Positions 1 through 64,000 of a stretch of DNA of 64,000 bases are shown here, piece after piece (position 1 is the stretch's first letter; each line of letters opens with the position of its first letter). The stretch is from Peptococcaceae bacterium BICA1-7 (lineage in GTDB: Bacteria > Bacillota > Desulfotomaculia > Desulfotomaculales > Desulfocucumaceae). A program made the translations under genes and the position numbers. The stretch lies in assembly GCA_000802095.1 (NCBI GenBank), contig JUEB01000015.1:124001-188000 (forward strand), written 5' to 3'. Under the pieces are notes generated by a model. The model made no database searches, was not told where the DNA came from, and saw only the letters and a list, made by a program, of their open reading frames with translations.

Positions 1-270
1 GTCCGTTTCAAGGATGAGAATTTCGAAGCTTACGGGATTGTAACTGGGCCGGGGAAAAATGAGGAAGTAATTTTTACCTCCACTCCAGATATAAAAGCAG
101 CTTACCGGGCTGCTATTGATGCAGGTCCCCGGTGTTCAGCCGAAGCATTTCAGGCATGGAAACAAGGGGCACGGGAAGCACGGAAGATGATGCAAAAAAG
201 TGGGATAAATAGAGCAACATGCGTTAAGAGGCGTGATGGGACAAGCTCACCAGGCCGTGACTATACCTAA
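1..270 (+). CDS. C-terminal end of an unknown protein (5' truncated by window)
   Basis: The first frame is open from base 1 to a TAA at 268-270, giving the last 89 residues of a protein whose start lies outside the window. The visible part is mixed alpha/beta in character, with a motif near EAYGIVTGPG followed by a Lys/Arg-rich, Ala-rich helix. I do not recognise the family. The stop overlaps an upstream alternative start of the next gene. Partial gene; function not assigned. Confidence 0.5.
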   Translation, partial: VRFKDENFEAYGIVTGPGKNEEVIFTSTPDIKAAYRAAIDAGPRCSAEAFQAWKQGAREARKMMQKSGINRATCVKRRDGTSSPGRDYT

Positions 271-343
271 GGGACCTGGAGTCTCCCTATCAAATTTTTT
301 GCTTGTCCTTTACTTGGTAAAGCAGCGTAAAGTGGGTGATTTT

Positions 344-526
344 TTGAACGGCACCCTGAACAAAAATTTAAAACTGATAAAGCAGCGTGGGAGATTAGTC
401 GATACTGCCCAAAAGTATGGCTACAGCGATCCGCGTACATTGAAGGAAAGCAGGAAACTTGACAAATTGGTTATGGAAATGCAAGGGGAAGTTAGGGACA
501 TAGAAACATTGGCCCATTCGGGTTAG
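344..526 (+). CDS. Spo0E-family aspartyl-phosphate phosphatase-like protein
   Basis: The 60-residue product matches the Spo0E-like pattern: two helices joined by a short turn (KYGYSDPRTL) with the signature SRKLDKLV, which corresponds to the SQxLDxL motif of the family. Known members dephosphorylate Spo0A~P and delay sporulation. I chose the TTG at 344 because a GGGTGA sequence lies 5 bases upstream and the length then fits the family (about 50-60 aa). A longer frame from GTG 233 would add a 37-residue non-conserved extension. Its place on a mobile element suggests it may act on the host phosphorelay; that is inference. Confidence 0.75.
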   Translation: MNGTLNKNLKLIKQRGRLVDTAQKYGYSDPRTLKESRKLDKLVMEMQGEVRDIETLAHSG

Positions 527-548
527 GACATTTTTAGGAGCTGGGAAT

Positions 549-815
549 GTGCATATTGCAAAAACACACCGTTTTATATGCAAGGAAACAGCATATTGCG
601 CCTTGGCGATGTCAATTTTGACCGAATGTACACCAGAGCAATCATTTGCCAGGCTGGGGGTCAAAGAACCTAAAAAGACTATTACATGTGAGGATATTCA
701 GGACATGGTCATGCTCAAAGAATCGCTAACCTATAAGCAGATAGGGACGATATACAACCTTTCCGATAAGGCTGTTTTTAATCGAATAAAGAAGTACCGG
801 AGGGAAAACAGATGA
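549..815 (+). CDS. Small helix-turn-helix-like protein, unknown
   Basis: An 88-residue protein starting at GTG 549, 8 bases after AGGAG (536-540). The C-terminal third (LTYKQIGTIYNLSDKAVFNR) has the spacing of a helix-turn-helix followed by a basic tail, so DNA binding is plausible. The N-terminal half is Cys-containing and not recognised. The stop overlaps the next start by 4 bases (ATGA), so the two are probably co-translated. Function not assigned. Confidence 0.55.
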   Translation: MHIAKTHRFICKETAYCALAMSILTECTPEQSFARLGVKEPKKTITCEDIQDMVMLKESLTYKQIGTIYNLSDKAVFNRIKKYRRENR

Positions 816-1321
816 GAGTCGGTCAACGTAGCCTAATTTGGGGAGTTCATCAGTTTTTATGGCACCCATTAACGGTCCTGTTGGCTTGGTGGTCGTTGTA
901 TGGTACACCAAACTGGCGGGAGGCAGTATGCATTTTAATCCACGATTGGGGCTACTGGTTTTGTTCTGATATGGACGGCCCCCAGGGGGAGAAGCACCCG
1001 GAGTTTGCTGCGCAGCTGGCCGGGCAGTGGTTTGGCCCGGAGTACCGTGACCTCTGTCTTTATCATTCACGGCACTATGCTAGATTAGCCGGCCGGGATC
1101 CATCCCGGTTGTGCTGGTCGGACAAGTATTCTGTAATTTTTGAGCCATGGTGGTTTTACCTACTCCGGGCATGGGCTGGTGGTGAGCTGAAGGAGTATAG
1201 GCAGAATGCAGCCAGGGACGGGGTAGTTCCCCTGGCGGTGAGCCACCGAGAATGGCACATGTGCATAAGAAACCTTTTTATAAGTCAGGCAAAAGAAAAG
1301 TACATGAATGTTGTGTTTTAA
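812..1321 (+). CDS. HD-superfamily-like phage protein
   Basis: A 169-residue protein rich in Trp and His. The order of polar motifs (His near residue 13-18, then HDWGYW, HPEFAAQLA, YHSRHYA and SDKYS) resembles the H...HD...H...D metal-ligand pattern of HD-domain phosphohydrolases, but the match is by pattern only. The ATG overlaps the previous stop (ATGA) and has GGAGGG upstream. Neighbours are small accessory genes of phage type. If it is an HD enzyme its substrate cannot be guessed from sequence. Confidence 0.55.
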   Translation: MRVGQRSLIWGVHQFLWHPLTVLLAWWSLYGTPNWREAVCILIHDWGYWFCSDMDGPQGEKHPEFAAQLAGQWFGPEYRDLCLYHSRHYARLAGRDPSRLCWSDKYSVIFEPWWFYLLRAWAGGELKEYRQNAARDGVVPLAVSHREWHMCIRNLFISQAKEKYMNVVF

Positions 1322-1347
1322 ATCAATAACCAGGGAGCGATGAAATC

Positions 1348-1449
1348 ATGACCCAACCTGAAAGAATAGCCAAGGGCCTCTACTGGGATCGTGCATGGTC
1401 ATTGGTCGGAGGATGCTCAAATGTTAGTCCCGGTTGTGACATATCCTAA
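1348..1449 (+). pseudogene. N-terminal remnant of a DUF5131 (Gp37/Gp68) gene
   Basis: The frame from ATG 1348 (GGGAGCGA upstream) encodes 33 residues and stops at TAA 1447-1449. The segment YWDRAWSLVGGCSNVSPGCD matches the N-terminal Cys motif of DUF5131 proteins, where a second Cys-Trp/Tyr pair should follow at once; here it is replaced by a stop. A full-length relative lies at 7331-8425. The rest of this copy is not found downstream, so this is most likely a truncated gene. Confidence 0.55.
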
Positions 1450-1693
1450 CAACCATATGGCGATGTTGAGGCGCACGAAGCAATGGATGTTTTACATGAA
1501 AAAAGGTATGGCCACCGAAATCCGAAATGTTCAAATCGCTAAGCGAAAAGGGCAACTATCATTGTTTGATATGTATGACGCTGAAGACCTTCTCGAAATC
1601 AAGCAGTGCATCTTTGACAGCATCGATCAAATGGTGTGGGATGATGACACATTGGTTGACGAGGGACAAAAATTTGACCCGGAAGTGGCTTAG
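1421..1693 (+). CDS. Unknown small protein, acidic C-terminus
   Basis: A 90-residue frame from ATG 1421, 8 bases after GGAGG (1408-1412); a later ATG at 1496 is also possible. It overlaps the DUF5131 remnant in another frame. The C-terminal half (GQLSLFDMYDAEDL and following) is acidic and helical. I do not recognise it; it may be a real phage-type gene whose 5' end was rebuilt when the remnant was formed. Confidence 0.4.
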   Translation: MLVPVVTYPNNHMAMLRRTKQWMFYMKKGMATEIRNVQIAKRKGQLSLFDMYDAEDLLEIKQCIFDSIDQMVWDDDTLVDEGQKFDPEVA

Positions 1694-1777
1694 TAATTGT
1701 TTTAAAGATTTTTGGCCCATATTTGTAAGATGTGGTTGCTGCAAAAACATTCAGTACATAGGTGGGGTGTGTATTTC

Positions 1778-2113
1778 ATGGAAGAGCATTTTAAGCAATA
1801 TTACCTGGAACTTGAAAATGTACCGGATTTGTTAAAATCGGAGGTTAATAAGTATCTCAGAGATAATGAGAACTCAAAGCTATTGGCTATTAAAGCCGTT
1901 GAATCATGCCCATATATAGATAAAAGTATAATAAGTACCAGATTTAGCGCTTTATTTGAAAATGGCAACCTGTTGACGGTATTACATCTGAGTCTTTGTT
2001 CTAAAGAAGAATGGTCCGATGAGAAAGTCTATAAAAACCAGATGATCGTTGGAGATATTATTGAGTTTATTGATCATAGCCTTTGGTTCAGTCGTTATAA
2101 AGAAAATCAATAA
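1778..2113 (+). CDS. Hypothetical protein
   Basis: A 111-residue frame. ATG 1778 is preferred over an upstream start at 1712 because GGTGGGGTG lies just before it. The protein looks like a bundle of amphipathic helices (EEHFKQYYLELENV at the start), with no recognisable motif and low GC compared with the following genes. Function unknown. Confidence 0.5.
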   Translation: MEEHFKQYYLELENVPDLLKSEVNKYLRDNENSKLLAIKAVESCPYIDKSIISTRFSALFENGNLLTVLHLSLCSKEEWSDEKVYKNQMIVGDIIEFIDHSLWFSRYKENQ

Positions 2114-2175
2114 TTAGCTGTTCGTTGCTAGTTTAAAAATTGACAGACAGCTGGGTAAGGCGGGTGTTACTGGTA

Positions 2176-3780
2176 ATGTATATTAATGAATTTTACCCTA
2201 CTCCGTTAAAGCTTATAAACAAAATGCTAAGTGGAATTAGGCTTAATGAAATAAAAACAATTCTTGAACCGAGCGCAGGCAAAGGCGATATCGTGAGTGC
2301 ATTAAAAAACAAGTATGAGGCACAAAGATACCGCTACTCTAAATGCGAAATCGACATAGACGTAGTAGAAATTGATGCCAACCTGCGACATATCTTGAAG
2401 GGGCAAGGATACAAGGTTATCCATGATGATTTTCTGACCCTACAGACCTACAAAAGCTATGACCTTATAGTAATGAACCCGCCGTTCTCTTCCGGCGATA
2501 AGCATTTACTGAAAGCATTAGACATGCAGAAAAATGGCGGAAAAATAGTTTGTCTATTAAACGCCGAGACAATCCGCAATCCATATACGAATAAACGCAA
2601 AGACATTGTCCGTAGACTGGAAGAATTTGACGCAGAGGTAGAGTATATTGACGATGCTTTTGCGAATGCGGAGCGAAAAACAGACGTCGAAATAGCACTG
2701 GTTAAAGTGAATATTCCCAAAGCAGAAAGGGAAAGCATGATTTTAAAGGGTCTGAGACGTGCAGAATCTTGTGAGTGTGAGAAAGCAGAAACGCGCACGC
2801 TAACGCATGGTGAATTTTTTAAGCGGATTGTAGCGCAGTATAATTTCGAGATCCGTGCAGGTATAGCATTAATTCGTGAATATTTGGCGATGCTCCCCCT
2901 GGTTAAGAGATCGTTTAAAGACGGCGGGAGCACCCCCATTCTAAAACTGGAAGTGCAGGATGCTGAACACGCAACTATGGTAAATTCGTACATCGAAAAG
3001 GTGCGGTACAAATACTGGGAAGCTTTGTTCCTGTCTGAAGAATTCTCTTCAATGCTTACAACTAAAATGAGAGACCAATACATGGACAGGATTCGCGAAC
3101 TGAAAGACTATGACTTCTCTCTCTTCAATATTTGGCAAATCCGCGAGGAAATATCTAGAAATCTACTCAAGAGTGTAGAGAAAACAATAATTGCTCTGTT
3201 TGATGACTTTTCGCATAAATGGAATTGGGTTAATGAGACATCAAGGAACATTCACTATTATAATGGCTGGAAAACTAATAAGGCTTGGGTCATTAACAAA
3301 AAAGTCATTATCCCCAATATGTGTGCATGGGCTTCTTGGAGCGGTAAATTGAATTATGACTACAATATAATTCAACGGCTGGCGGACATCGAGAAAGTTT
3401 TCAATTATCTGGATGGCGGCCTGACAGATCACATTGACCTGAGAGAAAATTTGAAGCAGGCGGAAGTAAAGGGACAGACCCGTAAAATTTCCCTTAAGTT
3501 TTTCATGGTGACCTTCTTCAAGAAGGGCACCTGCCATATTGAATTCACCAACCTTGAGTTGTTGAAAAAGTTTAATCTATTTGGGAGCCAGCGTAAAGGG
3601 TGGTTACCGCCAAGTTACGGCAATGTTAAATACGAAGATATGAGCATAGAAGAACAAGCCGTAATTGATGATTTTGAGGGCCGGGAAGAGTACAAAAAGG
3701 TGGTAATAAACAAGGATTATTACCTGTATAAATCGCCTGATTTATTGATGATAGGTGAAAGAACGGGGATAAGTGCATGA
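2176..3780 (+). CDS. DUF4942-type N6-adenine DNA methyltransferase
   Basis: A 534-residue protein with a Rossmann methyltransferase core. SAM motif I is EPSAGKGDIV (about 31-40), and the amino-methyltransferase motif IV NPPF sits at about 101-104, which points to an exocyclic amino group, most likely adenine N6. The C-terminal half carries the DUF4942 signature with HYYNGWKTNKAW and DYNIIQRL. Such genes are common in phages and plasmids of Firmicutes and are thought to modify the element's DNA. ATG 2176 is chosen over TTG 2140 because it fits the conserved start and has AAGGCGGGTG upstream. No restriction partner is adjacent. Confidence 0.8.
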   Translation: MYINEFYPTPLKLINKMLSGIRLNEIKTILEPSAGKGDIVSALKNKYEAQRYRYSKCEIDIDVVEIDANLRHILKGQGYKVIHDDFLTLQTYKSYDLIVMNPPFSSGDKHLLKALDMQKNGGKIVCLLNAETIRNPYTNKRKDIVRRLEEFDAEVEYIDDAFANAERKTDVEIALVKVNIPKAERESMILKGLRRAESCECEKAETRTLTHGEFFKRIVAQYNFEIRAGIALIREYLAMLPLVKRSFKDGGSTPILKLEVQDAEHATMVNSYIEKVRYKYWEALFLSEEFSSMLTTKMRDQYMDRIRELKDYDFSLFNIWQIREEISRNLLKSVEKTIIALFDDFSHKWNWVNETSRNIHYYNGWKTNKAWVINKKVIIPNMCAWASWSGKLNYDYNIIQRLADIEKVFNYLDGGLTDHIDLRENLKQAEVKGQTRKISLKFFMVTFFKKGTCHIEFTNLELLKKFNLFGSQRKGWLPPSYGNVKYEDMSIEEQAVIDDFEGREEYKKVVINKDYYLYKSPDLLMIGERTGISA

Positions 3781-3960
3781 TTATTGTTTTTGATCTGCAC
3801 ATTTCAAGGTGGCACCCTTAATAATGAGCCTGGCACAAGCCTCCTGGCTGCCGGGTGGAAGGTAGTAGCTGAAACAAAAGGTGGTAGTTGGTTCTGCCCG
3901 AGCAGGCCTCGGGTAGACACACACCCACTTCAGGGAAAACTGAGATGGGAAATCAGCTAG
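3781..3960 (+). pseudogene. C-terminal remnant of an XF1762-type phage gene
   Basis: Directly after the methyltransferase stop, a frame without a start codon reads to TAG 3958-3960. Its segments NEPGTSLLAAGWKVV and KGGSWFCPSRPRVDTHPL closely match the conserved C-terminal half of XF1762-family phage proteins (GNAT-like fold by family knowledge). The N-terminal two thirds is missing. The stretch 3781-4046 holds no other gene. I read it as a deletion remnant. Confidence 0.6.
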
Positions 3961-4046
3961 TTAATTTCTAAAGACTCTGATAACTGCTGGCGGATGCCAC
4001 CGGAATCCATTGGCACACGGTGGTAACAAAGGAGGGGCCGTATCGG

Positions 4047-4748
4047 ATGAAAGTTTACTTTGTTGTTTCTGACAAGAGTTCCTATGAAACGCAAGCCATT
4101 AAAGAAGTCCAGCCAGAAAGGATTTTGTGCTCATACTTCTACTTCCGGACGAAGAAACTCAGCGACTATATTGAAAAGATCGGGTATAGTCCGATGATTC
4201 TATTAGACAGTGGAGCATATAGCGCATGGACCACCGGAAGAAATATTTCCATACTGGATTATATGGCTTATATCAGGGACAATGAAAAATTTATAGAATA
4301 CTGCATTTCACTTGATGTTTTCGATGACCTGGATCTAACTTTTGACTACTACAAGATTATGCGGAAAAAGGGATTAAAACCGATTCCTGTTTACCATTAT
4401 GGTACCGATTTAGATTATTTGGAGAAATACATCATTGATGGCAATAATCTTATCGCCTTGGGCGGTACGGTACCGATTACTAATAAGGAGAAAGTAGCCA
4501 ATTAGGTAAACACCCTGACGTATAATTATCCGGGGGTAAAGTTTCACCTTCTTGGCAGTAATTCCATGATGATTACTATGTTCACCGACCTTAGCAGTTG
4601 CGATAGCAGCACATGGTTCATGCAAGCCGTAAACGGAAGTCCAAGGCATATACTGGGCAAGTCTCCGGAAAACAAAATTGAACGGGCAAAATGGAATATG
4701 AAAGATATGCAAGAACGAATCAGATTCCAGCAGGTGAAGATAGTATAG
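4047..4748 (+). pseudogene. TGT-like (queuine transferase-like) phage protein split by an in-frame TAG
   Basis: ATG 4047 follows AAGGAGGGG at 4029-4037. The frame reads MKVYFVV..., carries LLDSGAYSAW (compare the DSGGFQ region of tRNA-guanine transglycosylases) and FHYG/YHYG-type and ALGGTVPI motifs, then meets TAG at 4503-4505. The same frame continues open to 4746 with GVKFHLLGSN and CDSSTWFMQAVN, both typical of the family's C-terminal half. So one gene of about 233 codons is split by a single amber codon, probably a former Trp (TGG). It is either a recent nonsense mutant or an amber-readthrough gene. A downstream restart at 4566 is possible. Confidence 0.65.
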
Positions 4749-4804
4749 TGTGCATAGCAGGGTAAAACCGTGCAGCAACACGGCTACAGAAAGTGAGGTT
4801 TGAT

Positions 4805-5380
4805 ATGAAAAGAGATACAGACCGGGAGATAAGAGAGCATTGGTTCAAAGACCATATAGCAACATATACCGAACAAGGAGAGATTAAAGTCCTTCAATGG
4901 AAAAAGCCAGGGACTATATGTTATTACGTCAGATATGTTTTTGATGGCTGTAAAATGTATGTTTCTGGTGACCTTGGAGAAGCCGTGTTTTGTTTTACTG
5001 AAACGGCTGAACTGCACATTCAAAGCCGATATGACTTGGACTATTTCGAAGGCAAGCTAAGGGCTTATGACGGCGACAGACGTGATTTTGATAATGACAA
5101 AGCAGTAAAAAGGCTCCGGGAATGGCTAAAAGAGCTTAAGGAAGATGGAAATGGATATGACCACGATAACATGAGGGAGCTTTTTGAAAGAGCTAGAGAA
5201 TGTTCAAGACAGGACGATTGGAAGTTTATCGTTAATGATTATAGCGATTTTATAAGCGAACTAGATCAAGACTATTGGGACTGGATGTATGGAATTGGTG
5301 ATGAAATTCCATTGAGAATACAAAGCTATTTGATAGGTCTTAAAATGGCAGCGGAACAGTTAACGGCCAAATGTGCTTGA
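4805..5380 (+). CDS. Conserved phage-type hypothetical protein
   Basis: A 191-residue protein from ATG 4805 with GTGAGG upstream. The conserved-looking stretches are REHWFKDHIATY, WKKPGT, VRYVFDG, VSGDLGEAVF and YDHDNM. These occur together in an unnamed family found in Firmicutes prophages and plasmids. No catalytic motif is visible and the protein is acidic. Its stop overlaps an upstream alternative start of the next gene. Function unknown. Confidence 0.65.
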   Translation: MKRDTDREIREHWFKDHIATYTEQGEIKVLQWKKPGTICYYVRYVFDGCKMYVSGDLGEAVFCFTETAELHIQSRYDLDYFEGKLRAYDGDRRDFDNDKAVKRLREWLKELKEDGNGYDHDNMRELFERARECSRQDDWKFIVNDYSDFISELDQDYWDWMYGIGDEIPLRIQSYLIGLKMAAEQLTAKCA

Positions 5381-5432
5381 TGAACAATTTAAAGAGTCTG
5401 TGATGGTAATGATGTTCAATATGGAGGATGAC

Positions 5433-6485
5433 ATGATGTTCACACAGCCTTGCCTTTACAAGTATGAAGAAGTCGAGCAGGCCGTGAATCCCAAAAGGGC
5501 CGAGCTTTCCGACCTGTTAACATACGACAAGATTATTATAAGCTCTTCTGGTGGCAAAGACAGTACGGCATGTATCCTTTATTTGCTTGATCTGGAGATA
5601 CCACGCGACAGGATCATCATCTGGCACCAGAGCATTGACGGCTACCCAGGGGAAATTCCGTTTGCAGACTGGCCGGTAACGGAACCTTATGTCAAAGCCT
5701 TTGGTAAGGCCATGGGTATCCAGACAGAATTTCAATGGCGAAAAAACGGTTTTTTGGGTGAATTGATGCGGGAGAATCGCAGGACCAATGATGTCCAGTT
5801 TGAGTATGGGGGTAATGTCATCACCCTCCCCACCAGAAACGGAAAATTAAGCACTCGTCGCAAGTTCCCGGCGAAGGCGGTGGATTTAAGGACTCGCTGG
5901 TGTACCGCTTACCTGAAAATTGATGTTATGAGGCGAGTCCTTAACAACCATCCTGATTATCAGGTTGGAAAATATCTGGTAATAACCGGGGAGCGTCGAG
6001 AAGAGTCAGCTAACCGGGCCAGGTACCTGAATGTCGAAAAGCATCCCTGCAGTAAGATTGCCCGGGAAGTAACTTGGTGGCGAACTGTAATTGAGTGGAG
6101 CGAACAAGAGATATGGGACATCCTTGAAAAGCATAGGATATTCCCCCATCCGGCATACTGGCTGGGATTCAGTAGAACATCATGCTTTGGCTGTATTTTC
6201 TCGACAGCTGACCAGTGGGCGACAATGCGAGATATTGCCCCTGAGAGGTTTAATGCGCGGGTTGAGATGGAAAGAGAGCTGCGGCACACCATTGACAATA
6301 AGCTGACTCTCACCCAGCTTGCAGACAAGGGAAACTCCATATTACCCAGGGGGATAGAGACCGGGGAATGGGTGCGGTTGGCCTTGGAAGGTGATATAGA
6401 GCCTGGAGATATTTTTGTTGATAAGTGGGTGCTGCCAGCCGGGGCATTTACTGGAGGGGGAGGACCGTGGCAAGACGCATTCTAA
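5433..6485 (+). CDS. Phosphoadenosine phosphosulfate reductase-family (PP-loop) protein
   Basis: A 350-residue protein with the PP-loop SGGKDST at about 39-45, then KFPAKAVDLRTRWCTAYLK and a C-terminal TSCFGC pair of Cys near 251/254. This layout is that of phage and plasmid PAPS-reductase-like proteins related to DndC, which use ATP-type chemistry on sulfur or nucleotides. Sulfate assimilation is unlikely on a mobile element; nucleic-acid modification is a better guess, but the substrate is unknown. ATG 5433/5436 is chosen because GGAGG (5423-5427) lies just upstream. No dnd neighbours are present. Confidence 0.75.
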   Translation: MMFTQPCLYKYEEVEQAVNPKRAELSDLLTYDKIIISSSGGKDSTACILYLLDLEIPRDRIIIWHQSIDGYPGEIPFADWPVTEPYVKAFGKAMGIQTEFQWRKNGFLGELMRENRRTNDVQFEYGGNVITLPTRNGKLSTRRKFPAKAVDLRTRWCTAYLKIDVMRRVLNNHPDYQVGKYLVITGERREESANRARYLNVEKHPCSKIAREVTWWRTVIEWSEQEIWDILEKHRIFPHPAYWLGFSRTSCFGCIFSTADQWATMRDIAPERFNARVEMERELRHTIDNKLTLTQLADKGNSILPRGIETGEWVRLALEGDIEPGDIFVDKWVLPAGAFTGGGGPWQDAF

Positions 6486-6732
6486 AGATGGTTTTGAAAG
6501 GATGAGATTCTTGAGAGATATAAAATTCAGGGCTTGGGACAAGGCCGCCGCAGTATCCTGAACTGCAGATTTTAAGCATATTAGGATCATCTGCGCTCTT
6601 TTGCAAAACATCCATTATCATTTCTGGTGTGCTTGTATAAAAGTTGATCCCAATATAATCAAGTAAGCGGCAACCAGGAGAACCGAATTTTGTGTGGTAT
6701 TCAACGATTTTTTTAACATTGACTTTTTCCAT
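6448..6732 (-). CDS. Doubtful minus-strand ORF, possibly a fused gene fragment
   Basis: A 94-codon minus-strand frame with AGGATG before its ATG. The first 60 or so residues (MEKVNVKKIVEYHTKFG...) have normal codon use and look protein-like. The last part runs antisense through the YopX remnant and the end of the PAPS-reductase gene, so it is unlikely to be native. I read it as the start of an unknown gene joined head to head with the YopX fragment near 6545-6560. Confidence 0.3.
   Translation of the reverse strand: MEKVNVKKIVEYHTKFGSPGCRLLDYIGINFYTSTPEMIMDVLQKSADDPNMLKICSSGYCGGLVPSPEFYISQESHPFKTIFRMRLATVLPLQ
6511..6561 (+). pseudogene. N-terminal remnant of a YopX-family gene
   Basis: TTG 6511, with AAAGGATGAG upstream, begins MRDIKFRAWDK, the hallmark first residues of YopX-family phage proteins. 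The match ends after Lys/Ala and a stop follows at 6559-6561. The remaining 100 or more residues expected for the family are absent. This is a truncation product. Confidence 0.55.
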
Positions 6733-6773
6733 TAAAACACATCCTAATATTTTTCAAGGAAAAGGTGATATGA

Positions 6774-6998
6774 ATGAGGCATATTATTGCTGACAACATT
6801 ATGGATAAAGAAGTTTACGCTATTCTTGCAGTCCAGAACCGGAATGGAGAAGTGAAAATCGAGCTGGTCAAAGACGGGTTAATCATCGATGAACTTGAAA
6901 AATTAGTTAATAATCAACCTGACTCTATAGTAAGGTTGTTTCTAAATCAAATACATCCTAAGTTTTTTATTCATCCTAATATAAAAAGATATTTTTGA
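6774..6998 (+). CDS. Small hypothetical protein
   Basis: A 74-residue frame from ATG 6774 with AAAGGTGATATGA before it. Predicted beta strands (YAILAVQNRNGEVKIELV) followed by an acidic helix; C-terminus is aromatic and basic. Not recognised. Confidence 0.45.
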   Translation: MRHIIADNIMDKEVYAILAVQNRNGEVKIELVKDGLIIDELEKLVNNQPDSIVRLFLNQIHPKFFIHPNIKRYF

Positions 6999-7083
6999 AA
7001 AGAAAAATTATAAATTCCTCTTGTTGGCAATAGAAACGTTGGTTTTAGTACCATAATTTAAAGATGCGATAGGAGGGCTGAAA

Positions 7084-7230
7084 TTGAGCAATGAGCGTTA
7101 TTATCATGGCACTATGGCAGATACGGAGAATATTCGGCAGAGAATGCATGGCGTGAGTTTGGAGCAAGGCCTTGCAGGGTGCCATTTGGCTTCATATCAG
7201 GCAAAGGTGAGTTTTATAAGGATGTTTTAA
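7084..7230 (+). CDS. Very small hypothetical protein or gene fragment
   Basis: TTG 7084 follows AGGAGGG by 6 bases and opens a 48-codon frame. The start RYYHGTMADTENI resembles the first motif of ADP-ribosyltransferase-like or KptA-like proteins (YHGT), but the rest is too short for such a domain. It may be the 5' remnant of a longer gene. The following 7231-7330 holds nothing I can identify apart from the next gene's binding site. Confidence 0.35.
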   Translation: MSNERYYHGTMADTENIRQRMHGVSLEQGLAGCHLASYQAKVSFIRMF

Positions 7231-7330
7231 AGGTACCGCGTTACTTGATGATGGTTTTTAAAGTTGGCTGATTCTGCACAGTTTAAAGACCTGGCGGCGG
7301 CTGATTACACCCAATAAGGAGAGTGAGATC

Positions 7331-8425
7331 ATGGCTGATAAATCAAAGATAAATTGGACAGAAGCGACATGGAATCCTGTCACCGGCTGCAGCAAGGTAA
7401 GCGAGGGCTGCCGCTATTGCTACGCAGAGCGGGAATGGCCCAGGTTGGCCGGAAACCCAAAGTCGGTCTATTTTGGCCGTAAATTCACGGATGTACAATG
7501 CCACCAGGAGCGCTTTGAACAGCCTTTAAGGTGGGCAAAACCAAGGTTGATATTTGTGAACAGCATGTCTGATTTATTCCATGAAGCAATTTCTATGGAA
7601 TTTTTAGATGAGGTTTTTGCTGTTATTCTCGCCTGCGCCGTTTTGGAGAATCGTAGTCATATATTTCAGGTCTTAACAAAGCGGCCGAAAAGGATGTTTG
7701 AATATTTTTCATCCCGGACACCCATTGAACACTTAAAAGCATGGGCTAAGGCAGGTAATTGGATACATCTAAAAGATCCAGATGTTTGCATCGATGAATA
7801 CGTTAGCCAATTTGCTACATATACGCCCTATAAAAACGGTAAATATACGGAATCATACCAAGAATGGAATGCACCTGAAAAATTATGGCCTCTAAAAAAT
7901 CTGTGGCTTGGTGTTACCGCCGAGGACCAAAGAGCAGCTGACGAGCGTATCCCGATCCTACTGCAGATACCAGCGGCGATCCGGTTCGTGAGCGTGGAGC
8001 CCATGTTGGGGTCAATTCGACTAGATAAGCAATTTACGAAATTGACAAAAGAAGGAAAACCAGCATACCCTTGCGACGAGAACTATCTTTTTGATCTTGA
8101 TTGGGTAATCTGCGGCGGTGAGTCAGGCCCCAGTGCCCGCCCGATGCACCCGGACTGGTTACGGAACTTAAAGAATCAGTGCATGGTGGCTGGGGTCCCA
8201 TTTTTCTTTAAACAATGGGGCGAATGGAAATCCTTTTATGACCGCGATATTGATGATCCTGATTGGCAGAACGTACCCGAAGAAAAACATGGAGTTTGTC
8301 GGTTAAATTTGGCTGGAGGCCATGGCTTTCACGGTGAACGGGTTGTCTATTGCCGAAGAGCAGGCAAAAAAGCAGCCGGCCGCCTCCTGGATGGCCGGGA
8401 GTGGAGTGAAATGCCGAGAATTTAG
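7331..8425 (+). CDS. DUF5131 (phage Gp37/Gp68) family protein
   Basis: A 364-residue protein with the family's Cys motif near the start, GCSKVSEGCRYCYAE, giving C20, C27 and C30. The family is often described as radical-SAM-like, so iron-sulfur binding is plausible. Further family landmarks are FVNSMSDLFHE, QVLTKRP, LWLGVTAEDQ, RFVSVEPMLG and WVICGGESG. ATG 7331 follows AAGGAGAGTGAGATC. The biological role of these phage and plasmid proteins is not established. A truncated relative lies at 1348-1449. Confidence 0.85.
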   Translation: MADKSKINWTEATWNPVTGCSKVSEGCRYCYAEREWPRLAGNPKSVYFGRKFTDVQCHQERFEQPLRWAKPRLIFVNSMSDLFHEAISMEFLDEVFAVILACAVLENRSHIFQVLTKRPKRMFEYFSSRTPIEHLKAWAKAGNWIHLKDPDVCIDEYVSQFATYTPYKNGKYTESYQEWNAPEKLWPLKNLWLGVTAEDQRAADERIPILLQIPAAIRFVSVEPMLGSIRLDKQFTKLTKEGKPAYPCDENYLFDLDWVICGGESGPSARPMHPDWLRNLKNQCMVAGVPFFFKQWGEWKSFYDRDIDDPDWQNVPEEKHGVCRLNLAGGHGFHGERVVYCRRAGKKAAGRLLDGREWSEMPRI

Positions 8426-8469
8426 TGTTGCACAAAATATAGACCTGATTCAAAAAGGAGGCGTAAGCC

Positions 8470-9042
8470 ATGATTTTAAGGAGTCAACTCAAGGAGGACC
8501 AATATGTTCGGGTACAACCAAAACTAGACGATGAAGATTTCTGGTATAAGCCCATGTCCGGTCGCTACTTCGGGATTAATTCGATAGCCAAGGAGCCAGA
8601 TGAAGCCAGAAGTTATGGCCCGTGTATGGGATCTTTGGTTTGCTGGGGTATGAATTATTGCCTGCAGCTCTTTAACGGCAATATGGAGCCGGTACCCGAA
8701 AGAGAACAGGAGCGTATCCGATATATTTTTGAGAATCCCGGTGAGTTCAAGGACCTGTTTAAGCTAGGACGTAAGATCGAGCGTCAAGTCCGTGAGGTTG
8801 AGCGCATTATCGAAGATGATCTTGGCTGCAGAGGCCACAATATCTGGGAGTATCAGAAAGCTGAGTATCTAATTGAAGATATTAACTTAGACGCATTTAA
8901 TAATCTTGATGAAGAAGACATTGCCGATTTAGAGGATGATCTCAAGGAATCATTCAATGAATTTCTGGCCCTTCTGGATAAGCTCACAGAACTGGAGGAT
9001 AAGTATATCCGGCAGTGGGCACAAGAAAAGGCAAGTGCTTAG
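8470..9042 (+). CDS. Acidic, coiled-coil-rich hypothetical protein
   Basis: A 190-residue protein from ATG 8470, preceded by AAGGAGGCGTAAGCC. The first 80 residues contain several aromatic residues and SYGPCMGSLVCWG; the rest is strongly helical and acidic (DLEDDLKESFNEFL), compatible with a coiled coil. I do not recognise the family. It follows the DUF5131 gene closely and probably shares its transcript. Confidence 0.55.
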   Translation: MILRSQLKEDQYVRVQPKLDDEDFWYKPMSGRYFGINSIAKEPDEARSYGPCMGSLVCWGMNYCLQLFNGNMEPVPEREQERIRYIFENPGEFKDLFKLGRKIERQVREVERIIEDDLGCRGHNIWEYQKAEYLIEDINLDAFNNLDEEDIADLEDDLKESFNEFLALLDKLTELEDKYIRQWAQEKASA

Positions 9043-9100
9043 TGAACAAAATAAAGATCGAGCCGGTGGTAAAAATACGCAGCAATGAGGTGAAAATATA

Positions 9101-9238
9101 ATGAAATGTCCACATTGCTTAACAGAACAGTATGTAGTTTTTGTTATCCATGATAATGGGAGAATATTAGTGGTTGAGTGCAATAAATGCGAGTTGAGAT
9201 TTCATGTTTGGAAACGTTCAATGGCTGTTGTAGCGTAA
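9101..9238 (+). CDS. Small zinc-ribbon-like protein
   Basis: A 45-residue frame from ATG 9101 with GAGGTGAAA upstream. Two Cys pairs, CPHC near residue 3-6 and CNKC near 27-30, form a typical single zinc-ribbon knuckle arrangement. No other domain is present. Likely a real small gene; role unknown. Confidence 0.5.
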   Translation: MKCPHCLTEQYVVFVIHDNGRILVVECNKCELRFHVWKRSMAVVA

Positions 9239-9321
9239 TGAAAAGACCTGGCGAATGCCGGGAAGGAGTAACAGTATGAGCGAGTTTTGACATTATGAAT
9301 GTGCAACGCTGGGGGTGATCG

Positions 9322-9438
9322 ATGATTGTTAATGAGTTAATTAGATCGTCTTGGCATAATGAGGCTGGTAGTATGAAAATTATCCTTGAGAACGAGATGG
9401 AGAGATATGCCTGGGGTGTAATGATGAGCGCTCATTAG
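9322..9438 (+). CDS. Very small hypothetical protein
   Basis: ATG 9322 lies 4-5 bases after GGGGGTGAT and opens a 38-codon frame (MIVNELIRSSWHNEAG...). No motif is seen. The ribosome binding site is the main support. Confidence 0.3.
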   Translation: MIVNELIRSSWHNEAGSMKIILENEMERYAWGVMMSAH

Positions 9439-9473
9439 ATTGCGGGGGCTTAAAGGTAAAGGAGAGTTCTAGT

Positions 9474-9677
9474 ATGATGGTTAAGGTTGAGGAGAACCCT
9501 TTAGAGAGAAAAGATTGTACTCCTGATGAGCAGGCAAAGATCATGCTTGCACTACTGATAAAAGCAGGTCTTAAGGAAATAAAGCATGATCCCATCTTTG
9601 GCAATACCTATGTTGTCAAAGGGGAGCCGCAAAACAATGAGAGGTTCGGTATTAGATGGCAGGTGGTAAATAATTAA
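9474..9677 (+). CDS. Small hypothetical protein
   Basis: A 67-residue frame from ATG 9474 with AAAGGAGAG upstream. A helix with CTPDEQAKIMLALLIKAGLK is followed by beta-like sequence ending GIRWQVVNN. Compact alpha/beta; not recognised. Confidence 0.45.
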   Translation: MMVKVEENPLERKDCTPDEQAKIMLALLIKAGLKEIKHDPIFGNTYVVKGEPQNNERFGIRWQVVNN

Positions 9678-9722
9678 AATCACTCTTAATTAGTAGCTAA
9701 AAAATAAAAGGGGGTGAGCTAT

Positions 9723-9869
9723 GTGCCCAGTCCACACAGGCCGGACAAGCCCCAGTTTTCGAAAAGACCAAGGCCAGAACAACCAGGAAAGAATAATAAA
9801 CAATTTCAAAAGAATGAGGGATTAAGGCCCCTGCCACCTACCGGGGTGAGTACCGGACACAGCAAATAA
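9723..9869 (+). CDS. Small proline-rich basic protein
   Basis: GTG 9723 follows AGGGGGTGAGCTAT and encodes 48 residues dominated by Pro, Lys, Arg and Gln (RPDKPQFSKRPRPEQPGK). An ATG at 9721 in another frame gives a 34-codon alternative. The stop lies inside the stem of the following terminator, as is common for the last gene of a unit. Function unknown. Confidence 0.4.
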   Translation: MPSPHRPDKPQFSKRPRPEQPGKNNKQFQKNEGLRPLPPTGVSTGHSK

Positions 9870-9893
9870 TTGTTGATGTCCGGTTTTTGTTTT
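9852..9893 (+). terminator. Rho-independent terminator
   Basis: The arms ACCGGACA (9852-9859) and TGTCCGGT (9877-9884) pair perfectly, an inner CAGCAA/TTGTTG helix extends the stem, and TTTTTGTTTT follows. It ends the block of small genes and separates it from the replication module. Confidence 0.8.
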
Positions 9894-10007
9894 AAGAAAC
9901 AGAATATAGCGTAAGAGGAGTTCCTTTTGGAGATATTTTCCCGGGGCAGTAAAGTGCAAGGTTGATTGTATTTGCGTTTTGCGGAATGAAATTTATCTAA
10001 TTGGATT

Positions 10008-10090
10008 CTATCGGGTTACTACCTGAAATCTACCTGGATTCTACCTGTAATCTGCCTGTTTTCTATTTGTTCTGGTAGATGTTCTGTTAG
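10008..10090 (+). repeat. 11-bp phased iteron-like array upstream of the replication gene
   Basis: CTACCTG-like heptamers start at 10008 (CTATCGG), 10019, 10030, 10041 (three exact CTACCTG), 10052 (CTGCCTG) and 10063 (CTATTTG), exactly 11 bases apart. Two inverted copies follow, CTGGTAG (10072-10078) and CTGTTAG (10084-10090). The period is one helical turn and not a multiple of three, so this is a protein-binding array and not coding. It lies in the 255-base gap between the terminator and the DnaD-like gene, which suggests an origin or an autoregulatory site. Nothing else is seen in 9894-10148. Confidence 0.6.
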
Positions 10091-10148
10091 ATGTTTAAAA
10101 AAAGACTTTTATACAGTGGTTGACATAAATCTTTAAGGAGGCACAGAA

Positions 10149-11219
10149 ATGGCCTGGATAGAGCTACATCAAGCTATTTGGTCACACAGGAAAACGCTTC
10201 TTCTGGCTGCTGAACTTGATTTGGAGGAAATATACGCAGCTGCACATATGGCGAAGCTCTGGACATGGGCAATTGATAATGCTCAAGACGGCAACTTGTC
10301 AGGATTACCATCTAGAGTAATAGCTTATGGCGCCGGTTGGCAAAAGGATCCTGATGTATTTGTTAAGGCACTTATTAGTGCCAAGTGGCTTGATGAAACT
10401 GATTCAGGCGTATTCATCCATGACTGGTACGACTATGCTGGTAAATTAATTGAACGTCGTGAAGTCGAAAATGCCTATAGAAAGAGAAAGCAGGCCTTGT
10501 ATGGTGATATGCGTCTTATAAAGGCGGTAAGGAGTCGGGATGGTGATAATTGCAGGTACTGCGGGAAGGAAGTTAAGTGGGATGACCGTAAAAGCGCAAA
10601 TGGCGGAACATATGACTATTTAGATCCTGATGGGGATAACAGTGTTGATAACGTTGCCGTCGCCTGTAGGGGTTGTCTTTCAAAAAAATCAACCGGAATT
10701 CAGATGCAATTATTACCTCCCAAAACCACTATTGAAGAGGCAGGCAGAATTCAGGCAGAATTCAGGCGGATTTCTGGTGGAAAAAATCTACAGTTACCGT
10801 ACCTAACCAATAATAATAATGATAATGATGATGATGATAATAGCGCGCCCGCGCATGAAATTGAAACCCCTCCTCCGGAAAATGGACAAGCCAATGTTTA
10901 TACAGTTTTTGAAAATGAAATTGGACACCCTTTATCACCTATTGAGGCTGAAAAAATAAATGATTGGTTGTCCGACCATCAAGAGTTTATTGTCCGAGAA
11001 GCATTGAAAAGAGCGGTAATGGCCGGTAAATTCACTTTTCGGTATATTGACACAATCCTGATGGAGTGGAAAAAGAACAACATCAGCACCCTGAAAGGAA
11101 TAGCTGAATATGACGCGCTTTTTAAAGCAAAAGGCAAGAATACTAAGCCAAAAGGTAGGGAACCAACTGAAGATGCCCAAAAGAAAAAGGCCTTGATCAA
11201 AAAGCTTTATTTAACTTAA
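10149..11219 (+). CDS. DnaD-like replication initiation protein with internal degenerate HNH domain
   Basis: A 356-residue protein. Residues 1-110 resemble the N-terminal winged-helix domain of phage replisome organisers (MAWIELHQAIWSHRKT). Residues 125-180 are HNH-like, with zinc pairs CRYC (135-138) and CRGC (173-176), but the first catalytic His of the usual YDHxDP is Tyr (YDYLDP, 155-160), so nuclease activity is doubtful. A poly Asn/Asp linker near 220-230 leads to a DnaB_2/DnaD domain (about 255-325: LSPIEAEKINDWL, FRYIDTILMEWKKNN), which in relatives loads the helicase at the origin. An iteron-like array lies just upstream. The start follows AAGGAGGCACAGAA. Confidence 0.8.
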   Translation: MAWIELHQAIWSHRKTLLLAAELDLEEIYAAAHMAKLWTWAIDNAQDGNLSGLPSRVIAYGAGWQKDPDVFVKALISAKWLDETDSGVFIHDWYDYAGKLIERREVENAYRKRKQALYGDMRLIKAVRSRDGDNCRYCGKEVKWDDRKSANGGTYDYLDPDGDNSVDNVAVACRGCLSKKSTGIQMQLLPPKTTIEEAGRIQAEFRRISGGKNLQLPYLTNNNNDNDDDDNSAPAHEIETPPPENGQANVYTVFENEIGHPLSPIEAEKINDWLSDHQEFIVREALKRAVMAGKFTFRYIDTILMEWKKNNISTLKGIAEYDALFKAKGKNTKPKGREPTEDAQKKKALIKKLYLT

Positions 11220-11273
11220 AAATCACTAAATTGCTAACAACAAACGCAAATGCGTTGGGAAGAAGGTAAAGCC

Positions 11274-13226
11274 ATGAGAGAATACAAGGATTTTCACCTG
11301 TGTTGTGGGTTAGGCGCGGCAGCCCGGGGATTTAAGGAAGCCGTGACGGAGTTTAAAGGGCTGGTAGGAAAATTCAGGTGTTTGGGTGGTGTTGATGTGG
11401 ATGCTGAAGCCTGTGAGGACTTCAGAAAGTTGACCGGGGCGTTGGCCACCCGATTAGATTTATTTTCCCTGGATGATTATATCGCTTTTCATGGCAAGGA
11501 ACCTCCTCAAGGATGGCGGGAAGCAACTCCGGAGGATCTACGGGCGGCTGCCGGTTATGAATTTCCAGACTGCGTGTTTTTGAGTCCGCCTTGCAAAGGT
11601 TTTAGTGGCTTGCTCCCTTCCCAAAAGGCTGCCAGCGAGAAATACCAAGCTCTTAACCGACTGGTTGTACGTGGTTTGAAGTTAACCCTTGATGCTTTTG
11701 CCGATGATATACCGGCAGTTATCATGATTGAAAATGTTCCCCGGATAACCTCCAGGGGGGAATGGCTGCTCAGGCAGATAAAAAATCTACTTGCTGCCCA
11801 CGGGTATGTGTTTCATGAAGGCACCCACGATTGCGGGAAAATTGGGGGCCTTGGCCAGCACCGGAAAAGGTATCTGCTAATTGCCCGTCTACCCGAAAAG
11901 ATGACAAGTTTTGTATATAAGCCCCCGCAGCGCCGGGTTAAATCCATCGGGGATATCATTGGCCCCATGCCGTTACCGGATGACCTGACCGCAGGTCCTA
12001 TGCACAGACTTTCCCGTCTGAAATGGCTCACATGGGTACGCTTGGCTCTCATTCCGGCCGGGGGTGATTGGCGGGACTTGGAGAAGATAGCCCAGGAGCA
12101 GTACCGGCTTGAGTATATTCCAAGGGGGGCGGGTCCTTATGGAGTCCAGGATTGGCGTCAGCCTGGAGCTACCGTGATAGGGAATTCTTTCGTAAAGGGC
12201 AGCAATCCTGTTGCTGTGGCTGATCCACGGTTGAACCATATTCCCCGGGAAGGGGTTTATAAGGTCCAGGATTTTAACGAGCCAAGCACAACGGTTACAG
12301 GAGCTGCCAGAGTTAATACTTCAAACGGGGCCGCCTGCATTGCAGACCCGAGATTGCCGGAGAGAGGTAGCAGGCATCCCAACGTCTACCATGTTGTCAA
12401 ATATGACGAACCAGCTCACTGCGTAACTGGGACAAGGTTTGGCAGCGGAGCATTGGCTATATCAGACCCCAGAACTGGGGGAGGATTTACAAATAAATAT
12501 CAGCTTTTGTATTTTGGGGAGCCTGCCACTACAATAACCGGGACACCTTATATTCAATCAGGAGCCCCTTCTATAGCGGACCCCAGGCTTGGACTTAACA
12601 ATAACGCACACCATGCCATTTGCCAGATGAATGAATGGGATGGTCCGGCCAATACTGTCACCGGGGCCACCAGGCCGGCAGGCGGGGCAATATCAGTAGC
12701 CGACCCACGCATAGGCTGTGAGGCAAGAAGCGGCACTATGGGTGTTCAGGCATGGGATAAGCCCGGGAAGACAGTAATCGGGGCAGGCGATATTCACGCC
12801 GGCGCCGCGGCTGTCGCAGACCCCCGGATCCCGGTCGACAATGACCACCCAGATCCGCCCCCGGTGATAATTGCCCTTGATGGAACGTGGCACAGACCAC
12901 TCACCACACTGGAGCTGGCTGCACTGCAGGGATTACCCACGACACTGGAGGACGGCAGCCCCCTGGTACTGGCCGGGAAGAATGATGCCAGATGGAGGGA
13001 AAGGATTGGAAATGCAGTCCCCCCGCCTGCGGCCCGGGCCATAGCAGAGCAAATACTTAATGCCCTGCTGGTAAGCGAAACTGATGGCTGGGCACTGGGG
13101 GCTACCGGTGTATGGGTGAGGTCGGATGCATCGGAGGAGATAGATTATGCACCACTCAGTCATAAAAGCCACCCGTTCACAAGAGGAAACGGTACCACCA
13201 GTACGCGAGGTCGTGGGATGCCTTAA
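11274..13226 (+). CDS. C5-cytosine DNA methyltransferase with six-repeat recognition region
   Basis: A 650-residue protein with motif I FHLCCGLGAAARGF (near 5), motif IV SPPCKGFSG with the nucleophile Cys (near 104), motif VI ENVPR (near 152), motif VIII QHRKRYLL (near 196) and motif X GNAVPPPAARAIAE (near 579). These are diagnostic for 5-methylcytosine enzymes. Between VIII and X, where the target recognition domain sits, lie six tandem repeats of about 40 residues ending in ADPR. ATG 11274 follows AAGAAGGTAAAGCC; a start at 11250 is possible. The last 60 residues are a low-complexity tail overlapping the next small frame. Likely protects element DNA from host restriction. Confidence 0.88.
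   Translation: MREYKDFHLCCGLGAAARGFKEAVTEFKGLVGKFRCLGGVDVDAEACEDFRKLTGALATRLDLFSLDDYIAFHGKEPPQGWREATPEDLRAAAGYEFPDCVFLSPPCKGFSGLLPSQKAASEKYQALNRLVVRGLKLTLDAFADDIPAVIMIENVPRITSRGEWLLRQIKNLLAAHGYVFHEGTHDCGKIGGLGQHRKRYLLIARLPEKMTSFVYKPPQRRVKSIGDIIGPMPLPDDLTAGPMHRLSRLKWLTWVRLALIPAGGDWRDLEKIAQEQYRLEYIPRGAGPYGVQDWRQPGATVIGNSFVKGSNPVAVADPRLNHIPREGVYKVQDFNEPSTTVTGAARVNTSNGAACIADPRLPERGSRHPNVYHVVKYDEPAHCVTGTRFGSGALAISDPRTGGGFTNKYQLLYFGEPATTITGTPYIQSGAPSIADPRLGLNNNAHHAICQMNEWDGPANTVTGATRPAGGAISVADPRIGCEARSGTMGVQAWDKPGKTVIGAGDIHAGAAAVADPRIPVDNDHPDPPPVIIALDGTWHRPLTTLELAALQGLPTTLEDGSPLVLAGKNDARWRERIGNAVPPPAARAIAEQILNALLVSETDGWALGATGVWVRSDASEEIDYAPLSHKSHPFTRGNGTTSTRGRGMP
12111..12830 (+). repeat. Six tandem ~120-bp coding repeats inside the C5-methyltransferase
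   Basis: Each unit encodes about 40 residues with the pattern Y-x-V-x2-aromatic-x2-P-x2-T-V-x-G, then a Gly-rich stretch and ADPR. The six units end in VADPRL, IADPRL, ISDPRT, IADPRL, VADPRI and VADPRI. Units have diverged in DNA sequence, so duplication is old. They fill the target recognition region. Confidence 0.85.
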
Positions 13227-13356
13227 ATGCCACAGCCCGGGCAGCCCGGTAATGTTTGCGGATAGGATAGCTGCTGGCCCCGGTCAGAATCCAGGATTGA
13301 CGTGTATGGTAAGGCTTTGTAAAGGGGGACTGAGAATATATGTTTATAGAGCTTAA
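13147..13356 (+). CDS. Small Cys-containing protein overlapping the methyltransferase end
   Basis: ATG 13147 lies 6 bases after GGAGGAG and opens a 69-codon frame that overlaps the methyltransferase by 80 bases and the next gene by 17. It has CLKC and two later Cys, so a zinc knuckle is possible. The overlaps and lack of a known family make it uncertain. Confidence 0.35.
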   Translation: MHHSVIKATRSQEETVPPVREVVGCLKCHSPGSPVMFADRIAAGPGQNPGLTCMVRLCKGGLRIYVYRA

Positions 13357-13723
13357 TTACTCTATAGAGCAAGTATTGACAGCCCTGCAGACAATCCGGG
13401 TGAACCTGATTAGGGATGAATACGTTCTCCATGATATTATCACTGAAACCTTATTTAATGCGGGGATTACTCATGAAAAAGAATATAGACTTGCCCCGCG
13501 CAACCGTATTGATTTTTTCATCCCAGGGGGCATCGGGATTGAGGTCAAAAAGGGGAAGCCATATACCCGCCAGGTCATTGAACAGTTGGAAAGATACACG
13601 TCCTTTCCGGAGATTAAAGCTATTATCCTGGTGGTGGAACGAAATCTCGACATACCAAAGGAGATTAACGGGAAGAAATGCTTCTCTTTCGGACTCAACA
13701 AACTGTGGGGGATAGCCATATGA
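13340..13723 (+). CDS. PD-(D/E)XK nuclease-like protein
   Basis: A 127-residue protein whose core reads RIDFF (D58), then a turn and IGIEVKKG (E68, K70), preceded by acidic helices with E36 and E46-E48. This is the catalytic pattern of small restriction-endonuclease-fold nucleases seen next to SNF2 helicases in phages. The stop overlaps the helicase start (ATGA), so the two are translationally coupled and probably act together on DNA. Start ATG 13340 has AAAGGGGG upstream. Confidence 0.7.
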   Translation: MFIELNYSIEQVLTALQTIRVNLIRDEYVLHDIITETLFNAGITHEKEYRLAPRNRIDFFIPGGIGIEVKKGKPYTRQVIEQLERYTSFPEIKAIILVVERNLDIPKEINGKKCFSFGLNKLWGIAI

Positions 13724-15480
13724 TACCTGTATACTTAACAACTCCGGGAAATCCGGGTAGGACCTACGGGTCCCTGAGATTCGAAAACGGATCATGGGTT
13801 ATTGAAGGAGAGCCGTGCGTAGTAGAGCTGGCTAAAAGGCTGTTTCCCGGATGTGAAGGCCGGGGCAGGGGGGTTGCAAGGTTTAGAGCAAATAAGCGCA
13901 CTGACGGTGATTTAAACTGGTTAATGTTGCGGTACCCGTTGACAATCATAGATAGGGACCTGTGGGATAAATCGCTGGTTAAGGTCATTGAGCACCTGAC
14001 GGAGAGAGAACAAATACTTAATAGCCCCAGACGGATAACCCCCGGCGCCGAGTTTATAGGTGAATTAAAGCCGTTTCAACAGGAAGGGCTGGCTTTTTTA
14101 ATACACAATAAAAGGACCCTCCTGGCTGATGAAATGGGCCTTGGCAAAACAGTGCAGGCTCTGGCCTACCTGTCGCAAACAAAAGCATTCCCTGCACTGA
14201 TTATTGTGCCCCCTCATCTGATGAGGAATTGGGAGAAAGAGATTAAACGATTTGTAAAGCTCCCCCATCTGCCGGGTAAAATGCAAAGCTTATTTGATGA
14301 AGAGTGCGAGTCAACCATTCATGTGATTAAAGGGCTTAAGCCATATAATTTGCCGGCCGCCAATATTTATATTACCCATTACCTTCTGCTCAGGGGATGG
14401 AAAAACGAATTACCTGCCCGGGGTTTTAAGGCGGTAATTTTCGATGAAATTCAGGAACTGAGGCACCGGCAGACAGAAAAATATAGCGCGGCATCCCTGG
14501 TGTCAGACAGCTGTGAAAGTGTTATCGGACTTTCCGGTACCCCCATCTACAACCGGGGCGGTGAGATATGGAACGTGATGAATATCATTGAATATCACTG
14601 TCTTTCCGATTGGGAAGCTTTCACCCGTGAGTGGTGTCACGGGTACGGTTCTGATACGGTGGTTGACCCGGGACTCCTGGGTGACTACCTGAAGCGCGAA
14701 GGGTTACTACTCCGTAGGACAAAGGACCAGGTGTTGAAAGAACTGCCCCCGAAACGCCGGGTGGTACAGACCGTGGATTTTGACACCGGGTTATACGGAG
14801 AATTGATCCAGGGCGCTATGGACAAGGCCATGGTTTATGACACCATAAAGGAATTTACAGAACGTGGCCGGATAAAGAGGGAAATCGAAAACGAAGGCAG
14901 GCAGGCTATAGGTATAGCAAAGGCTGCTCATGTGGCCACGTTTGTCAAAATGCTTCTGGAAGCTGGCGAGAAGGTATTGCTGTTTGCCTACCACCATGCA
15001 GTCCATGACATATACATGGAGGAGCTTAAGGAATATGACCCGGTGAAGATTACCGGGAAGGAGACGGGAAAACAAAAGGATGAGGCCGTCGAGGCATTCA
15101 TGGGAGGTAAGACACCGGTTTGTATAATATCCCTCCGGGCAGCCTCCGGGTTAAACCTTCAGGCTGCCAACTGTGTGGTGTTTGGTGAACTGGACTGGTC
15201 ACCGGCGATTCACAGTCAGGCAGAGGACAGGCCTCACCGCATAGGCCAGGAAGATTCAGTGTTGTGTTACTACCTGGTAGCTGAGAGTGGAACCGATGAG
15301 GCTATACAGGAAGCCTTGGGCCTTAAGGTCAGCCAGTTCATCGGACTAATGGGGGACAGGCCCGAGACCACAGAGGATCGTATGATGGCCCAGACTGCTG
15401 TTTCTGGACACATGAACAAGGTAATAGAAAAGCTCAAGGAAGCTGGCCAGAGGAAGAAAAAAGTTGTGAGAAGCGCATGA
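13720..15480 (+). CDS. SNF2-family DNA helicase/translocase
   Basis: A 586-residue superfamily 2 ATPase. Walker A is ADEMGLGKTVQA (about 136-147), motif II is DEIQEL (near 242) in place of DEAH, motif III is GLSGTPIYNRGG, and the C-terminal RecA fold ends in motif VI SQAEDRPHRIGQ (near 499). The N-terminal 120 residues are a unique lead domain. ATG 13720 overlaps the nuclease stop. SNF2 proteins move along duplex DNA; in phages and plasmids they occur beside small nucleases and methyltransferases, as here. Confidence 0.88.
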   Translation: MIPVYLTTPGNPGRTYGSLRFENGSWVIEGEPCVVELAKRLFPGCEGRGRGVARFRANKRTDGDLNWLMLRYPLTIIDRDLWDKSLVKVIEHLTEREQILNSPRRITPGAEFIGELKPFQQEGLAFLIHNKRTLLADEMGLGKTVQALAYLSQTKAFPALIIVPPHLMRNWEKEIKRFVKLPHLPGKMQSLFDEECESTIHVIKGLKPYNLPAANIYITHYLLLRGWKNELPARGFKAVIFDEIQELRHRQTEKYSAASLVSDSCESVIGLSGTPIYNRGGEIWNVMNIIEYHCLSDWEAFTREWCHGYGSDTVVDPGLLGDYLKREGLLLRRTKDQVLKELPPKRRVVQTVDFDTGLYGELIQGAMDKAMVYDTIKEFTERGRIKREIENEGRQAIGIAKAAHVATFVKMLLEAGEKVLLFAYHHAVHDIYMEELKEYDPVKITGKETGKQKDEAVEAFMGGKTPVCIISLRAASGLNLQAANCVVFGELDWSPAIHSQAEDRPHRIGQEDSVLCYYLVAESGTDEAIQEALGLKVSQFIGLMGDRPETTEDRMMAQTAVSGHMNKVIEKLKEAGQRKKKVVRSA

Positions 15481-15674
15481 CCTCAGGAAGGAGGAAAGCT
15501 GATGGAACGTCTCTATGTGGAACTGTGCGGGAACTGAGAAACGCAGGTTTAATTTGGGAGCCCCAGGCAGGTGACTTCTGCCCGGGAGATCCGGAAGGAA
15601 TTTCACCAGCGATTGAAATAGAACCCGGGAAGCGGCCGACCTGTATTTGGTTAGCATTTTCACGGGGCAGGTAA
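15477..15674 (+). CDS. Small phage-type protein, possibly frameshifted at the start
   Basis: The frame starts at the helicase stop (ATGA overlap) and encodes 65 residues. The part ELRNAGLIWEPQAGDFC resembles small phage proteins with a leader like MEKLY...L. Such a leader, MERLYVELCGN, is present from ATG 15502 after a strong AGGAAGGAGG, but in a different frame that stops after 11 codons. Either the gene begins at 15477, or the ancestral start at 15502 has been lost by a small indel near 15525. Confidence 0.45.
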   Translation: MTSGRRKADGTSLCGTVRELRNAGLIWEPQAGDFCPGDPEGISPAIEIEPGKRPTCIWLAFSRGR

Positions 15675-15698
15675 GTACAGAATGAGGTGATTAAACCA

Positions 15699-16148
15699 AT
15701 GGAACTGCCAAGCCTTGAAGCTGAGATTCGCAGCGACAACAAGAAGGTCACATATTGGCTTCTTTTCCACGAAGACAGAAAAAAAGACTATATGCTTCGG
15801 CGCGATTATGCAGTGATTAATTGCTCTACTGTATCAGATTCTTTAACCTCCTCCGAAATGCTTGATATTTCGGAGGAAGAAAAATGGATCGAGTTGATAG
15901 AGGAAGTTGAGCGTAGGCTATCGTGGAAAATGAAAATCTTTCTATGCCTCCGCCGGGAATATCGCGATATGACGGGTCGAAAAGGTTGGACAGCCGCAGC
16001 TCAGTGGAAATATGCGCAAAAAGTAGCGGACTATTTGGGGAAGGAACAGGAAGATGTTTATGTCGATAGGTTTACGTTCAATAATTGGTGGTCAAGAATT
16101 GTAGAGTATACCGCAAGGCTTGCTGCCAAGAGGGGGTTGTTGTCGTAG
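15699..16148 (+). CDS. Phage-type regulator, sigma/ArpU-like (tentative)
   Basis: A 149-residue protein from ATG 15699 with GAGGTGA 7 bases upstream. The C-terminal half (SWKMKIFLCLRREYRDM, then GWTAAAQWKYAQKVADYLG and FNNWWSRIVEYTARLAAKRG) has the size and position of late-gene regulators of the ArpU/RinA kind and looks helix-turn-helix-like. An internal inverted repeat at about 15849-15878 (CTCCGAAATGCTTGATATTTCGGAG) lies in its coding sequence. Assignment rests on pattern and context. Confidence 0.55.
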   Translation: MELPSLEAEIRSDNKKVTYWLLFHEDRKKDYMLRRDYAVINCSTVSDSLTSSEMLDISEEEKWIELIEEVERRLSWKMKIFLCLRREYRDMTGRKGWTAAAQWKYAQKVADYLGKEQEDVYVDRFTFNNWWSRIVEYTARLAAKRGLLS

Positions 16149-16298
16149 TGGTATACATGCAAAAAACAAAAATTAAAATATCTCTTATTTACTCGCGATT
16201 CCTTCAATATGCTAATTAATTGCGGTGGTACACAGCAAACTATATAACCTATGTTAAAGTAATTGTAGAGCGATTGTATCGCAAAGGCGGTGTTAAAA

Positions 16299-16499
16299 TT
16301 GCTAACGTTATACGAATACATCCAATATACTCAACCGAAGACATTACTTTTACTGAAATCGAAAGGTCTGCTGCAAGAACAACCGCCTGTGCAGAAAAGA
16401 CTAACTTTTGGTGAAATCATATCGCTTATGCGGCATGACCGGTGGAAAAGAGTTAGAGGAGCTGTGAGACAGGTTTTCCCGGCAACTGCTGCCAGATAA
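16299..16499 (+). CDS. Small basic hypothetical protein
   Basis: TTG 16299 follows AAAGGCGG and encodes 66 residues. The C-terminal LTFGEIISLMRHDRWKRVRG is basic and helical and resembles small phage proteins of unknown role. The stretch 16149-16298 is AT-rich and holds no other gene I can support. Confidence 0.42.
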   Translation: MLTLYEYIQYTQPKTLLLLKSKGLLQEQPPVQKRLTFGEIISLMRHDRWKRVRGAVRQVFPATAAR

Positions 16500-16608
16500 C
16501 ATACCTCCTCCCCACCAGATGAGACCCGGTGGTTCCGGGTCGAAACCGGCCAGAAGGCCGGTCGTGGGAAACCACAAAAATGCATACTTTACTCAAGGGG
16601 GTGTCGAT

Positions 16609-17667
16609 ATGCCACAGCAGTCCCTATGTCCTTCCTATGTGTTGAACGTAACGGAACAAAAGGAAAATATACCTGAACGCAAATCTGGAATAAAATGTAA
16701 TAATATGTGGTTAAAGAATGGAGAACTGGTTTTAGCTGTGGCCAGGTATATCATACTTAACCCTTCAGCCACCTCGAAGAGCATGTCGGCAGAATTCTCG
16801 GCTACTGTTCAAGCAGTAAACAGGGCAATTAAAAAAATCAGGGAGAAGCTTGATGGTGGCCAGTACGTTCTCAGCCTGGAGGAATCTGAGATAGAAAGTC
16901 TTTGCCAGGCGATGGAAAGCCGTGATGAGTTGCTTAGAGGGGAGAAGGCTCAAATAAGAAAAAACTCTAGAAAAAAATGGAACGATATCAAAGCTATTAT
17001 GCGTGAGCATGTAGTTAAAAAGATGTTCTGCCAAGAGCGTGGAGTTGCTGAAATTGCTAAAATGACTGGCCTGAAAAAGGATGATATCAAGCGGATGATT
17101 GAAGGAATAACAGGTCAATGCATTGATGATATAGCAAAGGAGCTTTTTAGTGAGGGGAAAGGCATTCCTGAGATTGTCTCAAGGTTAGACATAGATAAAA
17201 AAGATGTCGGGCAGTTAATAGGATTGCTGACGGGACGCTGCATAGGTGATATAGCCAGGGAGATGTATCGTAAAGATAAAAGCATTTTCGTAATCTCTGC
17301 AGAATTGTGTACTCCCCCAAAAGATATAAAAAAAATGTTGCCAAGAGTTATACGACCACCAAAATCATTTAGTATGGCTGTGTCAGAAATAAGGCGAATT
17401 AGCACTATTAAGCCAGGTACCCTTAAAGGCTCAAAAAAAATAAGGAGAAAACGGTCATCAATAAGTACCACCAAGCTTGCACATTGGAACAACAGCCACT
17501 ATGTGATGGATGAGAATGGAAAATTTGTTTTCGATCAATCATCAGTAACCGGTGTGAAGCCTGCTGATTTGCCATGGAAATATCCATCCCCTAAAATGTC
17601 GATTGAGATACGTGGCACGGCCACGGGTATATCAGCAAAGGACTATATATTCGAGCACCGGAGGTAA
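16609..17667 (+). CDS. Repeat-containing helix-turn-helix-like protein, unknown
   Basis: A 352-residue protein from ATG 16609 with AAGGGGGTG upstream. Residues 35-85 look like a winged-helix domain. Residues 132-248 are three tandem units of 40 residues, each shaped like 'DIAKELFSEGKGIPEIV', a short turn and a second helix; units end in TGQC, TGRC and RVI. Each unit resembles a helix-turn-helix of the kind used in sigma-like or resolvase-like DNA binders. The C-terminal 100 residues are basic then aromatic (HWNNSHYVMDENGKFVFD). I do not know this family; multivalent DNA binding is inference. Confidence 0.6.
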   Translation: MPQQSLCPSYVLNVTEQKENIPERKSGIKCNNMWLKNGELVLAVARYIILNPSATSKSMSAEFSATVQAVNRAIKKIREKLDGGQYVLSLEESEIESLCQAMESRDELLRGEKAQIRKNSRKKWNDIKAIMREHVVKKMFCQERGVAEIAKMTGLKKDDIKRMIEGITGQCIDDIAKELFSEGKGIPEIVSRLDIDKKDVGQLIGLLTGRCIGDIAREMYRKDKSIFVISAELCTPPKDIKKMLPRVIRPPKSFSMAVSEIRRISTIKPGTLKGSKKIRRKRSSISTTKLAHWNNSHYVMDENGKFVFDQSSVTGVKPADLPWKYPSPKMSIEIRGTATGISAKDYIFEHRR

Positions 17668-17769
17668 AAGGTTGCCAAGAAGAAAATCAACAAGCAAAAA
17701 ATGAGTTGATATAAGAGCTGGGTAGTGCCCGGTTTTACTGCCGGAACATCAGAGAAGGAGTCAAAGTAT

Positions 17770-18009
17770 ATGGGGCTATCCAGAGAAGAACAGGAGACAA
17801 TAATAATTTGGAATGAGAGAGACCCTGAAGTTAAGATATATACTGCGTCCTCCAGGGTTGCATACAGACTGAGAAAAATAGGACTGACCCCTATTAAACA
17901 AGAAGGTCCTGAGATGTCCTTTGTGGTTCCCAAGGCGGCAATTCGTGTTAAAACAGGCACCAGGGCTGTTCGTGTTGCAGCAGGATTACCACGCTGGCGG
18001 AAAAAATAA
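17770..18009 (+). CDS. Small conserved phage-type protein
   Basis: A 79-residue protein from ATG 17770 with AGAAGGAGT upstream. Sequence such as SREEQETIIIWNERDPEVKI, YRLRKIGLTP and FVVPKAAIRV matches a widespread small phage protein type with a beta-rich fold and basic tail. Role unknown. Confidence 0.55.
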   Translation: MGLSREEQETIIIWNERDPEVKIYTASSRVAYRLRKIGLTPIKQEGPEMSFVVPKAAIRVKTGTRAVRVAAGLPRWRKK

Positions 18010-18014
18010 AGTTT

Positions 18015-18130
18015 CTCCGGAAACCTATCACCATGATGGGTTTCCGGAGGCAATATTTTGTGGCAGGTATAAAACCATTCGGGAGTGATCTTATCCTCCG
18101 CAAACCGATCACTGTATATGGTTTGTGGAG
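18015..18130 (+). repeat. Two related 35-nt hairpin repeats
   Basis: Hairpin A pairs CTCCGGAAACC (18015-18025) with GGTTTCCGGAG (18039-18049). Hairpin B pairs CTCCGCAAACC (18096-18106) with GGTTTGTGGAG (18120-18130). Both have 13-base loops beginning T/G-ATCAC. Position 6 changes G:C to C:G and position 5 G:C to G:U, so pairing is kept while sequence changes. No T tract follows, so they are not ordinary terminators. Confidence 0.65.
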
Positions 18131-18225
18131 ATTTACGGGCATTCTGGAGAGGGCACTTAACCCTAGAAAATTAATTTTGAAAATTACATGGTGAAGAGAA
18201 ATTTTTTTAAAGGGAGGAGTATTCT

Positions 18226-18417
18226 TTGGACCACCTCACTATACGAGACGAACTCCTTCAGGAAACATATATAATAAAAAACCCCAATGAGAGAGTCATT
18301 GCGATCTGCCGGTTGGTTATTAGAATGCGGGATGAGTGGCCAGAGGGGGAAATAGATGCTCTTAAACGGGGTTGCTTCCATGCTTGTTTGGAGGCTATTG
18401 GAAATAGGCATAGGTAA
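18226..18417 (+). CDS. Small hypothetical protein
   Basis: TTG 18226 follows AAAGGGAGGAG and encodes 63 residues, all-helical in character, with two Cys (C28, C50 region). Not recognised. It is the last + strand gene before the AT-rich membrane protein and the minus-strand transglutaminase gene. Confidence 0.5.
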   Translation: MDHLTIRDELLQETYIIKNPNERVIAICRLVIRMRDEWPEGEIDALKRGCFHACLEAIGNRHR

Positions 18418-18445
18418 AATAATTTGTAAGTATTTGCAAATATAT

Positions 18446-18682
18446 ATGGTGGAAGTGGTATATATAAAAAGATATGTTAAGTTATTGGTTGTACTTGCTA
18501 TATATGGGTTAGTGTTAGGCTTTGTTTGGGGAATAATTGCTGATAACTACTCATTTTTCTTTGTAAGCCTTGTTTGTGGGGAAGAGTCAACATTTTTGGG
18601 TTTTAAACGTGGATTATTTGTAGGAATAATTGTTGCGATAACCTCGTTTTTTGTGGGTTTATTAGTGAACTTTTCTGATTAA
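18446..18682 (+). CDS. Small two-helix membrane protein
   Basis: About 78 residues with two hydrophobic segments, LLVVLAIYGLVLGFVWGII and GLFVGIIVAITSFFVGLL, separated by a short polar loop. The start is unclear: ATG 18446 lacks a good binding site. The 3' end overlaps the convergent transglutaminase gene by 21 bases. AT-rich like that gene, so both may have arrived together. Confidence 0.45.
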   Translation: MVEVVYIKRYVKLLVVLAIYGLVLGFVWGIIADNYSFFFVSLVCGEESTFLGFKRGLFVGIIVAITSFFVGLLVNFSD

Positions 18683-20068
18683 CCAAATATCTGTCTTGTC
18701 AACTGATGAAGGAACAATAATAGTTGATTCGTCTTCTACTATGGATAAGTACAGGCAGTTGTTATCGCTCATTAATTTCCTGCAAAATACATTATCGTTT
18801 AGATAATTGCGGATTCTATTGTCATCAATAGTCACTTCTATTGGTATCCAACCGGATTTCTTAAAAAAAACATCAGGCCACGCATGAAAAGTATTAATAC
18901 TCATAAATTCTTCGGTGATCATAGTTGGTTTAATTGATATTCCCCTGTCATATCTGGATGGCAGTCCAACTGATTGGGACAATGCAACGAATAGACTAGC
19001 AAAATCTTCGCATACACCTTTATTGCTTGATAGTGAAGATATAGAACCCATATGTGCATATTTATAGTCAAACGAATAATGCATATTTTGAAGAACAAAT
19101 TTATATATTTCTAAAAACTTCTCATTGTTATCTCTACAGGTGTCAGTAATTGATTGGGCCTTTTTTGCTATATCGTCATTAATATTTACTAATGGCTTAG
19201 CGTTATTGGTTGTTTTGCCTATTTCTTTGGGCTCGCCAATTGATAGGTCTGTTTTGTTAATTACATCCGCGACAGTAAAATTGTAACTATAAAAAATATT
19301 CATTCTGGTATGTGGCATAATCCTCAATTCTTTATTGTGGTATGTATTAATTGCATGATCGTTATCAGTAAAAGTGCTTTTTGAAAATGAAGTAGTGGTA
19401 TAATTTAGTATAATCGGCATATTGTTATTGGGTAAAACTTTAATGATATTTGGTTTTGAATCGTTATTTTGGAGGATTACTTGATGAATTAGTTGTATTT
19501 TTGTGTTTTTTATTGTTTTACTGTCATCATAATATAGTGATGTAATTAATGGATATTTATTCTGATTATACAGTATGAGTAAGAGAAATGCTATGGATAA
19601 TAATGCGGTCATTGATATAAGGTATGTTTTACGTCGTCTAGGGATGTAAAGAGGGCTCAGAGGACTTTTCTTTAAAATGACCCAAATGTTGTTGATATTT
19701 CTTAGATGGATAAAACTAGCCAATGGTATTTGTTTGAAGGTTGTTTTGAAAGAATTATTTTGTTTGGGTGATATCACTATCATTACATCAGGTCTTTGGT
19801 CATCTGGTAAATTATTAGCCATGATATGAAGCTTGTCTTTGAAGCTTAGATTGCTAGAGATATTTTGAATTATAATAGTGTTTCTATTACTTTTCTTATT
19901 TGCTTCAAACAGAAAAGTCAAGTGATTAAACGATTTTATCTGTTCTTCTAGAGAATTGTTCTGGGACAGCATAGGATTGGCTACTATAATTTCGAAATCA
20001 GTTTTTCCCTTTAAAAGGCTTATGATATCAGCATCTGTTATGTTTTGGATATAGATTAATTTCCCCAA
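18662..20068 (-). CDS. Membrane-anchored transglutaminase-like protein
   Basis: The only long minus-strand gene. The 468-residue product has a cytoplasmic N-terminal region of about 150 residues, one membrane helix (about 152-172) and an external C-terminal domain with the transglutaminase-like Cys (KGVCEDFASLFVALSQ), His (NTFHAWPDVFF) and a following acidic residue in EVTIDD. Such domains act as peptidases or amide-exchange enzymes; the target is unknown. TTG start with AAGGGG upstream on the minus strand. GC is clearly lower than in the Tad genes, suggesting separate acquisition. Confidence 0.75.
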   Translation of the reverse strand: MGKLIYIQNITDADIISLLKGKTDFEIIVANPMLSQNNSLEEQIKSFNHLTFLFEANKKSNRNTIIIQNISSNLSFKDKLHIMANNLPDDQRPDVMIVISPKQNNSFKTTFKQIPLASFIHLRNINNIWVILKKSPLSPLYIPRRRKTYLISMTALLSIAFLLLILYNQNKYPLITSLYYDDSKTIKNTKIQLIHQVILQNNDSKPNIIKVLPNNNMPIILNYTTTSFSKSTFTDNDHAINTYHNKELRIMPHTRMNIFYSYNFTVADVINKTDLSIGEPKEIGKTTNNAKPLVNINDDIAKKAQSITDTCRDNNEKFLEIYKFVLQNMHYSFDYKYAHMGSISSLSSNKGVCEDFASLFVALSQSVGLPSRYDRGISIKPTMITEEFMSINTFHAWPDVFFKKSGWIPIEVTIDDNRIRNYLNDNVFCRKLMSDNNCLYLSIVEDESTIIVPSSVDKTDIWLIRKVH

Positions 20069-20186
20069 AATGAATACCCCTTACAAAAGCAATTAATATT
20101 TTAAGTAATTTTCGCCAAAAATTGACATTAACCTGCTGGTAGTCAGTGTTTTTAGGTGAAAAAAATTTTAGGAAGTAGGTAGGATA

Positions 20187-21890
20187 ATGAAAATAATAGT
20201 CGCCAGCAACAGTGACGCCATATCAGAATTTCTTATTGATGCTGGGCACGAGGCGAGTACTGTTTATGCCAACAAAATTGTGCTGCAGACAGCCAAAGAA
20301 TCTAATTGTGAGGTGGTTGTGTATATTTCGGATATTCAAGCTGTCTTGCCGCATGAAAGAGTGGTAAAGGAATTGTTTGAGGAAGATTTTAGGCTTGTGG
20401 TGGCTGCAGACCCTGACAGCACATTGGGAAGGTATGCTAAGGCGCTGGGAGTAAAAGATATACTGGCGCTGCCGGTTGTTCCGAATGAATTTTTGCTAAG
20501 ACTTGATGACAGTGTCTCTTTCCCTATCACGGAAAGCGAAGGAATAAATCCGTCAGAAGTTCTGATTCCAGAATCAAAAGGAAATAACCAGGCAAAAGTT
20601 GTACGATCAGGATCTGTTACTCCCACGGTATTGTTGGCCATTGGAGAACCAAGAATTGAGGACTGGATAGGGAAGAACTACGAAGGCAGGCTTACAGTCC
20701 TGGGTTCAACTGTGAACGAGGAAGAATTCAAACAGCAGGTAATGAGCTTAAAACCTGACATTGTCATTTTGATGAGGCAAAGTGTTCTGGGTGGCATACC
20801 TGAGGCCGGTAAACTGGCTACCTGGTCAACTGAGCATGTACCTGCCATCCTCTTTATTGTGGGGGAATTGGACCGGGTAGGGCTTGATATGGCCAGTGCC
20901 GCCAAAGAGGCTGGAGTACATAACATAATCAGCTGTGAAAAGGGGGGGCAGCTTGCCGGGGATGACTTAAACTACGCGATTGTTTCAATTCTAAGGGAAT
21001 TCAACAGCGCAGGGACCTCTCAGGGGGTGAATGACCAGGGAGGAAATACGGTTAGCAGTGAGGCAAAAAAGGCGTTAAACTCCTATCTAGGCGACTCCCT
21101 AAGGGCAATAACGAAAACAGTTACTTCGGTGGCTGAGAGGCCAAAGGAAAAGCCTAACAAGAAGGTTCATAAACCAAGGATTAAAAAGTCAGAGGGTATT
21201 TCCCTGGAGGTGGAACCTCAAAGCCAAATATATAGCAGTCAAGTATTAAAGAACCCCACCGCATTAGTGCCAGGTGGGGTTCTTGCTGTGGTATCACCCT
21301 GGAAACCGAACCTGGCCGGAAGAATATCGGCGCAAGCAGTGAGAGTATTCCAGGAAGTTGATGGAGGTGAGGTGGTATACATAGGCGCATCTTCTGAGAG
21401 CACCGGTGCAGTTTGGCTCGAAATTCCGGATGAGGAGTTGATAATGTCCGATTGGCGGGTACCGGGATCATGTTGTCCCATTAAGCAGGGAAATTTGAAG
21501 TTATATGCGGTAGACCCGTCAAAAGACTTGAGGCCAGACAGTGACAACGAATTATGGACCATTTTAAAAGAGGTTCGTAAAACTGCCACATATACAGTTT
21601 TGGACCTTGCTGGCGATGTGGCCTTGGCGCAAAAGGCGGTCCACCAGGGCTGGACGGTTGTACTGGTAATAGTGCCTGGGAATGACCCGGTGGAGCAAAA
21701 AATTGCAACCATGTGGTTGAGAAACCTGATGGATGGAAAGCAAAACATAGTAACAGGGATCGATCTTAGAGGGGTGCCGGCAGGTATCCCCGAGGGCCTT
21801 AAACCAAAGGTTGTTGTCAGAAACAACCCTGCAGATGCGCTGGCGATGGCTCTGAAAAGAAATAATAACGATGAATTCCATTGGAATTGA
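20187..21890 (+). CDS. CpaE/TadZ-like Tad protein with degenerate P-loop
   Basis: A 567-residue protein heading the Tad locus. Residues 1-110 and about 145-265 look like receiver-type alpha/beta folds (MKIIVASNSDAISEFLIDAG; PTVLLAIGEPRIEDW), then a Lys-rich linker, then a MinD/ParA-like fold from about 365. Where an ATPase would have a GxGKT loop it reads VVSPWKPNLAGRIS, so ATP binding is probably lost. TadZ/CpaE proteins place the pilus machine at a cell site. The intergenic gap 20069-20186 is divergent and contains TTGACA at 20123 but no clear -10. Confidence 0.65.
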   Translation: MKIIVASNSDAISEFLIDAGHEASTVYANKIVLQTAKESNCEVVVYISDIQAVLPHERVVKELFEEDFRLVVAADPDSTLGRYAKALGVKDILALPVVPNEFLLRLDDSVSFPITESEGINPSEVLIPESKGNNQAKVVRSGSVTPTVLLAIGEPRIEDWIGKNYEGRLTVLGSTVNEEEFKQQVMSLKPDIVILMRQSVLGGIPEAGKLATWSTEHVPAILFIVGELDRVGLDMASAAKEAGVHNIISCEKGGQLAGDDLNYAIVSILREFNSAGTSQGVNDQGGNTVSSEAKKALNSYLGDSLRAITKTVTSVAERPKEKPNKKVHKPRIKKSEGISLEVEPQSQIYSSQVLKNPTALVPGGVLAVVSPWKPNLAGRISAQAVRVFQEVDGGEVVYIGASSESTGAVWLEIPDEELIMSDWRVPGSCCPIKQGNLKLYAVDPSKDLRPDSDNELWTILKEVRKTATYTVLDLAGDVALAQKAVHQGWTVVLVIVPGNDPVEQKIATMWLRNLMDGKQNIVTGIDLRGVPAGIPEGLKPKVVVRNNPADALAMALKRNNNDEFHWN

Positions 21891-21904
21891 GGTGTGTACT
21901 TTAC

Positions 21905-22555
21905 ATGTCAAAAATCAAGAAAATACTGCATATATTAATTGCCATTTTGCTGGCTTCCGCAGCTGGAGGAGTAGTCTGGTATTACACTATGATAAACACC
22001 CCCAGCTCAAAGGTTGTATTGGCAGCAGGCAAGTTACCGGTGGGTACTGTTATCAGCACCCGGGATATAAACGAAAAAGAATATCCCTTGACTGCTATTC
22101 CAGCCGATGCTATACAGTCGGCCCAGGACGTGGTTGGTAAAACAGTGGTTTCAGGTACGCTTTTCCCCGGTGATGTTCTCAGAAAAGAGCACATAGCTTC
22201 AGACACGGGCAGCCTTAAAGCTGTTCTTAATTCTCTGGCCCCCGGCAGGGTGGCAATCGACCTTCCGGAAGATACGGCAACAGGCTTAAAAGGGGTTACC
22301 GCTGGAGACTTGGTGAATGTTTATACGGAAGTGACAGTGGCTAAAGACACAACCTCAGTTGAATGCGTGGCCGCCGGCGCAGTTATTCTTAGAACACCTT
22401 CTGCGTCTTCAGGTGATAACTCGCTTTCAGGCCCTACATCCAAAGGAGCATATATTATAGCCATTGCTTCAGAAGAAGCCCCCAGAGTTTCAGACGGCAA
22501 GGTCAGGGGGAAAAAATTCAGCATAACAGTCCTGCCGCCCAAAGGGGGCCAGTAG
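21905..22555 (+). CDS. cpaB: Flp pilus assembly protein CpaB/RcpC (set 1)
   Basis: A 216-residue protein with an N-terminal membrane anchor (LIAILLASAAGGVVWYY) and a SAF domain (about 45-110: AAGKLPVGTVISTRDI, IPADAI, GKTVVSGTLFPGDVL). A second CpaB-type beta domain follows (PGRVAIDLPEDTATGL). In Tad systems CpaB lies outside the membrane and helps stabilise the pilus channel. ATG 21905 has GAGGTG upstream. A second CpaB is encoded at 36249. Confidence 0.85.
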   Translation: MSKIKKILHILIAILLASAAGGVVWYYTMINTPSSKVVLAAGKLPVGTVISTRDINEKEYPLTAIPADAIQSAQDVVGKTVVSGTLFPGDVLRKEHIASDTGSLKAVLNSLAPGRVAIDLPEDTATGLKGVTAGDLVNVYTEVTVAKDTTSVECVAAGAVILRTPSASSGDNSLSGPTSKGAYIIAIASEEAPRVSDGKVRGKKFSITVLPPKGGQ

Positions 22556-22556
22556 C

Positions 22557-24815
22557 ATGGATATAAAGAAATTCTTTCATAAAAAACCTGAGAATAATCA
22601 AGAAACGGAATTACTCCTTTGGAAGCCCGGTCAGGGCGAAAAAGATCCGGTTGTAAAACAGGGGCCCAATGAATATACACACCTGTTTAACATTCCCGTT
22701 ACACCCAAAGCTATAAAGGGCCAAGGGAAAATAATAGCTGTGCAAAGCGCCACAGAAGGCGACGGGGCCACCACCATTGCCGTCAACCTGGCTGGCCTCA
22801 TGGCTCTCAGTAACCCGGAAAGGGTTGTTCTCGTTGATTTGGGCGGCTATGGGGCGGTAAGAACGCGCATGGGCTTGCTCACGGACGAATGCCTGACAAA
22901 CATACTTGACTGGGAAGACATAATAAACCCCAGGGAAATTGTCCGGGGGCTGTTTTCTCATTCATCTGGAGTGATGGTGATACCGGGAGTGGTCCACTAC
23001 GATCAGGTCGAAAAGCTGAGTCCCGACCTGGTCTTTAAATTGATCACACTTTTAAAAGAGTGCGAGAGGTATGACTATATTATCCTGGACTGCCCCCCGG
23101 TGGGCATGAGCAACAACACCTGGGCTGCCGTGCTTCTGGCCGATGTGGTTTTAACGGTCTTCAGTCCTGACAGGACAAGCCTTGACCATCTGGGTGAGAA
23201 TAATGGATTCTTATATAGGCTGGGATGCAGGGAAAGGATCAGGCATGTACTGAACCAGGCAGGCATTCCCGGAGGGATACGGGCCATAGATGTGGAGGGC
23301 AAGTTGGGGCTGAATAATCTGACCCTGCCATACTCTGCCGGGGTGGTGGAGGAGAATAACCGCAGGCAGATGGTGGTCTTTTCAAGGCAAAAGGATGCCT
23401 TTACCAAAGCCCTTCAGATGATTCAGGACGATGTTATGGCCTTTGAGCCGGGGGAAAACAGGGGGATGGACCGGGAGCTTGTTAAAAAGCTGGCTCAAAG
23501 ATGCAGCGGCTTTTTCATTGAGGAAAATGACAAAGAAGAGAAATCAGAAATCAATGGCACCGGCATTGGCGACAAAATACCGGGTCTTGGCGAAGATAAG
23601 TATGTCGAGGTAAGGGCCTATGTCCAGAAGACTTTGAGCACTATACTCAGGCCCGAAGAAAAGTCGCGCAGCAGAGACCCTATTGTCAGGTCCAAATTAA
23701 AGAGCATTGTATTAAGGGGCCTGCTGGAAAAGGATATACCACTTGGTGATTCGGCCTCACAATTGCTGGTGGAGGAACTGGGTAATGATCTCCTCGGATA
23801 TGGCCCCGTAGAGCCTTTTTTTTATGACCCGGAAGTGACCGAAATAAAGGCCGGCAGGGACGTGATACGAGTAGAAAAGAACGGCGTGGAAAGGGTTGTA
23901 GAGGGTTTAAAGTTCAGAAACGAGGAGCACATCAGGGACGTTTTGGAGAGGATGCTGGCGCCCACCGGAAGGAAGATCGATATGTCTTCCCCTAAAGTGA
24001 ATGCCCGGCTTATAGACGGGTCCAGGATGATAGCCCATACCCAGCCGGTGGCCGTGGATGGGACTATGTTCACTATCCGGCGGTTTAGAAAGGACATGAC
24101 CCTGGAGAACCTGATAGCCAGGCAGGTGATATCCCCGGAGGTGGCTGACTTCCTGAAAGCCGCCGTGCAGTGCAGGATGAATATTGTAATAAGCGGGGGC
24201 ACAGGATCGGGGAAAACCACATTTCTAAATTGCACCGCCTCTTTTATTTCGGAGCACGAAAGCATTATCACTATAGAAGATCCCGCCGAACTACAGCTGC
24301 AGCACCCCAATGTCCGGAGGCTGGAAGCCAGGCCGGCCACCGCAGAGCATGAGGAGATAACCCAGCGGGAACTGGTGAAGGACGCCCTGCGCATGAGGCC
24401 GGACCGTATTATAGTGGGGGAGGTGCGGGGGGCTGAGGCCTTTGATATGCTGCAGGCCATGAACACAGGGCACCAGGGGTCCGAGACCACCGGGCATGCC
24501 AATTCAGCCAGGCACTGCACCAAAAGGCTGGTCAACATGGTTCAAATGGCCGGCATGGACATACCTTATGACGGTATTGTGGAACAAATAGCCGATGCTG
24601 TAGACCTTTTCATACATGTGAAAATGCACAAAGAAACAGGCCGGCGGCGTATGGATCATATCTGCGAGGTGGCCGGCGTGGAGAGGGTGGAAGGAGTGCT
24701 CAACGTCAAGCTGAACACCCTCTGGCAGTACAACACCAAAAAAGACACCTTCGACTGGGTGGCCGAACGGTTTTCTCGCCGGGAAATATTTGAGGACGGG
24801 GGCTGGGCCAGATGA
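22557..24815 (+). CDS. Natural fusion of CpaE-like ATPase and CpaF/TadA secretion ATPase
   Basis: A 752-residue protein. Residues 55-300 form a MinD/ParA-type domain: deviant loop SATEGDGATT (64-73), VLVDLGG, and IILDCPPVG (near 178-186). Residues 355-752 are a type II/IV secretion ATPase of the CpaF/TadA type with Walker A GGTGSGKTT (near 545-553), Walker B region PDRIIVGEVRG (near 617) and the His-box TGHANSA. The deviant loop lacks the Lys of GKT. Normally these are two genes, so here localisation and motor functions share one chain. It overlaps TadB by 4 bases (ATGA). Confidence 0.88.
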   Translation: MDIKKFFHKKPENNQETELLLWKPGQGEKDPVVKQGPNEYTHLFNIPVTPKAIKGQGKIIAVQSATEGDGATTIAVNLAGLMALSNPERVVLVDLGGYGAVRTRMGLLTDECLTNILDWEDIINPREIVRGLFSHSSGVMVIPGVVHYDQVEKLSPDLVFKLITLLKECERYDYIILDCPPVGMSNNTWAAVLLADVVLTVFSPDRTSLDHLGENNGFLYRLGCRERIRHVLNQAGIPGGIRAIDVEGKLGLNNLTLPYSAGVVEENNRRQMVVFSRQKDAFTKALQMIQDDVMAFEPGENRGMDRELVKKLAQRCSGFFIEENDKEEKSEINGTGIGDKIPGLGEDKYVEVRAYVQKTLSTILRPEEKSRSRDPIVRSKLKSIVLRGLLEKDIPLGDSASQLLVEELGNDLLGYGPVEPFFYDPEVTEIKAGRDVIRVEKNGVERVVEGLKFRNEEHIRDVLERMLAPTGRKIDMSSPKVNARLIDGSRMIAHTQPVAVDGTMFTIRRFRKDMTLENLIARQVISPEVADFLKAAVQCRMNIVISGGTGSGKTTFLNCTASFISEHESIITIEDPAELQLQHPNVRRLEARPATAEHEEITQRELVKDALRMRPDRIIVGEVRGAEAFDMLQAMNTGHQGSETTGHANSARHCTKRLVNMVQMAGMDIPYDGIVEQIADAVDLFIHVKMHKETGRRRMDHICEVAGVERVEGVLNVKLNTLWQYNTKKDTFDWVAERFSRREIFEDGGWAR

Positions 24816-25654
24816 CAAATATTCTTGTTTTACTGGCGCCGGTCCTTATGGGCATGGCCGTATTCTGGGCGCTGACCGGTCATAAAATGAGGCTTTCCAG
24901 AATTCCATCAGTAAGGATTGTTGATGAAAGGATTGAAACCCGGGAAAAGGCAGGGAAATCATCACAGGATAAGCTCATAATGATTGCCGGCGGTGTTATC
25001 CTGGGAGGTGTTGCCCTGGCCGTAACAGGGAAGTGGTACTTCGGGCTGATAGGCCTCAGTATGGGGTCACTGGTTCTGAAATGGCGGAAAAAGAAACAGG
25101 AAGAGGACCGTATGGAGTTGCTGCGGACACAGTTCATAGATGTCCTGGGACAGCTTGAGAGCGCCACATACGGTGGTATGAACCCCTACCAGGCTATGGA
25201 GGACGCCATACCCAACATGCCCCGGCCGGCCCGGGATGTGTTTTATGAAATACTGCGCCGGACCAGGACAGGGGATACACTGGCTCAGGCCATAGAGGCG
25301 GTGAGAAAGGATACCGGGTGGGAGGACCTGAAGTCGCTATCAATAGCCATCAGGCTTTATAACAGGGTAGGCGTAAACTTGGCGGAAACATGCCGCCATT
25401 CCATGGATGCCTATGAGGATAAGGAAAGCTTCAGAAGCATAATTAATGCTGCAGTGGCACAAAACATGATGACTTTGAAAGTCCTAACGGCACTTCCTTT
25501 TTTATTTGTTGGGGCAACCAGATTCCTGGCGCCGGGCTTTGCCGATTCTCTGTTTAATACACTGCCGGGCAATATTGTATTTATTATGGCAACAGCATGG
25601 ATCATTTACGGCAACGTAGTAACCCGGAGGATTATAAGAAAAGCCTTTAATTGA
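24812..25654 (+). CDS. tadB: Flp pilus inner-membrane platform protein TadB (set 1)
   Basis: A 280-residue membrane protein with N-terminal helices, then the cytoplasmic T2SSF domain (LLRTQFIDVLGQLESATYGG, then ...LAQAIEAVRKDTGW) and two C-terminal membrane helices. TadB and TadC form the platform that the ATPase acts on. It is translationally coupled to the fusion ATPase upstream and followed closely by tadC. Confidence 0.88.
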   Translation: MTNILVLLAPVLMGMAVFWALTGHKMRLSRIPSVRIVDERIETREKAGKSSQDKLIMIAGGVILGGVALAVTGKWYFGLIGLSMGSLVLKWRKKKQEEDRMELLRTQFIDVLGQLESATYGGMNPYQAMEDAIPNMPRPARDVFYEILRRTRTGDTLAQAIEAVRKDTGWEDLKSLSIAIRLYNRVGVNLAETCRHSMDAYEDKESFRSIINAAVAQNMMTLKVLTALPFLFVGATRFLAPGFADSLFNTLPGNIVFIMATAWIIYGNVVTRRIIRKAFN

Positions 25655-25667
25655 GGGAGGTGCATAA

Positions 25668-26522
25668 GTGCTGCTGGAATATCTGTACACACACATAAAG
25701 GGTATCGACGGGGCGACAATTGGTGCGGCATTCATGGCTGCATCAATTCTTTTTTTAATGGCCGGCAACAAACTCAAATTACCAGGCGGCATTGAATTCA
25801 AAGGACAGGCAGAAAGCATTTTAAACAGAACGGGCACTACGCTGGGAAATGAGATAAACAAGACCATGGTTCAAAAAAAAATAACCCAGGCTGATCTCAG
25901 TATACAGCCGGAATATTTTATCGGGCTCCAATACGGCCTCCCGGTGGTATGCCTGGTGGTATTGCTGCCGCCCGCCCTGTTGGGCTGGCTGGACATATAC
26001 TGGATTGTGCTGCCGGCTATTGTCGCATACCTGCTGCCGGGCATGTGGCTGAATAAAAAGTCTAGGGAGCGAGTGGAGACTATAAAAAGAGAAATACCGG
26101 ATTTTTGCATCCTTTTGGGCAACGCCGTAAAGGGAGCCGATTTAATGCTGGCCCTACAGGAGGTGGCCGGGACCATGAAGGGCGAGCTGGCCAAAGAAAT
26201 AGACCGGGCACTGATGGATATGGCCACCGGAGACAACCGGATGGCGGCTTTGAATAAAATGACCAATCGCTGCGGGATTCCGGAACTGACCGGACTGGTA
26301 GGTAAAATGCAACAGGCCATGCGCTATGGGAGCCCGCTGGAGCCGGTGATAAAGCACTATGCGGAAAAAGTGATGTCCAGGAAAAAATACGAAGCCCAGA
26401 AGACAGCAGGAGAGTTGACCATAAAGCTGCTTTTCCCGATAATTATTTTTGTTTTACTGCCTTTGGGAATAATGATGGGGTTCCCTATAGTCTGGAATAT
26501 GTTAAAAGTTTTTGGCAATTAG
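25668..26522 (+). CDS. tadC: Flp pilus inner-membrane platform protein TadC (set 1)
   Basis: A 284-residue protein starting at GTG 25668 after GGGAGGTGCATAA. It has membrane helices near 75-125, a T2SSF domain (EIPDFCILLGNAVKGADLML) and two helices at the C-terminus. It pairs with TadB 13 bases upstream. The Flp pilin gene follows within 31 bases. Confidence 0.86.
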   Translation: MLLEYLYTHIKGIDGATIGAAFMAASILFLMAGNKLKLPGGIEFKGQAESILNRTGTTLGNEINKTMVQKKITQADLSIQPEYFIGLQYGLPVVCLVVLLPPALLGWLDIYWIVLPAIVAYLLPGMWLNKKSRERVETIKREIPDFCILLGNAVKGADLMLALQEVAGTMKGELAKEIDRALMDMATGDNRMAALNKMTNRCGIPELTGLVGKMQQAMRYGSPLEPVIKHYAEKVMSRKKYEAQKTAGELTIKLLFPIIIFVLLPLGIMMGFPIVWNMLKVFGN

Positions 26523-26552
26523 AAAATAGCTATAACAAAGGAGGTGAAAAGA

Positions 26553-26717
26553 TTGAAAGAGCTCATAAAAAGGCTGCACAAAGATGAAAGCGGCCAGGGG
26601 ATGGCGGAATATGCCATTATTTTGGTTGTGATAGCTCTGGTTGCCGTTGCCGGATTTACGTACCTGGGCAACCAGCTAAATACAAAGGTGCATGATGCAA
26701 GTAATGCCCTCAATTAA
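26553..26717 (+). CDS. flp: Flp-type major pilin precursor
   Basis: TTG 26553 follows AAAGGAGGTGAAAAGA and encodes 54 residues. The Flp signature is clear: a short basic leader, ESGQG then MAEYAIILVVIALVAVAG with the Glu at +5 of the mature protein and the adjoining Tyr, then a short polar tail. Cleavage is expected after the Gly of GQG by the prepilin peptidase at 27351. This is the best candidate for the main pilus subunit. Confidence 0.88.
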   Translation: MKELIKRLHKDESGQGMAEYAIILVVIALVAVAGFTYLGNQLNTKVHDASNALN

Positions 26718-26736
26718 TTGTTTGGAAAGCAGTATA

Positions 26737-26769
26737 GACAGGGACATGGTTTCATTCCGTGTCCCTGTC
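26737..26769 (+). other. Intercistronic hairpin after the pilin gene
   Basis: GACAGGGACA (26737-26746) pairs perfectly with TGTCCCTGTC (26760-26769) around a 13-base loop. No T tract follows, so it is more likely a mRNA-processing or stability element that lets the pilin be made in excess of later genes than a full terminator. Confidence 0.55.
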
Positions 26770-26796
26770 CATAGGGGCAAAAAAACGGGAAGTGAT

Positions 26797-27135
26797 ATGG
26801 TGCTTCATTTAGCAAATGGGGAAATTTTGTCACGCAAGATAACGATTGCGGGAAACTACCCCGACCGGCTGCGGGGGCTTTTAGGAAGAAAGGAGATACT
26901 TGCGGATGAAGCCTTGATTATAAAGCCATGTTGTCAAATACATACCTTTTTCATGAGATTTTCTATCGACGTTATATTCCTTGACCGATACGGGTCGGTA
27001 ATGCATGTGATGGAAAATATGCCGCCCTGGAGGGTAAGCAGGCTGGTACCGAGCGCCCGAATGGCGGTGGAACTGCCCGGGGGAATCTTGCAGGGCCGGG
27101 TTGCCCCCGGTGACATATTAAAGTTAGAGGAGTGA
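26797..27135 (+). CDS. DUF192 family protein
   Basis: A 112-residue protein from ATG 26797 with GGAAGTGAT upstream. Family landmarks are RLRGLLGRK, ALIIKPCCQIHTFFMRFSID, VIFLDRYG and ELPGG, the last being the conserved turn of this small beta fold. DUF192 genes are often found inside Tad loci; the biochemical role is not known. An upstream frame to 26692 would run through the hairpin and overlap the pilin gene, so I reject it. Confidence 0.82.
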   Translation: MVLHLANGEILSRKITIAGNYPDRLRGLLGRKEILADEALIIKPCCQIHTFFMRFSIDVIFLDRYGSVMHVMENMPPWRVSRLVPSARMAVELPGGILQGRVAPGDILKLEE

Positions 27136-27139
27136 TGCC

Positions 27140-27343
27140 ATGGGAGGAATTACGGCAACCGTGATGGACAAGTCATTGATTGTCGGAGCTGGGCTGCTGG
27201 GAGTGGCTGTACTGGGGGGTATATTCCACTTCATACAGCTGGGGCTATTTTCAGCCGGGATGGAAAAAGGGCAGGCCGGGGTGCTCTCAGGAGTGTTAAT
27301 GGGGGCAGCCGTAGTCCTCATTTACAAAACTTTCTTTTTGTGA
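27140..27343 (+). CDS. Small two-helix membrane protein of the Tad locus
   Basis: A 67-residue protein with two hydrophobic helices (LIVGAGLLGVAVLGGIFHFI; GVLSGVLMGAAVVLIY). ATG 27140 has GAGGAGTGATGCC upstream. It sits between the DUF192 gene and the prepilin peptidase, so a minor role in pilus assembly is likely. No named family. Confidence 0.55.
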   Translation: MGGITATVMDKSLIVGAGLLGVAVLGGIFHFIQLGLFSAGMEKGQAGVLSGVLMGAAVVLIYKTFFL

Positions 27344-27350
27344 AGGGTGG

Positions 27351-27818
27351 TTGTGGCCTTTGTATGCCAATATAGGTTTTTTTCTTGCGGCCCTCCTGGC
27401 GGCCGTATGCACCTTGACCGATATAAAGACGAGAAAAATATACAACGTGCTAACATACCCGGCGGTCCTGGTCGGCATCGCCCTGAACCTGCTGGCGGGC
27501 AGCTATGCAAATATATACGGCGGCATCATCATATTTGCCATGTACCTGTATTTTTTTCTGTCCGGGAAAATGGGGGCCGGGGATCTGAAGCTGGCTGTGG
27601 CCCTTGCCCTGCTGCTGGGGATGCAGCCGGTTCTTTTGGGATCGCTGGCAGCCGGAATACTTCTGTTGATCTGGGGGTTTGCGGCTACATGGCATAGGAC
27701 AGGACAGCTGCAGACGGCGGTGCTGGTGGTGGCCGGAAAGGTCCCCGGGGGAGAGGCGCCCTACGGGGCGATATTGGGGCCGGCATCGGTTTTAATAGCT
27801 ATCATGTGCTGGCACTAA
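27351..27818 (+). CDS. cpaA: Prepilin peptidase (A24 family, CpaA/TadV type)
   Basis: A 155-residue polytopic protein with the two aspartates of A24 peptidases: TDIKTRKIYN (first Asp near 24) and GKMGAGDLKLA (GxGD, second Asp near 77). It lacks the N-methylation domain, as is usual for TadV/CpaA. It should cut the leaders of the Flp pilin and the pilin-like proteins near 33 and 40 kb. It is the only such peptidase in the window and therefore probably serves both Tad sets. Confidence 0.86.
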   Translation: MWPLYANIGFFLAALLAAVCTLTDIKTRKIYNVLTYPAVLVGIALNLLAGSYANIYGGIIIFAMYLYFFLSGKMGAGDLKLAVALALLLGMQPVLLGSLAAGILLLIWGFAATWHRTGQLQTAVLVVAGKVPGGEAPYGAILGPASVLIAIMCWH

Positions 27819-27929
27819 TGGCGTGGGATGAAGATGACTGAATGCCTGCCCCCCCTTTGTCAAAAGGCATTGCAATTATTACCATTACGTATTATGATAA
27901 CATTAAAAACATGAACAGGTGTGATATTA

Positions 27930-28235
27930 ATGCGAATGGTAAATGTAACAGAAGTCAGAACAAACATACGCGAGATATTATCAGAGGTGGTCAAAAGCCG
28001 GGAGCCAGTCGTAATATTGCAGCGTTCTAAACCTGTAGCATACCTTATTGACGCGGATTCGTTTGAGAAAATACAGTCATCTGAGAAAGAATCTGATACC
28101 TTGACCAAAAGCAGAAAGGAAAGCTTTGACAGGATACTGCAGCTCAGAGCGAAAGTCACAAAGAGAACCGGGTTACAGGAGGATTCGACCCAATTAATCA
28201 GGGATCTCCGAGAGGGGAAGGGGCGTAATGAGTAA
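27930..28235 (+). CDS. Phd/YefM-type antitoxin
   Basis: A 101-residue protein whose first 55 residues match the Phd/YefM fold: VNVTEVRTNIREILSEV, then EPVVILQRSKPVAYLI. The C-terminal half is charged and would bind and block the toxin. It overlaps the PIN toxin gene by 8 bases. ATG 27930 has AGGTG upstream; such antitoxins also repress their own promoter. Confidence 0.85.
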   Translation: MRMVNVTEVRTNIREILSEVVKSREPVVILQRSKPVAYLIDADSFEKIQSSEKESDTLTKSRKESFDRILQLRAKVTKRTGLQEDSTQLIRDLREGKGRNE

Positions 28236-28674
28236 CTATATATGTCTGGATGCATCAATTATTGTCAAGATACTGGTTCAAGAAGAGCATAGCGAAAAAG
28301 CCACCGCGTTGATGCAAAAGGTAATTCAGAACAGGCAGCTAATTGTCCTACCTCCATTTGCTTGGGCTGAGGTAGGAACTGTTCTCAGAAAGAAGCGTAG
28401 GAGAAACGAATTGGCTGTCCAGGAAGCAGACGACCTATGGTTTGAGTTTAGGCTATTTCCAGGAATTGAATATCTGTCGGATGATGAGCTAATGGATCGG
28501 GCATGGAAAATAAGCCGGTATTTTGATTTGCCCACATTGTATGATGCGGCTTATCTAGCTGTGGCGGAGGTTATTGAGGAAAGAACGGGGGAAGCTTGTG
28601 AGTTCTGGACGGCAGATGAAAGGTTGATTAACTCCTTGGGTGGAAAGCGAAAGTATGTAATGCTGTTGCAGTAG
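28228..28674 (+). CDS. vapC: VapC-type PIN-domain toxin
   Basis: A 148-residue PIN-domain protein. The acidic metal ligands are visible: LDAS (D8), WAEV (E near 48), LYDAAYLA (D near 104) and TADERL (D near 131). PIN toxins cut RNA, often tRNA or rRNA. Paired with the antitoxin upstream it forms a type II addiction module, lying between the two halves of the Tad locus. Confidence 0.86.
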   Translation: MSNYICLDASIIVKILVQEEHSEKATALMQKVIQNRQLIVLPPFAWAEVGTVLRKKRRRNELAVQEADDLWFEFRLFPGIEYLSDDELMDRAWKISRYFDLPTLYDAAYLAVAEVIEERTGEACEFWTADERLINSLGGKRKYVMLLQ

Positions 28675-28815
28675 GAAAGGGAAGTAACTACCATTGTTGC
28701 CGACATGGTACAGGTTATTTGGATTAAATAGATGAATCTGTCTGGTGGAAGGTGTTAGGGCAAGAAAAATGTGGTAAAATTGAAAATGGGAATACATACT
28801 AACTAATCAAAACGG

Positions 28816-28938
28816 GCCTCACCTGCCGGGGATGGAAACATCCAAGAAGGGGGGGTGGGGCGGGAAGGTCGTACATTTGACTAGTCGCGGAAAGTAATCA
28901 AAAGCCCCTGAAACTGTTCGCAGCAGTTTCAGGGGCTT
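28816..28938 (+). ncRNA. Structured leader of unknown class before the surface protein gene
   Basis: In the 309-base gap 28675-28983, GCCTCACC (28816-28823) can pair with GGTGGGGC (28854-28861), enclosing the tetraloop hairpin GGATG-GAAA-CATCC (28830-28843). Further on, AAGCCCCTGAAACTG (28902-28916) pairs perfectly with CAGTTTCAGGGGCTT (28924-28938), but only GAGTCAAG follows. An aptamer-like fold followed by a strong hairpin 45 bases before the gene suggests a regulatory leader. It does not match the c-di-GMP-I or -II riboswitch signatures I know. Confidence 0.4.
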
Positions 28939-28983
28939 GAGTCAAGTTCAAGAATAACCAATTAGAAATGAGGTGTAACAGTA

Positions 28984-29700
28984 ATGAAACGATTTCTTTT
29001 ATTCTTCAGTTTACTCTTTGGCCTGGCGCTATTGACAATCAACATGAGGCCGGCCTTATCGCAGACCACCACCACCGGAGGAATATTAACGTTTGAACCG
29101 TCGGGCGCTCTTATTGAGGAAAAGGAGAAAAACCGTGTGGTCTTCCCCGTGGGGAAGGGGGAGTATTTCTTAAACGATAAGACCCCCGGGATTAAAATGG
29201 ACGCGGTGACTTTCCTGGAAAATGACAGGACATATGTACCCGTAAGGTTCCTGGCCAACTCCCTCGGAATCACCGACGATCATATCAAGTGGGACGATGC
29301 CGCCCAGGCGGTGACCCTTGAATCGGATAGCCTGAAGGTAAAGCTGTCCGTGGGGCAGAAGGGCGTTGATGTGAACGGCCAGGGCACTCCCACCGACGTG
29401 GCTCCCCTGCTGCGCAACGGGCGCACATACCTCCCGGCCAGGTTCGTGGCCGAGGCTTTGGGGTTCAAGGTTGACTGGGTGAACGACACCCAAATGGTGC
29501 TGGTCTACTGGCCTGGGGATGCGCCTTCCAATGACAATGTGGTGTACGAGTATTACCTGGGGGAAAGAAACACTCCCACGCAGCCAACAAACCAAACGGC
29601 CAACGATGATAAGGTGTTTGTGCCTCGGGATCTCGGTGGGGGACCTAACACAACAAAACCCACCGGGCCGCCCCTTGGGCCAGACACTGTAGTACACTAA
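28984..29700 (+). CDS. Secreted copper amine oxidase N-domain-like surface protein
   Basis: A 238-residue protein with a signal peptide (FLLFFSLLFGLALLTINMRP, cut near ALS) and two copies of the Cu_amine_oxidN1-type unit: DRTYVPVRFLANSLGI with WDDAAQAVTL, and GRTYLPARFVAEALGF with WVNDTQMVLV. The C-terminus is Thr/Pro-rich. Such domains are common in secreted Clostridia proteins and probably bind the cell surface or carbohydrate, with no oxidase activity. Ribosome binding site GAGGTG. A bidirectional terminator follows. Confidence 0.8.
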   Translation: MKRFLLFFSLLFGLALLTINMRPALSQTTTTGGILTFEPSGALIEEKEKNRVVFPVGKGEYFLNDKTPGIKMDAVTFLENDRTYVPVRFLANSLGITDDHIKWDDAAQAVTLESDSLKVKLSVGQKGVDVNGQGTPTDVAPLLRNGRTYLPARFVAEALGFKVDWVNDTQMVLVYWPGDAPSNDNVVYEYYLGERNTPTQPTNQTANDDKVFVPRDLGGGPNTTKPTGPPLGPDTVVH

Positions 29701-29725
29701 ACCGTAATAAACTGCAAAAACCTTC

Positions 29726-29757
29726 AAAAAAGAGAGCTTTTAAAAGCTCTCTTTTTT
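29726..29757 (+). terminator. Bidirectional rho-independent terminator
   Basis: A perfect 32-base palindrome, AAAAAAGAGAGC...GCTCTCTTTTTT, with a T run at the 3' end on both strands. It separates the amine-oxidase-like gene from the next unit. Confidence 0.85.
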
Positions 29758-29788
29758 ATACCCAAAAATCTTACGAGGAGGAAAAGAA

Positions 29789-31963
29789 TTGAAAAAATAC
29801 TCTTTGCTGTTCATGCTCATTTTTGTGGCTGCCCTCACGATTTTGACATCAATTCCGGCCCTGGCGGCCACATCGGACGAAGTCAGGACCTTCGGCTCCA
29901 CCGACGAGAGGAACCGGGACAACTCCGTAATAGGCAGGGTGCTGTATCTCAGGTACGTCCACGAGGCGGGCGGAGCGTCTTTCTCCCAGCCCCTCATACT
30001 GGACGGCGGACACTGGGGCGGTGACCTGAACGATAAACAGGTGGTAATCACCGTAGAAAAAAACAGGTTAAACGGCTATACCATGTGCGACCTCCTGTCC
30101 GGGGAACTGCTGGACCAAAACACGAAGACCGTTGAACCGGACTGGAGCATACAGCTTTCCGGGCCAGCGCCCACCAAAAGCCACCCAACCTTCTACGAAA
30201 CGCCTGACGGTCGTAAATATATTTTTATCGGTGCCTATGGGCCGTACCTGGATATAGTGGACATTACCGATTTAAAAAATGTTCATTTATACAGAAAAGT
30301 AGATTTAATAAATACCACCGATGTCACCTCTGCCCCTCTGATTATGGATTGGAACAACCACATGGTGGTGGTGGCCACCAGCGGCAATACCGCCAAGGTG
30401 GTACTGTTGGTTGATCCTTTAAAAAACAGTGAGGAATCCGGTACTGCTTATATAGACGCAGGCTCCGGGAGAACATCCTCCTCCCCGGCACCCTTGGATC
30501 TGGACGGGGATGGCAAATATGAGTCCTTTGCCGTGGGTCTTGACCAGGGGACTAACCGGGGAGAACTCCAGATATGCAACCTAAATAGCATTCTGGGCAT
30601 AGACAGGAATGGCCGTGTGGAGCAGATAAGCCAGGATGCTGAGATAGCTATTCCTATATCAGGCGGACTTGTAGGCAGTTTCTCAATGGACAAGAATGTG
30701 CTGTATTTTGGCGACTGTCGCAGCCAGGTGTACGGATATGATGCTTTAAGCAAAAAGCATGTGCTGTATAACGGAGACCTTAAAGGAACATTTAGCAACC
30801 GCTCCCCGGCCCTCACATCATCCCGGGTCTACTTCCCGGCGGTGGGCAGGCTGGGGGAGAAGGGATCTCTCATAGCCATAGACCGCAGTACCGGAAATAC
30901 AGAGTGGGTGAAGCAATTTCTGACCAACGCCCAGACAGCCCCGGTGGTTATAAGGAGCTCCGGTGGCGGGGCCGGCATACTGGAGGGAACCAGCAGATAT
31001 GGAGGTGAAAGCGCCTACGTGGCCATGCTGAACCCGGCTGACGGGACTACGGAGTGCGCCCAGGAGATAGCCTTTGTCAGCGAGATCGGCGGCACCCAGT
31101 ATGCCTCCGGGGTGTCCGGGGAGCTGGCGGTCAATAGGGACACCATGGTGGCCGCCACCGACGGGGGTATTTACATATGGAGGCTCCTGCACACCCTGGA
31201 CCTGGTGGCTGAGGAACTGGATACTGGGGTCAATGGGAAGGCCGAGCCGGGTAAAACCTATCATGGAAAGTTTAAAATAAAATTCAACGGAAAGATAAAG
31301 ACCGATACACTCTTTAGAATAACTGCCGCTGGTGTTGGAGTTCTGGTCAATGGCGTCCCCGTTCAGAACCTGACCATGAACGGCCAGCCCTTACCGTTAG
31401 AGGAGTATAAAGGCGTAAGATTTCCGGTCCTGACAAATCTCGAGGACGGCATGGAATGCACCATTGAATTTGACTATGTGGCCACCGGCGGGCAGATAAA
31501 AATTGACGCCTTCACCAACCTCAACCTGGGCAATGTAAAGGTGATGTGGGACGAAAACACCTATGACAACAATAAAATTGAGAAGACTGTAGAAGGACTG
31601 GGTTATGACATAAAAATAAAACTACAGTCCGACCAGTCCGTATATACTTCCATAGACGGAGATCCGACCCCGGTACAGCTTACGGCCACAGTAACAAGGA
31701 AAGACGATATACCGGGAGTAATTGGCGTAACCGGGTCCATTAAAGATGGTTTTCCCATAGATCTGAAGTTGGCTCCCGGTGAAAGCAAGAAGGTTGAATA
31801 TGGGTACCCCGCCAGGCCGGGAAAGTATACCATCAATGCCGAGGCCTGGCCGTCTGGGGCGGATGATATTTACCCCCCGGATAACAGGGACAGGATTACC
31901 ATCACAGTAAATAATGAGGATTTTAACTTGGATTCTACAATACGTTCAGGAACACGGAGGTGA
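29789..31963 (+). CDS. Large secreted beta-propeller-like surface protein
   Basis: A 724-residue protein starting at TTG 29789 (GAGGAGG upstream) with a signal peptide ending in IPALAA. Residues 40-480 look like a PQQ-type beta propeller: repeated blades such as LYFGDCRSQVYGYDALS, VYFPAVGRLGEKGSLIAID and a Ca-loop-like PLDLDGDGKYES. The last 250 residues are beta-sandwich-like with a CARDB-type pattern (GKYTINAEAWPSGADDIYPP). Position in the Tad locus suggests a pilus-associated or tip protein; that is inference. It overlaps the protease gene by 4 bases. Confidence 0.65.
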   Translation: MKKYSLLFMLIFVAALTILTSIPALAATSDEVRTFGSTDERNRDNSVIGRVLYLRYVHEAGGASFSQPLILDGGHWGGDLNDKQVVITVEKNRLNGYTMCDLLSGELLDQNTKTVEPDWSIQLSGPAPTKSHPTFYETPDGRKYIFIGAYGPYLDIVDITDLKNVHLYRKVDLINTTDVTSAPLIMDWNNHMVVVATSGNTAKVVLLVDPLKNSEESGTAYIDAGSGRTSSSPAPLDLDGDGKYESFAVGLDQGTNRGELQICNLNSILGIDRNGRVEQISQDAEIAIPISGGLVGSFSMDKNVLYFGDCRSQVYGYDALSKKHVLYNGDLKGTFSNRSPALTSSRVYFPAVGRLGEKGSLIAIDRSTGNTEWVKQFLTNAQTAPVVIRSSGGGAGILEGTSRYGGESAYVAMLNPADGTTECAQEIAFVSEIGGTQYASGVSGELAVNRDTMVAATDGGIYIWRLLHTLDLVAEELDTGVNGKAEPGKTYHGKFKIKFNGKIKTDTLFRITAAGVGVLVNGVPVQNLTMNGQPLPLEEYKGVRFPVLTNLEDGMECTIEFDYVATGGQIKIDAFTNLNLGNVKVMWDENTYDNNKIEKTVEGLGYDIKIKLQSDQSVYTSIDGDPTPVQLTATVTRKDDIPGVIGVTGSIKDGFPIDLKLAPGESKKVEYGYPARPGKYTINAEAWPSGADDIYPPDNRDRITITVNNEDFNLDSTIRSGTRR

Positions 31964-32697
31964 GCAAAATAAGATCAACTATTATGCTGCTAATATTGAG
32001 CTTAATGTATGTGACTCCAGTAACAGCAACTGATTTGTCCGGAGATATTTTAAACATAGGCAATATACATCCAAAATATTTTCCGGTTTTTTATTCAGAA
32101 CCCGGGCAGGAATGGATTGTAGATGTTTATAAATATGAAGCCAGTGATGTGGAGAAATTTACTGAATCAATACAAAGTAGTCTAAGAAAGATTAAACTTA
32201 AACCATTTCCAGCCCTCAAAGATGAACTGCCTGAAATATATATATCTCCAGTGAAAATGAAAATGAATATGAATATGCAACAAGAAGATTACCCCGGCAT
32301 ATTGCGAGCATGGTATGATGGACCATTTAATTCAGTTGTTATATCGACTTATCTGATTACAAATTATGAGCAAAGTGTTTTAGACTATACGATAGCACAC
32401 GAATTAGGGCACTGGGTATGGGACAATGTTGCTACAAAAGAAGAATTAAAACAATATAAAAAAATTGCGGGGGACCTCACAAGTGAAGATAGAGCTATAA
32501 TGGAAATGTACAATCTGGATGAAAGAAGGGTTTTGCAGGAGTGGTTTGCAGATGATTTTGCACAATATGCATGTATGATGGTGACTGATCCAACCAAAGA
32601 TGGATATTCTCCGCTTGGTGGTAGCCATGCGCATGAGGGAGAATTACAAAAATATTTCAGCAAATATCGTTTATTAGCCCAAGAAGGATGTAATTAA
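31960..32697 (+). CDS. Secreted zinc metalloprotease-like protein
   Basis: A 245-residue protein with a signal peptide (IMLLILSLMYVTPVTA) and the zinc site HELGHWVW (near 146) followed by an acidic third-ligand candidate in EWFADDFAQY. This is a gluzincin-type layout. The GTG start overlaps the propeller gene stop (GTGA). AT-rich compared with its neighbours. It may process surface proteins or pilins outside the cell; the substrate is not known. Confidence 0.72.
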   Translation: MSKIRSTIMLLILSLMYVTPVTATDLSGDILNIGNIHPKYFPVFYSEPGQEWIVDVYKYEASDVEKFTESIQSSLRKIKLKPFPALKDELPEIYISPVKMKMNMNMQQEDYPGILRAWYDGPFNSVVISTYLITNYEQSVLDYTIAHELGHWVWDNVATKEELKQYKKIAGDLTSEDRAIMEMYNLDERRVLQEWFADDFAQYACMMVTDPTKDGYSPLGGSHAHEGELQKYFSKYRLLAQEGCN

Positions 32698-32726
32698 TAC
32701 GGCATAAAGGGATTGCACTTAATTAT

Positions 32727-32760
32727 CAAGACACAGGTGGTCACTACCACCTGTGTCTTG
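32727..32760 (+). other. Strong hairpin after the metalloprotease gene
   Basis: CAAGACACAGGTGGT (32727-32741) pairs perfectly with ACCACCTGTGTCTTG (32746-32760) around a 4-base loop. No T run follows, so it may stop exonucleases or act as an inefficient terminator. In 32698-32932 I see only this and the next structure. Confidence 0.55.
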
Positions 32761-32865
32761 CTGTGGAGTTCCGGCCAGGGATCGGTGACCAGGTAACAAT
32801 TATAATTGTGATGATTTCGACCGGGAATATAGTAACTACAGTGGCTGAAAATGAGATTTAACAGA

Positions 32866-32909
32866 GTATGCAAATCTGCATACCCCCCTGCAGATTTTGC
32901 AGGGGGGTA
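32866..32909 (+). promoter_or_regulatory. Mutually exclusive hairpins upstream of TadE-like gene
   Basis: Two adjacent hairpins, GTATGCA/TGCATAC (32866-32872, 32877-32883) and CCCCCCTGCA/TGCAGGGGGG (32883-32892, 32898-32907), compete with a third pairing AAATCTGCA/TGCAGATTT (32872-32880, 32889-32897). The block ends 26 bases before the start TTG at 32933. The alternation suggests translational or transcriptional control. Confidence 0.45.
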
Positions 32910-32932
32910 CATAGATTAGGGTGTGATATTTA

Positions 32933-33358
32933 TTGAATAGGCTTAGAAGTCAAAAAGGGTCAATACTGGTGGAATTCTCTATATGCGGAATAATGTTTGT
33001 AGGTTTCGTCATGGGCATCATTGTCATGGGCATTTGGATATACAACTCCTCCCAGGTTAGCCAGGCGGCCAGAATTGCAGCGCACAACGTCGGTGTCACT
33101 GACAATGCCGCAGAGTCACAGAATATGGCCCTCAATTACCTGAACAAGGCGCTTATTGCCTGTCCCGCCAGGGGAGCAGTGGCATACAGCACAGCGGAGA
33201 ACGGCTATGGGGTGGCGGAAGCGTACATGGAGCCTTTGTTCCCGGGATTCCAAAGGTTGATAGACCCATTTGGGTCATCCAATGTTAACGGAAAAATTCA
33301 CATCCGGAAGGAGGCAGTCAGAACCCGTGAGTACATGCTCAGGATCGGGGTTGAGTAA
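32933..33358 (+). CDS. TadE-like minor pilin
   Basis: A 141-residue protein with a type-IV-pilin-like N-terminus: RSQKGSILVEFSICGIMFVG, with Gly then the mature Glu, and a long hydrophobic helix. The rest is a small globular domain typical of TadE pseudopilins. TTG start with AGGGTG upstream. Likely cleaved by the CpaA-type peptidase. Confidence 0.78.
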   Translation: MNRLRSQKGSILVEFSICGIMFVGFVMGIIVMGIWIYNSSQVSQAARIAAHNVGVTDNAAESQNMALNYLNKALIACPARGAVAYSTAENGYGVAEAYMEPLFPGFQRLIDPFGSSNVNGKIHIRKEAVRTREYMLRIGVE

Positions 33359-33755
33359 AAGCATTACAAACAACCAAAAAGGCGTCATTATGCTTGAATT
33401 CGTTTTTACTGTCTCTATTCTCATGGTGATATTCCTGGCCACTGTAACCTTTTCCTTTCTTTTTACCGACTACTACGGCTCCCAGAAGGTGGCCAGGGAG
33501 GGCGCCAGGGAGGCCAGCATGACAAGGGATGTCAGCTGGGCAAAGGTAAAGGCTGAGCAGGCGGCCTGGCTTTGGGGGCTTGACCCCGGGAGGACCTCCA
33601 TTGAATTCTATACGGGCGGAACCGGGGTAACCTGTACGGTACATTACATCGCCAGGCCCTTTAGCAGAACCTTTCCGAGACTGCTGGAAGGCAGCGCACT
33701 GCAGGATTACCGCATAAACACCAGGGCTACTTATATGTGGTCCGATACGAGATAA
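33351..33755 (+). CDS. TadE-like minor pilin
   Basis: A 134-residue protein. TTG 33351 after AGGATCGGGG overlaps the preceding stop and gives a short leader, NQKGVIMLEFVFTVSILM, with the TadE-type Gly and Glu around the cleavage region and a hydrophobic helix. A frame extending to 33270 has no pilin-like leader and is rejected. Part of the TadE/TadG series 32933-34473. Confidence 0.78.
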   Translation: MSKSITNNQKGVIMLEFVFTVSILMVIFLATVTFSFLFTDYYGSQKVAREGAREASMTRDVSWAKVKAEQAAWLWGLDPGRTSIEFYTGGTGVTCTVHYIARPFSRTFPRLLEGSALQDYRINTRATYMWSDTR

Positions 33756-33768
33756 GGGGGTGCTTTTC

Positions 33769-34473
33769 TTGTATGAGTCTATAAGATCGGAAAAAGGAAG
33801 CATACTGCCCATGTTCGCGGTGGTGGTCACAGTGCTCATTATTATTATGGCAGTGGCCATAGATTTTTCCAGATACGTGCTGGTAAGCGAAAAATTGAAA
33901 ACAGCGTCTGACTCGGCGGCAGTGGCCGCCGCCATGAGTGCCAAAAGGTATGTACTGTTGGAAATTGACCCCGGAAGTAAGGAGGTTTCCTGTCCGGAGG
34001 GAGTTGATGGGCCTTGCTGTCGCAGATGCGGTGAAAAGAAAATTGTATCCGGCAGGGAAGATGATTTGATTGACAGGGACGGGTATAAAAAATACTGCTG
34101 CGACTGCGGCTGCCCAAAACCAAAAATATTGGAGCGATGGGTGGAATACGAGAATAACGGGTCTGAGGCCCGGCTGATGGCTGAGACATACTTTGACCTT
34201 AATAGGCCCAAAGAGATGACCGGGGCAGAGGGTGAGTCTGAAATAAGCTCCATTGCTGTATACAACAATCCAAGCAGCAGTTTATATCCTTCGGTGGTGG
34301 TTCGGACGGAGGGTAAATTTAAGACACTCATGCTTAACTTCCTGGACAAGATGTATCCCGGAACGAACCTTTCTGAATTAAACGTCTCAAAATGTTCTCA
34401 AGGCGGGACTTATTATTACGACGTTGACGGCAACTGGCACCGTTCAGCCAGGAGCGCGGAGGGGTGTGAATAG
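33769..34473 (+). CDS. TadG-like pseudopilin with Cys-rich insert
   Basis: A 234-residue protein. The start (SEKGSILPMFAVVVTVLIII, then AIDFSRYVLVSEKLKTASDS) is the TadG-type N-terminus. Residues 75-115 carry eight Cys (75, 83, 84, 87, 110, 111, 113, 115), unusual for TadG and consistent with disulfides or a metal knuckle outside the cell. No von Willebrand domain is seen, so it is shorter than classic TadG. TTG 33769 follows AAGGGGG. The next gene encodes a membrane thiol-redox protein. Confidence 0.72.
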   Translation: MYESIRSEKGSILPMFAVVVTVLIIIMAVAIDFSRYVLVSEKLKTASDSAAVAAAMSAKRYVLLEIDPGSKEVSCPEGVDGPCCRRCGEKKIVSGREDDLIDRDGYKKYCCDCGCPKPKILERWVEYENNGSEARLMAETYFDLNRPKEMTGAEGESEISSIAVYNNPSSSLYPSVVVRTEGKFKTLMLNFLDKMYPGTNLSELNVSKCSQGGTYYYDVDGNWHRSARSAEGCE

Positions 34474-34476
34474 TAA

Positions 34477-35229
34477 ATGGATGCTGTTAACAAAGCCTTT
34501 GGAGGCGTTTTTTTTATTTCTGCCGGGGTTCTCCTGGCAGTGACAAAGAATCCGGATATATTCACTGTGGCGGCGGTGGCTGCCTGCGCATTGTTGGCGG
34601 CTCTTTCCTCCACCGGGCTTGCAAGGTGGCCCGCTATGGGGGGAGCTCTGCTGATAGGCGCGTCCCTGGCTTTGCAGACGGCCCTTTCATATCGGTGCCT
34701 GGACTGCATAAAGGCCGATCTGCTGATATTGGCCGGAATCATTTACCTGTCAGCAGCGGAAAAGGGAACGGTGAAAAAACCGCTGAGGGGTATGGCCGTT
34801 GTTGTATCAGTTATGTTTATGGCCAATGCTTTTCTGCACTACCCACTGTTTTCAGGTCAGCCCCTGGAAGCGGCTCAAGGCGGCAAAGCAAGCCGGTTCA
34901 TCAGTGTATCTTCCGGCGGGAAAGAGGTTTCACTGGATACATCCGTATTGCCTGCCCTCCTTTTTTCACCCTCCTGCGGGTCCTGCCGGAGCACCGTGGG
35001 AGAGCTGGTGGAAACCGATCCGGAAGGCAAGGGCTGGGTACCGGTCCAGGTGGGCGGGGATCCGGAGGAAGCCAGAGCGTTGCTGAGCAGCATAGGTTAC
35101 CAGGGGGTTATTTACCATTGGCGATGGGATGAAGCTGTTCCTGCCCTCCTCACCACAAGGGATGACAAAACAAAGGTGGTGTATGGACAGGAGTCCATAG
35201 TAAAAGTGGTGAGGGGGGATAATGGTTGA
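34477..35229 (+). CDS. Membrane protein with thioredoxin-like CxxC domain
   Basis: A 250-residue protein with about five membrane helices in the first 125 residues, including CLDC (C74, C77) at a membrane edge, followed by an external thioredoxin-like domain with FSPSCGSCRSTV (C167, C170). The pairing of a membrane CxxC with an exported CxxC recalls VKOR/DsbB-thioredoxin fusions that form disulfides, although the VKOR fold is not certain. It lies 4 bases after the Cys-rich TadG-like gene, which could be its client. It overlaps the diguanylate cyclase start. Confidence 0.62.
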   Translation: MDAVNKAFGGVFFISAGVLLAVTKNPDIFTVAAVAACALLAALSSTGLARWPAMGGALLIGASLALQTALSYRCLDCIKADLLILAGIIYLSAAEKGTVKKPLRGMAVVVSVMFMANAFLHYPLFSGQPLEAAQGGKASRFISVSSGGKEVSLDTSVLPALLFSPSCGSCRSTVGELVETDPEGKGWVPVQVGGDPEEARALLSSIGYQGVIYHWRWDEAVPALLTTRDDKTKVVYGQESIVKVVRGDNG

Positions 35230-36053
35230 GGCTGTGGCTTTTGGCGCCGGGGGGAATAATATTGTTTCTTTTGGGCCTGGCTGCCGGCAGATTTTATCCT
35301 ATTATCAACATCCTCTGGCTTCTTAGCTGGCTGGTGTTTGTGGTGTTAACCATACTCTGGATCAGTCGCCACTACAGGAGAATCGAAAGCATGCTGCAGG
35401 AAGAACCTGACCCAAAGCTCGTTAATAAAGCATTTCCAGTATTCATAAATGATTTTGCCAGGGTGGACCTGGGACTTACTAAGATATACAGGAAAATTGA
35501 GAATGCAGCGCTTGACCTGATGGATCAGAAGGCCCGCCAGGCGGGAGAAAGCCTGGACATGATTTTGTCGGCCACAACCGACCCTTTAACAGGAGTACCA
35601 AACAGAAAACAATTAGAGGCCCATCTTAAAAGGGTATTTGGGAACACGAACCCCCTATGTGTGGTGATGGCGGATATAGACCATTTTAAATCGGTGAATG
35701 ACACTTACGGCCATGACGCCGGAGACATAGTCCTCAAGCAATTTGCCAGCACGGTAAAAGGAGGCGTCCGCCCGTCTGATCATGTGTTCCGGTATGGCGG
35801 CGAGGAGTTTATATTGATATGCAGCGCCGACATTAATGAAACCATGGAAATAGCCGAACGCGTCCGGGTAAAAGTGGAGAAAACGCCTGTTGCAATATAT
35901 GGCGACTTGAGTATTGCTGTTACCGCCAGCTTCGGGGTGGCCGAATACCGTTCCGGAGACACCCCGGAAAGCATCATGAAAAGGGCCGATAAGGCCCTGT
36001 ATGTGGCCAAGCAAAGTGGAAGAAACAGGGTGTGTAAGGAGGCTTCGTTTTGA
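35226..36053 (+). CDS. Diguanylate cyclase (GGDEF), membrane-bound
   Basis: A 275-residue protein with two N-terminal membrane helices, a linker helix (DLMDQKARQAGESLDMILS) and a full GGDEF domain: TDPLTGVPNRK, ADIDHFKSVNDTYGH, and the active site RYGGEEF (189-195). The product-inhibition site RPSD lies five residues before GGEEF, so feedback control is likely. It makes c-di-GMP, which typically promotes pilus use and attachment. Its position inside the Tad locus suggests local control. TTG start overlaps the previous stop. Confidence 0.9.
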   Translation: MRLWLLAPGGIILFLLGLAAGRFYPIINILWLLSWLVFVVLTILWISRHYRRIESMLQEEPDPKLVNKAFPVFINDFARVDLGLTKIYRKIENAALDLMDQKARQAGESLDMILSATTDPLTGVPNRKQLEAHLKRVFGNTNPLCVVMADIDHFKSVNDTYGHDAGDIVLKQFASTVKGGVRPSDHVFRYGGEEFILICSADINETMEIAERVRVKVEKTPVAIYGDLSIAVTASFGVAEYRSGDTPESIMKRADKALYVAKQSGRNRVCKEASF

Positions 36054-36223
36054 TGAACAGAAAGAAGAAAAAGGCTATTAGAAACGCCCAGAAAAGAATG
36101 AGAAAGAAAAACGAGATTAAAAAAGGCATAGAAGTCATGCATACGGATACACCAGGATCAATGCCAACTTTTCATGCGAATAACGTTAATATAGAACTGA
36201 TTAGAGGGGTGTTTAAAAATTAA
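36053..36223 (+). CDS. Very basic small protein
   Basis: ATG 36053 follows AAGGAGG by 9 bases and overlaps the cyclase stop. It encodes 56 residues with an Arg/Lys-rich N-terminal half (NRKKKKAIRNAQKRMRKK) and a neutral C-terminal half. Nucleic-acid or protein binding is possible. No family recognised. Confidence 0.45.
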   Translation: MNRKKKKAIRNAQKRMRKKNEIKKGIEVMHTDTPGSMPTFHANNVNIELIRGVFKN

Positions 36224-36248
36224 TAGGATTAAACTTCCCGCCAAAAAC

Positions 36249-36962
36249 ATGAGTTTCTGGGTGGCGGCGCTGCTTAGTATTGCAGCAGCTGCGTCGGTAT
36301 TGTTCGCCCTTTATCAGGTATATATGCCGGTGAAAGTACTGGCGACCAATAAGGATATACCCGCTGGCGCGGTGATCGGCCAGGCTGACATAGGGTATGT
36401 GACCCTGGCCAGGAGAGACATGCACCAATTGGCTTTGACCGAACCGGGTGAGGTAATAGGGAAATACGCCGGGGTAAACCTGTATAACCTGGAGCCCATA
36501 CTATCCCAAAGGATAACAGCAGATCCGTCCAGCGAAACTAAAAGCAGTGTCGGCCAGGATGAAACCTGGCTTACTCTTAACAAAAACGAGGCCAGGTGGC
36601 CTCAGAATATCAGGGCCGGAGGAACAACAACGGCGGTGGCCATATTGGAAGGCGGCAATCCCCAGGTAGTGGGCAAAGGAATTAAGATATTGTCTGTTAT
36701 GGATACAAACATAAACCTGTCCGGGACAGTAGAGCAGATTAAGAACGCTGTCTCGGCAAACAGCGGTGACAGCATTACCCTGGCGCTCAAATGGGACCAG
36801 GTGGGCCCTATACTTTTCGGGAAGGCCCGGTCAAAAGAGCTGTGGCTGCTCCCGGAGGCTGAAGGAGCTGAGCTAAGCGGGGATATATATGACCCCGGAC
36901 AGCTGGACAATTTGCTGCAGCTGCTGAATTACGGTAAAGACAAACCCGCCAAAACCAGATAA
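36249..36962 (+). CDS. cpaB: Flp pilus assembly protein CpaB/RcpC-like (set 2)
   Basis: A 237-residue protein with a membrane anchor (VAALLSIAAAASVLFALYQ) and a SAF-like domain (VLATNKDIPAGAVIGQADI, GEVIGKYAGVNLYNLEPIL). The C-terminal half is diverged from the set 1 copy. ATG 36249 has no binding site; an ATT at 36219, 8 bases after AGAGGGGTG, would add a basic ten-residue leader like that of the set 1 protein and may be the true start. Opens the second motor set. Confidence 0.78.
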   Translation: MSFWVAALLSIAAAASVLFALYQVYMPVKVLATNKDIPAGAVIGQADIGYVTLARRDMHQLALTEPGEVIGKYAGVNLYNLEPILSQRITADPSSETKSSVGQDETWLTLNKNEARWPQNIRAGGTTTAVAILEGGNPQVVGKGIKILSVMDTNINLSGTVEQIKNAVSANSGDSITLALKWDQVGPILFGKARSKELWLLPEAEGAELSGDIYDPGQLDNLLQLLNYGKDKPAKTR

Positions 36963-36981
36963 AGAGGGGGGCTATATAAGC

Positions 36982-38208
36982 ATGGATAGGCATAAACTCG
37001 TTGGGGAAGTACAGGAAGCAGTGATAAAAAAGCACCGAAAGCTCTTTTTGGATAGCGAAGAAGGGGGCTGGGAGAAGAAAGAACAGGTCATAAAACAGGA
37101 AATAAGAACACTATTGGGCCGGGAAGACCAGGATATAGAGCAGTATACCATAGACCAGCTGATTGGCTACAAGGAGCTGGGGCCATATATGCGGGACCCG
37201 GGGGTGACCGATATATTTGTCACCAACCTGGAAGTGGAGATAAAGAGAAGCGGCGGCAGGAAAGAAAAAACCGGCATCAGGTTCCACAGCAGCGAAGACG
37301 TTATGAAGATACTGCACAACGTGGTGCAGAAGGCCGGCCGGAAGATAGATTTCAACAACCCCCTGGTTAACGTGCAGCTGCCAGGAGGGATGCGCTTAAA
37401 CGGAGTTATCAACCCCAGCGCGGCAAGTCCTGCCATATCCATCAGGAAATTTCCCAAGAAGGTGTATACAGACCAGGAGCTTCTATCCCAGGGGTTTCTC
37501 AGTGAAGAAATGTTGCAGTTCTTCCAGTACGTTGTCAAATCCGGGTGCAACATGGTTATCGCCGGAGTGACCGGGTGCGGCAAAACCACCTTTGCCAGGC
37601 TATTGTGCGGGTACATTCCGGGGGATGAGCGGGTAATAACCGTGGAGGACACCCTTGAGCTGGGGCTGGAGGGCGTGGTGGCCCTGCAGGAATCGAAGAA
37701 GGCCAGTATCAAGGACCTTATAGAAAACTCCCTGCGTATGGACCCGGACCGGATAATACTGGGGGAATTCAGGGGGGATGAAACATATTACCTCCTGCTG
37801 GCCATGGACACCGGGCACTACGGATCAATGTCAACAGGCCACAGCAATAACGCCAGGATGAACCTTTTCCAGAGGATATTGCGGGCCGCCAAACCGGCCT
37901 CCGGAATGACCGATGAGGAACTGGGCCGTCATATAGTAAGCGCCATAGACCTGACCGTTTACATCAAAAAGTACAAGGATGGCAAATGGTGCATTTCAGA
38001 GGTTAATGAGTTGACAGACAGTAACGGTAAACCTCACTTCAGGGAAATATACCGGTTCAACAGGAGGGAAAACAGGCATGAATGCCTTAACAGCCTCACC
38101 GGTGAACTGCTGGATCGTCTGCAGGAAGAGCTGGGAGAAGAGAAGCTGCCGCAGATAAGGCCTTTTAGTGCGTCAAAGCCGGCCAGGGGAGTGGTGTCAC
38201 TGGTATGA
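36982..38208 (+). CDS. cpaF: CpaF/TadA secretion ATPase (set 2)
   Basis: A 408-residue ATPase with Walker A GVTGCGKTT (near 195-203), an Asp/Glu box VEDTLELG, Walker B region PDRIILGEFRGDE and the His-box STGHSNNA. The order is that of CpaF/TadA motors. Unlike set 1 it is not fused to a CpaE domain. The start ATG follows AGAGGGGGGC. It overlaps TadB of set 2 by 4 bases (ATGA). Confidence 0.88.
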   Translation: MDRHKLVGEVQEAVIKKHRKLFLDSEEGGWEKKEQVIKQEIRTLLGREDQDIEQYTIDQLIGYKELGPYMRDPGVTDIFVTNLEVEIKRSGGRKEKTGIRFHSSEDVMKILHNVVQKAGRKIDFNNPLVNVQLPGGMRLNGVINPSAASPAISIRKFPKKVYTDQELLSQGFLSEEMLQFFQYVVKSGCNMVIAGVTGCGKTTFARLLCGYIPGDERVITVEDTLELGLEGVVALQESKKASIKDLIENSLRMDPDRIILGEFRGDETYYLLLAMDTGHYGSMSTGHSNNARMNLFQRILRAAKPASGMTDEELGRHIVSAIDLTVYIKKYKDGKWCISEVNELTDSNGKPHFREIYRFNRRENRHECLNSLTGELLDRLQEELGEEKLPQIRPFSASKPARGVVSLV

Positions 38209-39149
38209 TATGGCGAGAAAAACTGTATGTCCTGCTGGCGGTGCCGGAGATTTTTATTCCGGCGCTTTTTATTGCCTCAGCTATTATGGCAGTCTTTGCA
38301 GCCAGAAACATTCAGATGTTCAGTAAATCCTTTACAAAGCTTAAAGACTTGCTGGTGCACGAAGCAGTCCGGAGCGACTTATTCTTCTCCAGGCACCAGG
38401 TCACCAAAGACACCGCCTTTAAGCTGAAAAAAATAGGCATGCCCTTCAGCTATAGCGCCTTTCTGACCGGTATCGCGGCTATCTCCGCCGTACTGGCGGT
38501 TCTGAGCATAATGCTTATGTCAAACCGGCTCCTGGCCATATTATCAGTGGTGTTGTGGGTGCTCTTTGCTCACCAGCTGGTGGACAGGCTGTATCACAAG
38601 AGAATTAAAAGCGTAATAGAGCTGCAGGCCCAGCTGATGCTGCAGCTGCTGGCCGAACTGTGCCAGGTGTCCGACAACCTCAAGCAGGCCATAGAAAGGG
38701 TCATACCGGCGACCCCCCAGCCTTTAAAAAAAGAGCTGGAGGACCTGATATTAAATGTCAACACCAACCGGGATATTGACGACTGTCTTTTAGAATTTGC
38801 TGCAAACTTGGACAACAGAGATATAAATACCTTTGTTCACGGTATCGTCCTTTCCAGGCAGTACGGCAGCGACACCCGCGAAGTAATTAAAATGGCGTCT
38901 GAAGTGGTCAGGGAGAGGATGGACCTGCGGGAGGAGCTGGTCAACGAGACCAGGGGGAAAAAGGCTGTTATATACATATTCATGGCCGCCCTGCCGGCTG
39001 TCTTCCTCTGGATGTTTACCGGTTCCGCCGATGCCCGCAGAGTATTCACAGAAACCACCCGGGGCCATATGCTGGTCTCCCTGCTGGTTATCGCCGAGTA
39101 CCTTTGCTGGTATTTTGACGGCAGGAAAGGGGTGCTGGAAGAAGTATGA
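38205..39149 (+). CDS. TadB-like platform protein (set 2)
   Basis: A 314-residue membrane protein: one N-terminal helix, a helix pair near 85-125, a cytoplasmic T2SSF domain (MLQLLAELCQVSDNLKQAIE) and C-terminal helices (AVIYIFMAALPAVFLWMF). It is coupled to the ATPase by an ATGA overlap and to TadC in the same way, so the three are made together. Confidence 0.8.
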   Translation: MIWREKLYVLLAVPEIFIPALFIASAIMAVFAARNIQMFSKSFTKLKDLLVHEAVRSDLFFSRHQVTKDTAFKLKKIGMPFSYSAFLTGIAAISAVLAVLSIMLMSNRLLAILSVVLWVLFAHQLVDRLYHKRIKSVIELQAQLMLQLLAELCQVSDNLKQAIERVIPATPQPLKKELEDLILNVNTNRDIDDCLLEFAANLDNRDINTFVHGIVLSRQYGSDTREVIKMASEVVRERMDLREELVNETRGKKAVIYIFMAALPAVFLWMFTGSADARRVFTETTRGHMLVSLLVIAEYLCWYFDGRKGVLEEV

Positions 39150-39943
39150 TTCCGTCAATAATGTATCCCCCGGTATTGGTGGGCATTGCCGTAATGGCCT
39201 GGTGCCTCAGAAGGGTTAAATTGCCGGGGGCGCTCCAGGTATATGAATGGGTCGGCCGCTACGGCGCATCAGCCGAAGATCTGAAATCACTGAGAAAAAG
39301 GCTGGAGGCCTTAAGAATTCCATTTTCGGCGGAATTGGTAACTGCCGGCAAAAGGTCCGCTATGCTGCTGATCTTTTTTGCCGGAGCAGTCCTGCTGACG
39401 GGAGGGCAGAAAGGAGGGGCCTTATTTCTTCTGGCGCTGCCTATGGCAGCAAAAGCTCCGGAAATGTTCTTAAGCTTTTTGGAGAAAAGGAGAAAGGAGG
39501 CTATACAGGCAGCCTTCCCTCTGATGGTGGAGCAGGTAAAGATCTATGCCAGGGCGGTGGGCTATTATGACGCCTTTAAAGTGGTGGCCAGGTCCTGGAA
39601 AGGAGTCCTTGGCCGCGAACTGGCTTTGCTGTCAGCTGAGATGGAGCTGGTGGGTCTGATTGAGGCCGTCGATAATTTCGCCAGACGCTGCAACGTGGCT
39701 GAAATGAAGGACTTTGCCCGGATCATCGCCGTAGAGCAGAGCACCGGGGCCGATATTAGCGAGATACTGACCAATTACTCGAAAGTGTCCAGGCAGAGAA
39801 AGGCTTCCAAAATAAAGAGGTGGATTAAGATTCAGCCTGTTTTAATGTCGCTCTTGCCCGGAGTACTGATAGTGATATTTATCATGATGTTTATTATCCC
39901 TATGGTGGGTTCCATAATCAACCAGTTAAACACTATTAAATAG
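39146..39943 (+). CDS. TadC-like platform protein (set 2)
   Basis: A 265-residue protein with membrane helices near 70-110, a T2SSF-like central domain (FPLMVEQVKIYARAVGYYDA) and two helices at the C-terminus (LPGVLIVIFIMMFIIPMVGS). ATG overlaps the previous stop. Partner of the TadB-like protein. Confidence 0.78.
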   Translation: MIPSIMYPPVLVGIAVMAWCLRRVKLPGALQVYEWVGRYGASAEDLKSLRKRLEALRIPFSAELVTAGKRSAMLLIFFAGAVLLTGGQKGGALFLLALPMAAKAPEMFLSFLEKRRKEAIQAAFPLMVEQVKIYARAVGYYDAFKVVARSWKGVLGRELALLSAEMELVGLIEAVDNFARRCNVAEMKDFARIIAVEQSTGADISEILTNYSKVSRQRKASKIKRWIKIQPVLMSLLPGVLIVIFIMMFIIPMVGSIINQLNTIK

Positions 39944-39955
39944 GGGGTTAATACC

Positions 39956-40105
39956 GTGGTAAAAGAATATCTGTGGTTACTGCACAAAAACCAAAAAGGA
40001 GGGATGAGCCTGGAAGTTGTGGGATTTGCCCTTATAGGGGCAGGCCTTTTGCTGACCTTTCTAAAGTGGAAAAAGAAAAAGCCCGGGCCATCGGAACAGG
40101 AATAG
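39956..40105 (+). CDS. Short pilin-like protein
   Basis: GTG 39956 after AGGGGGTTAATACC encodes 49 residues: a short leader with NQKGG, then MSLEVVGFALIGAGLLLTFL, the Flp-like hydrophobic helix with Glu near +4, and a lysine tail. It lies directly after TadC as the Flp pilin does in set 1, so it is a candidate second pilus subunit. Confidence 0.62.
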   Translation: MVKEYLWLLHKNQKGGMSLEVVGFALIGAGLLLTFLKWKKKKPGPSEQE

Positions 40106-40144
40106 GCATAAGTTCCAATTTGTAAAGAAAAGGAGGTATTTTGA

Positions 40145-40348
40145 ATGATTAAAAAAGCAAAAAAGGTTCTGGTTGCGCTGCACGAGGACCAGGGAGGCAG
40201 CTACTTCGTTGAAATGGCTCTTGTACTGATCGGTGTAGCCTTTGTGGTTTTCAATGCCGCCTCAGGGCTGGCCAACGACGGTATTGTGCCCAAGTACAAT
40301 AACATTTCCACGCAAATTCAGGGCGTTGCGGTTCCCTCATTAGATTAA
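40145..40348 (+). CDS. Short pilin-like protein
   Basis: A 67-residue protein from ATG 40145 (AAGGAGG upstream): leader ending DQGGS, then YFVEMALVLIGVAFVVFNAA with the pilin-type Glu and hydrophobic helix, then a short polar tail. Closely related in layout to the next gene. Confidence 0.68.
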   Translation: MIKKAKKVLVALHEDQGGSYFVEMALVLIGVAFVVFNAASGLANDGIVPKYNNISTQIQGVAVPSLD

Positions 40349-40384
40349 TCCGGTAAAAGATATCCGGGAAGAAGGTGATACTCC

Positions 40385-40561
40385 TTGAAAGTATTTTTAG
40401 CAAGACTTCACCGTGGCCAAGGGGGCAGTGTCTTCGTGGAAATGGCCCTCCTCATAATCGGTGTAGTATTTGTGGTTGCTTCCCATATGAACGAACTTGG
40501 CGCAGCCCTGGGCAGCAAGATTGGTGATATAAAAACCGAGGTCGAACAGGTGGGAAACTAA
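40385..40561 (+). CDS. Short pilin-like protein
   Basis: TTG 40385 with GAAGGTGAT upstream encodes 58 residues. RGQGGS then VFVEMALLIIGVVFVV repeats the pattern of the preceding gene (QGGSxFVEMAL), so the two are tandem paralogues. The stop overlaps the next ATG (TAATG). Confidence 0.68.
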   Translation: MKVFLARLHRGQGGSVFVEMALLIIGVVFVVASHMNELGAALGSKIGDIKTEVEQVGN

Positions 40562-41046
40562 TGTTTAAAAGGTTACATAAAGACAGGAGGGGCCAGGTCT
40601 TCATAGAGGCGCTGATAGTGATCCCCCTCCTGTTTATGATTTTTTGCTTCGTTATTGAAATGGGCTATCTCATGTATAACTGGTCGGTGATTAACTACTA
40701 TGTCTGCAATACTGCTGAAGCTGCCGCCACCAGGGGGCAGTTTACCAGCGAAGTGAGAGCCCAGCTGGCTTCAAAGATGGCAGACTGGACAGTGAACAGC
40801 CAGGGCTACAATTATGACGTGGGCGGCGCCGGTCCTCCGGGAACCATGGACAGCAATACTGTATATATTTTCGGCACTGACATGGACACGCCGGTGCAAA
40901 GGGGCTCCTACATAAACGTAAATATCAATTACCCCTGGCGCTTCAAATTCTTTTTAATCGACAGCCTGATGAACTACGTGGTCAGCGAAGAAAGCTTTCG
41001 CCTCAAGGTCAACGCTGCTGCCCAGAGCGAGGTGTTCATAGAGTGA
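40561..41046 (+). CDS. TadE-like pseudopilin
   Basis: A 161-residue protein with the TadE N-terminus DRRGQVFIEALIVIPLLFMI and a C-terminal globular domain (YINVNINYPWRFKFFLID). Gly then Glu mark the cleavage region. Coupled by overlap to both neighbours. Confidence 0.76.
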   Translation: MFKRLHKDRRGQVFIEALIVIPLLFMIFCFVIEMGYLMYNWSVINYYVCNTAEAAATRGQFTSEVRAQLASKMADWTVNSQGYNYDVGGAGPPGTMDSNTVYIFGTDMDTPVQRGSYINVNINYPWRFKFFLIDSLMNYVVSEESFRLKVNAAAQSEVFIE

Positions 41047-41585
41047 TTAATTTTTTAAATGACCAGAGAGGGTCAGCATATATACTGGCCCTCTTAATGA
41101 TCATATGTTTTTTTGCAGTGTCGGCCCTGGTTACCGATGTTGGTGAGCATTTTTGCATTAAGGTAGCTGTAAAAAACAAGCTGGACCTGGCGGTGAGAAG
41201 CGCAGCCGCCCAGGTGGATGAGGAAGAGCTTAAAAATGCCAGTCTGGTCATAGACGAGGCCAGGGCAGCCCAGACCTTTTACGATACCCTCAAAATGAAC
41301 TTGCTGCTGGACGACAGCCTTAATCCCCTTACAGGGTCTATGCTTAATACCGGTCCGGTGCAGGTTGATTATTTTGAGGTAGTTAAGCCGGAAGAAATTC
41401 CGTTTACATATACATTCACCGGCTACAGCGAAACTGTTAGCCAGGTGTCGGTAGTGGCCATTATCAGCTTTCCGGTAAAAAGCGGAGCCTTTTCAAAGCT
41501 GGCTGGCCTGCCGGAGGAAACCACCATGTACTGCCATGTTACAGCCGGGCCGGAGCTTATAGGCAGGCCGGTGGATGAAATATAA
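41043..41585 (+). CDS. TadG/TadE-like pseudopilin
   Basis: A 180-residue protein starting at GTG 41043. NDQRGSAYILALLMIICFFA is a TadG-like hydrophobic N-terminus without the usual Glu, followed by KLDLAVRSAAAQ, which matches the region after the helix in TadG proteins. The last gene of the tightly coupled set 2 series. Confidence 0.66.
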   Translation: MINFLNDQRGSAYILALLMIICFFAVSALVTDVGEHFCIKVAVKNKLDLAVRSAAAQVDEEELKNASLVIDEARAAQTFYDTLKMNLLLDDSLNPLTGSMLNTGPVQVDYFEVVKPEEIPFTYTFTGYSETVSQVSVVAIISFPVKSGAFSKLAGLPEETTMYCHVTAGPELIGRPVDEI

Positions 41586-41610
41586 GAACATTGAGGAGTT
41601 GTTATATGTT

Positions 41611-42927
41611 ATGAAATTAACAATTATTATCATTGTTGTATTTGTTGGGATATTATTCGGATCAGGTGTTGTAAGTGCTGCTGGGTATAATGATTATACT
41701 ATTAATAATAGTTATAGTTATAGTATTGGATTGAGTGGAAATACTAGCAATCATTTTGTTAGGACAGGTATACAACTATCTTATATCTATTCTCAGCTAA
41801 CAAATGACACCTCGCTGACATACATAAGATATAGGGTAAAATTCAATGGCAGTGATGCGAGAAGTGATTATGATCCAAATTTGACCATAACTCTAGCAGG
41901 GAACTATAACAACAATGGTATGTGGGGGGAGACAGTATCACCATTACAAATGTCAACCAATAGCAGGTCTAATTCAACTCAGGGGCAGTGGTATGAATAC
42001 AGTAGAAGCTTTGATCCAAACACAGGCTCACAGGTGGCAAATAGAATGCTATATTTATTTTTGAGTGGCGTAGACGAGTATGACTATTGCTCGTTTACGG
42101 TAGAGATACTAGAGGTAAGGTATAGGAAATATGTGGTAGATATTACTACAAGTATAACATCGGACAGATATATTGAATTAGAAGTAAATAGGTTTAGCGG
42201 TGCTACTGATACAAGAGTTGCTATACAGAATATAAATGATGGGAGGTGGATAGCTGGGAGTTCCAACAGCCGAGTCGCCTTTTCTGGCTCAAATACTGCC
42301 TATACTGTTATAGATACAGGTGTTATGCCAGAGAAAACTTATACTTATTATTTGTATTACCAGGTTGGTTCGTCAACAAGTATACCACCGGTTGGACCTA
42401 TCGTAGTTTTAGTAAAGGTACCTTCAGATGCAACATTAGCCGTAGAGCAAACCATAGATGCAGGATCTTCTGCAGCTCAGTGGGCGCACTGGGCAAATGA
42501 TAATGCCGCAGCTGCAGAAGATATGGCCAGGGAGGCCAGGGACCGGGCCGATACAGCATCGACAAACGCACTCAATGCCTATAACGAGGCCCATTTAGCT
42601 AATACCAAGTTGAATGATATGCAAGTCTCTATAACCAATATCCAAAACAATATGGGGGCAGATACTGCCCCTCCCATAATCAATTTGGGCACCTTATCCG
42701 GGGCCAGGGCCACCAGTGGAACTTCAATAAAAGCCTTTTTAAACGTGTCGGATAATATCAGCACCACCTTTAATTATAGTATAAATGGCGGTGAGTACCA
42801 GCTTCTGCCAGTAAACGGTATAATCGACTTGCCAGTTACTGAGCAAGGCGTAAATCCAATATATGTGAGAGTAAAGGATGAGGCGGGGAACATAAACTCT
42901 GTTTTCATGAAAATTCGAAAACTTTAA
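41611..42927 (+). CDS. Secreted adhesin-like protein A
   Basis: A 438-residue protein from ATG 41611 (GAGGAG upstream) with a signal peptide (LTIIIIVVFVGILFGSG, cut after VSAA). A beta-rich N-terminal domain with Asn/Tyr/Ser-rich strands is followed by a fibronectin-like part (to about 290), an Ala-rich coiled coil (about 300-355: ADTASTNALNAYNEAHLANT) and an Ig-like C-terminal domain (PIINLGTLSGARATSG...VKDEAGNINSV). AT-rich. Its C-terminal two domains match the next gene. Confidence 0.68.
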   Translation: MKLTIIIIVVFVGILFGSGVVSAAGYNDYTINNSYSYSIGLSGNTSNHFVRTGIQLSYIYSQLTNDTSLTYIRYRVKFNGSDARSDYDPNLTITLAGNYNNNGMWGETVSPLQMSTNSRSNSTQGQWYEYSRSFDPNTGSQVANRMLYLFLSGVDEYDYCSFTVEILEVRYRKYVVDITTSITSDRYIELEVNRFSGATDTRVAIQNINDGRWIAGSSNSRVAFSGSNTAYTVIDTGVMPEKTYTYYLYYQVGSSTSIPPVGPIVVLVKVPSDATLAVEQTIDAGSSAAQWAHWANDNAAAAEDMAREARDRADTASTNALNAYNEAHLANTKLNDMQVSITNIQNNMGADTAPPIINLGTLSGARATSGTSIKAFLNVSDNISTTFNYSINGGEYQLLPVNGIIDLPVTEQGVNPIYVRVKDEAGNINSVFMKIRKL

Positions 42928-42946
42928 AAAAAGGAGGGTAAAAAAT

Positions 42947-44068
42947 ATGAAAAGGCGGTTATTGCTGACCTTAATTTCTATTATTATGTACACGATAGTT
43001 TTTATCTCCCCCTATGAGTCTTCTTTTGCCGGCACATCATCAACTATAACAAATGTTAGTCCGACCTGGATAGATACCCATATTGAAAACGATGCGCAAA
43101 CAGGGTGCGGGTTCATTGAGTGGGCAAGATATACGGCACCATTTGGTGACAAAATTGTAAGGTTTACTGATGATGATTCTCACGAAATGCGGAGTGGTTC
43201 TGGAAACAGAGTTTCAGGTACCATAACAATACAGATTGTTGGTGGTAGTACCGGTCAAATATATTCGTCCGTAGACCATATTGTTTCCGGTGATGATTCT
43301 GGTGATTATTCTATAGGTTACTTTCCAACTATAAATTGTAATGACACATACCTATCAATTAAGGTGAAACAAAATTTGACATATAATAATAGTGGTATTC
43401 GTTATTGCACACTTACTGCTGGTGGTGGTGGTGCTTATTGGGACGGAGTAACGCTTTATACTGTTGACCAATATTTATCGGACTCAAGTTACTATGCCCA
43501 GTTAGCAGCTCAAAATGCAGCGAATGCCTTGACTGCTGCTAACGCTGCAAGCACTAACGCGACATCGGCCCAGAGCGCAGCTAATAGCGCTAATACGAAT
43601 GCTATCAACGCTTATAATTCGGTTTCCAATGCAAATGGTAGTGCCATTACGGCTGTAAGGGACGCCAGTGGTACTGTTCTGTCGGAGGCGCGACAGGCCA
43701 AAACGAATTCCTTCAATTCCTATAATCAGGCTGTTGCCGCAAATACAAAATTAGATAACCTTTCGAACACTATTAACAACATACAAAACTCAATAGACAA
43801 TGATACTACAGCCCCGGTTGTAAGGTTAAAGACTTTATCAGGCGCCTTTGCGACATCGGGGAATACGATAAAGGCGGTTGTAAATGCCAGCGATAATTTC
43901 AGCACCTCTTTTAATTACAGCTTGGATGGTGTGACGTGCCAACCCTTACCACAGGACGGGGTGGTAAATCTTTCTGTAAGCTATATAGGAGATAACCACA
44001 TAACGGTCTGGGTAATGGATGAGGCAGGCAATACCGGAAGGGACTCAATAACCATAAGAAAACTCTAA
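42947..44068 (+). CDS. Secreted adhesin-like protein B
   Basis: A 373-residue protein with a signal peptide (LLTLISIIMYTIVFISP), a beta-rich N-terminal domain unlike that of protein A, an Ala/Asn-rich coiled coil (about 180-275) and an Ig-like domain (VVRLKTLSGAFATSG...VMDEAGNTGRD). The last 170 residues are paralogous to protein A, so the pair keeps a shared stalk and varies the head. AAGGAGGG precedes the start; a terminator follows the stop. Confidence 0.7.
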   Translation: MKRRLLLTLISIIMYTIVFISPYESSFAGTSSTITNVSPTWIDTHIENDAQTGCGFIEWARYTAPFGDKIVRFTDDDSHEMRSGSGNRVSGTITIQIVGGSTGQIYSSVDHIVSGDDSGDYSIGYFPTINCNDTYLSIKVKQNLTYNNSGIRYCTLTAGGGGAYWDGVTLYTVDQYLSDSSYYAQLAAQNAANALTAANAASTNATSAQSAANSANTNAINAYNSVSNANGSAITAVRDASGTVLSEARQAKTNSFNSYNQAVAANTKLDNLSNTINNIQNSIDNDTTAPVVRLKTLSGAFATSGNTIKAVVNASDNFSTSFNYSLDGVTCQPLPQDGVVNLSVSYIGDNHITVWVMDEAGNTGRDSITIRKL

Positions 44069-44081
44069 GATGATAAATGAC

Positions 44082-44110
44082 CTCGGATGCGCTCCGGGTT
44101 TTTCTTTTTT
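44082..44110 (+). terminator. Rho-independent terminator
   Basis: CTCGGA (44082-44087) pairs with TCCGGG (44093-44098, one U:G pair) and TTTTTCTTTTTT follows at once. It ends the adhesin unit. Confidence 0.65.
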
Positions 44111-44126
44111 ATGGGGAGGGATATTT

Positions 44127-44891
44127 CTGAAAGAATTTATTAAGTCTGTGTTGGTAATTGTGCTTTTACTTCTGGCTGGGTGCAGCCCGCTTGAAAATAG
44201 CAGTCAGTCTGCCCTTGACAAAGAGGTATACCCGGTGGTGGAAACCTACCTGGAAAACGCTGCAGCTGGAAACTGGCAGGAGGTATTTGGAGTCCTGACC
44301 GGGGAGGCCCTGATTTCTGCGAAGGCCAATGCGGGGCAAGTAAAGGCCGATGGGGACAAAATTATCTCCAGGAAATACAAGGTATCCCGGGTTGGAGATT
44401 GCCTGACAAGGGTAGAGGCTGATATTACCAAGAGCACAGCGGAAGGGTTTGACAGGCTGGCATTCAGCTTTGCCCTCATTAAGTCCGGAGACAGGTGGAA
44501 AATCTATAAGACCACGTGGGGGGAATACCTGCAAGATGATCTCAAACCCGGGCAACTGCCGGCCGATGCCGCTGGTGGAGTTATTAAGGCTTATCTGGAG
44601 GCCCCATATTCCGAAAAAAGGGCAAAGGGCTATATATACCTGTCCGGCAAGTTATTACAGGACTCAGAGAGGGCAAAATCGTTACCCGTGGATGCAAATG
44701 CATACGGGGTGCTTCAGCAAACCGTAACCACTGTAAAAAGCCTGGAATGCTTGGGAATCTCAGAGGATTATGCAGTGGTAAAGGCCGTCTGCACTGTAAC
44801 AATGGACGGCGCTGAAAAACAAGCTTTGTTCCTGATTGATACAGTACTGGTTAACGGGGCCTGGAAGATTGCCGGCATAGAGAATCTTTAG
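44127..44891 (+). CDS. Lipoprotein with two SnoaL/DUF4878-like domains (tentative)
   Basis: A 254-residue protein with a lipoprotein signal, VLVIVLLLLAGCS. The most likely start is CTG 44127, 6 bases after GGGGAGGG; an ATG at 44070 would require translation through the terminator stem. The body holds two similar units, each with a helix-rich start (YPVVETYLENAAAGNW; VIKAYLEAP) and a beta end (GDRWKIYKTTW; NGAWKIAGIENL), as in NTF2-like domains. Role unknown; probably a surface component of the pilus locus. Confidence 0.65.
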   Translation: MKEFIKSVLVIVLLLLAGCSPLENSSQSALDKEVYPVVETYLENAAAGNWQEVFGVLTGEALISAKANAGQVKADGDKIISRKYKVSRVGDCLTRVEADITKSTAEGFDRLAFSFALIKSGDRWKIYKTTWGEYLQDDLKPGQLPADAAGGVIKAYLEAPYSEKRAKGYIYLSGKLLQDSERAKSLPVDANAYGVLQQTVTTVKSLECLGISEDYAVVKAVCTVTMDGAEKQALFLIDTVLVNGAWKIAGIENL

Positions 44892-44910
44892 GGGGAGGTG
44901 ACCGGCCTGC

Positions 44911-46584
44911 TTGCGGAAGACATTATTTATATCTTACATACTATTACTGCTGATATTTTTACCAACTCCTGTATTTGCTGAAATAGTCCTGGACGACAGT
45001 TTTACCGATACATCCCGGGTGGACCTGTCCCAAACCACGGCCAGGGTGGATATTGACAATAATTGTGTTCTTCTTCCGGAACGATCCCTGGCCAATTCGG
45101 TTGATATGCTGAAAAACAGCCTGGGCTATGCCGTGGCCTCAAATAGCGGAATTACTTTGTATGAGCTGGACGACGCCACCGGGACCATTGCCTCCAACCC
45201 GGAGTTCTCCTGTCCCTGGGCCACTGATGCCACAGGGGTTTCCCTGCGGCAGGACAATCTCAATATATGGGCCATTTCCGAAAGCAGTGTGGCTTATTAC
45301 AGGTATAACGGTTCCGGGATGAGCAACGATCCGGCCCTTAAAGTATCCGGGCTGAATAATGTTTTGTCGGTGACGGCCTTTAAGAATAAAGATTCTGCGC
45401 TGGTTTTGCAAGCGGACGGTAATCTCACCAGGATAACCCGGTATGATGCAGGGGGGAGCCTTAACCCTTCACTTGTTATTGAGCCCGGCATTTCAGATCC
45501 CGTTGCGGTGTCCATGGTTAATGACTCTCCGGATTTCCGGCTCTTTACAAAGGACACCGCATATTACTATTCCTATGACGATGCACGGGGCACATACGTT
45601 GAGGACCCGGCCAAACGGATAACCGGGCTGCCGGACGCAGTTTCAGCCAGTGGCGACGATATAGGCAGCGCTGTTCTCACTAATACTAACGCGGAATATT
45701 ACATGAACAACGACACTGGCGGGGCGGCCAGGGTGGATGTTTTCAGTCCGGGTCCGGTAAGTAATCCCGTGGCCGTGTCACTTAAGACCGGAACATATGA
45801 GCAGACCATTATTGACGGAGATGGCAATGTCCAGTGGTGGTCATACGATGACGCCGCAGGGAGGATGGTCAGGGATCCCAGTATGGAGATTACCGGACTG
45901 ACATTAAACAGTGGATATGCACATCCCAAAGCATATTATTCCAAGGCAATGGCCTCTTCAATGTCCTGCAATGCGGCATACCTGACGGTAATAGACGATA
46001 TACCGGCAGGCACGTCTGTTAATTATTATGTTTCTTCAGACGGAGGAAGCGCCTACACAGCAATCATACCAGGGACATGGACAGCTGTGCCAGGGGGCGC
46101 TGCCTTTGTTTTAAAGGCTGTTCTTGACACAACGGACACCCAGGTAACCCCCAGAATATTTCAAATAAGGCTGGAGTGTGATGCGGACTTTGCTATTAAC
46201 GGATATGTTGACCCGCAGCCGGCTGAGAGGGGAAGGAATGTAACCATCTCTGCGGCAGCCGTCAAGATGACTACAGGAGAGCCGGTAACCCTGGATACGT
46301 GTGAAGTGGAATTTCCCCTGCCGGCAAAGCTGGACGGCGATCCCGCCCTGGCCCCTGGCGACACATCCGCCATCGTTGATATGGTATTTAATGGAGCCAC
46401 CGGGCGCTGGGAATACACATTCACCGTGCCAGAAAAGACTGTAGATAATTTCTGGCCTGATGACGGGGTATACCAGACCAGGATAACAAGCTTTAAATAC
46501 GGTGTCAGTAAAAGCACAGATGTAGACCTGCAGATCAGCGGCAATATACTGAGGAGGTTGGTTATAAGAACAATAAACTCATGA
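44911..46584 (+). CDS. Secreted surface protein, beta-propeller-like
   Basis: A 557-residue protein starting at TTG 44911 after GGGGGAGGTGA, with signal peptide YILLLLIFLPTPVFA. Repeats such as YYRYNGSGMSNDPALKVSGL, YYSYDDARGTYVEDPAKRIT and WWSYDDAAGRMVRDPSMEIT form at least four similar blades of about 45-60 residues. The C-terminal 200 residues are Ig-like. Likely an adhesin or pilus-associated protein, paralogous in idea to that at 29789 but with different repeats. Confidence 0.65.
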   Translation: MRKTLFISYILLLLIFLPTPVFAEIVLDDSFTDTSRVDLSQTTARVDIDNNCVLLPERSLANSVDMLKNSLGYAVASNSGITLYELDDATGTIASNPEFSCPWATDATGVSLRQDNLNIWAISESSVAYYRYNGSGMSNDPALKVSGLNNVLSVTAFKNKDSALVLQADGNLTRITRYDAGGSLNPSLVIEPGISDPVAVSMVNDSPDFRLFTKDTAYYYSYDDARGTYVEDPAKRITGLPDAVSASGDDIGSAVLTNTNAEYYMNNDTGGAARVDVFSPGPVSNPVAVSLKTGTYEQTIIDGDGNVQWWSYDDAAGRMVRDPSMEITGLTLNSGYAHPKAYYSKAMASSMSCNAAYLTVIDDIPAGTSVNYYVSSDGGSAYTAIIPGTWTAVPGGAAFVLKAVLDTTDTQVTPRIFQIRLECDADFAINGYVDPQPAERGRNVTISAAAVKMTTGEPVTLDTCEVEFPLPAKLDGDPALAPGDTSAIVDMVFNGATGRWEYTFTVPEKTVDNFWPDDGVYQTRITSFKYGVSKSTDVDLQISGNILRRLVIRTINS

Positions 46585-46685
46585 TCGGAGTTGTATGACT
46601 ATTTTGCACTATACACTGTTATTATGGCTACGATTTTTGTTTATGTTGCCAATAATATAATCTTAATAGAAGGAGGTGCGGTTGT

Positions 46686-47447
46686 TTGGAATTGTCACGT
46701 TTAAAAAATAACGTTACAATTGTTTTTCAACCTATACATGATTTAGTTTCGGGAACGGGAGAAATATTGGGTTTCGAAGCCTTGGCACGCGGACCGGATG
46801 GTCCTTTATACTTTCCATGCAATTTATTCAGGGAAGCTGCCCGAGAAAGAATTCTTGACCATGTTGAATTACTCTGCTTTAACTTGGCTTTAAAAAATTT
46901 CAGGATACTGCAGCATCTTGGGACAAGCATATTCATAAACTTTAGCCCTCACACTATAGTCAAGCATTACCCTGAGATAATAAATCGCCTGAAAAAGTTT
47001 AAGGGTAACGCCGTTATAGAGCTAATAGAATACTCAATAACTGGGAAAGCTCGTGGAGAATTGTTAACAGCCCTTGGATATTTGCATTCAGCAGGGTTCC
47101 GTATAGCTCTGGATGACATGGGTAACGGAGACAGGGATCTCGGGTCTATTTGCGAGCTGCCGGCAGACATTATAAAAATAGATCGAAAAATCATACAGGG
47201 GCTTACAAAGAACGGCAATGCACAGAAATATAAAATCATGTTGAATACTTTGGTTGGTTTGGCGCGAAATCTTAAAATGATAGTTATCGCCGAGGGTATT
47301 GAAACTGAGATACAGCAAAATGGGGTTATGGAGGCTGGTATCACCATGGCCCAAGGCTTTTTCCTCTCTATGCCAAAACCAGCAGCTTTTTGGGCTAATC
47401 AATTGAAGGACGAAAAAAGCAACATAAAAATAGCTGGTGAACGCTAA
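46686..47447 (+). CDS. EAL-domain c-di-GMP phosphodiesterase
   Basis: A 253-residue protein that is an EAL domain alone. Catalytic motifs are all present: FEALAR (near 30), INFSP, ELIEYS, DDMGNGD, IKIDR, VIAEGIE and AQGFFLS. It should open c-di-GMP to pGpG. With the GGDEF enzyme at 35226 it gives the element both arms of c-di-GMP turnover. TTG start after GAAGGAGGTGCGG. Its own terminator follows. Confidence 0.88.
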   Translation: MELSRLKNNVTIVFQPIHDLVSGTGEILGFEALARGPDGPLYFPCNLFREAARERILDHVELLCFNLALKNFRILQHLGTSIFINFSPHTIVKHYPEIINRLKKFKGNAVIELIEYSITGKARGELLTALGYLHSAGFRIALDDMGNGDRDLGSICELPADIIKIDRKIIQGLTKNGNAQKYKIMLNTLVGLARNLKMIVIAEGIETEIQQNGVMEAGITMAQGFFLSMPKPAAFWANQLKDEKSNIKIAGER

Positions 47448-47476
47448 AAAAAATCAGGAAAATTTCCTGGTTTTTT
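47447..47476 (+). terminator. Rho-independent terminator
   Basis: AAAATCAGG pairs with CCTGGTTTT around an A/T loop (one T:G pair), followed by T residues to 47476. It overlaps the stop codon end of the EAL gene and isolates it from the HU-like gene. Confidence 0.65.
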
Positions 47477-47515
47477 CTATGTAAGCGGTAAAAATTTCTT
47501 AAAGGGGGATAAAAA

Positions 47516-47863
47516 ATGAAGTTAGCAGCTAGGCCCGAACCTATTCGAAGGGTTATGGGTAGAGAGGAAGGCAAGCCATCAAGAAGAGCTATTGTCGGTT
47601 TAAGAAGCGTTACTGAGAAGGTAGCTAAGAAGACACGATATGCGAAGAAGGATGTAGGTGATGTCATACGGGCTGCCTTGGAACAGATTGCGGCTGAGAT
47701 AGCCCGGGGTAATACTGTAAGGCTACCTGGAATAGGTACTTTCTCACTCTCAGAACGCTCTGAACGCATGGCGAATGCATTTGGCAGCGGGCTAGTGCTG
47801 GTGCCAGCGCATAAGACGGTACGTTTCAAAGCTGCCAGGCCACTTAAAAACGCACTCAAGTGA
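47516..47863 (+). CDS. HU/IHF-family DNA-binding protein
   Basis: A 115-residue protein with an Arg-rich 30-residue extension before the HU fold: RYAKKDVGDVIRAALEQIAAEIARGNTVRLPGIGTF, then the DNA-binding arm and a closing VRFKAARPLK. The arm differs from chromosomal HU (the RNP turn is not obvious), so it is an element-specific member. It could bend DNA at the origin or transfer origin. AAAGGGGG before the ATG; terminator after. Confidence 0.78.
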   Translation: MKLAARPEPIRRVMGREEGKPSRRAIVGLRSVTEKVAKKTRYAKKDVGDVIRAALEQIAAEIARGNTVRLPGIGTFSLSERSERMANAFGSGLVLVPAHKTVRFKAARPLKNALK

Positions 47864-47882
47864 GGTAATACAGGTCCGACAA

Positions 47883-47916
47883 GTCCGGCAGGATGAAAAA
47901 CTGCCGGACCTTTTTT
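47883..47916 (+). terminator. Rho-independent terminator
   Basis: GTCCGGCAG (47883-47891) pairs with CTGCCGGAC (47901-47909), followed by CTTTTTT. It ends the HU-like gene before the conjugation operon. Confidence 0.85.
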
Positions 47917-47945
47917 ATATCAAAACAAAAAAGGAGGAGAGTTCA

Positions 47946-48437
47946 TTGACCTACCAAACTCATGTGGCCGGGGGGTTGGCTGCCGGCGCCGGATTGTTGT
48001 TATATACCCATTTACCCGGGTCTGCTGTATTGCCTGTCCTGGCTATTGCCGGCGTGGCCAGTCTACTGCCTGATGTGGACCATAGAGGAAGCCAGCTCAA
48101 TCATACGCCTGTGGTTGGTCTTGGCGGAAAAATTGTATCCGCCGTAGTGGCTCACCGGAGCGTTACTCACAGCCTACTGGCCATAGCGGCCCTGGTATTG
48201 GGACTTATGACCTTTCATGTGCACAGTATTTATGTCTGGGCGGCTGGTGCTGGAATGCTATCTCATCTCGTGCTGGACAGCTTAAATCCTCAGGGGGTTC
48301 CCTGGATATGGCCAATTAAGGTAAAATTCAAAATTCCCTTGGTGACAACAGGTCATTTTGCTGAAAAGCTTATTGTTATGCCTGCCTGTTATATTGTGGC
48401 AGGCTTTTCAATGGCCAGGTACTTCAAGATCTTGTGA
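47946..48437 (+). CDS. DUF457 (YdjM-like) membrane-bound metal-dependent hydrolase
   Basis: A 163-residue polytopic protein with the family's metal-site motifs: His near the start (THVAGGL), LLPDVDH, HRSVTHS and SHLVLDSLNPQGVPWIWP. The family is predicted to be a membrane hydrolase, substrate unknown; E. coli YdjM is SOS-regulated. TTG start after AAGGAGGAG. It leads the conjugation gene run but is not a known T4SS part. Confidence 0.82.
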   Translation: MTYQTHVAGGLAAGAGLLLYTHLPGSAVLPVLAIAGVASLLPDVDHRGSQLNHTPVVGLGGKIVSAVVAHRSVTHSLLAIAALVLGLMTFHVHSIYVWAAGAGMLSHLVLDSLNPQGVPWIWPIKVKFKIPLVTTGHFAEKLIVMPACYIVAGFSMARYFKIL

Positions 48438-48467
48438 AAGTCTAAAAAACACGAGGAGGAACAATTA

Positions 48468-48878
48468 ATGAAAATGTTGCCTAAAAAGATAATTATGGTG
48501 GCACTGATAGCATTTTTCATATTGGTTATTACAGTGCCTGCATTTGCCGATGGTCTTCCCCTGGACGTTCTCAAACAGGGAGGAATCACGGATAGCTCTT
48601 TTGGGGGCGCGCAGGTAGCAAGCCCTTTTATAAAGCTTATTAACTGGGGAATTGCGATTCTTGCGACAATTTTCCTTGGTTATGCAATCTTTCACATGGT
48701 CCTGCGTGTAAAAGATTTGATATCCGGAAAGCGCCAGTGGAAGGCAATGCTGGATGACTTTATTTCCATAGGTGCGGCAATAGTTGTACTGGCCATAAGT
48801 ATAACCGGCAGTTGGTACGATTTAATCAACTGGTTCCACGTAAATGTAATACTAAAAATAGTAGAAGCCTTCCATTAA
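48468..48878 (+). CDS. VirB2/TrbC-like small membrane protein of the T4SS
   Basis: A 136-residue protein with a signal peptide (VALIAFFILVITVPAFA), a membrane helix (LINWGIAILATIFLGYAIFH) and a second one (ISIGAAIVVLAISITGSW). Size and position before a VirB6-like gene fit the VirB2/TrbC-type conjugative pilin or its Gram-positive counterpart. GAGGAGG upstream. Confidence 0.6.
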   Translation: MKMLPKKIIMVALIAFFILVITVPAFADGLPLDVLKQGGITDSSFGGAQVASPFIKLINWGIAILATIFLGYAIFHMVLRVKDLISGKRQWKAMLDDFISIGAAIVVLAISITGSWYDLINWFHVNVILKIVEAFH

Positions 48879-48899
48879 CAACCAAGGGAGGAAGTTAAC

Positions 48900-50552
48900 A
48901 TGAAAAAGACTATTATGGCGTTAATAATGGCGGTACTGGTATACAGTGCCGCCTTATACCCTACTGCACAGATTAATTTTAAACCTTCCTTTGCCGATGT
49001 TGGTAATTCAAGCCTTAATTCAGATATGCCCGAGGGCGGCTGGAATTTCAGTGATACGGAATCTTCGACCCCGTCCGAAGGAGAAAGTGGTGGCGGTGGT
49101 GGTAGTAGTGACAGTGGTGGCGGATTGTTGGAAGTTGTAGATTGGTTAAAAAAAGTTGTCGATGGGGTAACTTCTTTGCCAAAGAAAATAGCTGAGGCAC
49201 AAATTAATTTGGTTCAAAATATTTGGGGAATGGAAATTGACAGCTTCCTGAATGTTTTCAGTGGTGTATTGAGTAAGGCTTTTACTAACACCGTTTACCC
49301 TGGAACTATAGATTGGGTCTCACACGGGAATGCTTTTTTCTGGATTATTTGCACAGTGTTCTCGATTCTATTTCTGACTATAAACATGAAACATGTGATC
49401 CAGGGCAAAAAACAGTACAAGCCGGTTCTAACGACATTCGCCTTGGCTGTGGTGTTATCTGTAGCATCGGTTCAGATAGTGAATGTCCTGGTATGGCTTT
49501 CGAATAGCATGACAGCAAGCCTTGCCCAGGTAGCGCTGGATAAATACACAGCCGGCGGTATACATCTGGACCTGAAAAGTCTTACAGCGCAACAGATAAT
49601 GTCTATCCCATTTCAGGAACCATCCAGTTTTGGTACACAGATTGCTTTCCACACCTTGTTTGTGGACCCAATCATACCCGATATGTTGACCACGAATCAA
49701 GCTCACGGTGGGATACTTGCCCTGGTCCTGGCCACAGCTGAATGGTTCGCTATGGACATTCTGGTTTTTGCTAAAATCGCAGTGTTGTATATAGGCACTA
49801 TACTGGCTCCTATATATATATCCATGGCGGTATGGGGTGCAGTAATCGAGCCTGCTGTAGGGTGGGTCACTTTGATGTCCCGGGTAGCTTTTTTACCTAT
49901 ACTATGGACCTTCGGCTGGACGGCTATGGTTTTTGTCCAGGCGCAAAACAGTGCGAAGAATCTGTCTAACCTGTTGGGGGCCGATGCTGTGGCAATAAAT
50001 ATTCTCCTATTGGGAGGCCTCGTATATGTCACATACAGGTACTGGCTTAAGCCTACTATTGCTCAGCTGGCAAATCCAGTAACGCTTGCAGGGGGTGTCG
50101 TACTGGAAAAGCTAGGCCAGGCCGGAGAAAAAGTCGGGAGAGCTGTTCAGTTGATAGGCATGGCCACTATGCAGCCAGAAATTGTAACAGCTGGCGGAAC
50201 AATTGGTGGCGTTGGGAAAACAGTCGCTGACAGGGGTAGGGACACCCACGGTGGACGCACCATACAGGAGAGCTTTGATTTATCGGCGGAACCGCCTGAA
50301 ATTCCGATTCCCGACCTCAAGGACAATATTACCCATCGTATTGAGGAAAGGTATGAGAATCACCAGGCAGCAGTCAGAAAGAAAGAGGAAGAAAGGACTC
50401 GTAAGAAATACTGGACCTGGCAGGGGCGATACATAATCCGCGATCCGCAGACCGGGCTTCCCCAGGAAGTGCCTGTCCCCCCTGAAGGGTACGTAGATCA
50501 GGGAGAGTGGCAGGGAGAAAGTCAGTCTACCTACTCCTGGCAGCATCTATAA
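48900..50552 (+). CDS. VirB6/TrbL-like polytopic T4SS channel protein
   Basis: A 550-residue protein: signal-type N-terminus, a Gly/Ser-rich linker (about 50-75), then six to seven membrane helices (about 145-395) and a long charged cytoplasmic tail (KKEEERTRKKYW). This layout is that of VirB6/TrbL or CD1107-type mobile-element proteins, which form the inner-membrane channel for DNA transfer. AGGGAGGAAG before the ATG. Confidence 0.68.
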   Translation: MKKTIMALIMAVLVYSAALYPTAQINFKPSFADVGNSSLNSDMPEGGWNFSDTESSTPSEGESGGGGGSSDSGGGLLEVVDWLKKVVDGVTSLPKKIAEAQINLVQNIWGMEIDSFLNVFSGVLSKAFTNTVYPGTIDWVSHGNAFFWIICTVFSILFLTINMKHVIQGKKQYKPVLTTFALAVVLSVASVQIVNVLVWLSNSMTASLAQVALDKYTAGGIHLDLKSLTAQQIMSIPFQEPSSFGTQIAFHTLFVDPIIPDMLTTNQAHGGILALVLATAEWFAMDILVFAKIAVLYIGTILAPIYISMAVWGAVIEPAVGWVTLMSRVAFLPILWTFGWTAMVFVQAQNSAKNLSNLLGADAVAINILLLGGLVYVTYRYWLKPTIAQLANPVTLAGGVVLEKLGQAGEKVGRAVQLIGMATMQPEIVTAGGTIGGVGKTVADRGRDTHGGRTIQESFDLSAEPPEIPIPDLKDNITHRIEERYENHQAAVRKKEEERTRKKYWTWQGRYIIRDPQTGLPQEVPVPPEGYVDQGEWQGESQSTYSWQHL

Positions 50553-50560
50553 GAGCTGTG

Positions 50561-50607
50561 AGGTACTGCCTCCGGGGAATTATGGGCAGTATAACCTGAG
50601 TTTTTTT
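50561..50607 (+). terminator. Imperfect terminator or attenuator inside the T4SS operon
   Basis: AGGTACTGCC (50561-50570) pairs with GGCAGT...ACCT (50585-50597) with a 3-base bulge (ATA), followed by GAG and seven T residues. It lies in the only gap of the conjugation run, so it may tune expression downstream. Confidence 0.45.
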
Positions 50608-50639
50608 CCTATAAAAACGAGCAAAAAGGGGGATAAAAC

Positions 50640-50813
50640 TTGAAGGAATGGTTTAAGCGGCTAAAATCAAATATTAATACGGCGTTGGAAGAAGAAAAGA
50701 TTGAGAAAAGTCTTTTAAATACCTTTATCTATATACTGTCCGCAATTGTGACTGCCTTGATGCTGGCCTATAAACAATCTCGGCGTTTAGAAGGTGACGT
50801 TCATGCGAGTTGA
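50640..50813 (+). CDS. Small single-helix membrane protein
   Basis: TTG 50640 after AAAAAGGGGGATAAAAC encodes 57 residues: a charged amphipathic N-terminus, one membrane helix (TFIYILSAIVTALMLAY) and a basic tail. It overlaps the PrgI-like gene by 11 bases. Likely a minor T4SS component. Confidence 0.5.
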   Translation: MKEWFKRLKSNINTALEEEKIEKSLLNTFIYILSAIVTALMLAYKQSRRLEGDVHAS

Positions 50814-52179
50814 GTTTCCGTCAGATGTGCGAGAGGACATACATGTCCTCGGTATACAGCTTAAGGACCTGCTGCTCTTTTTTATTCCTTCGGTCATTTT
50901 GGGAATCATTTGCTTTGCTATCCCCTTTCCGGTAGCTATACGATTTGTGTTAGCCCTGGCTTTACCCGCCGGCACGTTTTTGTGGCTGTTCTTTGATATG
51001 CCTGCCCTGTGTAGGCGCCGGCGGATCTTTAAAAAAGACCCTGATGTTCGAACTTCGGCTGAGGGCGACAACAACATCCATGAGATTATTACTGTCAGCG
51101 AGGTAGAAGGGCCGTTTGTTACTACTGATGACCAGTGCCTACATATATGTTTATCGGTTACAACTGGGCCATGGCTTACTAAGATTGAATCCGAGCGCGA
51201 CCAGTCAGGTCTTGTCTGGCAGCAGGTGGTGGGAAGGGTATTATCCCAGGGGTGCTTATTTGATACCTGGGCAATAAACGACCTTGAAGTACTGAATCCT
51301 GAGATGGACAGACAGAAAAAAGAACAGGCTCAATTACCGGAGGAGTTGCAAAAAATTGGCAGGGATAGACGGGAATACTGGACATTTTTAGGAACTTCCG
51401 GTTTTTCCCGCACTGTGTCATACTACCTGCGTATTTCTGCCGATCCTTTTGAGCTTGAGTTTAATCCAAAGCCCAAGAGTAAGATAGAGCGTTTTGATAA
51501 AACCAAGCAGCTCTTAGTCGAGCTGGCTGGTGATGTAATCCAGAAGCTGAGGTCCTCCGGAGATCAGGCCGTTGTAATATCCGGTGAAGTGCTGCGCGAT
51601 GTGGCTGCCCGGCAGCTGCAACCCCAGGACTACCGTGACGGCGCGGTGCGTGGGAGCGACTGGGTAAGGCCTGGAGGAAACAGTATTAAGCGAAAGGTTG
51701 AAAAGAAGGCGCCGGTTATCCAGGACCCCGGGAGGGAAAGAAAATTGCCTGCCCGGCCGGCAGAACCGGTGGAGGGAAAAGCAACTTTTCGGTGGCTAAT
51801 GTTGCTATATAAAGCAACCCTGTTATTGAGAAAACTTTGGCCATTGTACTCCAATTCGGTTTACGTGGTTTCGGTACTGCATTCCGGTGACGATGAAACC
51901 CCGGGCCTGGCCATGGTCATTAACGAACTGTATGCAGGATTTGATACAGTCTATAATGTTCCGATGGTCTACCGGGGTGATGATAGCCTGAATGAAGACG
52001 CTCAGAAGGCCTTGCGTACCGGTTATGTATATTTTGTAGTCCCTAACCCGGATGACTGGTCTGACGAGGAACTGACTGCTTTGACTCAGGACATATTGGC
52101 AGAGGCGGAACGTTATGGCTCCCGGGTAGACATTGCCCTGCAGTATCCTGACGGCCTTGCGTCGCAGCTGATAGCATGA
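50803..52179 (+). CDS. PrgI/VirB3-like T4SS protein with large C-terminal extension
   Basis: A 458-residue protein. Residues 1-75 match the PrgI-type domain of Gram-positive conjugation systems (MRVEFPSDVRED, then two membrane helices, LLLFFIPSVILGIICFAIPF and FVLALALPAGTFLWLFF), which corresponds to VirB3. The following 380 residues are soluble and of unknown fold, with a beta-rich part and a late YVVSVLHSGDDETPGLA region. The neighbour is VirB4, its usual partner. ATG 50803 has GAAGGTGA upstream. Confidence 0.66.
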   Translation: MRVEFPSDVREDIHVLGIQLKDLLLFFIPSVILGIICFAIPFPVAIRFVLALALPAGTFLWLFFDMPALCRRRRIFKKDPDVRTSAEGDNNIHEIITVSEVEGPFVTTDDQCLHICLSVTTGPWLTKIESERDQSGLVWQQVVGRVLSQGCLFDTWAINDLEVLNPEMDRQKKEQAQLPEELQKIGRDRREYWTFLGTSGFSRTVSYYLRISADPFELEFNPKPKSKIERFDKTKQLLVELAGDVIQKLRSSGDQAVVISGEVLRDVAARQLQPQDYRDGAVRGSDWVRPGGNSIKRKVEKKAPVIQDPGRERKLPARPAEPVEGKATFRWLMLLYKATLLLRKLWPLYSNSVYVVSVLHSGDDETPGLAMVINELYAGFDTVYNVPMVYRGDDSLNEDAQKALRTGYVYFVVPNPDDWSDEELTALTQDILAEAERYGSRVDIALQYPDGLASQLIA

Positions 52180-52193
52180 AGGAGGGAAGATGG

Positions 52194-54002
52194 ATGGAAC
52201 AAAAAATATCCGGACAAAGTTATAAGACTTATCTGGCGGCAATAGCCTCATCATTCCAAAAGCACCCCCAGCACACTATTGTTGGGGATAATGTTTATAC
52301 TCGTGTTCTACGGGGGGCGGCGTGGCCGGATAAACCTGTAGACACGGGTTTTTTACAGCTATTACACACATTAAGAGGGGTAAAAGCGCCACCAAACGTG
52401 GTAGTGGAAGTAATCTACCGGTATAGGAAAGCTGTTTTGGACTGGGGATGGCGGGCCAACTGGAAATACAACCGTCTCATTCAGAAGGTGAACGGTGAAC
52501 AAACACCTGATCCATCGGAAGTTAAAGCGCTGGATGCTATGAAAAAGTTAAAATCCGTTAATTATTACGGCGGTGCAGACACTGCAGATGTATGGATGTA
52601 CGTTGTTGTCCGCTCCATCGGTGACCCCGGATCAATGGATGCGGTATGCCGTAAGATAATGAATGACATGAAAGACATAGGGATAATGCTATCTCCGTTG
52701 ATCCAGGAACAACAACAGGCCTTCAGGGAAACTTTTGTCCTTGGCCGTTCTGATGAGACGTTCCAGAAAGCATACCCTGGACGTATTGTGCAGTTGGATG
52801 TTGTCTCATCGCTGTACCCGTTTCTTACCGGTTCAATAAATGACGGTCACGGTGGTTATTTTGGGCACTCAATAGCGACCAAAAGCGCTAATTTCGTTGA
52901 CCTTAAAAAAGGTTCGGGGAACCAGAACATTATTGTGATTGGTGCTTCTGGAGAGGGGAAGTCAACTTTCCTGCAAGCGATTATTGAAAGTTTGAGGGCG
53001 GAAGGCTTTCTGGTGATAGTCTTTGACATGAACGGCGAATACCGAAAAGTTTGCGAGAAAACCGGCGGTCTGTATATAGATCATACGTTGGCAACTGGTA
53101 AGTATATTGATCCCCTGGCAATACCGGACAAAATTGGCATTGCAGAAGAGGATGCCGGTAGACTTAATGCTGTTTCCGATGCGTTGATCTCTACGGTAAG
53201 CATATTGGCCGATGGAATTACACCTGGAGAACGTAATGCTGCTGACCGGGCACTTATGAAACTGTATGAAGCTGTTAAGATTGACATGGAAAACCCGCAA
53301 ACATGGGACTTCAATGACCAGCCATTCGATATTGAAGACTGGTGGAACGCACTTCAAAACGATAAGAATAAGGACGCACGTACCCTGTCGGAAAAGTTGG
53401 CCATTTATTTTACCGGCTCCAAGAGACATTTATTTAAGCACAGCGAGAAAATTACTATACCGACGGACTGTTCCCTGGTAGTATTCCAGGTCGGTACATC
53501 ATTGGAAGGCGCTGATGCCCAAGTGGGTGCGGCAAAAATGGCCATGACCATGAGTTTTGTACGGGATGTGCTGCGCAAGGAAAAGCTTAAAGGCAAAAGA
53601 TATACCGCAGTGGTATTTGATGAGGCTCAAAGGGCCTTGCTTAACCCCGAGATGTCTAACTACATTAACACTCTGGCCACGTTTATAAGGCACCTAAATG
53701 GCCTCCTTGTGGTATCGACCAATAAACCCCATGTATTCTGGGTTAATTCAACAGGTGGTGAGGGCGGTACCGGAATATGGGCCAACTCAAAATATAAGGT
53801 ATTTTTCTGGTTGGAGAATTCTGAGATTGCGGCAGTGGAAAAGAATGCGGAGATCCCGAAGGAAATAACCGACACCCTAAAAACCCTTTATCAGACTAAC
53901 CAGTTCCTAATCCGCCATCCTGACAGAGGGTGGGACCGCTGCAAAATGTACCTTCCTCCCGAGGAGTTAGCCTTATACGAGACAAGGGGGTTGAAGAAAT
54001 AA
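52194..54002 (+). CDS. VirB4-family conjugation ATPase
   Basis: A 602-residue ATPase with Walker A GASGEGKST (near 250), a VIVFDMNGEY strand, Walker B AVVFDEAQR (near 473) and a later motif NGLLVVSTNKPH. This is the layout of VirB4/TraU-type T4SS motors. The N-terminal 220 residues form the usual membrane-associated domain. ATG 52194 is preferred over ATG 52176 because AGGAGGG lies between them at the right distance. Stop overlaps the next start (TAATG). Confidence 0.86.
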   Translation: MEQKISGQSYKTYLAAIASSFQKHPQHTIVGDNVYTRVLRGAAWPDKPVDTGFLQLLHTLRGVKAPPNVVVEVIYRYRKAVLDWGWRANWKYNRLIQKVNGEQTPDPSEVKALDAMKKLKSVNYYGGADTADVWMYVVVRSIGDPGSMDAVCRKIMNDMKDIGIMLSPLIQEQQQAFRETFVLGRSDETFQKAYPGRIVQLDVVSSLYPFLTGSINDGHGGYFGHSIATKSANFVDLKKGSGNQNIIVIGASGEGKSTFLQAIIESLRAEGFLVIVFDMNGEYRKVCEKTGGLYIDHTLATGKYIDPLAIPDKIGIAEEDAGRLNAVSDALISTVSILADGITPGERNAADRALMKLYEAVKIDMENPQTWDFNDQPFDIEDWWNALQNDKNKDARTLSEKLAIYFTGSKRHLFKHSEKITIPTDCSLVVFQVGTSLEGADAQVGAAKMAMTMSFVRDVLRKEKLKGKRYTAVVFDEAQRALLNPEMSNYINTLATFIRHLNGLLVVSTNKPHVFWVNSTGGEGGTGIWANSKYKVFFWLENSEIAAVEKNAEIPKEITDTLKTLYQTNQFLIRHPDRGWDRCKMYLPPEELALYETRGLKK

Positions 54003-54736
54003 TGGGTATCGAACCATTGCCGAATAACATGTCCATGAATCTTCAATCTGGGGCTGTTATTCAAGATGGTGCAATTGCTTCAGGAAAAAATGGCGGTAAG
54101 GGTATGGGACTGATAATAGCAGTCTTTTTTTTATTGTTGATTGCCAGTCCGCTGCTAATGATGGGAGCCGTGATGCCTTTCTTATGGGCTCCAGGTTCTC
54201 TCTCTGGCCCCGGGGCGGGGGGGGCTTCAGGTCCTCCTGATGGACCGGTACCCGCCTATGTGCCTGCTGAAATCCAGTATCACCCAATGGTATCGGCCTA
54301 CCCGGCCCTGGTGGCCTGGCTGGCCAAGAGGAATAGTGCTCTGGCGGATGACCAACATTTGGCGGCTATCGAGGCTGCAGGACAGAGATGGAATGTTGAT
54401 CCCCTGCTGCTCTTAGCCATTACCGGCCAGGAGCAGTCTTTTGTCCCCAGGAGAGGTAATTGGCAGGCCGTAGAAAGGAACCCATGGAACGTGTTCGGGT
54501 CCTGGCAGAGGTGGTCAGGAGGGTTTGATGCTTCGGCCAGCTGGGCGGCCAACACGGTGGCCCGTTTGTCCAAAGGATGTCCGTCCGATACCAGCGTGAT
54601 CAAGTGGGTTAATGGTTTTGATGCCAGCGGCATAAGGTCTAACCCCGGCTGGGGTTATGCCGGTGACCCAAACTGGTGGTGCGGAGTGTCAAAATTTTAT
54701 AACCAATTACAACAGGTAGCGAAAGGTGGAGGCTAA
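54002..54736 (+). CDS. VirB1-like cell-wall hydrolase
   Basis: A 244-residue protein with one membrane helix (LIIAVFFLLLIASPLLMMG), a Gly/Pro-rich linker and an external domain with LLAITGQEQSF (candidate catalytic Glu), RNPWNVFGSWQ and FDASASWAANTVARL. This fits a lysozyme or glucosaminidase-like fold used to open the wall for a conjugation channel. It sits directly after VirB4, a common order. Confidence 0.68.
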   Translation: MGIEPLPNNMSMNLQSGAVIQDGAIASGKNGGKGMGLIIAVFFLLLIASPLLMMGAVMPFLWAPGSLSGPGAGGASGPPDGPVPAYVPAEIQYHPMVSAYPALVAWLAKRNSALADDQHLAAIEAAGQRWNVDPLLLLAITGQEQSFVPRRGNWQAVERNPWNVFGSWQRWSGGFDASASWAANTVARLSKGCPSDTSVIKWVNGFDASGIRSNPGWGYAGDPNWWCGVSKFYNQLQQVAKGGG

Positions 54737-54739
54737 AAT

Positions 54740-55006
54740 ATGCCAGGGCACACTATTTTTACAATAGGGTTGTTCATTCTGTTAGGCTATGCGGTACAAA
54801 GGTTAATACATAAAAAAATAATACGTTTGGCCGTAACTGGATTAATCATTTTCGGTGTATTGGGGGCAATTATGCACCCCGGGGACGTAATCGGATGGGT
54901 ATCGAATACGGCACAGCGCTTCTGGCCCATTATTATGGCAGGAGCGCAGCACGGTACCGACAGCTGTTTTACACTGATTAACGGTATATCAAGGGCGGTG
55001 AAATAG
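54740..55006 (+). CDS. Small two-helix membrane protein
   Basis: An 88-residue protein with two helices (IFTIGLFILLGYAVQRLI; LAVTGLIIFGVLGAIM) and a C-terminal part containing one Cys. It lies in a tight run between the wall hydrolase and the FtsK-like gene, so a T4SS role is likely. Not recognised. Confidence 0.5.
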   Translation: MPGHTIFTIGLFILLGYAVQRLIHKKIIRLAVTGLIIFGVLGAIMHPGDVIGWVSNTAQRFWPIIMAGAQHGTDSCFTLINGISRAVK

Positions 55007-56872
55007 ATGTCCAGGAACAATAAGTCACAATCCAATGCTGAACCTCCATCAAAAGGAGCCGAAGAGCTGACTTTTAAGGAGCTGGTGCAGAACGCCATGA
55101 TTCTATCACTATTGGCAGGCTTCTTTTGTTTGGCCTGGTTGTGGGATTCCGGTATTCAGCACTTCTTTGACTTCCTGCCACGCCCATGGGTAATTACGGG
55201 CGCGGTATGGCTTATACTTGTGCCCACTGCATACTGTGCGGTGTTAATCTTGTTCTATAAAAGATTGGAAATATGGAGTTGGGTACATGCCCGGGCACAA
55301 AGGATGCCCGCACAGAATGATACGAAGAAGAGACCTGAGGGTGTGCTGGGGCTATTGCCTGCCCCATCCAAAGCTGAGTATGAACGCAGTGGCCAGGGAT
55401 ATGCAAAACAGGTCCCTCCAGCACTGGAACATGTTGGCCTTACCCAGGGGGGGCAGCGGGTAAAAATCGTTTCCGTAACTGATGGGCCTGCGGCGGCCCA
55501 GGTGGTAATTAGTCTGCCCCCTGGTTTGCGGCTATCAAGGCTTCAAAGTGCTGTCAAGGACATTCAGGTGGCTATAGGTGCTCCCGCGCTTCAAGTGCAG
55601 TCAGGGCCTAAAGCTTATACTGCCTCATTAATCATTACGCATGATGTTAAGCATTTGGTTGTGTTGCGAGAGATTCTTGAATCACCGGAATTTAAGGCTT
55701 TAAATGAAAAGCCAGATTTGCCGGTTCCAATTGGTGTTGATCCTGTAGGGAAACCTATACTGATAGGTTTAACCACCCTTGCTCATATTTTGGTTGCTGG
55801 TGCTACTAACTCCGGCAAGTCATGGTGGCTAAACCAATTACTTGTAACATGGACATTATTCCGTAGTCCTGAGCAGCTCAGGTTGGTGCTGATAGATCCA
55901 AAAATGGTGGAGTTATCAAGATATGCAAAACTTCCACATGTGATAGACGTGGTATATGATCCTGCCCCTGCATTAATGGTTTTGGACCGTGCAATTCAAG
56001 AGATGGAAAGGCGATATAAACTCTTTTTTAGAGTTGAGGCTGAAAATCTTGCCGAGTACCAGAAAGTAACGGGAAAACATTTGCCACATATAGGGATAGT
56101 GATAGATGAGATCGCTGATCTATTTTCTGCAGCCAACAAGGATGAAGCAAATGGACTGGAAAATGCATTCATGCGCTTAGCACAAAAAGCCCGTGCTGCC
56201 GGCATTCACCTGGTGGGCGCTACGCAACGCCCCTCAGCTGATGTTATACCTTCGAGGATCAGGACAAATTTCCCCTCACGTATTTGTTTCTCTTTGACTT
56301 CACCGGTTGACTATAAAACCGTTTTTGGTTTTGAGGTAGGAACTACCCTAACTGGCAAGGGTGACGGGCTGGCGAAGCTGGAAGGATATTTTGATTTGGT
56401 AAGATTCCAGGGCGTAGGAATAGGTGCATCGGGGTCGGATACACGAGATACAATTAAAAAAATATTGGCATATTGGCAAAAACGAAATGTTACACCAGCT
56501 TCCGTTCCTTCTTTTGATGGCCCTGATGACATAGATCAGTTTACTTCAGCCGAAATTGGCGATGAATTTTGTTTTGATCCAGATGAGTCTTGTTGGAGTA
56601 ATGAGAACAATAAGGCCGAGTGTGATATGAGCCCTAGAGACAAACTGCGGGCATATATATGCCGTTTGGTATTGGAAGCCGCAGAAGACGAAGTGGTTTA
56701 TTTACCTGACAGGCATACAGTTGCCCGCGAAGTAGGGATCCGTAACACTGTGTTAGACGAGCTATACCTGGCATTGGAAGCTGAGGAATGGATCTCTACT
56801 CCTGAAAGAGTTGGGAAAACGCAGAAAAGGAGAATTTTTATCGACTTTGAAAGAGCCCAAAGTTACCAGTAA
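55007..56872 (+). CDS. FtsK/SpoIIIE-type DNA translocase (putative coupling protein)
   Basis: A 621-residue protein with two N-terminal membrane helices, an FtsK alpha-like domain (about 130-240) and a RecA-like motor: Walker A GATNSGKSWW (near 267), LVLIDPKMVEL, Walker B GIVIDEIADL (near 366), and VGATQRPSADVIPS. The C-terminal 90 residues look like a winged helix. In Gram-positive elements FtsK-like pumps replace VirD4 as coupling protein (TcpA type) or move double-stranded DNA (Tra of Streptomyces). No relaxase is seen in the window to settle which. Confidence 0.85.
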   Translation: MSRNNKSQSNAEPPSKGAEELTFKELVQNAMILSLLAGFFCLAWLWDSGIQHFFDFLPRPWVITGAVWLILVPTAYCAVLILFYKRLEIWSWVHARAQRMPAQNDTKKRPEGVLGLLPAPSKAEYERSGQGYAKQVPPALEHVGLTQGGQRVKIVSVTDGPAAAQVVISLPPGLRLSRLQSAVKDIQVAIGAPALQVQSGPKAYTASLIITHDVKHLVVLREILESPEFKALNEKPDLPVPIGVDPVGKPILIGLTTLAHILVAGATNSGKSWWLNQLLVTWTLFRSPEQLRLVLIDPKMVELSRYAKLPHVIDVVYDPAPALMVLDRAIQEMERRYKLFFRVEAENLAEYQKVTGKHLPHIGIVIDEIADLFSAANKDEANGLENAFMRLAQKARAAGIHLVGATQRPSADVIPSRIRTNFPSRICFSLTSPVDYKTVFGFEVGTTLTGKGDGLAKLEGYFDLVRFQGVGIGASGSDTRDTIKKILAYWQKRNVTPASVPSFDGPDDIDQFTSAEIGDEFCFDPDESCWSNENNKAECDMSPRDKLRAYICRLVLEAAEDEVVYLPDRHTVAREVGIRNTVLDELYLALEAEEWISTPERVGKTQKRRIFIDFERAQSYQ

Positions 56873-56884
56873 TTGACCAGCTTC

Positions 56885-56982
56885 ACTGTTCCGGTTTGAC
56901 TGTTCCCAGCTCACTGTTCCGGAGTGATTCCCTTATAGAGAAATAAGCCCGGAGCAGTCACGGGAACAGTGACGGGAACAGT
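56885..56982 (+). repeat. Symmetric array of ACTGTTCC repeats
   Basis: Three direct ACTGTTCC copies start at 56885, 56899 and 56913 (14-base steps). Three copies in the opposite sense follow, GGAGCAGT (56951) and exact GGAACAGT (56963 and 56975), in 12-base steps. The centre is GGAGTGATTCCC. The array fills the gap before topB and looks like a binding site for a multimeric protein, such as an operator, an oriT or a clt-like locus. Confidence 0.65.
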
Positions 56983-57034
56983 CAATTAATTAACAGTTAG
57001 ATTATATGATCCTGGCCGAAAGGAGATCCAAAAG

Positions 57035-59164
57035 ATGAAAACTTTACTCATCGCCGAAAAGCCCTCAGTTGCTCGGAACATCTCTGCCGTCCTTGGCAGA
57101 TTCAGCAGGCAGGAGGGATTCCTGGAAAACGACCAGTATGTAGTGTCCTGGGCCTATGGGCATATAACCACCCTGGCGGAACCCAAAGAATACGATCCTT
57201 CCTTCGAGAAATGGAGCTTAGAGAACATGCCGGTAATACCGAATGAAATTAAGCTCACTGTCACCGAGAGAAAGCAGTTTGCTATACTGAAAAAGCTGCT
57301 CAAAAGAAAAGATGTTTTAACGGTAATCAACGCTTGCGATGCGGGTCGCGAGGGATGCCTTATTTTTCGCTGGATATATAAAACGGCAAAGTCAGCCTTG
57401 CCTGTAAAACGCCTTTGGTTGTCAGAAACAACGCCTGCTGCTGTTATAAAAGCATTGAATTCTATGAAAGACGGATCCCAGTATGACAACCTCTATGCAG
57501 CTGCGGAGGCCAGGGCCATAAGTGACTGGCTGGTCGGCATAAATTCCACCAGGGCATTTACTGTAAAACACGGGGAACTACTTTCCATTGGCCGGGTGCA
57601 AACCCCTACACTGGCGATTATTGTGCAGCGGGAGCGAGAGATACGGGCATTTATTCCTGAGACATATTATCAATTAGCCGCAACATTTGAAACTGAGAGC
57701 AGAGAAAGATACCGGGGCGTTTTAATTAAAGACGAAAATCCCGGTAAATTCAAAGAAGAGTTTATAGCTAAAGGGTACGCCGAGCTGATTACGGATAATG
57801 GGACTGTTGTAAAGGCTTCCTATACCGAAAAAAACGAACCGCCTCCTACTTTGTTCAATCTAAACGACTTGCAAAGGGAAGCCAACCATGTTTATGGCAT
57901 GACGGCAGCCAAGGTTCTTGAAGTGGCACAGTCCCTTTATGAGAAGAAACTCATAACGTATCCCAGGACCGACAGTAGGCACCTATCTGAGTCACTGTCA
58001 GGTACCTTGAATAGACGGATCGAAACGGCGCTCAGAGCCGTTTCTTTAAATTCTCTCCCGGATTTTCAAAGTAATCTTGGGCCGAGGTATGTTGACGACG
58101 CTAAAATAACGGACCACCATGCAATAATACCTACAGAAATGCGTGCTAACGGAGATTTGTGGCCGGCTGAAAGCAATATATACGAACTCATCTGCCGCAG
58201 GTATCTGGCCATCTTTTTCCCGCCGGCCAGATACCGGGTAATGGAAGTAACCACTGGTGCTGGAGAAATGTTTTTTTCTAAAGGTAGAGCTGTCATAAGC
58301 TATGGATGGCGCCGGGTATATAGATTTAGCGCCGGTGAAGAAGACGAGGCCGGCGGATCCGGATTGCCTGCCCTTAACAAAGGCCAGGTGGTCAAGGTGG
58401 TTGATGTGGAGGTACTGAAAAAAGAAACCAGCCCGCCGGTGAGGTATACCGACGCCACGCTGCTGTATGCAATGGAGAATGCCGGCCGCCTGGTTGACGA
58501 TAAGGAACTGGCCAATACGCTGAAAAAGGCCGGAGGGATCGGGACGCCTGCTACCAGGGCGGCCACTCTGGAGCGGCTTATTAAAGTAAATTACGTCCAG
58601 CGGCAGAAAAAGTCACTACTTCCCACTGCCAAGGGCGAAACCCTTATAGACTTGGTGCCGGAAGCCTTAACGAACGTTGATACTACCGCAGAATGGGAAG
58701 ACGGGCTCCATAAAATCGAGCATGGAGAGATATCAGCTGAAGAATGGCTGTCCGGGATTAAAAACTTGACCCGAGATATCGTGGAAGGCGTAAAAGGACA
58801 AGCCCGAACCGTTAATATTATTGAGGAAGGAAGGGCCATAGGAAAATGTCCATTATGCGGCAAAGCTGTTATTGAAACAAAAAAGGCCTACAGCTGTTCG
58901 GGCTGGAGGGACGGTTGTAAATTCGTAATCTGGAAGGGCATCTCCGGCAAGAGGATTACAGCAAAACAGGCCCAGGAATTGATTAATAAGGGCAAGACCG
59001 GTGTGATTAAAGGCTTTAAATCAAAAAGCGGAAATAGCTTTGATGCCGCGTTGGTTATGGGGGCCGACGGCAAGGTTAAGATGAACTTTAGTGGTGACAG
59101 TAGAAGACAAGGCCTTTTGGATGTGGCTATTGCAAAGGTGGCAGGGCTTTTCAAACAGTGCTAA
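57035..59164 (+). CDS. topB: DNA topoisomerase III
   Basis: A 709-residue type IA topoisomerase. The Toprim start MKTLLIAEKPSVARNI and NACDAGREG are at 1-16 and about 98-106; the active Tyr is in TYPRTDSRH (near 309). A C-terminal zinc-type segment (CPLCGK, then CSGWRDGC) and the tail domain FKGFKSK-like/SFDAAL follow. Plasmid-borne TopB resolves replication and transfer intermediates and is a common part of large Gram-positive conjugative elements. ATG 57035 has GAAAGGAGA upstream. Confidence 0.92.
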   Translation: MKTLLIAEKPSVARNISAVLGRFSRQEGFLENDQYVVSWAYGHITTLAEPKEYDPSFEKWSLENMPVIPNEIKLTVTERKQFAILKKLLKRKDVLTVINACDAGREGCLIFRWIYKTAKSALPVKRLWLSETTPAAVIKALNSMKDGSQYDNLYAAAEARAISDWLVGINSTRAFTVKHGELLSIGRVQTPTLAIIVQREREIRAFIPETYYQLAATFETESRERYRGVLIKDENPGKFKEEFIAKGYAELITDNGTVVKASYTEKNEPPPTLFNLNDLQREANHVYGMTAAKVLEVAQSLYEKKLITYPRTDSRHLSESLSGTLNRRIETALRAVSLNSLPDFQSNLGPRYVDDAKITDHHAIIPTEMRANGDLWPAESNIYELICRRYLAIFFPPARYRVMEVTTGAGEMFFSKGRAVISYGWRRVYRFSAGEEDEAGGSGLPALNKGQVVKVVDVEVLKKETSPPVRYTDATLLYAMENAGRLVDDKELANTLKKAGGIGTPATRAATLERLIKVNYVQRQKKSLLPTAKGETLIDLVPEALTNVDTTAEWEDGLHKIEHGEISAEEWLSGIKNLTRDIVEGVKGQARTVNIIEEGRAIGKCPLCGKAVIETKKAYSCSGWRDGCKFVIWKGISGKRITAKQAQELINKGKTGVIKGFKSKSGNSFDAALVMGADGKVKMNFSGDSRRQGLLDVAIAKVAGLFKQC

Positions 59165-59206
59165 CGGGTGCATTGCGGGTACAACGAAAATGATGAGGTG
59201 TTATAT

Positions 59207-59458
59207 ATGAGCTTAGATAAGTCCACTAATATTCAGGATGAAACGGCTAGTATTTTGCCTTCTGCGGTTAAGAGGGCAACTGGTGATGAGATCCGGGCAA
59301 GTCTCCCGCCATACATACAGCATAGAATCAGGAAGACACAGGAAAAGCGAAAACGTGCGAGCTTTAACTATAAAACGGGGATGTTGCACGGCTCTAGACA
59401 CAAGCAGAATAAAATGAGCCCTCTAGCCTGGATAAGGAGTTTCTTTAAAGACCGGTGA
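59207..59458 (+). CDS. Small basic hypothetical protein
   Basis: An 83-residue protein from ATG 59207 with GATGAGGTG upstream. The second half is strongly basic (HRIRKTQEKRKRASFNYK). The start includes SILPSAVKRATGDEIRASLP. Not recognised. Its stop lies within the stem of a terminator. Confidence 0.5.
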   Translation: MSLDKSTNIQDETASILPSAVKRATGDEIRASLPPYIQHRIRKTQEKRKRASFNYKTGMLHGSRHKQNKMSPLAWIRSFFKDR

Positions 59459-59477
59459 AAGCGCCGGTCCTTTTTTT
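59450..59477 (+). terminator. Rho-independent terminator
   Basis: GACCGG (59450-59455) pairs with CCGGTC (59464-59469), then CTTTTTTT. It ends the topB unit, so the amidoligase cluster is a separate transcription unit. Confidence 0.8.
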
Positions 59478-59513
59478 ATGGCAGTTAATTCAACATGAGA
59501 GGAGTCATGACAA

Positions 59514-59747
59514 ATGCCAAAATCGAGAGCCAACCGGGCTGCTATAGCAATTGGCCGGGCGGCCACTGGGGGCGGGCCAATAGAGATGCCCGAAGAACTG
59601 GGGGATCTTTCGAACGTTGAAATGGCGGAAGCCATGCGTGAATGGGAAGAATCCCTGGCCGGGCTCCCCGATGATGAGGCCCAGCGTCAACGTCAGGAAA
59701 TTGCGCAGCTGATGGCTGAATTCCGGAGAAGCAGGGGGAGTGAGTAA
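59514..59747 (+). CDS. Small Ala/Glu-rich protein of the amidoligase cluster
   Basis: A 77-residue protein from ATG 59514 with GAGAGGAG upstream. The N-terminus is basic and Ala/Gly-rich (SRANRAAIAIGRAATGGG) and the rest is a charged helix with many Glu residues. Its stop overlaps the amidoligase start, so the two are translationally coupled. It could be an accessory subunit or a substrate carrying carboxylate groups; both ideas are inference. Confidence 0.55.
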   Translation: MPKSRANRAAIAIGRAATGGGPIEMPEELGDLSNVEMAEAMREWEESLAGLPDDEAQRQRQEIAQLMAEFRRSRGSE

Positions 59748-61162
59748 TGCCTGTCCTGAGAGAAGATGTTATCAGCCGGCTGCGGCGCCTTACTGCTCTA
59801 AATAATTCCCGGCAGCAATCTATTGAGGATGCCAGGCACCTGACCGAAGGCCCGTTTGAAATACAGGGAGACAATGGCACCATCATGCAGGTGTCCATTA
59901 ATGCCGAATCCAACCAGGTGGATACCGATACCGGTAACACCTACACTGTTGTAGGTGGCCTGTGTAATTGCCCGGATTTCGCACATACCGGATCCTGCGT
60001 CCACATCCAAGCGGCGGAACTTGTTCGTACCGGTTCTACTGGTTCGGAGAGGCCTGAAACTATCACTACAAACAGGGTAACATCGGAGACTCCGGAGGCA
60101 GTCAATGTGCAGGCCCGGGAAGAGGATAATCAACGCCGGAAGAGGCGGTCTCGTCTGGAGGTATGGCAGGAGCGCTATGGCGATGGACAGATGCTTTCCC
60201 AAGATGATGAGGCCTTTAAAAAGCTCTATAGTGCTGTAAAGACCGGAACAGCTATAGACTACGAATATGAAAATGTGCTTGCCGGCAGTGAGAACACTTT
60301 TGGCGTTGAAATTGAGTTTGCTGATGCTGACTTGCGTATAATTGCCCGGGAGCTTGGAGAGCTTGGAGTGGGAGATGGAGAAGTAGGTGGATATCACTCA
60401 AGCCGCCAGCAGGGAAAATGGACTGTTGAAACAGACGGTTCTGTGACTTGCGGTAGATACCGGGGCGGTGAAATAGTATCACCCGTTCTAAGAGATTGCC
60501 CTGAAACCTGGGAGCAGTTGGAGAAGATATGTGATGTTATTAAAAGACATGGCGGGAGAATTAATTCAAGCTGTGGGGGCCACGTTCATATCTGTGCTAA
60601 TCCCTTGGATGCACGGTCTTTTAGATGGAACCGGCTGATGAAGATCTGGGGCGGTTTTGAAGATGTTTTTTACCGTATGGCCTCCGGAGGCCAGTCCAAT
60701 GGGCAGTTTCGCGGCAGTACCTATGCGGCCCCGATAGCATCTATTCTTCCGTCGATGTTTTTCCGTGACCGTCAGACTGATGAATATGAAATTAAAAGAC
60801 ATGTGGGCAGCAGATATCACGGCCTGAACTTTCAAAATGCCAATACTGGTTCGTCAAAGAATACTGTAGAATTCCGGCTCTGGAATGGCAGCCTGGATCC
60901 GAGACAAATACAGGCGAATATAAAAACCTCAATGGCTGTTATTCATGCCTCCGAGATGGTTCGCAGAACCGATGAAGCCACGAGGGAAAGAGCCGGACTT
61001 ATTCCAATCAACCAAAGAATGCCTTATGGGCAAGCAAACAGTTCCGGTAAAGATCCGAATGACCACGCTGAAATCAAAAGTTTGTTAGATATATTGTTTG
61101 TAAGGGGGAAAGACAAGGCTACGGCCTTGTGGCTTTATGCCTCATCAAAATGGCAGCATTAA
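59747..61162 (+). CDS. SWIM zinc finger-amidoligase fusion protein
   Basis: A 471-residue protein. A SWIM finger CNCPDFAHTGSCVH (C73, C75, C84, H86) is followed by a charged linker and an amidoligase_2-type domain: FGVEIEF (185-191), WTVETDGSV (near 225), RGGEIVSPVL (near 239), SCGGHVHI (near 275) and VEFRLWNGSLDP (near 373). The Glu- and His-rich sites match the metal-ATP site of glutamate-cysteine-ligase/glutamine-synthetase-fold COOH-NH2 ligases. Such enzymes join a carboxylate to an amine. The SWIM part may bind nucleic acid or protein and so direct the ligase to a partner. Confidence 0.82.
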   Translation: MPVLREDVISRLRRLTALNNSRQQSIEDARHLTEGPFEIQGDNGTIMQVSINAESNQVDTDTGNTYTVVGGLCNCPDFAHTGSCVHIQAAELVRTGSTGSERPETITTNRVTSETPEAVNVQAREEDNQRRKRRSRLEVWQERYGDGQMLSQDDEAFKKLYSAVKTGTAIDYEYENVLAGSENTFGVEIEFADADLRIIARELGELGVGDGEVGGYHSSRQQGKWTVETDGSVTCGRYRGGEIVSPVLRDCPETWEQLEKICDVIKRHGGRINSSCGGHVHICANPLDARSFRWNRLMKIWGGFEDVFYRMASGGQSNGQFRGSTYAAPIASILPSMFFRDRQTDEYEIKRHVGSRYHGLNFQNANTGSSKNTVEFRLWNGSLDPRQIQANIKTSMAVIHASEMVRRTDEATRERAGLIPINQRMPYGQANSSGKDPNDHAEIKSLLDILFVRGKDKATALWLYASSKWQH

Positions 61163-61186
61163 CTTTTTTGGATTAACTGTCACATA

Positions 61187-61214
61187 TTGACAAGTTCCTA
61201 TAGTGTGATATAAT
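61187..61214 (+). promoter_or_regulatory. Near-consensus sigma-A promoter
   Basis: TTGACA (61187-61192) and TATAAT (61209-61214) are separated by 16 bases. It is the clearest promoter in the window and drives the 61255 regulator and probably the genes after it. Confidence 0.8.
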
Positions 61215-61237
61215 GATATCATAATATCATTGATATT
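61213..61237 (+). promoter_or_regulatory. Palindromic operator-like site at the promoter start
   Basis: ATGATATCAT (61213-61222) and AATATCATTGATATT (61223-61237) are two adjacent palindromes sharing TGATAT half-sites. They overlap the -10 box and the expected start of transcription, so a bound protein would block it. The product of the next gene is the natural candidate. Confidence 0.55.
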
Positions 61238-61254
61238 TAAGAGGGGCGGTTATT

Positions 61255-61512
61255 GTGACGACAAAAAAGGGCTTTTTCGCGCGGCTGGATGATGATCAAA
61301 TATCTGCATTATCCTTGATAGCAAACTATCGGGGAGAAACCCGGGAAAAATCTATCTTGGCGGCCTTCAAGCTCCTGGCAGAAAAAACTTTTTCGGAGGA
61401 AATACAGGCAGGGATTGATTTTCCAATGCAAAAACTTCCCTACCAGATCAACCTATATGATGTGCTTAAAACACTTGGTATCAGTCATTCGAATGAAAAT
61501 GAAAAGAAGTAG
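61255..61512 (+). CDS. Small putative DNA-binding regulator
   Basis: An 85-residue protein starting at GTG 61255 after AGAGGGGCGG. FFARLDDDQISALSLIANYR and REKSILAAFKLLAEK resemble the strand-helix-helix of small ribbon-helix-helix-type regulators, though the match is weak. The palindromic site directly upstream suggests self-repression. Confidence 0.5.
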   Translation: MTTKKGFFARLDDDQISALSLIANYRGETREKSILAAFKLLAEKTFSEEIQAGIDFPMQKLPYQINLYDVLKTLGISHSNENEKK

Positions 61513-61522
61513 GTGAGGTAAC

Positions 61523-61924
61523 ATGGCTAAACGTAAGAGGTTAAGTAGTGAACTGGTCTTTGTATATGGGACTCTTATGAGTGGGCACGGGAACCATTTC
61601 CACCTTACTGGTGCCCGGTTCCTTGGAAATGGCCAAGTAAATGGTCTGGGCCTATACGATGTGACCACATATTTCCCTGGAGCGATACGGGAAAACGGGA
61701 GCTCTATACTGGGAGAAATATATCAAGTGGACTCTGTAACCATGAATTCTCTTGATAGACTTGAGAGTAACGGTTCTTTATACTTGCGCGAAAAATTACC
61801 TGTTTTACTTAATGGGGAAGTAAACGTTGAAGCATGGGTGTATCTCTGGCTGAAAAAGAAAAAGGGTTACAAAGTTCCTTTGGAACAGCAGCCCTGGAGG
61901 AAGGTGAAATACAAGTGCAACTAA
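61523..61924 (+). CDS. Gamma-glutamylcyclotransferase-like (AIG2/GGCT fold) protein
   Basis: A 133-residue protein with the GGCT fingerprint FVYGTLMSGHGNH near residue 13, GLYDVTTYFPGAI, GEIYQVD with the probable catalytic Glu, and LDRLE. Enzymes of this family release 5-oxoproline from gamma-glutamyl amides. Beside an amidoligase and a class II amidotransferase it could remove or edit a gamma-glutamyl-type bond. The stop overlaps the next start. AGGTGAGG upstream. Confidence 0.82.
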   Translation: MAKRKRLSSELVFVYGTLMSGHGNHFHLTGARFLGNGQVNGLGLYDVTTYFPGAIRENGSSILGEIYQVDSVTMNSLDRLESNGSLYLREKLPVLLNGEVNVEAWVYLWLKKKKGYKVPLEQQPWRKVKYKCN

Positions 61925-62628
61925 AGCATATAGACCCCCATCAAAAGAAACTTCCAACACTTCCCCTGGTGGTCAAGGTGGGGGAGGAAATATACGAGGC
62001 CGACAGTATTCCGGCCCTGGTGGCCGCCGTAGTTGGACGTGAGTACCTGGACGTGCGCCAGGCAGATGCGGCCTGGAGTATGCGGGTTAACAGCGCCCGT
62101 CAGATTGCCGCATTTCTGGGGGTTGAAGGCATACCGGCCATCGTAAGGGATGAAACACGTTTGCTGGCCGACAATCGCCTTTGCCCGCCGGAAGAACAGG
62201 AGGAGATGAACGAAATAGAATGGCAGGATCGGGACCCCGTGGTTATATGGGCGGACCCCGAAAGAGCTTTTATTATCTCTCTTATGGAGGTTGACGTAAT
62301 AAGGGTGGGTGAGCTGCCTGACAGCTATATTCTCCGTGACGGTCCACCATGGAAGGGGATTAAATCTCAGAACTGTGGCCAGTGCCAATACATGGACAAC
62401 GAACTATGCGGAGTCTACGGAGGATGTAAGGCCCCAGAGGATGGGACAAGGTGTTCGGCGTTTGTACCAAGGCCTGCTAAGAAATCCGCACCCAAGAAAA
62501 AGGTTGAGCAACAATACATAGGGTTAGATATAAATGTGCCTTTGGCGGAAGCTGCATACATTCTTGACAGGAAAGGCTTGAACCAGACTGAATTGCAGGA
62601 CTTTTCAAGATGGTGGGAGGAGGGCTAA
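61915..62628 (+). CDS. Cys-cluster protein of the amidoligase cluster, unknown
   Basis: A 237-residue protein from GTG 61915 (GGAAGGTGAAATACAA upstream), overlapping the GGCT gene by 10 bases. The first 130 residues are alpha/beta with no clear motif. A middle region has CGQCQYM, LCGVYGGC and a further Cys, five Cys in about 27 residues, likely a zinc or iron-sulfur site. The C-terminal helix ends with FSRWWEEG. I do not recognise it; the tight coupling suggests it belongs to the pathway. Confidence 0.55.
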   Translation: MQLKHIDPHQKKLPTLPLVVKVGEEIYEADSIPALVAAVVGREYLDVRQADAAWSMRVNSARQIAAFLGVEGIPAIVRDETRLLADNRLCPPEEQEEMNEIEWQDRDPVVIWADPERAFIISLMEVDVIRVGELPDSYILRDGPPWKGIKSQNCGQCQYMDNELCGVYGGCKAPEDGTRCSAFVPRPAKKSAPKKKVEQQYIGLDINVPLAEAAYILDRKGLNQTELQDFSRWWEEG

Positions 62629-62631
62629 AAC

Positions 62632-63363
62632 ATGTGCCAGGTGCTGGGGATTTCCTATGCAAAGCCTTCACACTTCAACAAAGCATGGGACAAATTCAGG
62701 ATGAGAGCTGATAAGAACCCGGATGGTTGGGGCATCGCTTATGGTGGTAGCCAGGGCCTGACTGTGGTGAAAGAGCCCCATCGGGCAGACTGGTCTCCTT
62801 TGGCAGCTGCGATAGGTATGGCGCCATTGCCTGCCCCCATGATGATTGGCCATATCCGCCGGGCAACCCGGGGCGTCTTCGCCCTGGTCAATACCCACCC
62901 GTTCTTTGCTCAGGCAGGCGGCCGTGACTGGGCTATGGTTCACAACGGAAGCCTTTCGGGATATGGTTATTCTCCAGGCCAGCACGGGCAGACCGACTCA
63001 GAGGCTTTCTTTTTAAGGTTTGTTGACCAATTGGATAGCTCTGGCCAGGGTCATCCTTATGACGTGGCTGAAGTGGTCGCAGAGGAGATCCAGGATGCCG
63101 GCAGGCACGGCAAATTAAATATTCTTTTGACCGACGGTGAAAGCCTTTTTGTACATACCAATCTTCCGGGAAGTCTGTATCAACTGCAGACCCGTGCCGG
63201 TATAATGCTTTGCAGTAAACCCCTGACCCGCCAGCGCGGGTGGAAACCCGTTGAGACGAACAGAGTGTTTATATATCAGGCAGGGGAGTTTGTATACCGG
63301 ACAAGTGTTATTCATTCTGCTAACAGTGAATACACGGATTTTCAGTGGGTGACCCATTTTTAA
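62632..63363 (+). CDS. Class II glutamine amidotransferase (YafJ/EgtC-like)
   Basis: A 243-residue protein starting MCQVLGISY, so the N-terminal Cys (C2) becomes the nucleophile after Met removal. Further GATase II landmarks are PDGWGIAYGG, GHIRRATRG, NTHPFF and MVHNGSLSGY with the oxyanion Asn. The domain frees ammonia from glutamine or acts as an amidase in YafJ and EgtC relatives. Located 3 bases after the Cys-cluster gene. It is a stand-alone domain, so ammonia or a gamma-glutamyl product would pass to a partner such as the amidoligase. Confidence 0.85.
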   Translation: MCQVLGISYAKPSHFNKAWDKFRMRADKNPDGWGIAYGGSQGLTVVKEPHRADWSPLAAAIGMAPLPAPMMIGHIRRATRGVFALVNTHPFFAQAGGRDWAMVHNGSLSGYGYSPGQHGQTDSEAFFLRFVDQLDSSGQGHPYDVAEVVAEEIQDAGRHGKLNILLTDGESLFVHTNLPGSLYQLQTRAGIMLCSKPLTRQRGWKPVETNRVFIYQAGEFVYRTSVIHSANSEYTDFQWVTHF

Positions 63364-63383
63364 GAAAGGCGGTGCTGCAGTCA

Positions 63384-63929
63384 ATGAAAAAGAATGGTAA
63401 AGTGTTATGCTTTCCAGGGGTGAACATGGATCCATCTGCACAACCAAAAAAGGCCAAAAGAATAAAACCCCCTTATATATGGACTGGAATTGCAGCTTTT
63501 TGGGGGCTGATGGTATTGCTTGCAGCTTTGGATGCGGGCAGCGTGTGGAGATTTATTGGAGACATTATAGGTAATGGTATTTTTATATTTGGACCTTTTG
63601 CGATAATCGCATGGTTTTCATGGCACAAGACAGAGTTTGTCACTGCTTCAACGACTGCGGAGGTTCAAAGCATCCGTCATTCGGGAGACAGTGGCTGGGT
63701 AATTGGGCTGTGCCTGCCGGAGTTTGGCAATAAATTAATTACCACTACTATGCCTAATCAGGCTAAATTCTCTCTGGGAGATAGGATTGATGTGGTGGTT
63801 TCAGCGCTGCGGCGTAAACATTTCCCTGAATATGTTCATTCCGTGCGGTTGGAAACCCTTGCGACAAGTAATACTGAAAGAATAAAAGGGTTGAGGATTA
63901 TTGAAGACAAAGCATTTAGCAAGAGATAA
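63384..63929 (+). CDS. Membrane protein with C-terminal soluble domain
   Basis: A 181-residue protein from ATG 63384 (AAAGGCGG upstream): a short basic start, two membrane helices (WTGIAAFWGLMVLLAALDAG; IIGNGIFIFGPFAIIAWFSW) and a 95-residue soluble beta-rich domain (GWVIGLCLPEFGNKLITTTM). It ends the cluster. Not recognised. The remaining 63930-64000 holds no feature I can support. Confidence 0.55.
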   Translation: MKKNGKVLCFPGVNMDPSAQPKKAKRIKPPYIWTGIAAFWGLMVLLAALDAGSVWRFIGDIIGNGIFIFGPFAIIAWFSWHKTEFVTASTTAEVQSIRHSGDSGWVIGLCLPEFGNKLITTTMPNQAKFSLGDRIDVVVSALRRKHFPEYVHSVRLETLATSNTERIKGLRIIEDKAFSKR

Positions 63930-64000
63930 GTCATTCTAGAAAATTAAGATGCTGCCAGCTAATACTAAAGTTTCAATCTCTAATGTATTAATTGTTAGTT

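Follow-up and report, generated by a model that had tools for sequence, protein, structure and literature searches.

Four genes at 59514-63363 of the window (the whole 64,000-nucleotide stretch analysed here) encode a fusion of SWIM with Amidoligase_2, a member of the GGCT/AIG2 family, a protein with a cluster of Cys residues (CYS) and a glutamine amidotransferase of class II (GAT-II). The active-site motifs of the enzymes are intact, and the genes belong to a cassette that is conserved across mobile DNA and is not a chance neighbourhood. Its probable role is to mark DNA or proteins of the element that carries it, by a route not described before. Our preferred reading, to which we assign a probability of roughly 0.4, is a base-modification cassette of mobile elements whose last step would form an amide at the expense of ATP, most likely on DNA of the element itself.

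Architecture of the cassette and its enzymes

All features described in an earlier note on this DNA are present at or very near the positions it gave, and all lie on the forward strand. An intrinsic terminator (59450..59479; 8-bp stem with six GC pairs, T-run) sets the cassette apart from the upstream small gene. The gene for a Glu-rich small protein (77 aa, 59514..59747; N-terminal tail MPKxR...GGG) is coupled to the amidoligase gene as had been proposed, its TAA stop overlapping the amidoligase ATG in TAATG. The strong promoter ascribed to a small regulator is likewise there, as a perfect sigma-70 consensus (61187..61214; TTGACA-16-TATAAT with a TG extension, 12/12) ahead of an 85-aa putative regulator (61255..61512), a homolog of which precedes the GAT-II gene in Desulfovirgula thermocuniculi (54% identity, E=3.5e-18). 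A putative membrane protein of 194 aa (63345..63929) follows GAT-II, as does its homolog in locus L031 (E=1.3e-11). Sequence comparison supports the conjugative setting suggested earlier: a TraG-type P-loop ATPase belonging to the conjugation machinery (52176..54002), an FtsK/SpoIIIE-type conjugation ATPase (55007..56872) and DNA topoisomerase III (topB; 57035..59164) lie upstream, and a tyrosine recombinase gene lies downstream of the window. A ParB gene is absent near the window's own locus. The cassette runs beyond the window end, with a DUF4417 gene 2.6 kb farther on (contig C15:190607-191623). PADLOC defence models gave zero matches for amidoligase, GGCT, CYS, GAT-II, DUF4417 and ATP-grasp.

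The 471-aa SWIM-amidoligase (59747..61162) scores 86.4 bits with PF12224 (cut-off 22; E=3.7e-24) and contains a single copy of the SWIM motif C73-x-C75-x8-C84-x-H86 (pattern CxCx8CxH; 59963..60004). A Pfam search of the protein gave no SWIM profile match; all four motif residues are invariant in alignments of 7 and 9 homologs, and the proposed fusion is upheld. The Amidoligase_2 domain (residues 183-398; 60293..60940) carries E188xE190, E242, H279, E375xR377 and N380. The ATP-site residues on which the earlier proposal depended are kept, E188, E190, H279, E375 and R377 being invariant in the same alignments; their equivalence to GS residues rests on motif order and not on superposition. The AF2 model of the amidoligase predicts a GS fold: its best match is the YbdK-family structure 1tt4 (Z 12.7, rmsd 3.9 over 238), followed by GS and GCL. 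Carboxylate-amine ligases of the GS superfamily thus head the list, and PafA and Dop are also among the structural matches. A PDB sequence search with the amidoligase profile returned chance matches only. The protein is a putative ATP-dependent amide-bond former. As a single-sequence query of the genome contigs the window protein found no match, whereas an alignment-based search succeeded.

The class II amidotransferase announced in the note is a stand-alone, YafJ/EgtC-like protein (62632..63363), although it matches GATase_4 (PF13230, 136 bits, E=1.4e-39) rather than the GATase_6 family that had been named. It aligns with 1te5 at E=1.5e-37, and C2 (the nucleophile after Met1), R76, N105, G106 and D122 are invariant in 4 homologs. 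The GGCT/AIG2-like protein (61523..61924) is also as described (PF06094, 96.4 bits, E=2.2e-27; YtfP 1xhs, E=1.5e-13), with a YGTL motif and an LDRLE motif whose Glu81 is kept in locus L035. CYS (237 aa, 61915..62628) most likely starts at GTG 61915 and not at 61834, the longer frame overlapping the GGCT gene. Pfam, NCBIfam and PHROGs assign it to no family, a PDB sequence search with its profile gave chance matches only, and a pattern scan of viral sequences gave no relatives; C154, C157, C165 and C180 are invariant in 7 homologs. Two distant CYS-like genes (G336 and G263) have no amidoligase nearby, and one of them adjoins a Cas9-sized open reading frame.

Conservation across mobile DNA

A conserved neighbourhood in other genomes had been set beforehand as the test of an amide-bond cassette, and it was found. 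Full-length amidoligase and CYS occur in an identical set of genomes of the order, 6 of 113 (Fisher p about 4e-10, the 113 genomes not being fully independent), and all six are among the nine genomes with a DUF4417 gene. Compact cassettes are present in D. thermocuniculi DSM 16036 and on two phage contigs, where the genes are contiguous (DUF4417-amidoligase-GAT-II-CYS in L064; ParB-DUF4417-ATP-grasp-amidoligase-CYS in L124); repeated viral scans matched the L064 contig and L124. In L116, DUF4417-CYS-amidoligase-ATP-grasp adjoins N6_N4 DNA methylases, and on Streptomyces plasmids GAT-II, GGCT and a protein resembling CYS accompany ParB-DUF4417-amidoligases. ParB-domain or DNA-methyltransferase genes often adjoin such DUF4417-amidoligase-CYS sets, and among the loci searched a RimK-like ATP-grasp occurs in L116 and L124 only. 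The unusual placement beside topB recurs in the Paenibacillus locus L058 (amidoligase-CYS-topB-DNA ligase) without being a general feature.

GAT-II and GGCT are missing from some cassettes, GGCT members having been found in the window, D. thermocuniculi and Streptomyces plasmids. We regard GGCT as an accessory member, and the full ligation-editing cycle envisaged in the note is therefore not a core property. The trio of amidoligase, GAT-II and GGCT was already known from LUZ24-type phages, and the note mentions an earlier comparative-genomic link between these families; Iyer et al. (2009) are reportedly the source of the association. What is novel here relative to that phage core is the SWIM fusion, CYS and the partner with a predicted TGT fold.

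The DUF4417 partner

No function of DUF4417 is reported in the literature that we found. Its predicted model (pLDDT 77, pTM 0.79) has TGT structures as all of its best 50 PDB matches (Z 17.9-18.9; best rmsd 3.7 over 255). The assignment of a TGT fold is thus a prediction from this model; profile-profile comparison with TGT gave weak similarity (8%) at no significant probability, and a PDB sequence search with the DUF4417 profile gave chance matches only. At the positions aligned with the catalytic aspartates of Zymomonas mobilis TGT (D102 and D280), 17 DUF4417 sequences show no conserved Asp: T, N, D or S stands at the D280 position, and hydrophobic or small residues occupy that of D102 (profile and hand alignment). 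Since the aspartates are not conserved, we do not file DUF4417 as a TGT enzyme; it may bind a base without catalysing its exchange. Its N-terminus is Cys-rich. Many plasmids and genomes carry DUF4417 but lack an amidoligase, and ParB-DUF4417 fusions have been published in phages (PMC12704722).

Proposed function and competing explanations

The predicted TGT fold of DUF4417 and the adjacency of ParB and DNA methyltransferase genes suggest a nucleic-acid-linked target, extending an idea already raised in the note. We propose that DUF4417, with its Cys-rich N-terminus, would bind or place a nucleobase, plausibly of the 7-deazaguanine type and able to carry a carboxylate. The SWIM finger would hold the GS-fold amidoligase on nucleic acid, and the amidoligase would use ATP to activate a carboxylate, which it would then link to ammonia or an amine. 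Ammonia could be released from glutamine by the class II amidotransferase, or this enzyme could trim gamma-glutamyl groups; GGCT, where present, could take off gamma-glutamyl-amines, and CYS would be an obligate small partner, probably zinc-binding. We infer the base as substrate, DNA as its location, the carboxylate and amine that are joined, and the roles of CYS and SWIM; the benefit to the element would probably be protection from restriction. TGT and QueC genes are present in the host. If this proposal is true, amide-based base hypermodification would extend to conjugative elements and plasmids and not to phages alone, DUF4417 could be placed in a fold class and a chemical setting, and the recurrence of amidoligases, class II amidotransferases and GGCT on mobile genomes would be partly explained.

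One observation points to proteins instead. Unrelated proteins of one DUF4417 locus share a locus-specific N-terminal tail: MGT(G/N)SK(S/T)SH on Streptomyces plasmids, MPKRRS in L116 and MGGG(S/G)KKK in L139, where the match is limited to the first 35 residues (E=8e-4). Among control loci, 0 of 4449 pairs had at least 9 of 15 identical N-terminal residues. DUF4417 could accordingly recognize or modify the tails of proteins encoded by its neighbours (amidoligase, ATP-grasp, small protein and large partners), for which there is a published precedent in the deazaguanylation of MGGS tails by the QueC family in type IV CBASS, with the same modification suggested for QatB at its MGTS tail (PMC13279940). 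We consider such tagging unlikely: tails of the Bacillota cassettes begin with Met-Pro and not Met-Gly, the window amidoligase has no tail, and a tail may be a mere docking or delivery signal. The shared tails would nonetheless offer a simple handle on the recruitment or tagging of modification enzymes, alongside the newly described N-terminal deazaguanylation of anti-phage defence. More tentatively than the base-modification proposal itself, we entertain the possibility that a single, so far undescribed modification system is common to phages, plasmids and conjugative elements of different phyla. In it, a TGT-fold DUF4417 protein without canonical aspartates would both handle a base and read the locus-specific tails, through which exchangeable enzymes (SWIM-amidoligase, ATP-grasp or large partner proteins) would be recruited; these would build hypermodified bases with an amide linkage, or conjugates of base and protein, on the element.

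The cassette might also modify a peptide, metabolite or the cell envelope, as predicted for LUZ24/phiEco32-type amidoligase clusters, with DUF4417 an independent conjugation or replication gene; a passage of PMC11318856 cites a cell-wall proposal for phage amidoligase clusters. LUZ24 gp16-gp22 comprise amidoligase, GAT-II, a RimK-like ATP-grasp and GGCT, and our search of LUZ24 detected no SWIM motif and no DUF4417 or CYS homolog (gp14, gp15 and gp17, considered as concealed homologs of either, were rejected), which argues against base modification. The occurrence of DUF4417 without amidoligase and the putative membrane protein after GAT-II in two loci are consistent with an envelope or peptide target. 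This explanation nevertheless seems doubtful to us, because DUF4417, amidoligase and CYS are tightly adjacent in phages, plasmids and chromosomes, the SWIM finger suggests nucleic acid or protein binding, and ParB and DNA methyltransferase genes are neighbours. The LUZ24-type cluster resembles the window in combining Amidoligase_2, a class II amidotransferase and GGCT on a mobile genome, and its ATP-grasp recurs in L116 and L124; by contrast, its GAT protein (510 aa) is twice the size of the cassette GAT-II, and its amidoligase matches the cassette amidoligase model weakly (E=0.0038). A COOH-NH2 ligase was not identified in the cassette loci searched.

Modification of tRNA rather than DNA, altering host decoding, would suit the solved structures closest to DUF4417, which act on tRNA, and is improbable given the missing TGT aspartates, the published ParB-DUF4417 fusions (PMC12704722) and a gene context of DNA handling (ParB, DNA methyltransferases, topB and DNA ligase). 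Very improbable is a role of the 59514 protein, the substrate suggested in the note, as a Pup-like ligation target: it is translationally coupled and Glu-rich, its window copy ends in Glu and PafA and Dop are among the structural matches of the ligase, yet homologs are confined to L031 (two copies) and L032, making three loci with the window, none was found in L005, L033, L034, L035, L116 or L064, and the C-terminal residue varies (E, N or R), unlike a conserved Pup-type modifier with a constant C-terminal Glu or Gln. We also rejected the idea that this protein arose when the N-terminus of the amidoligase split off, as fused loci share the MPKxR-Gly tail only and not the helical part.

Base modification by the cassette would have partial parallels in known systems. 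The dG+ of phage DNA is made by DpdA together with Gat-QueC, in which QueC is fused to GAT (PMC6884629); this system (phage 9g, Dpd islands) likewise combines a TGT-fold protein, a class II amidotransferase and an ATP-dependent amide or amidine step on mobile DNA. The cassettes differ in having a GS-fold ligase instead of QueC, with no QueC, QueD, QueE or FolE homologs noticed, and DUF4417 differs from DpdA in its lack of the TGT aspartates and its additional Cys-rich N-terminal part. The ParB-associated CmoX/CmoY of Synechococcus phage S-B43 put a carboxyl handle on cytosine and then amidate it, which recalls the proposed amide ligation on a carboxyl group and the ParB neighbours, and some of these ligases carry a glutamine-hydrolysing domain (PMC12783734); CmoY is asparagine-synthetase-like and CmoX a methyltransferase homolog, neither of which was seen in the cassettes. 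Qat and type IV CBASS resemble the cassette loci in the conserved MGTS/MGGS tails of proteins whose genes accompany that of a 7-deazaguanine-family enzyme (PMC13279940), but that enzyme is of the QueC family as against the predicted TGT fold in the cassettes, whose tails vary from locus to locus and are carried by several unrelated proteins.

The cassette and its genomic setting

The gene content that the earlier note had described for the window is real. The SWIM-amidoligase (471 residues, 59747-61162) gives a strong Amidoligase_2 match over residues 183-398 and carries a SWIM-type motif, C73xC75...C84xH86, in its N-terminal part; its start overlaps the stop of the gene for a 77-residue Glu-rich protein, the 59514 protein (TAATG). 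A perfect match to a sigma-70 promoter (61187-61214) lies upstream of an 85-residue putative regulator, followed in order by the GGCT/AIG2 gene, the Cys-cluster protein (CYS, most likely starting at GTG 61915), the GATase_4 class II amidotransferase (GAT-II) and a 194-residue putative membrane protein. Because conjugation ATPases of the TraG and FtsK types and topB precede the cassette, and a tyrosine recombinase (called by sequence) lies ~8.5 kb beyond the GAT-II gene, the region resembles a conjugative element's recombinase-proximal end. Beside this recombinase is an AAA ATPase with a TIR-like C-terminal part (L004:11136-12665; PADLOC models PDC-S59/PDC-S66, TIR-Ago). A Qat defence system, with QatA (E=2.6e-93), QatC (E=6.9e-98), a TatD-like gene and a protein of QatB size whose sequence begins MGTSKGY, lies ~9 kb past the cassette, outside the window (L004:14090-18865; G000:C15:197089-201864).

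The window's gene set is a conserved cassette. Full-length SWIM-amidoligase is found in 6 of 113 genomes of the same order (seven loci), and CYS is confined to exactly those six (Fisher p ~4e-10); nine genomes, these six among them, have DUF4417 (p ~3e-8), both values being optimistic as they take genomes as independent. A wider draw of the phylum yielded CYS in 4 of 398 genomes, adjoined by the amidoligase in two. The fullest match to the window set, in the isolate Desulfovirgula thermocuniculi DSM 16036, comprises regulator, GAT-II, GGCT, amidoligase, CYS and DUF4417. Paenibacillus sp. HGH0039 has the order amidoligase, CYS, topB, DNA ligase, and the window's genome likewise has a DNA ligase gene downstream (L004). 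At one locus a 218-residue protein between CYS and GAT-II (L031:7928-8584) has a C-terminus that repeats the small Glu-rich protein's helical part (E=2.8e-10). A CYS-like gene at L117:12001-18800 has no amidoligase beside it and precedes, by a few kb, a Cas9-sized ORF with ORFs like Cas1 and Cas2 and a repeat array called as coding sequence (by eye).

The association of amidoligase, GAT-II and GGCT is reportedly traceable to Iyer et al. 2009. It is already known from phage genomes (PMC3890496); new beside this trio are the SWIM fusion, CYS, a TGT-fold partner and shared tails. Our literature search found no paper joining a SWIM zinc finger with an amidoligase.

Predicted enzymes and a TGT-like partner

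The cassette enzymes look intact, as judged from alignments and models. Two alignments, of 7 and 9 homologs, show no variation in the SWIM ligands or in amidoligase residues E188, E190, E242, H279, E375, R377 and N380. The best structural matches of the window amidoligase model (pLDDT 74) are carboxylate-amine ligases of the glutamine-synthetase superfamily, led by YbdK-type 1tt4 (Z 12.7), with glutamine synthetases and glutamate-cysteine ligase next; PafA and Dop are among its Foldseek matches. The amidotransferase keeps C2, R76, N105, G106 and D122, and its nearest solved relatives include YafJ-like 1te5 and EgtC-type amidohydrolases.

In tRNA-guanine transglycosylases (TGT), aspartates act as nucleophile and acid/base. 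All 50 of the 50 best structural matches of a DUF4417 model (L053 homolog, six-sequence alignment; pLDDT 77, pTM 0.79) are TGTs, with 1iq8 at Z 18.9 and rmsd 3.7 over 255 residues. Profile-profile comparison with TGT is weak and pairs the DUF4417 C-terminal ARxG with the TGT PTRxARxG stretch. DUF4417 is thus TGT-like in predicted fold, and we do not class it as a TGT enzyme since the aspartates are not conserved: in 17 homologs, T, N, D or S stands at the position of D280, and hydrophobic or small residues stand at that of D102. Its N-terminal segment, outside the part resolved by the model, has ~10 conserved cysteines. DUF4417 is treated elsewhere as a domain of unknown function (PMC12704722).

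The DUF4417 gene (PF14386) of the window's genome, at C15:190607-191623, lies ~3.2 kb past the GAT-II end and 2.6 kb past the window. Phage contigs carry contiguous DUF4417-amidoligase-GAT-II-CYS (L064) and ParB-DUF4417-RimK-like ATP-grasp-amidoligase-CYS (L124), and in genome G208 (L116) two N6_N4 DNA methylase ORFs adjoin DUF4417-CYS-amidoligase-ATP-grasp. A second cassette in the window's own genome (L005, G000:C1:141000-160500) comprises ParB, an 85-residue protein, DUF4417, amidoligase, an HTH_59 protein and CYS, and adjoins a serine recombinase. Streptomyces plasmids have a ParB-DUF4417 pair, then three amidoligases, a weakly CYS-like protein (no Cys cluster), GAT-II and GGCT. DndD and DndE (DNA phosphorothioation) genes lie near a ParB-DUF4417-amidoligase locus on a Nonomuraea plasmid (L061:2351-4769).

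Proposed base modification and its rivals

Starting from the observed parts of the cassette, their conservation, motifs and predicted folds, we favour a base-modification system, probably acting on DNA, that would end in ATP-dependent amide formation; what we infer is which substrate and which amine are used, what CYS and the SWIM finger do, and what the biological benefit is. We favour this because of the TGT fold, the neighbouring ParB and DNA methyltransferase genes and two precedents in the literature: CmoX/CmoY (PMC12783734), a system that amidates a carboxyl handle attached to cytosine and in which a glutamine-hydrolysing domain is part of some ligases, and DpdA with Gat-QueC (PMC6884629). 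7-deazaguanine precursors may be at hand, since the host encodes ordinary TGT and QueC. One main rival is that the target is a peptide, a metabolite or the envelope, as predicted for LUZ24-type phages. The cluster of these phages resembles the cassette in having amidoligase, GAT-II, ATP-grasp and GGCT but differs in that DUF4417 and CYS are not detectable.

Shared N-terminal tails

The other main rival, N-terminal protein tagging, draws on tails whose resemblance to the N-termini deazaguanylated in type IV CBASS (PMC13279940) is suggestive. In the window a tail, MPKSR...GGG, is on the small 59514 protein and absent from the amidoligase. The L005 amidoligase carries a fused MPKGR-Gly tail; at L116, (M/V)PKRRS starts both the amidoligase and the ATP-grasp protein. 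As these Bacillota cassette tails start Met-Pro, it cannot be taken for granted that their chemistry is the same. On plasmids with amidoligases, paralogs begin MGSG(S/T)RIDHQHH. Among 4449 pairs scanned at 17 control loci, no unrelated pair had at least 9 of 15 identical positions.

At DUF4417 loci without amidoligase, two large proteins are conserved as a pair; their bodies are unrelated, and both begin with the same locus-specific tail (L065:8553-13432, L135:8555-13446, L136:8419-13370, L068:8394-13369, L139:575-4901). The tail is MGT(G/N)SK(S/T)SH on five Streptomyces and Kitasatospora plasmids, and the L136 pair was also recovered by the tail scan. Actinomycetota plasmids and Bacillota both have this conserved pair: at the Bacillota locus L139 the homologs have MGGG(S/G)KKK in common, and their BLAST match is limited to the first 35 residues (E=8e-4). 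One of the two bodies appears kinase-like by eye.
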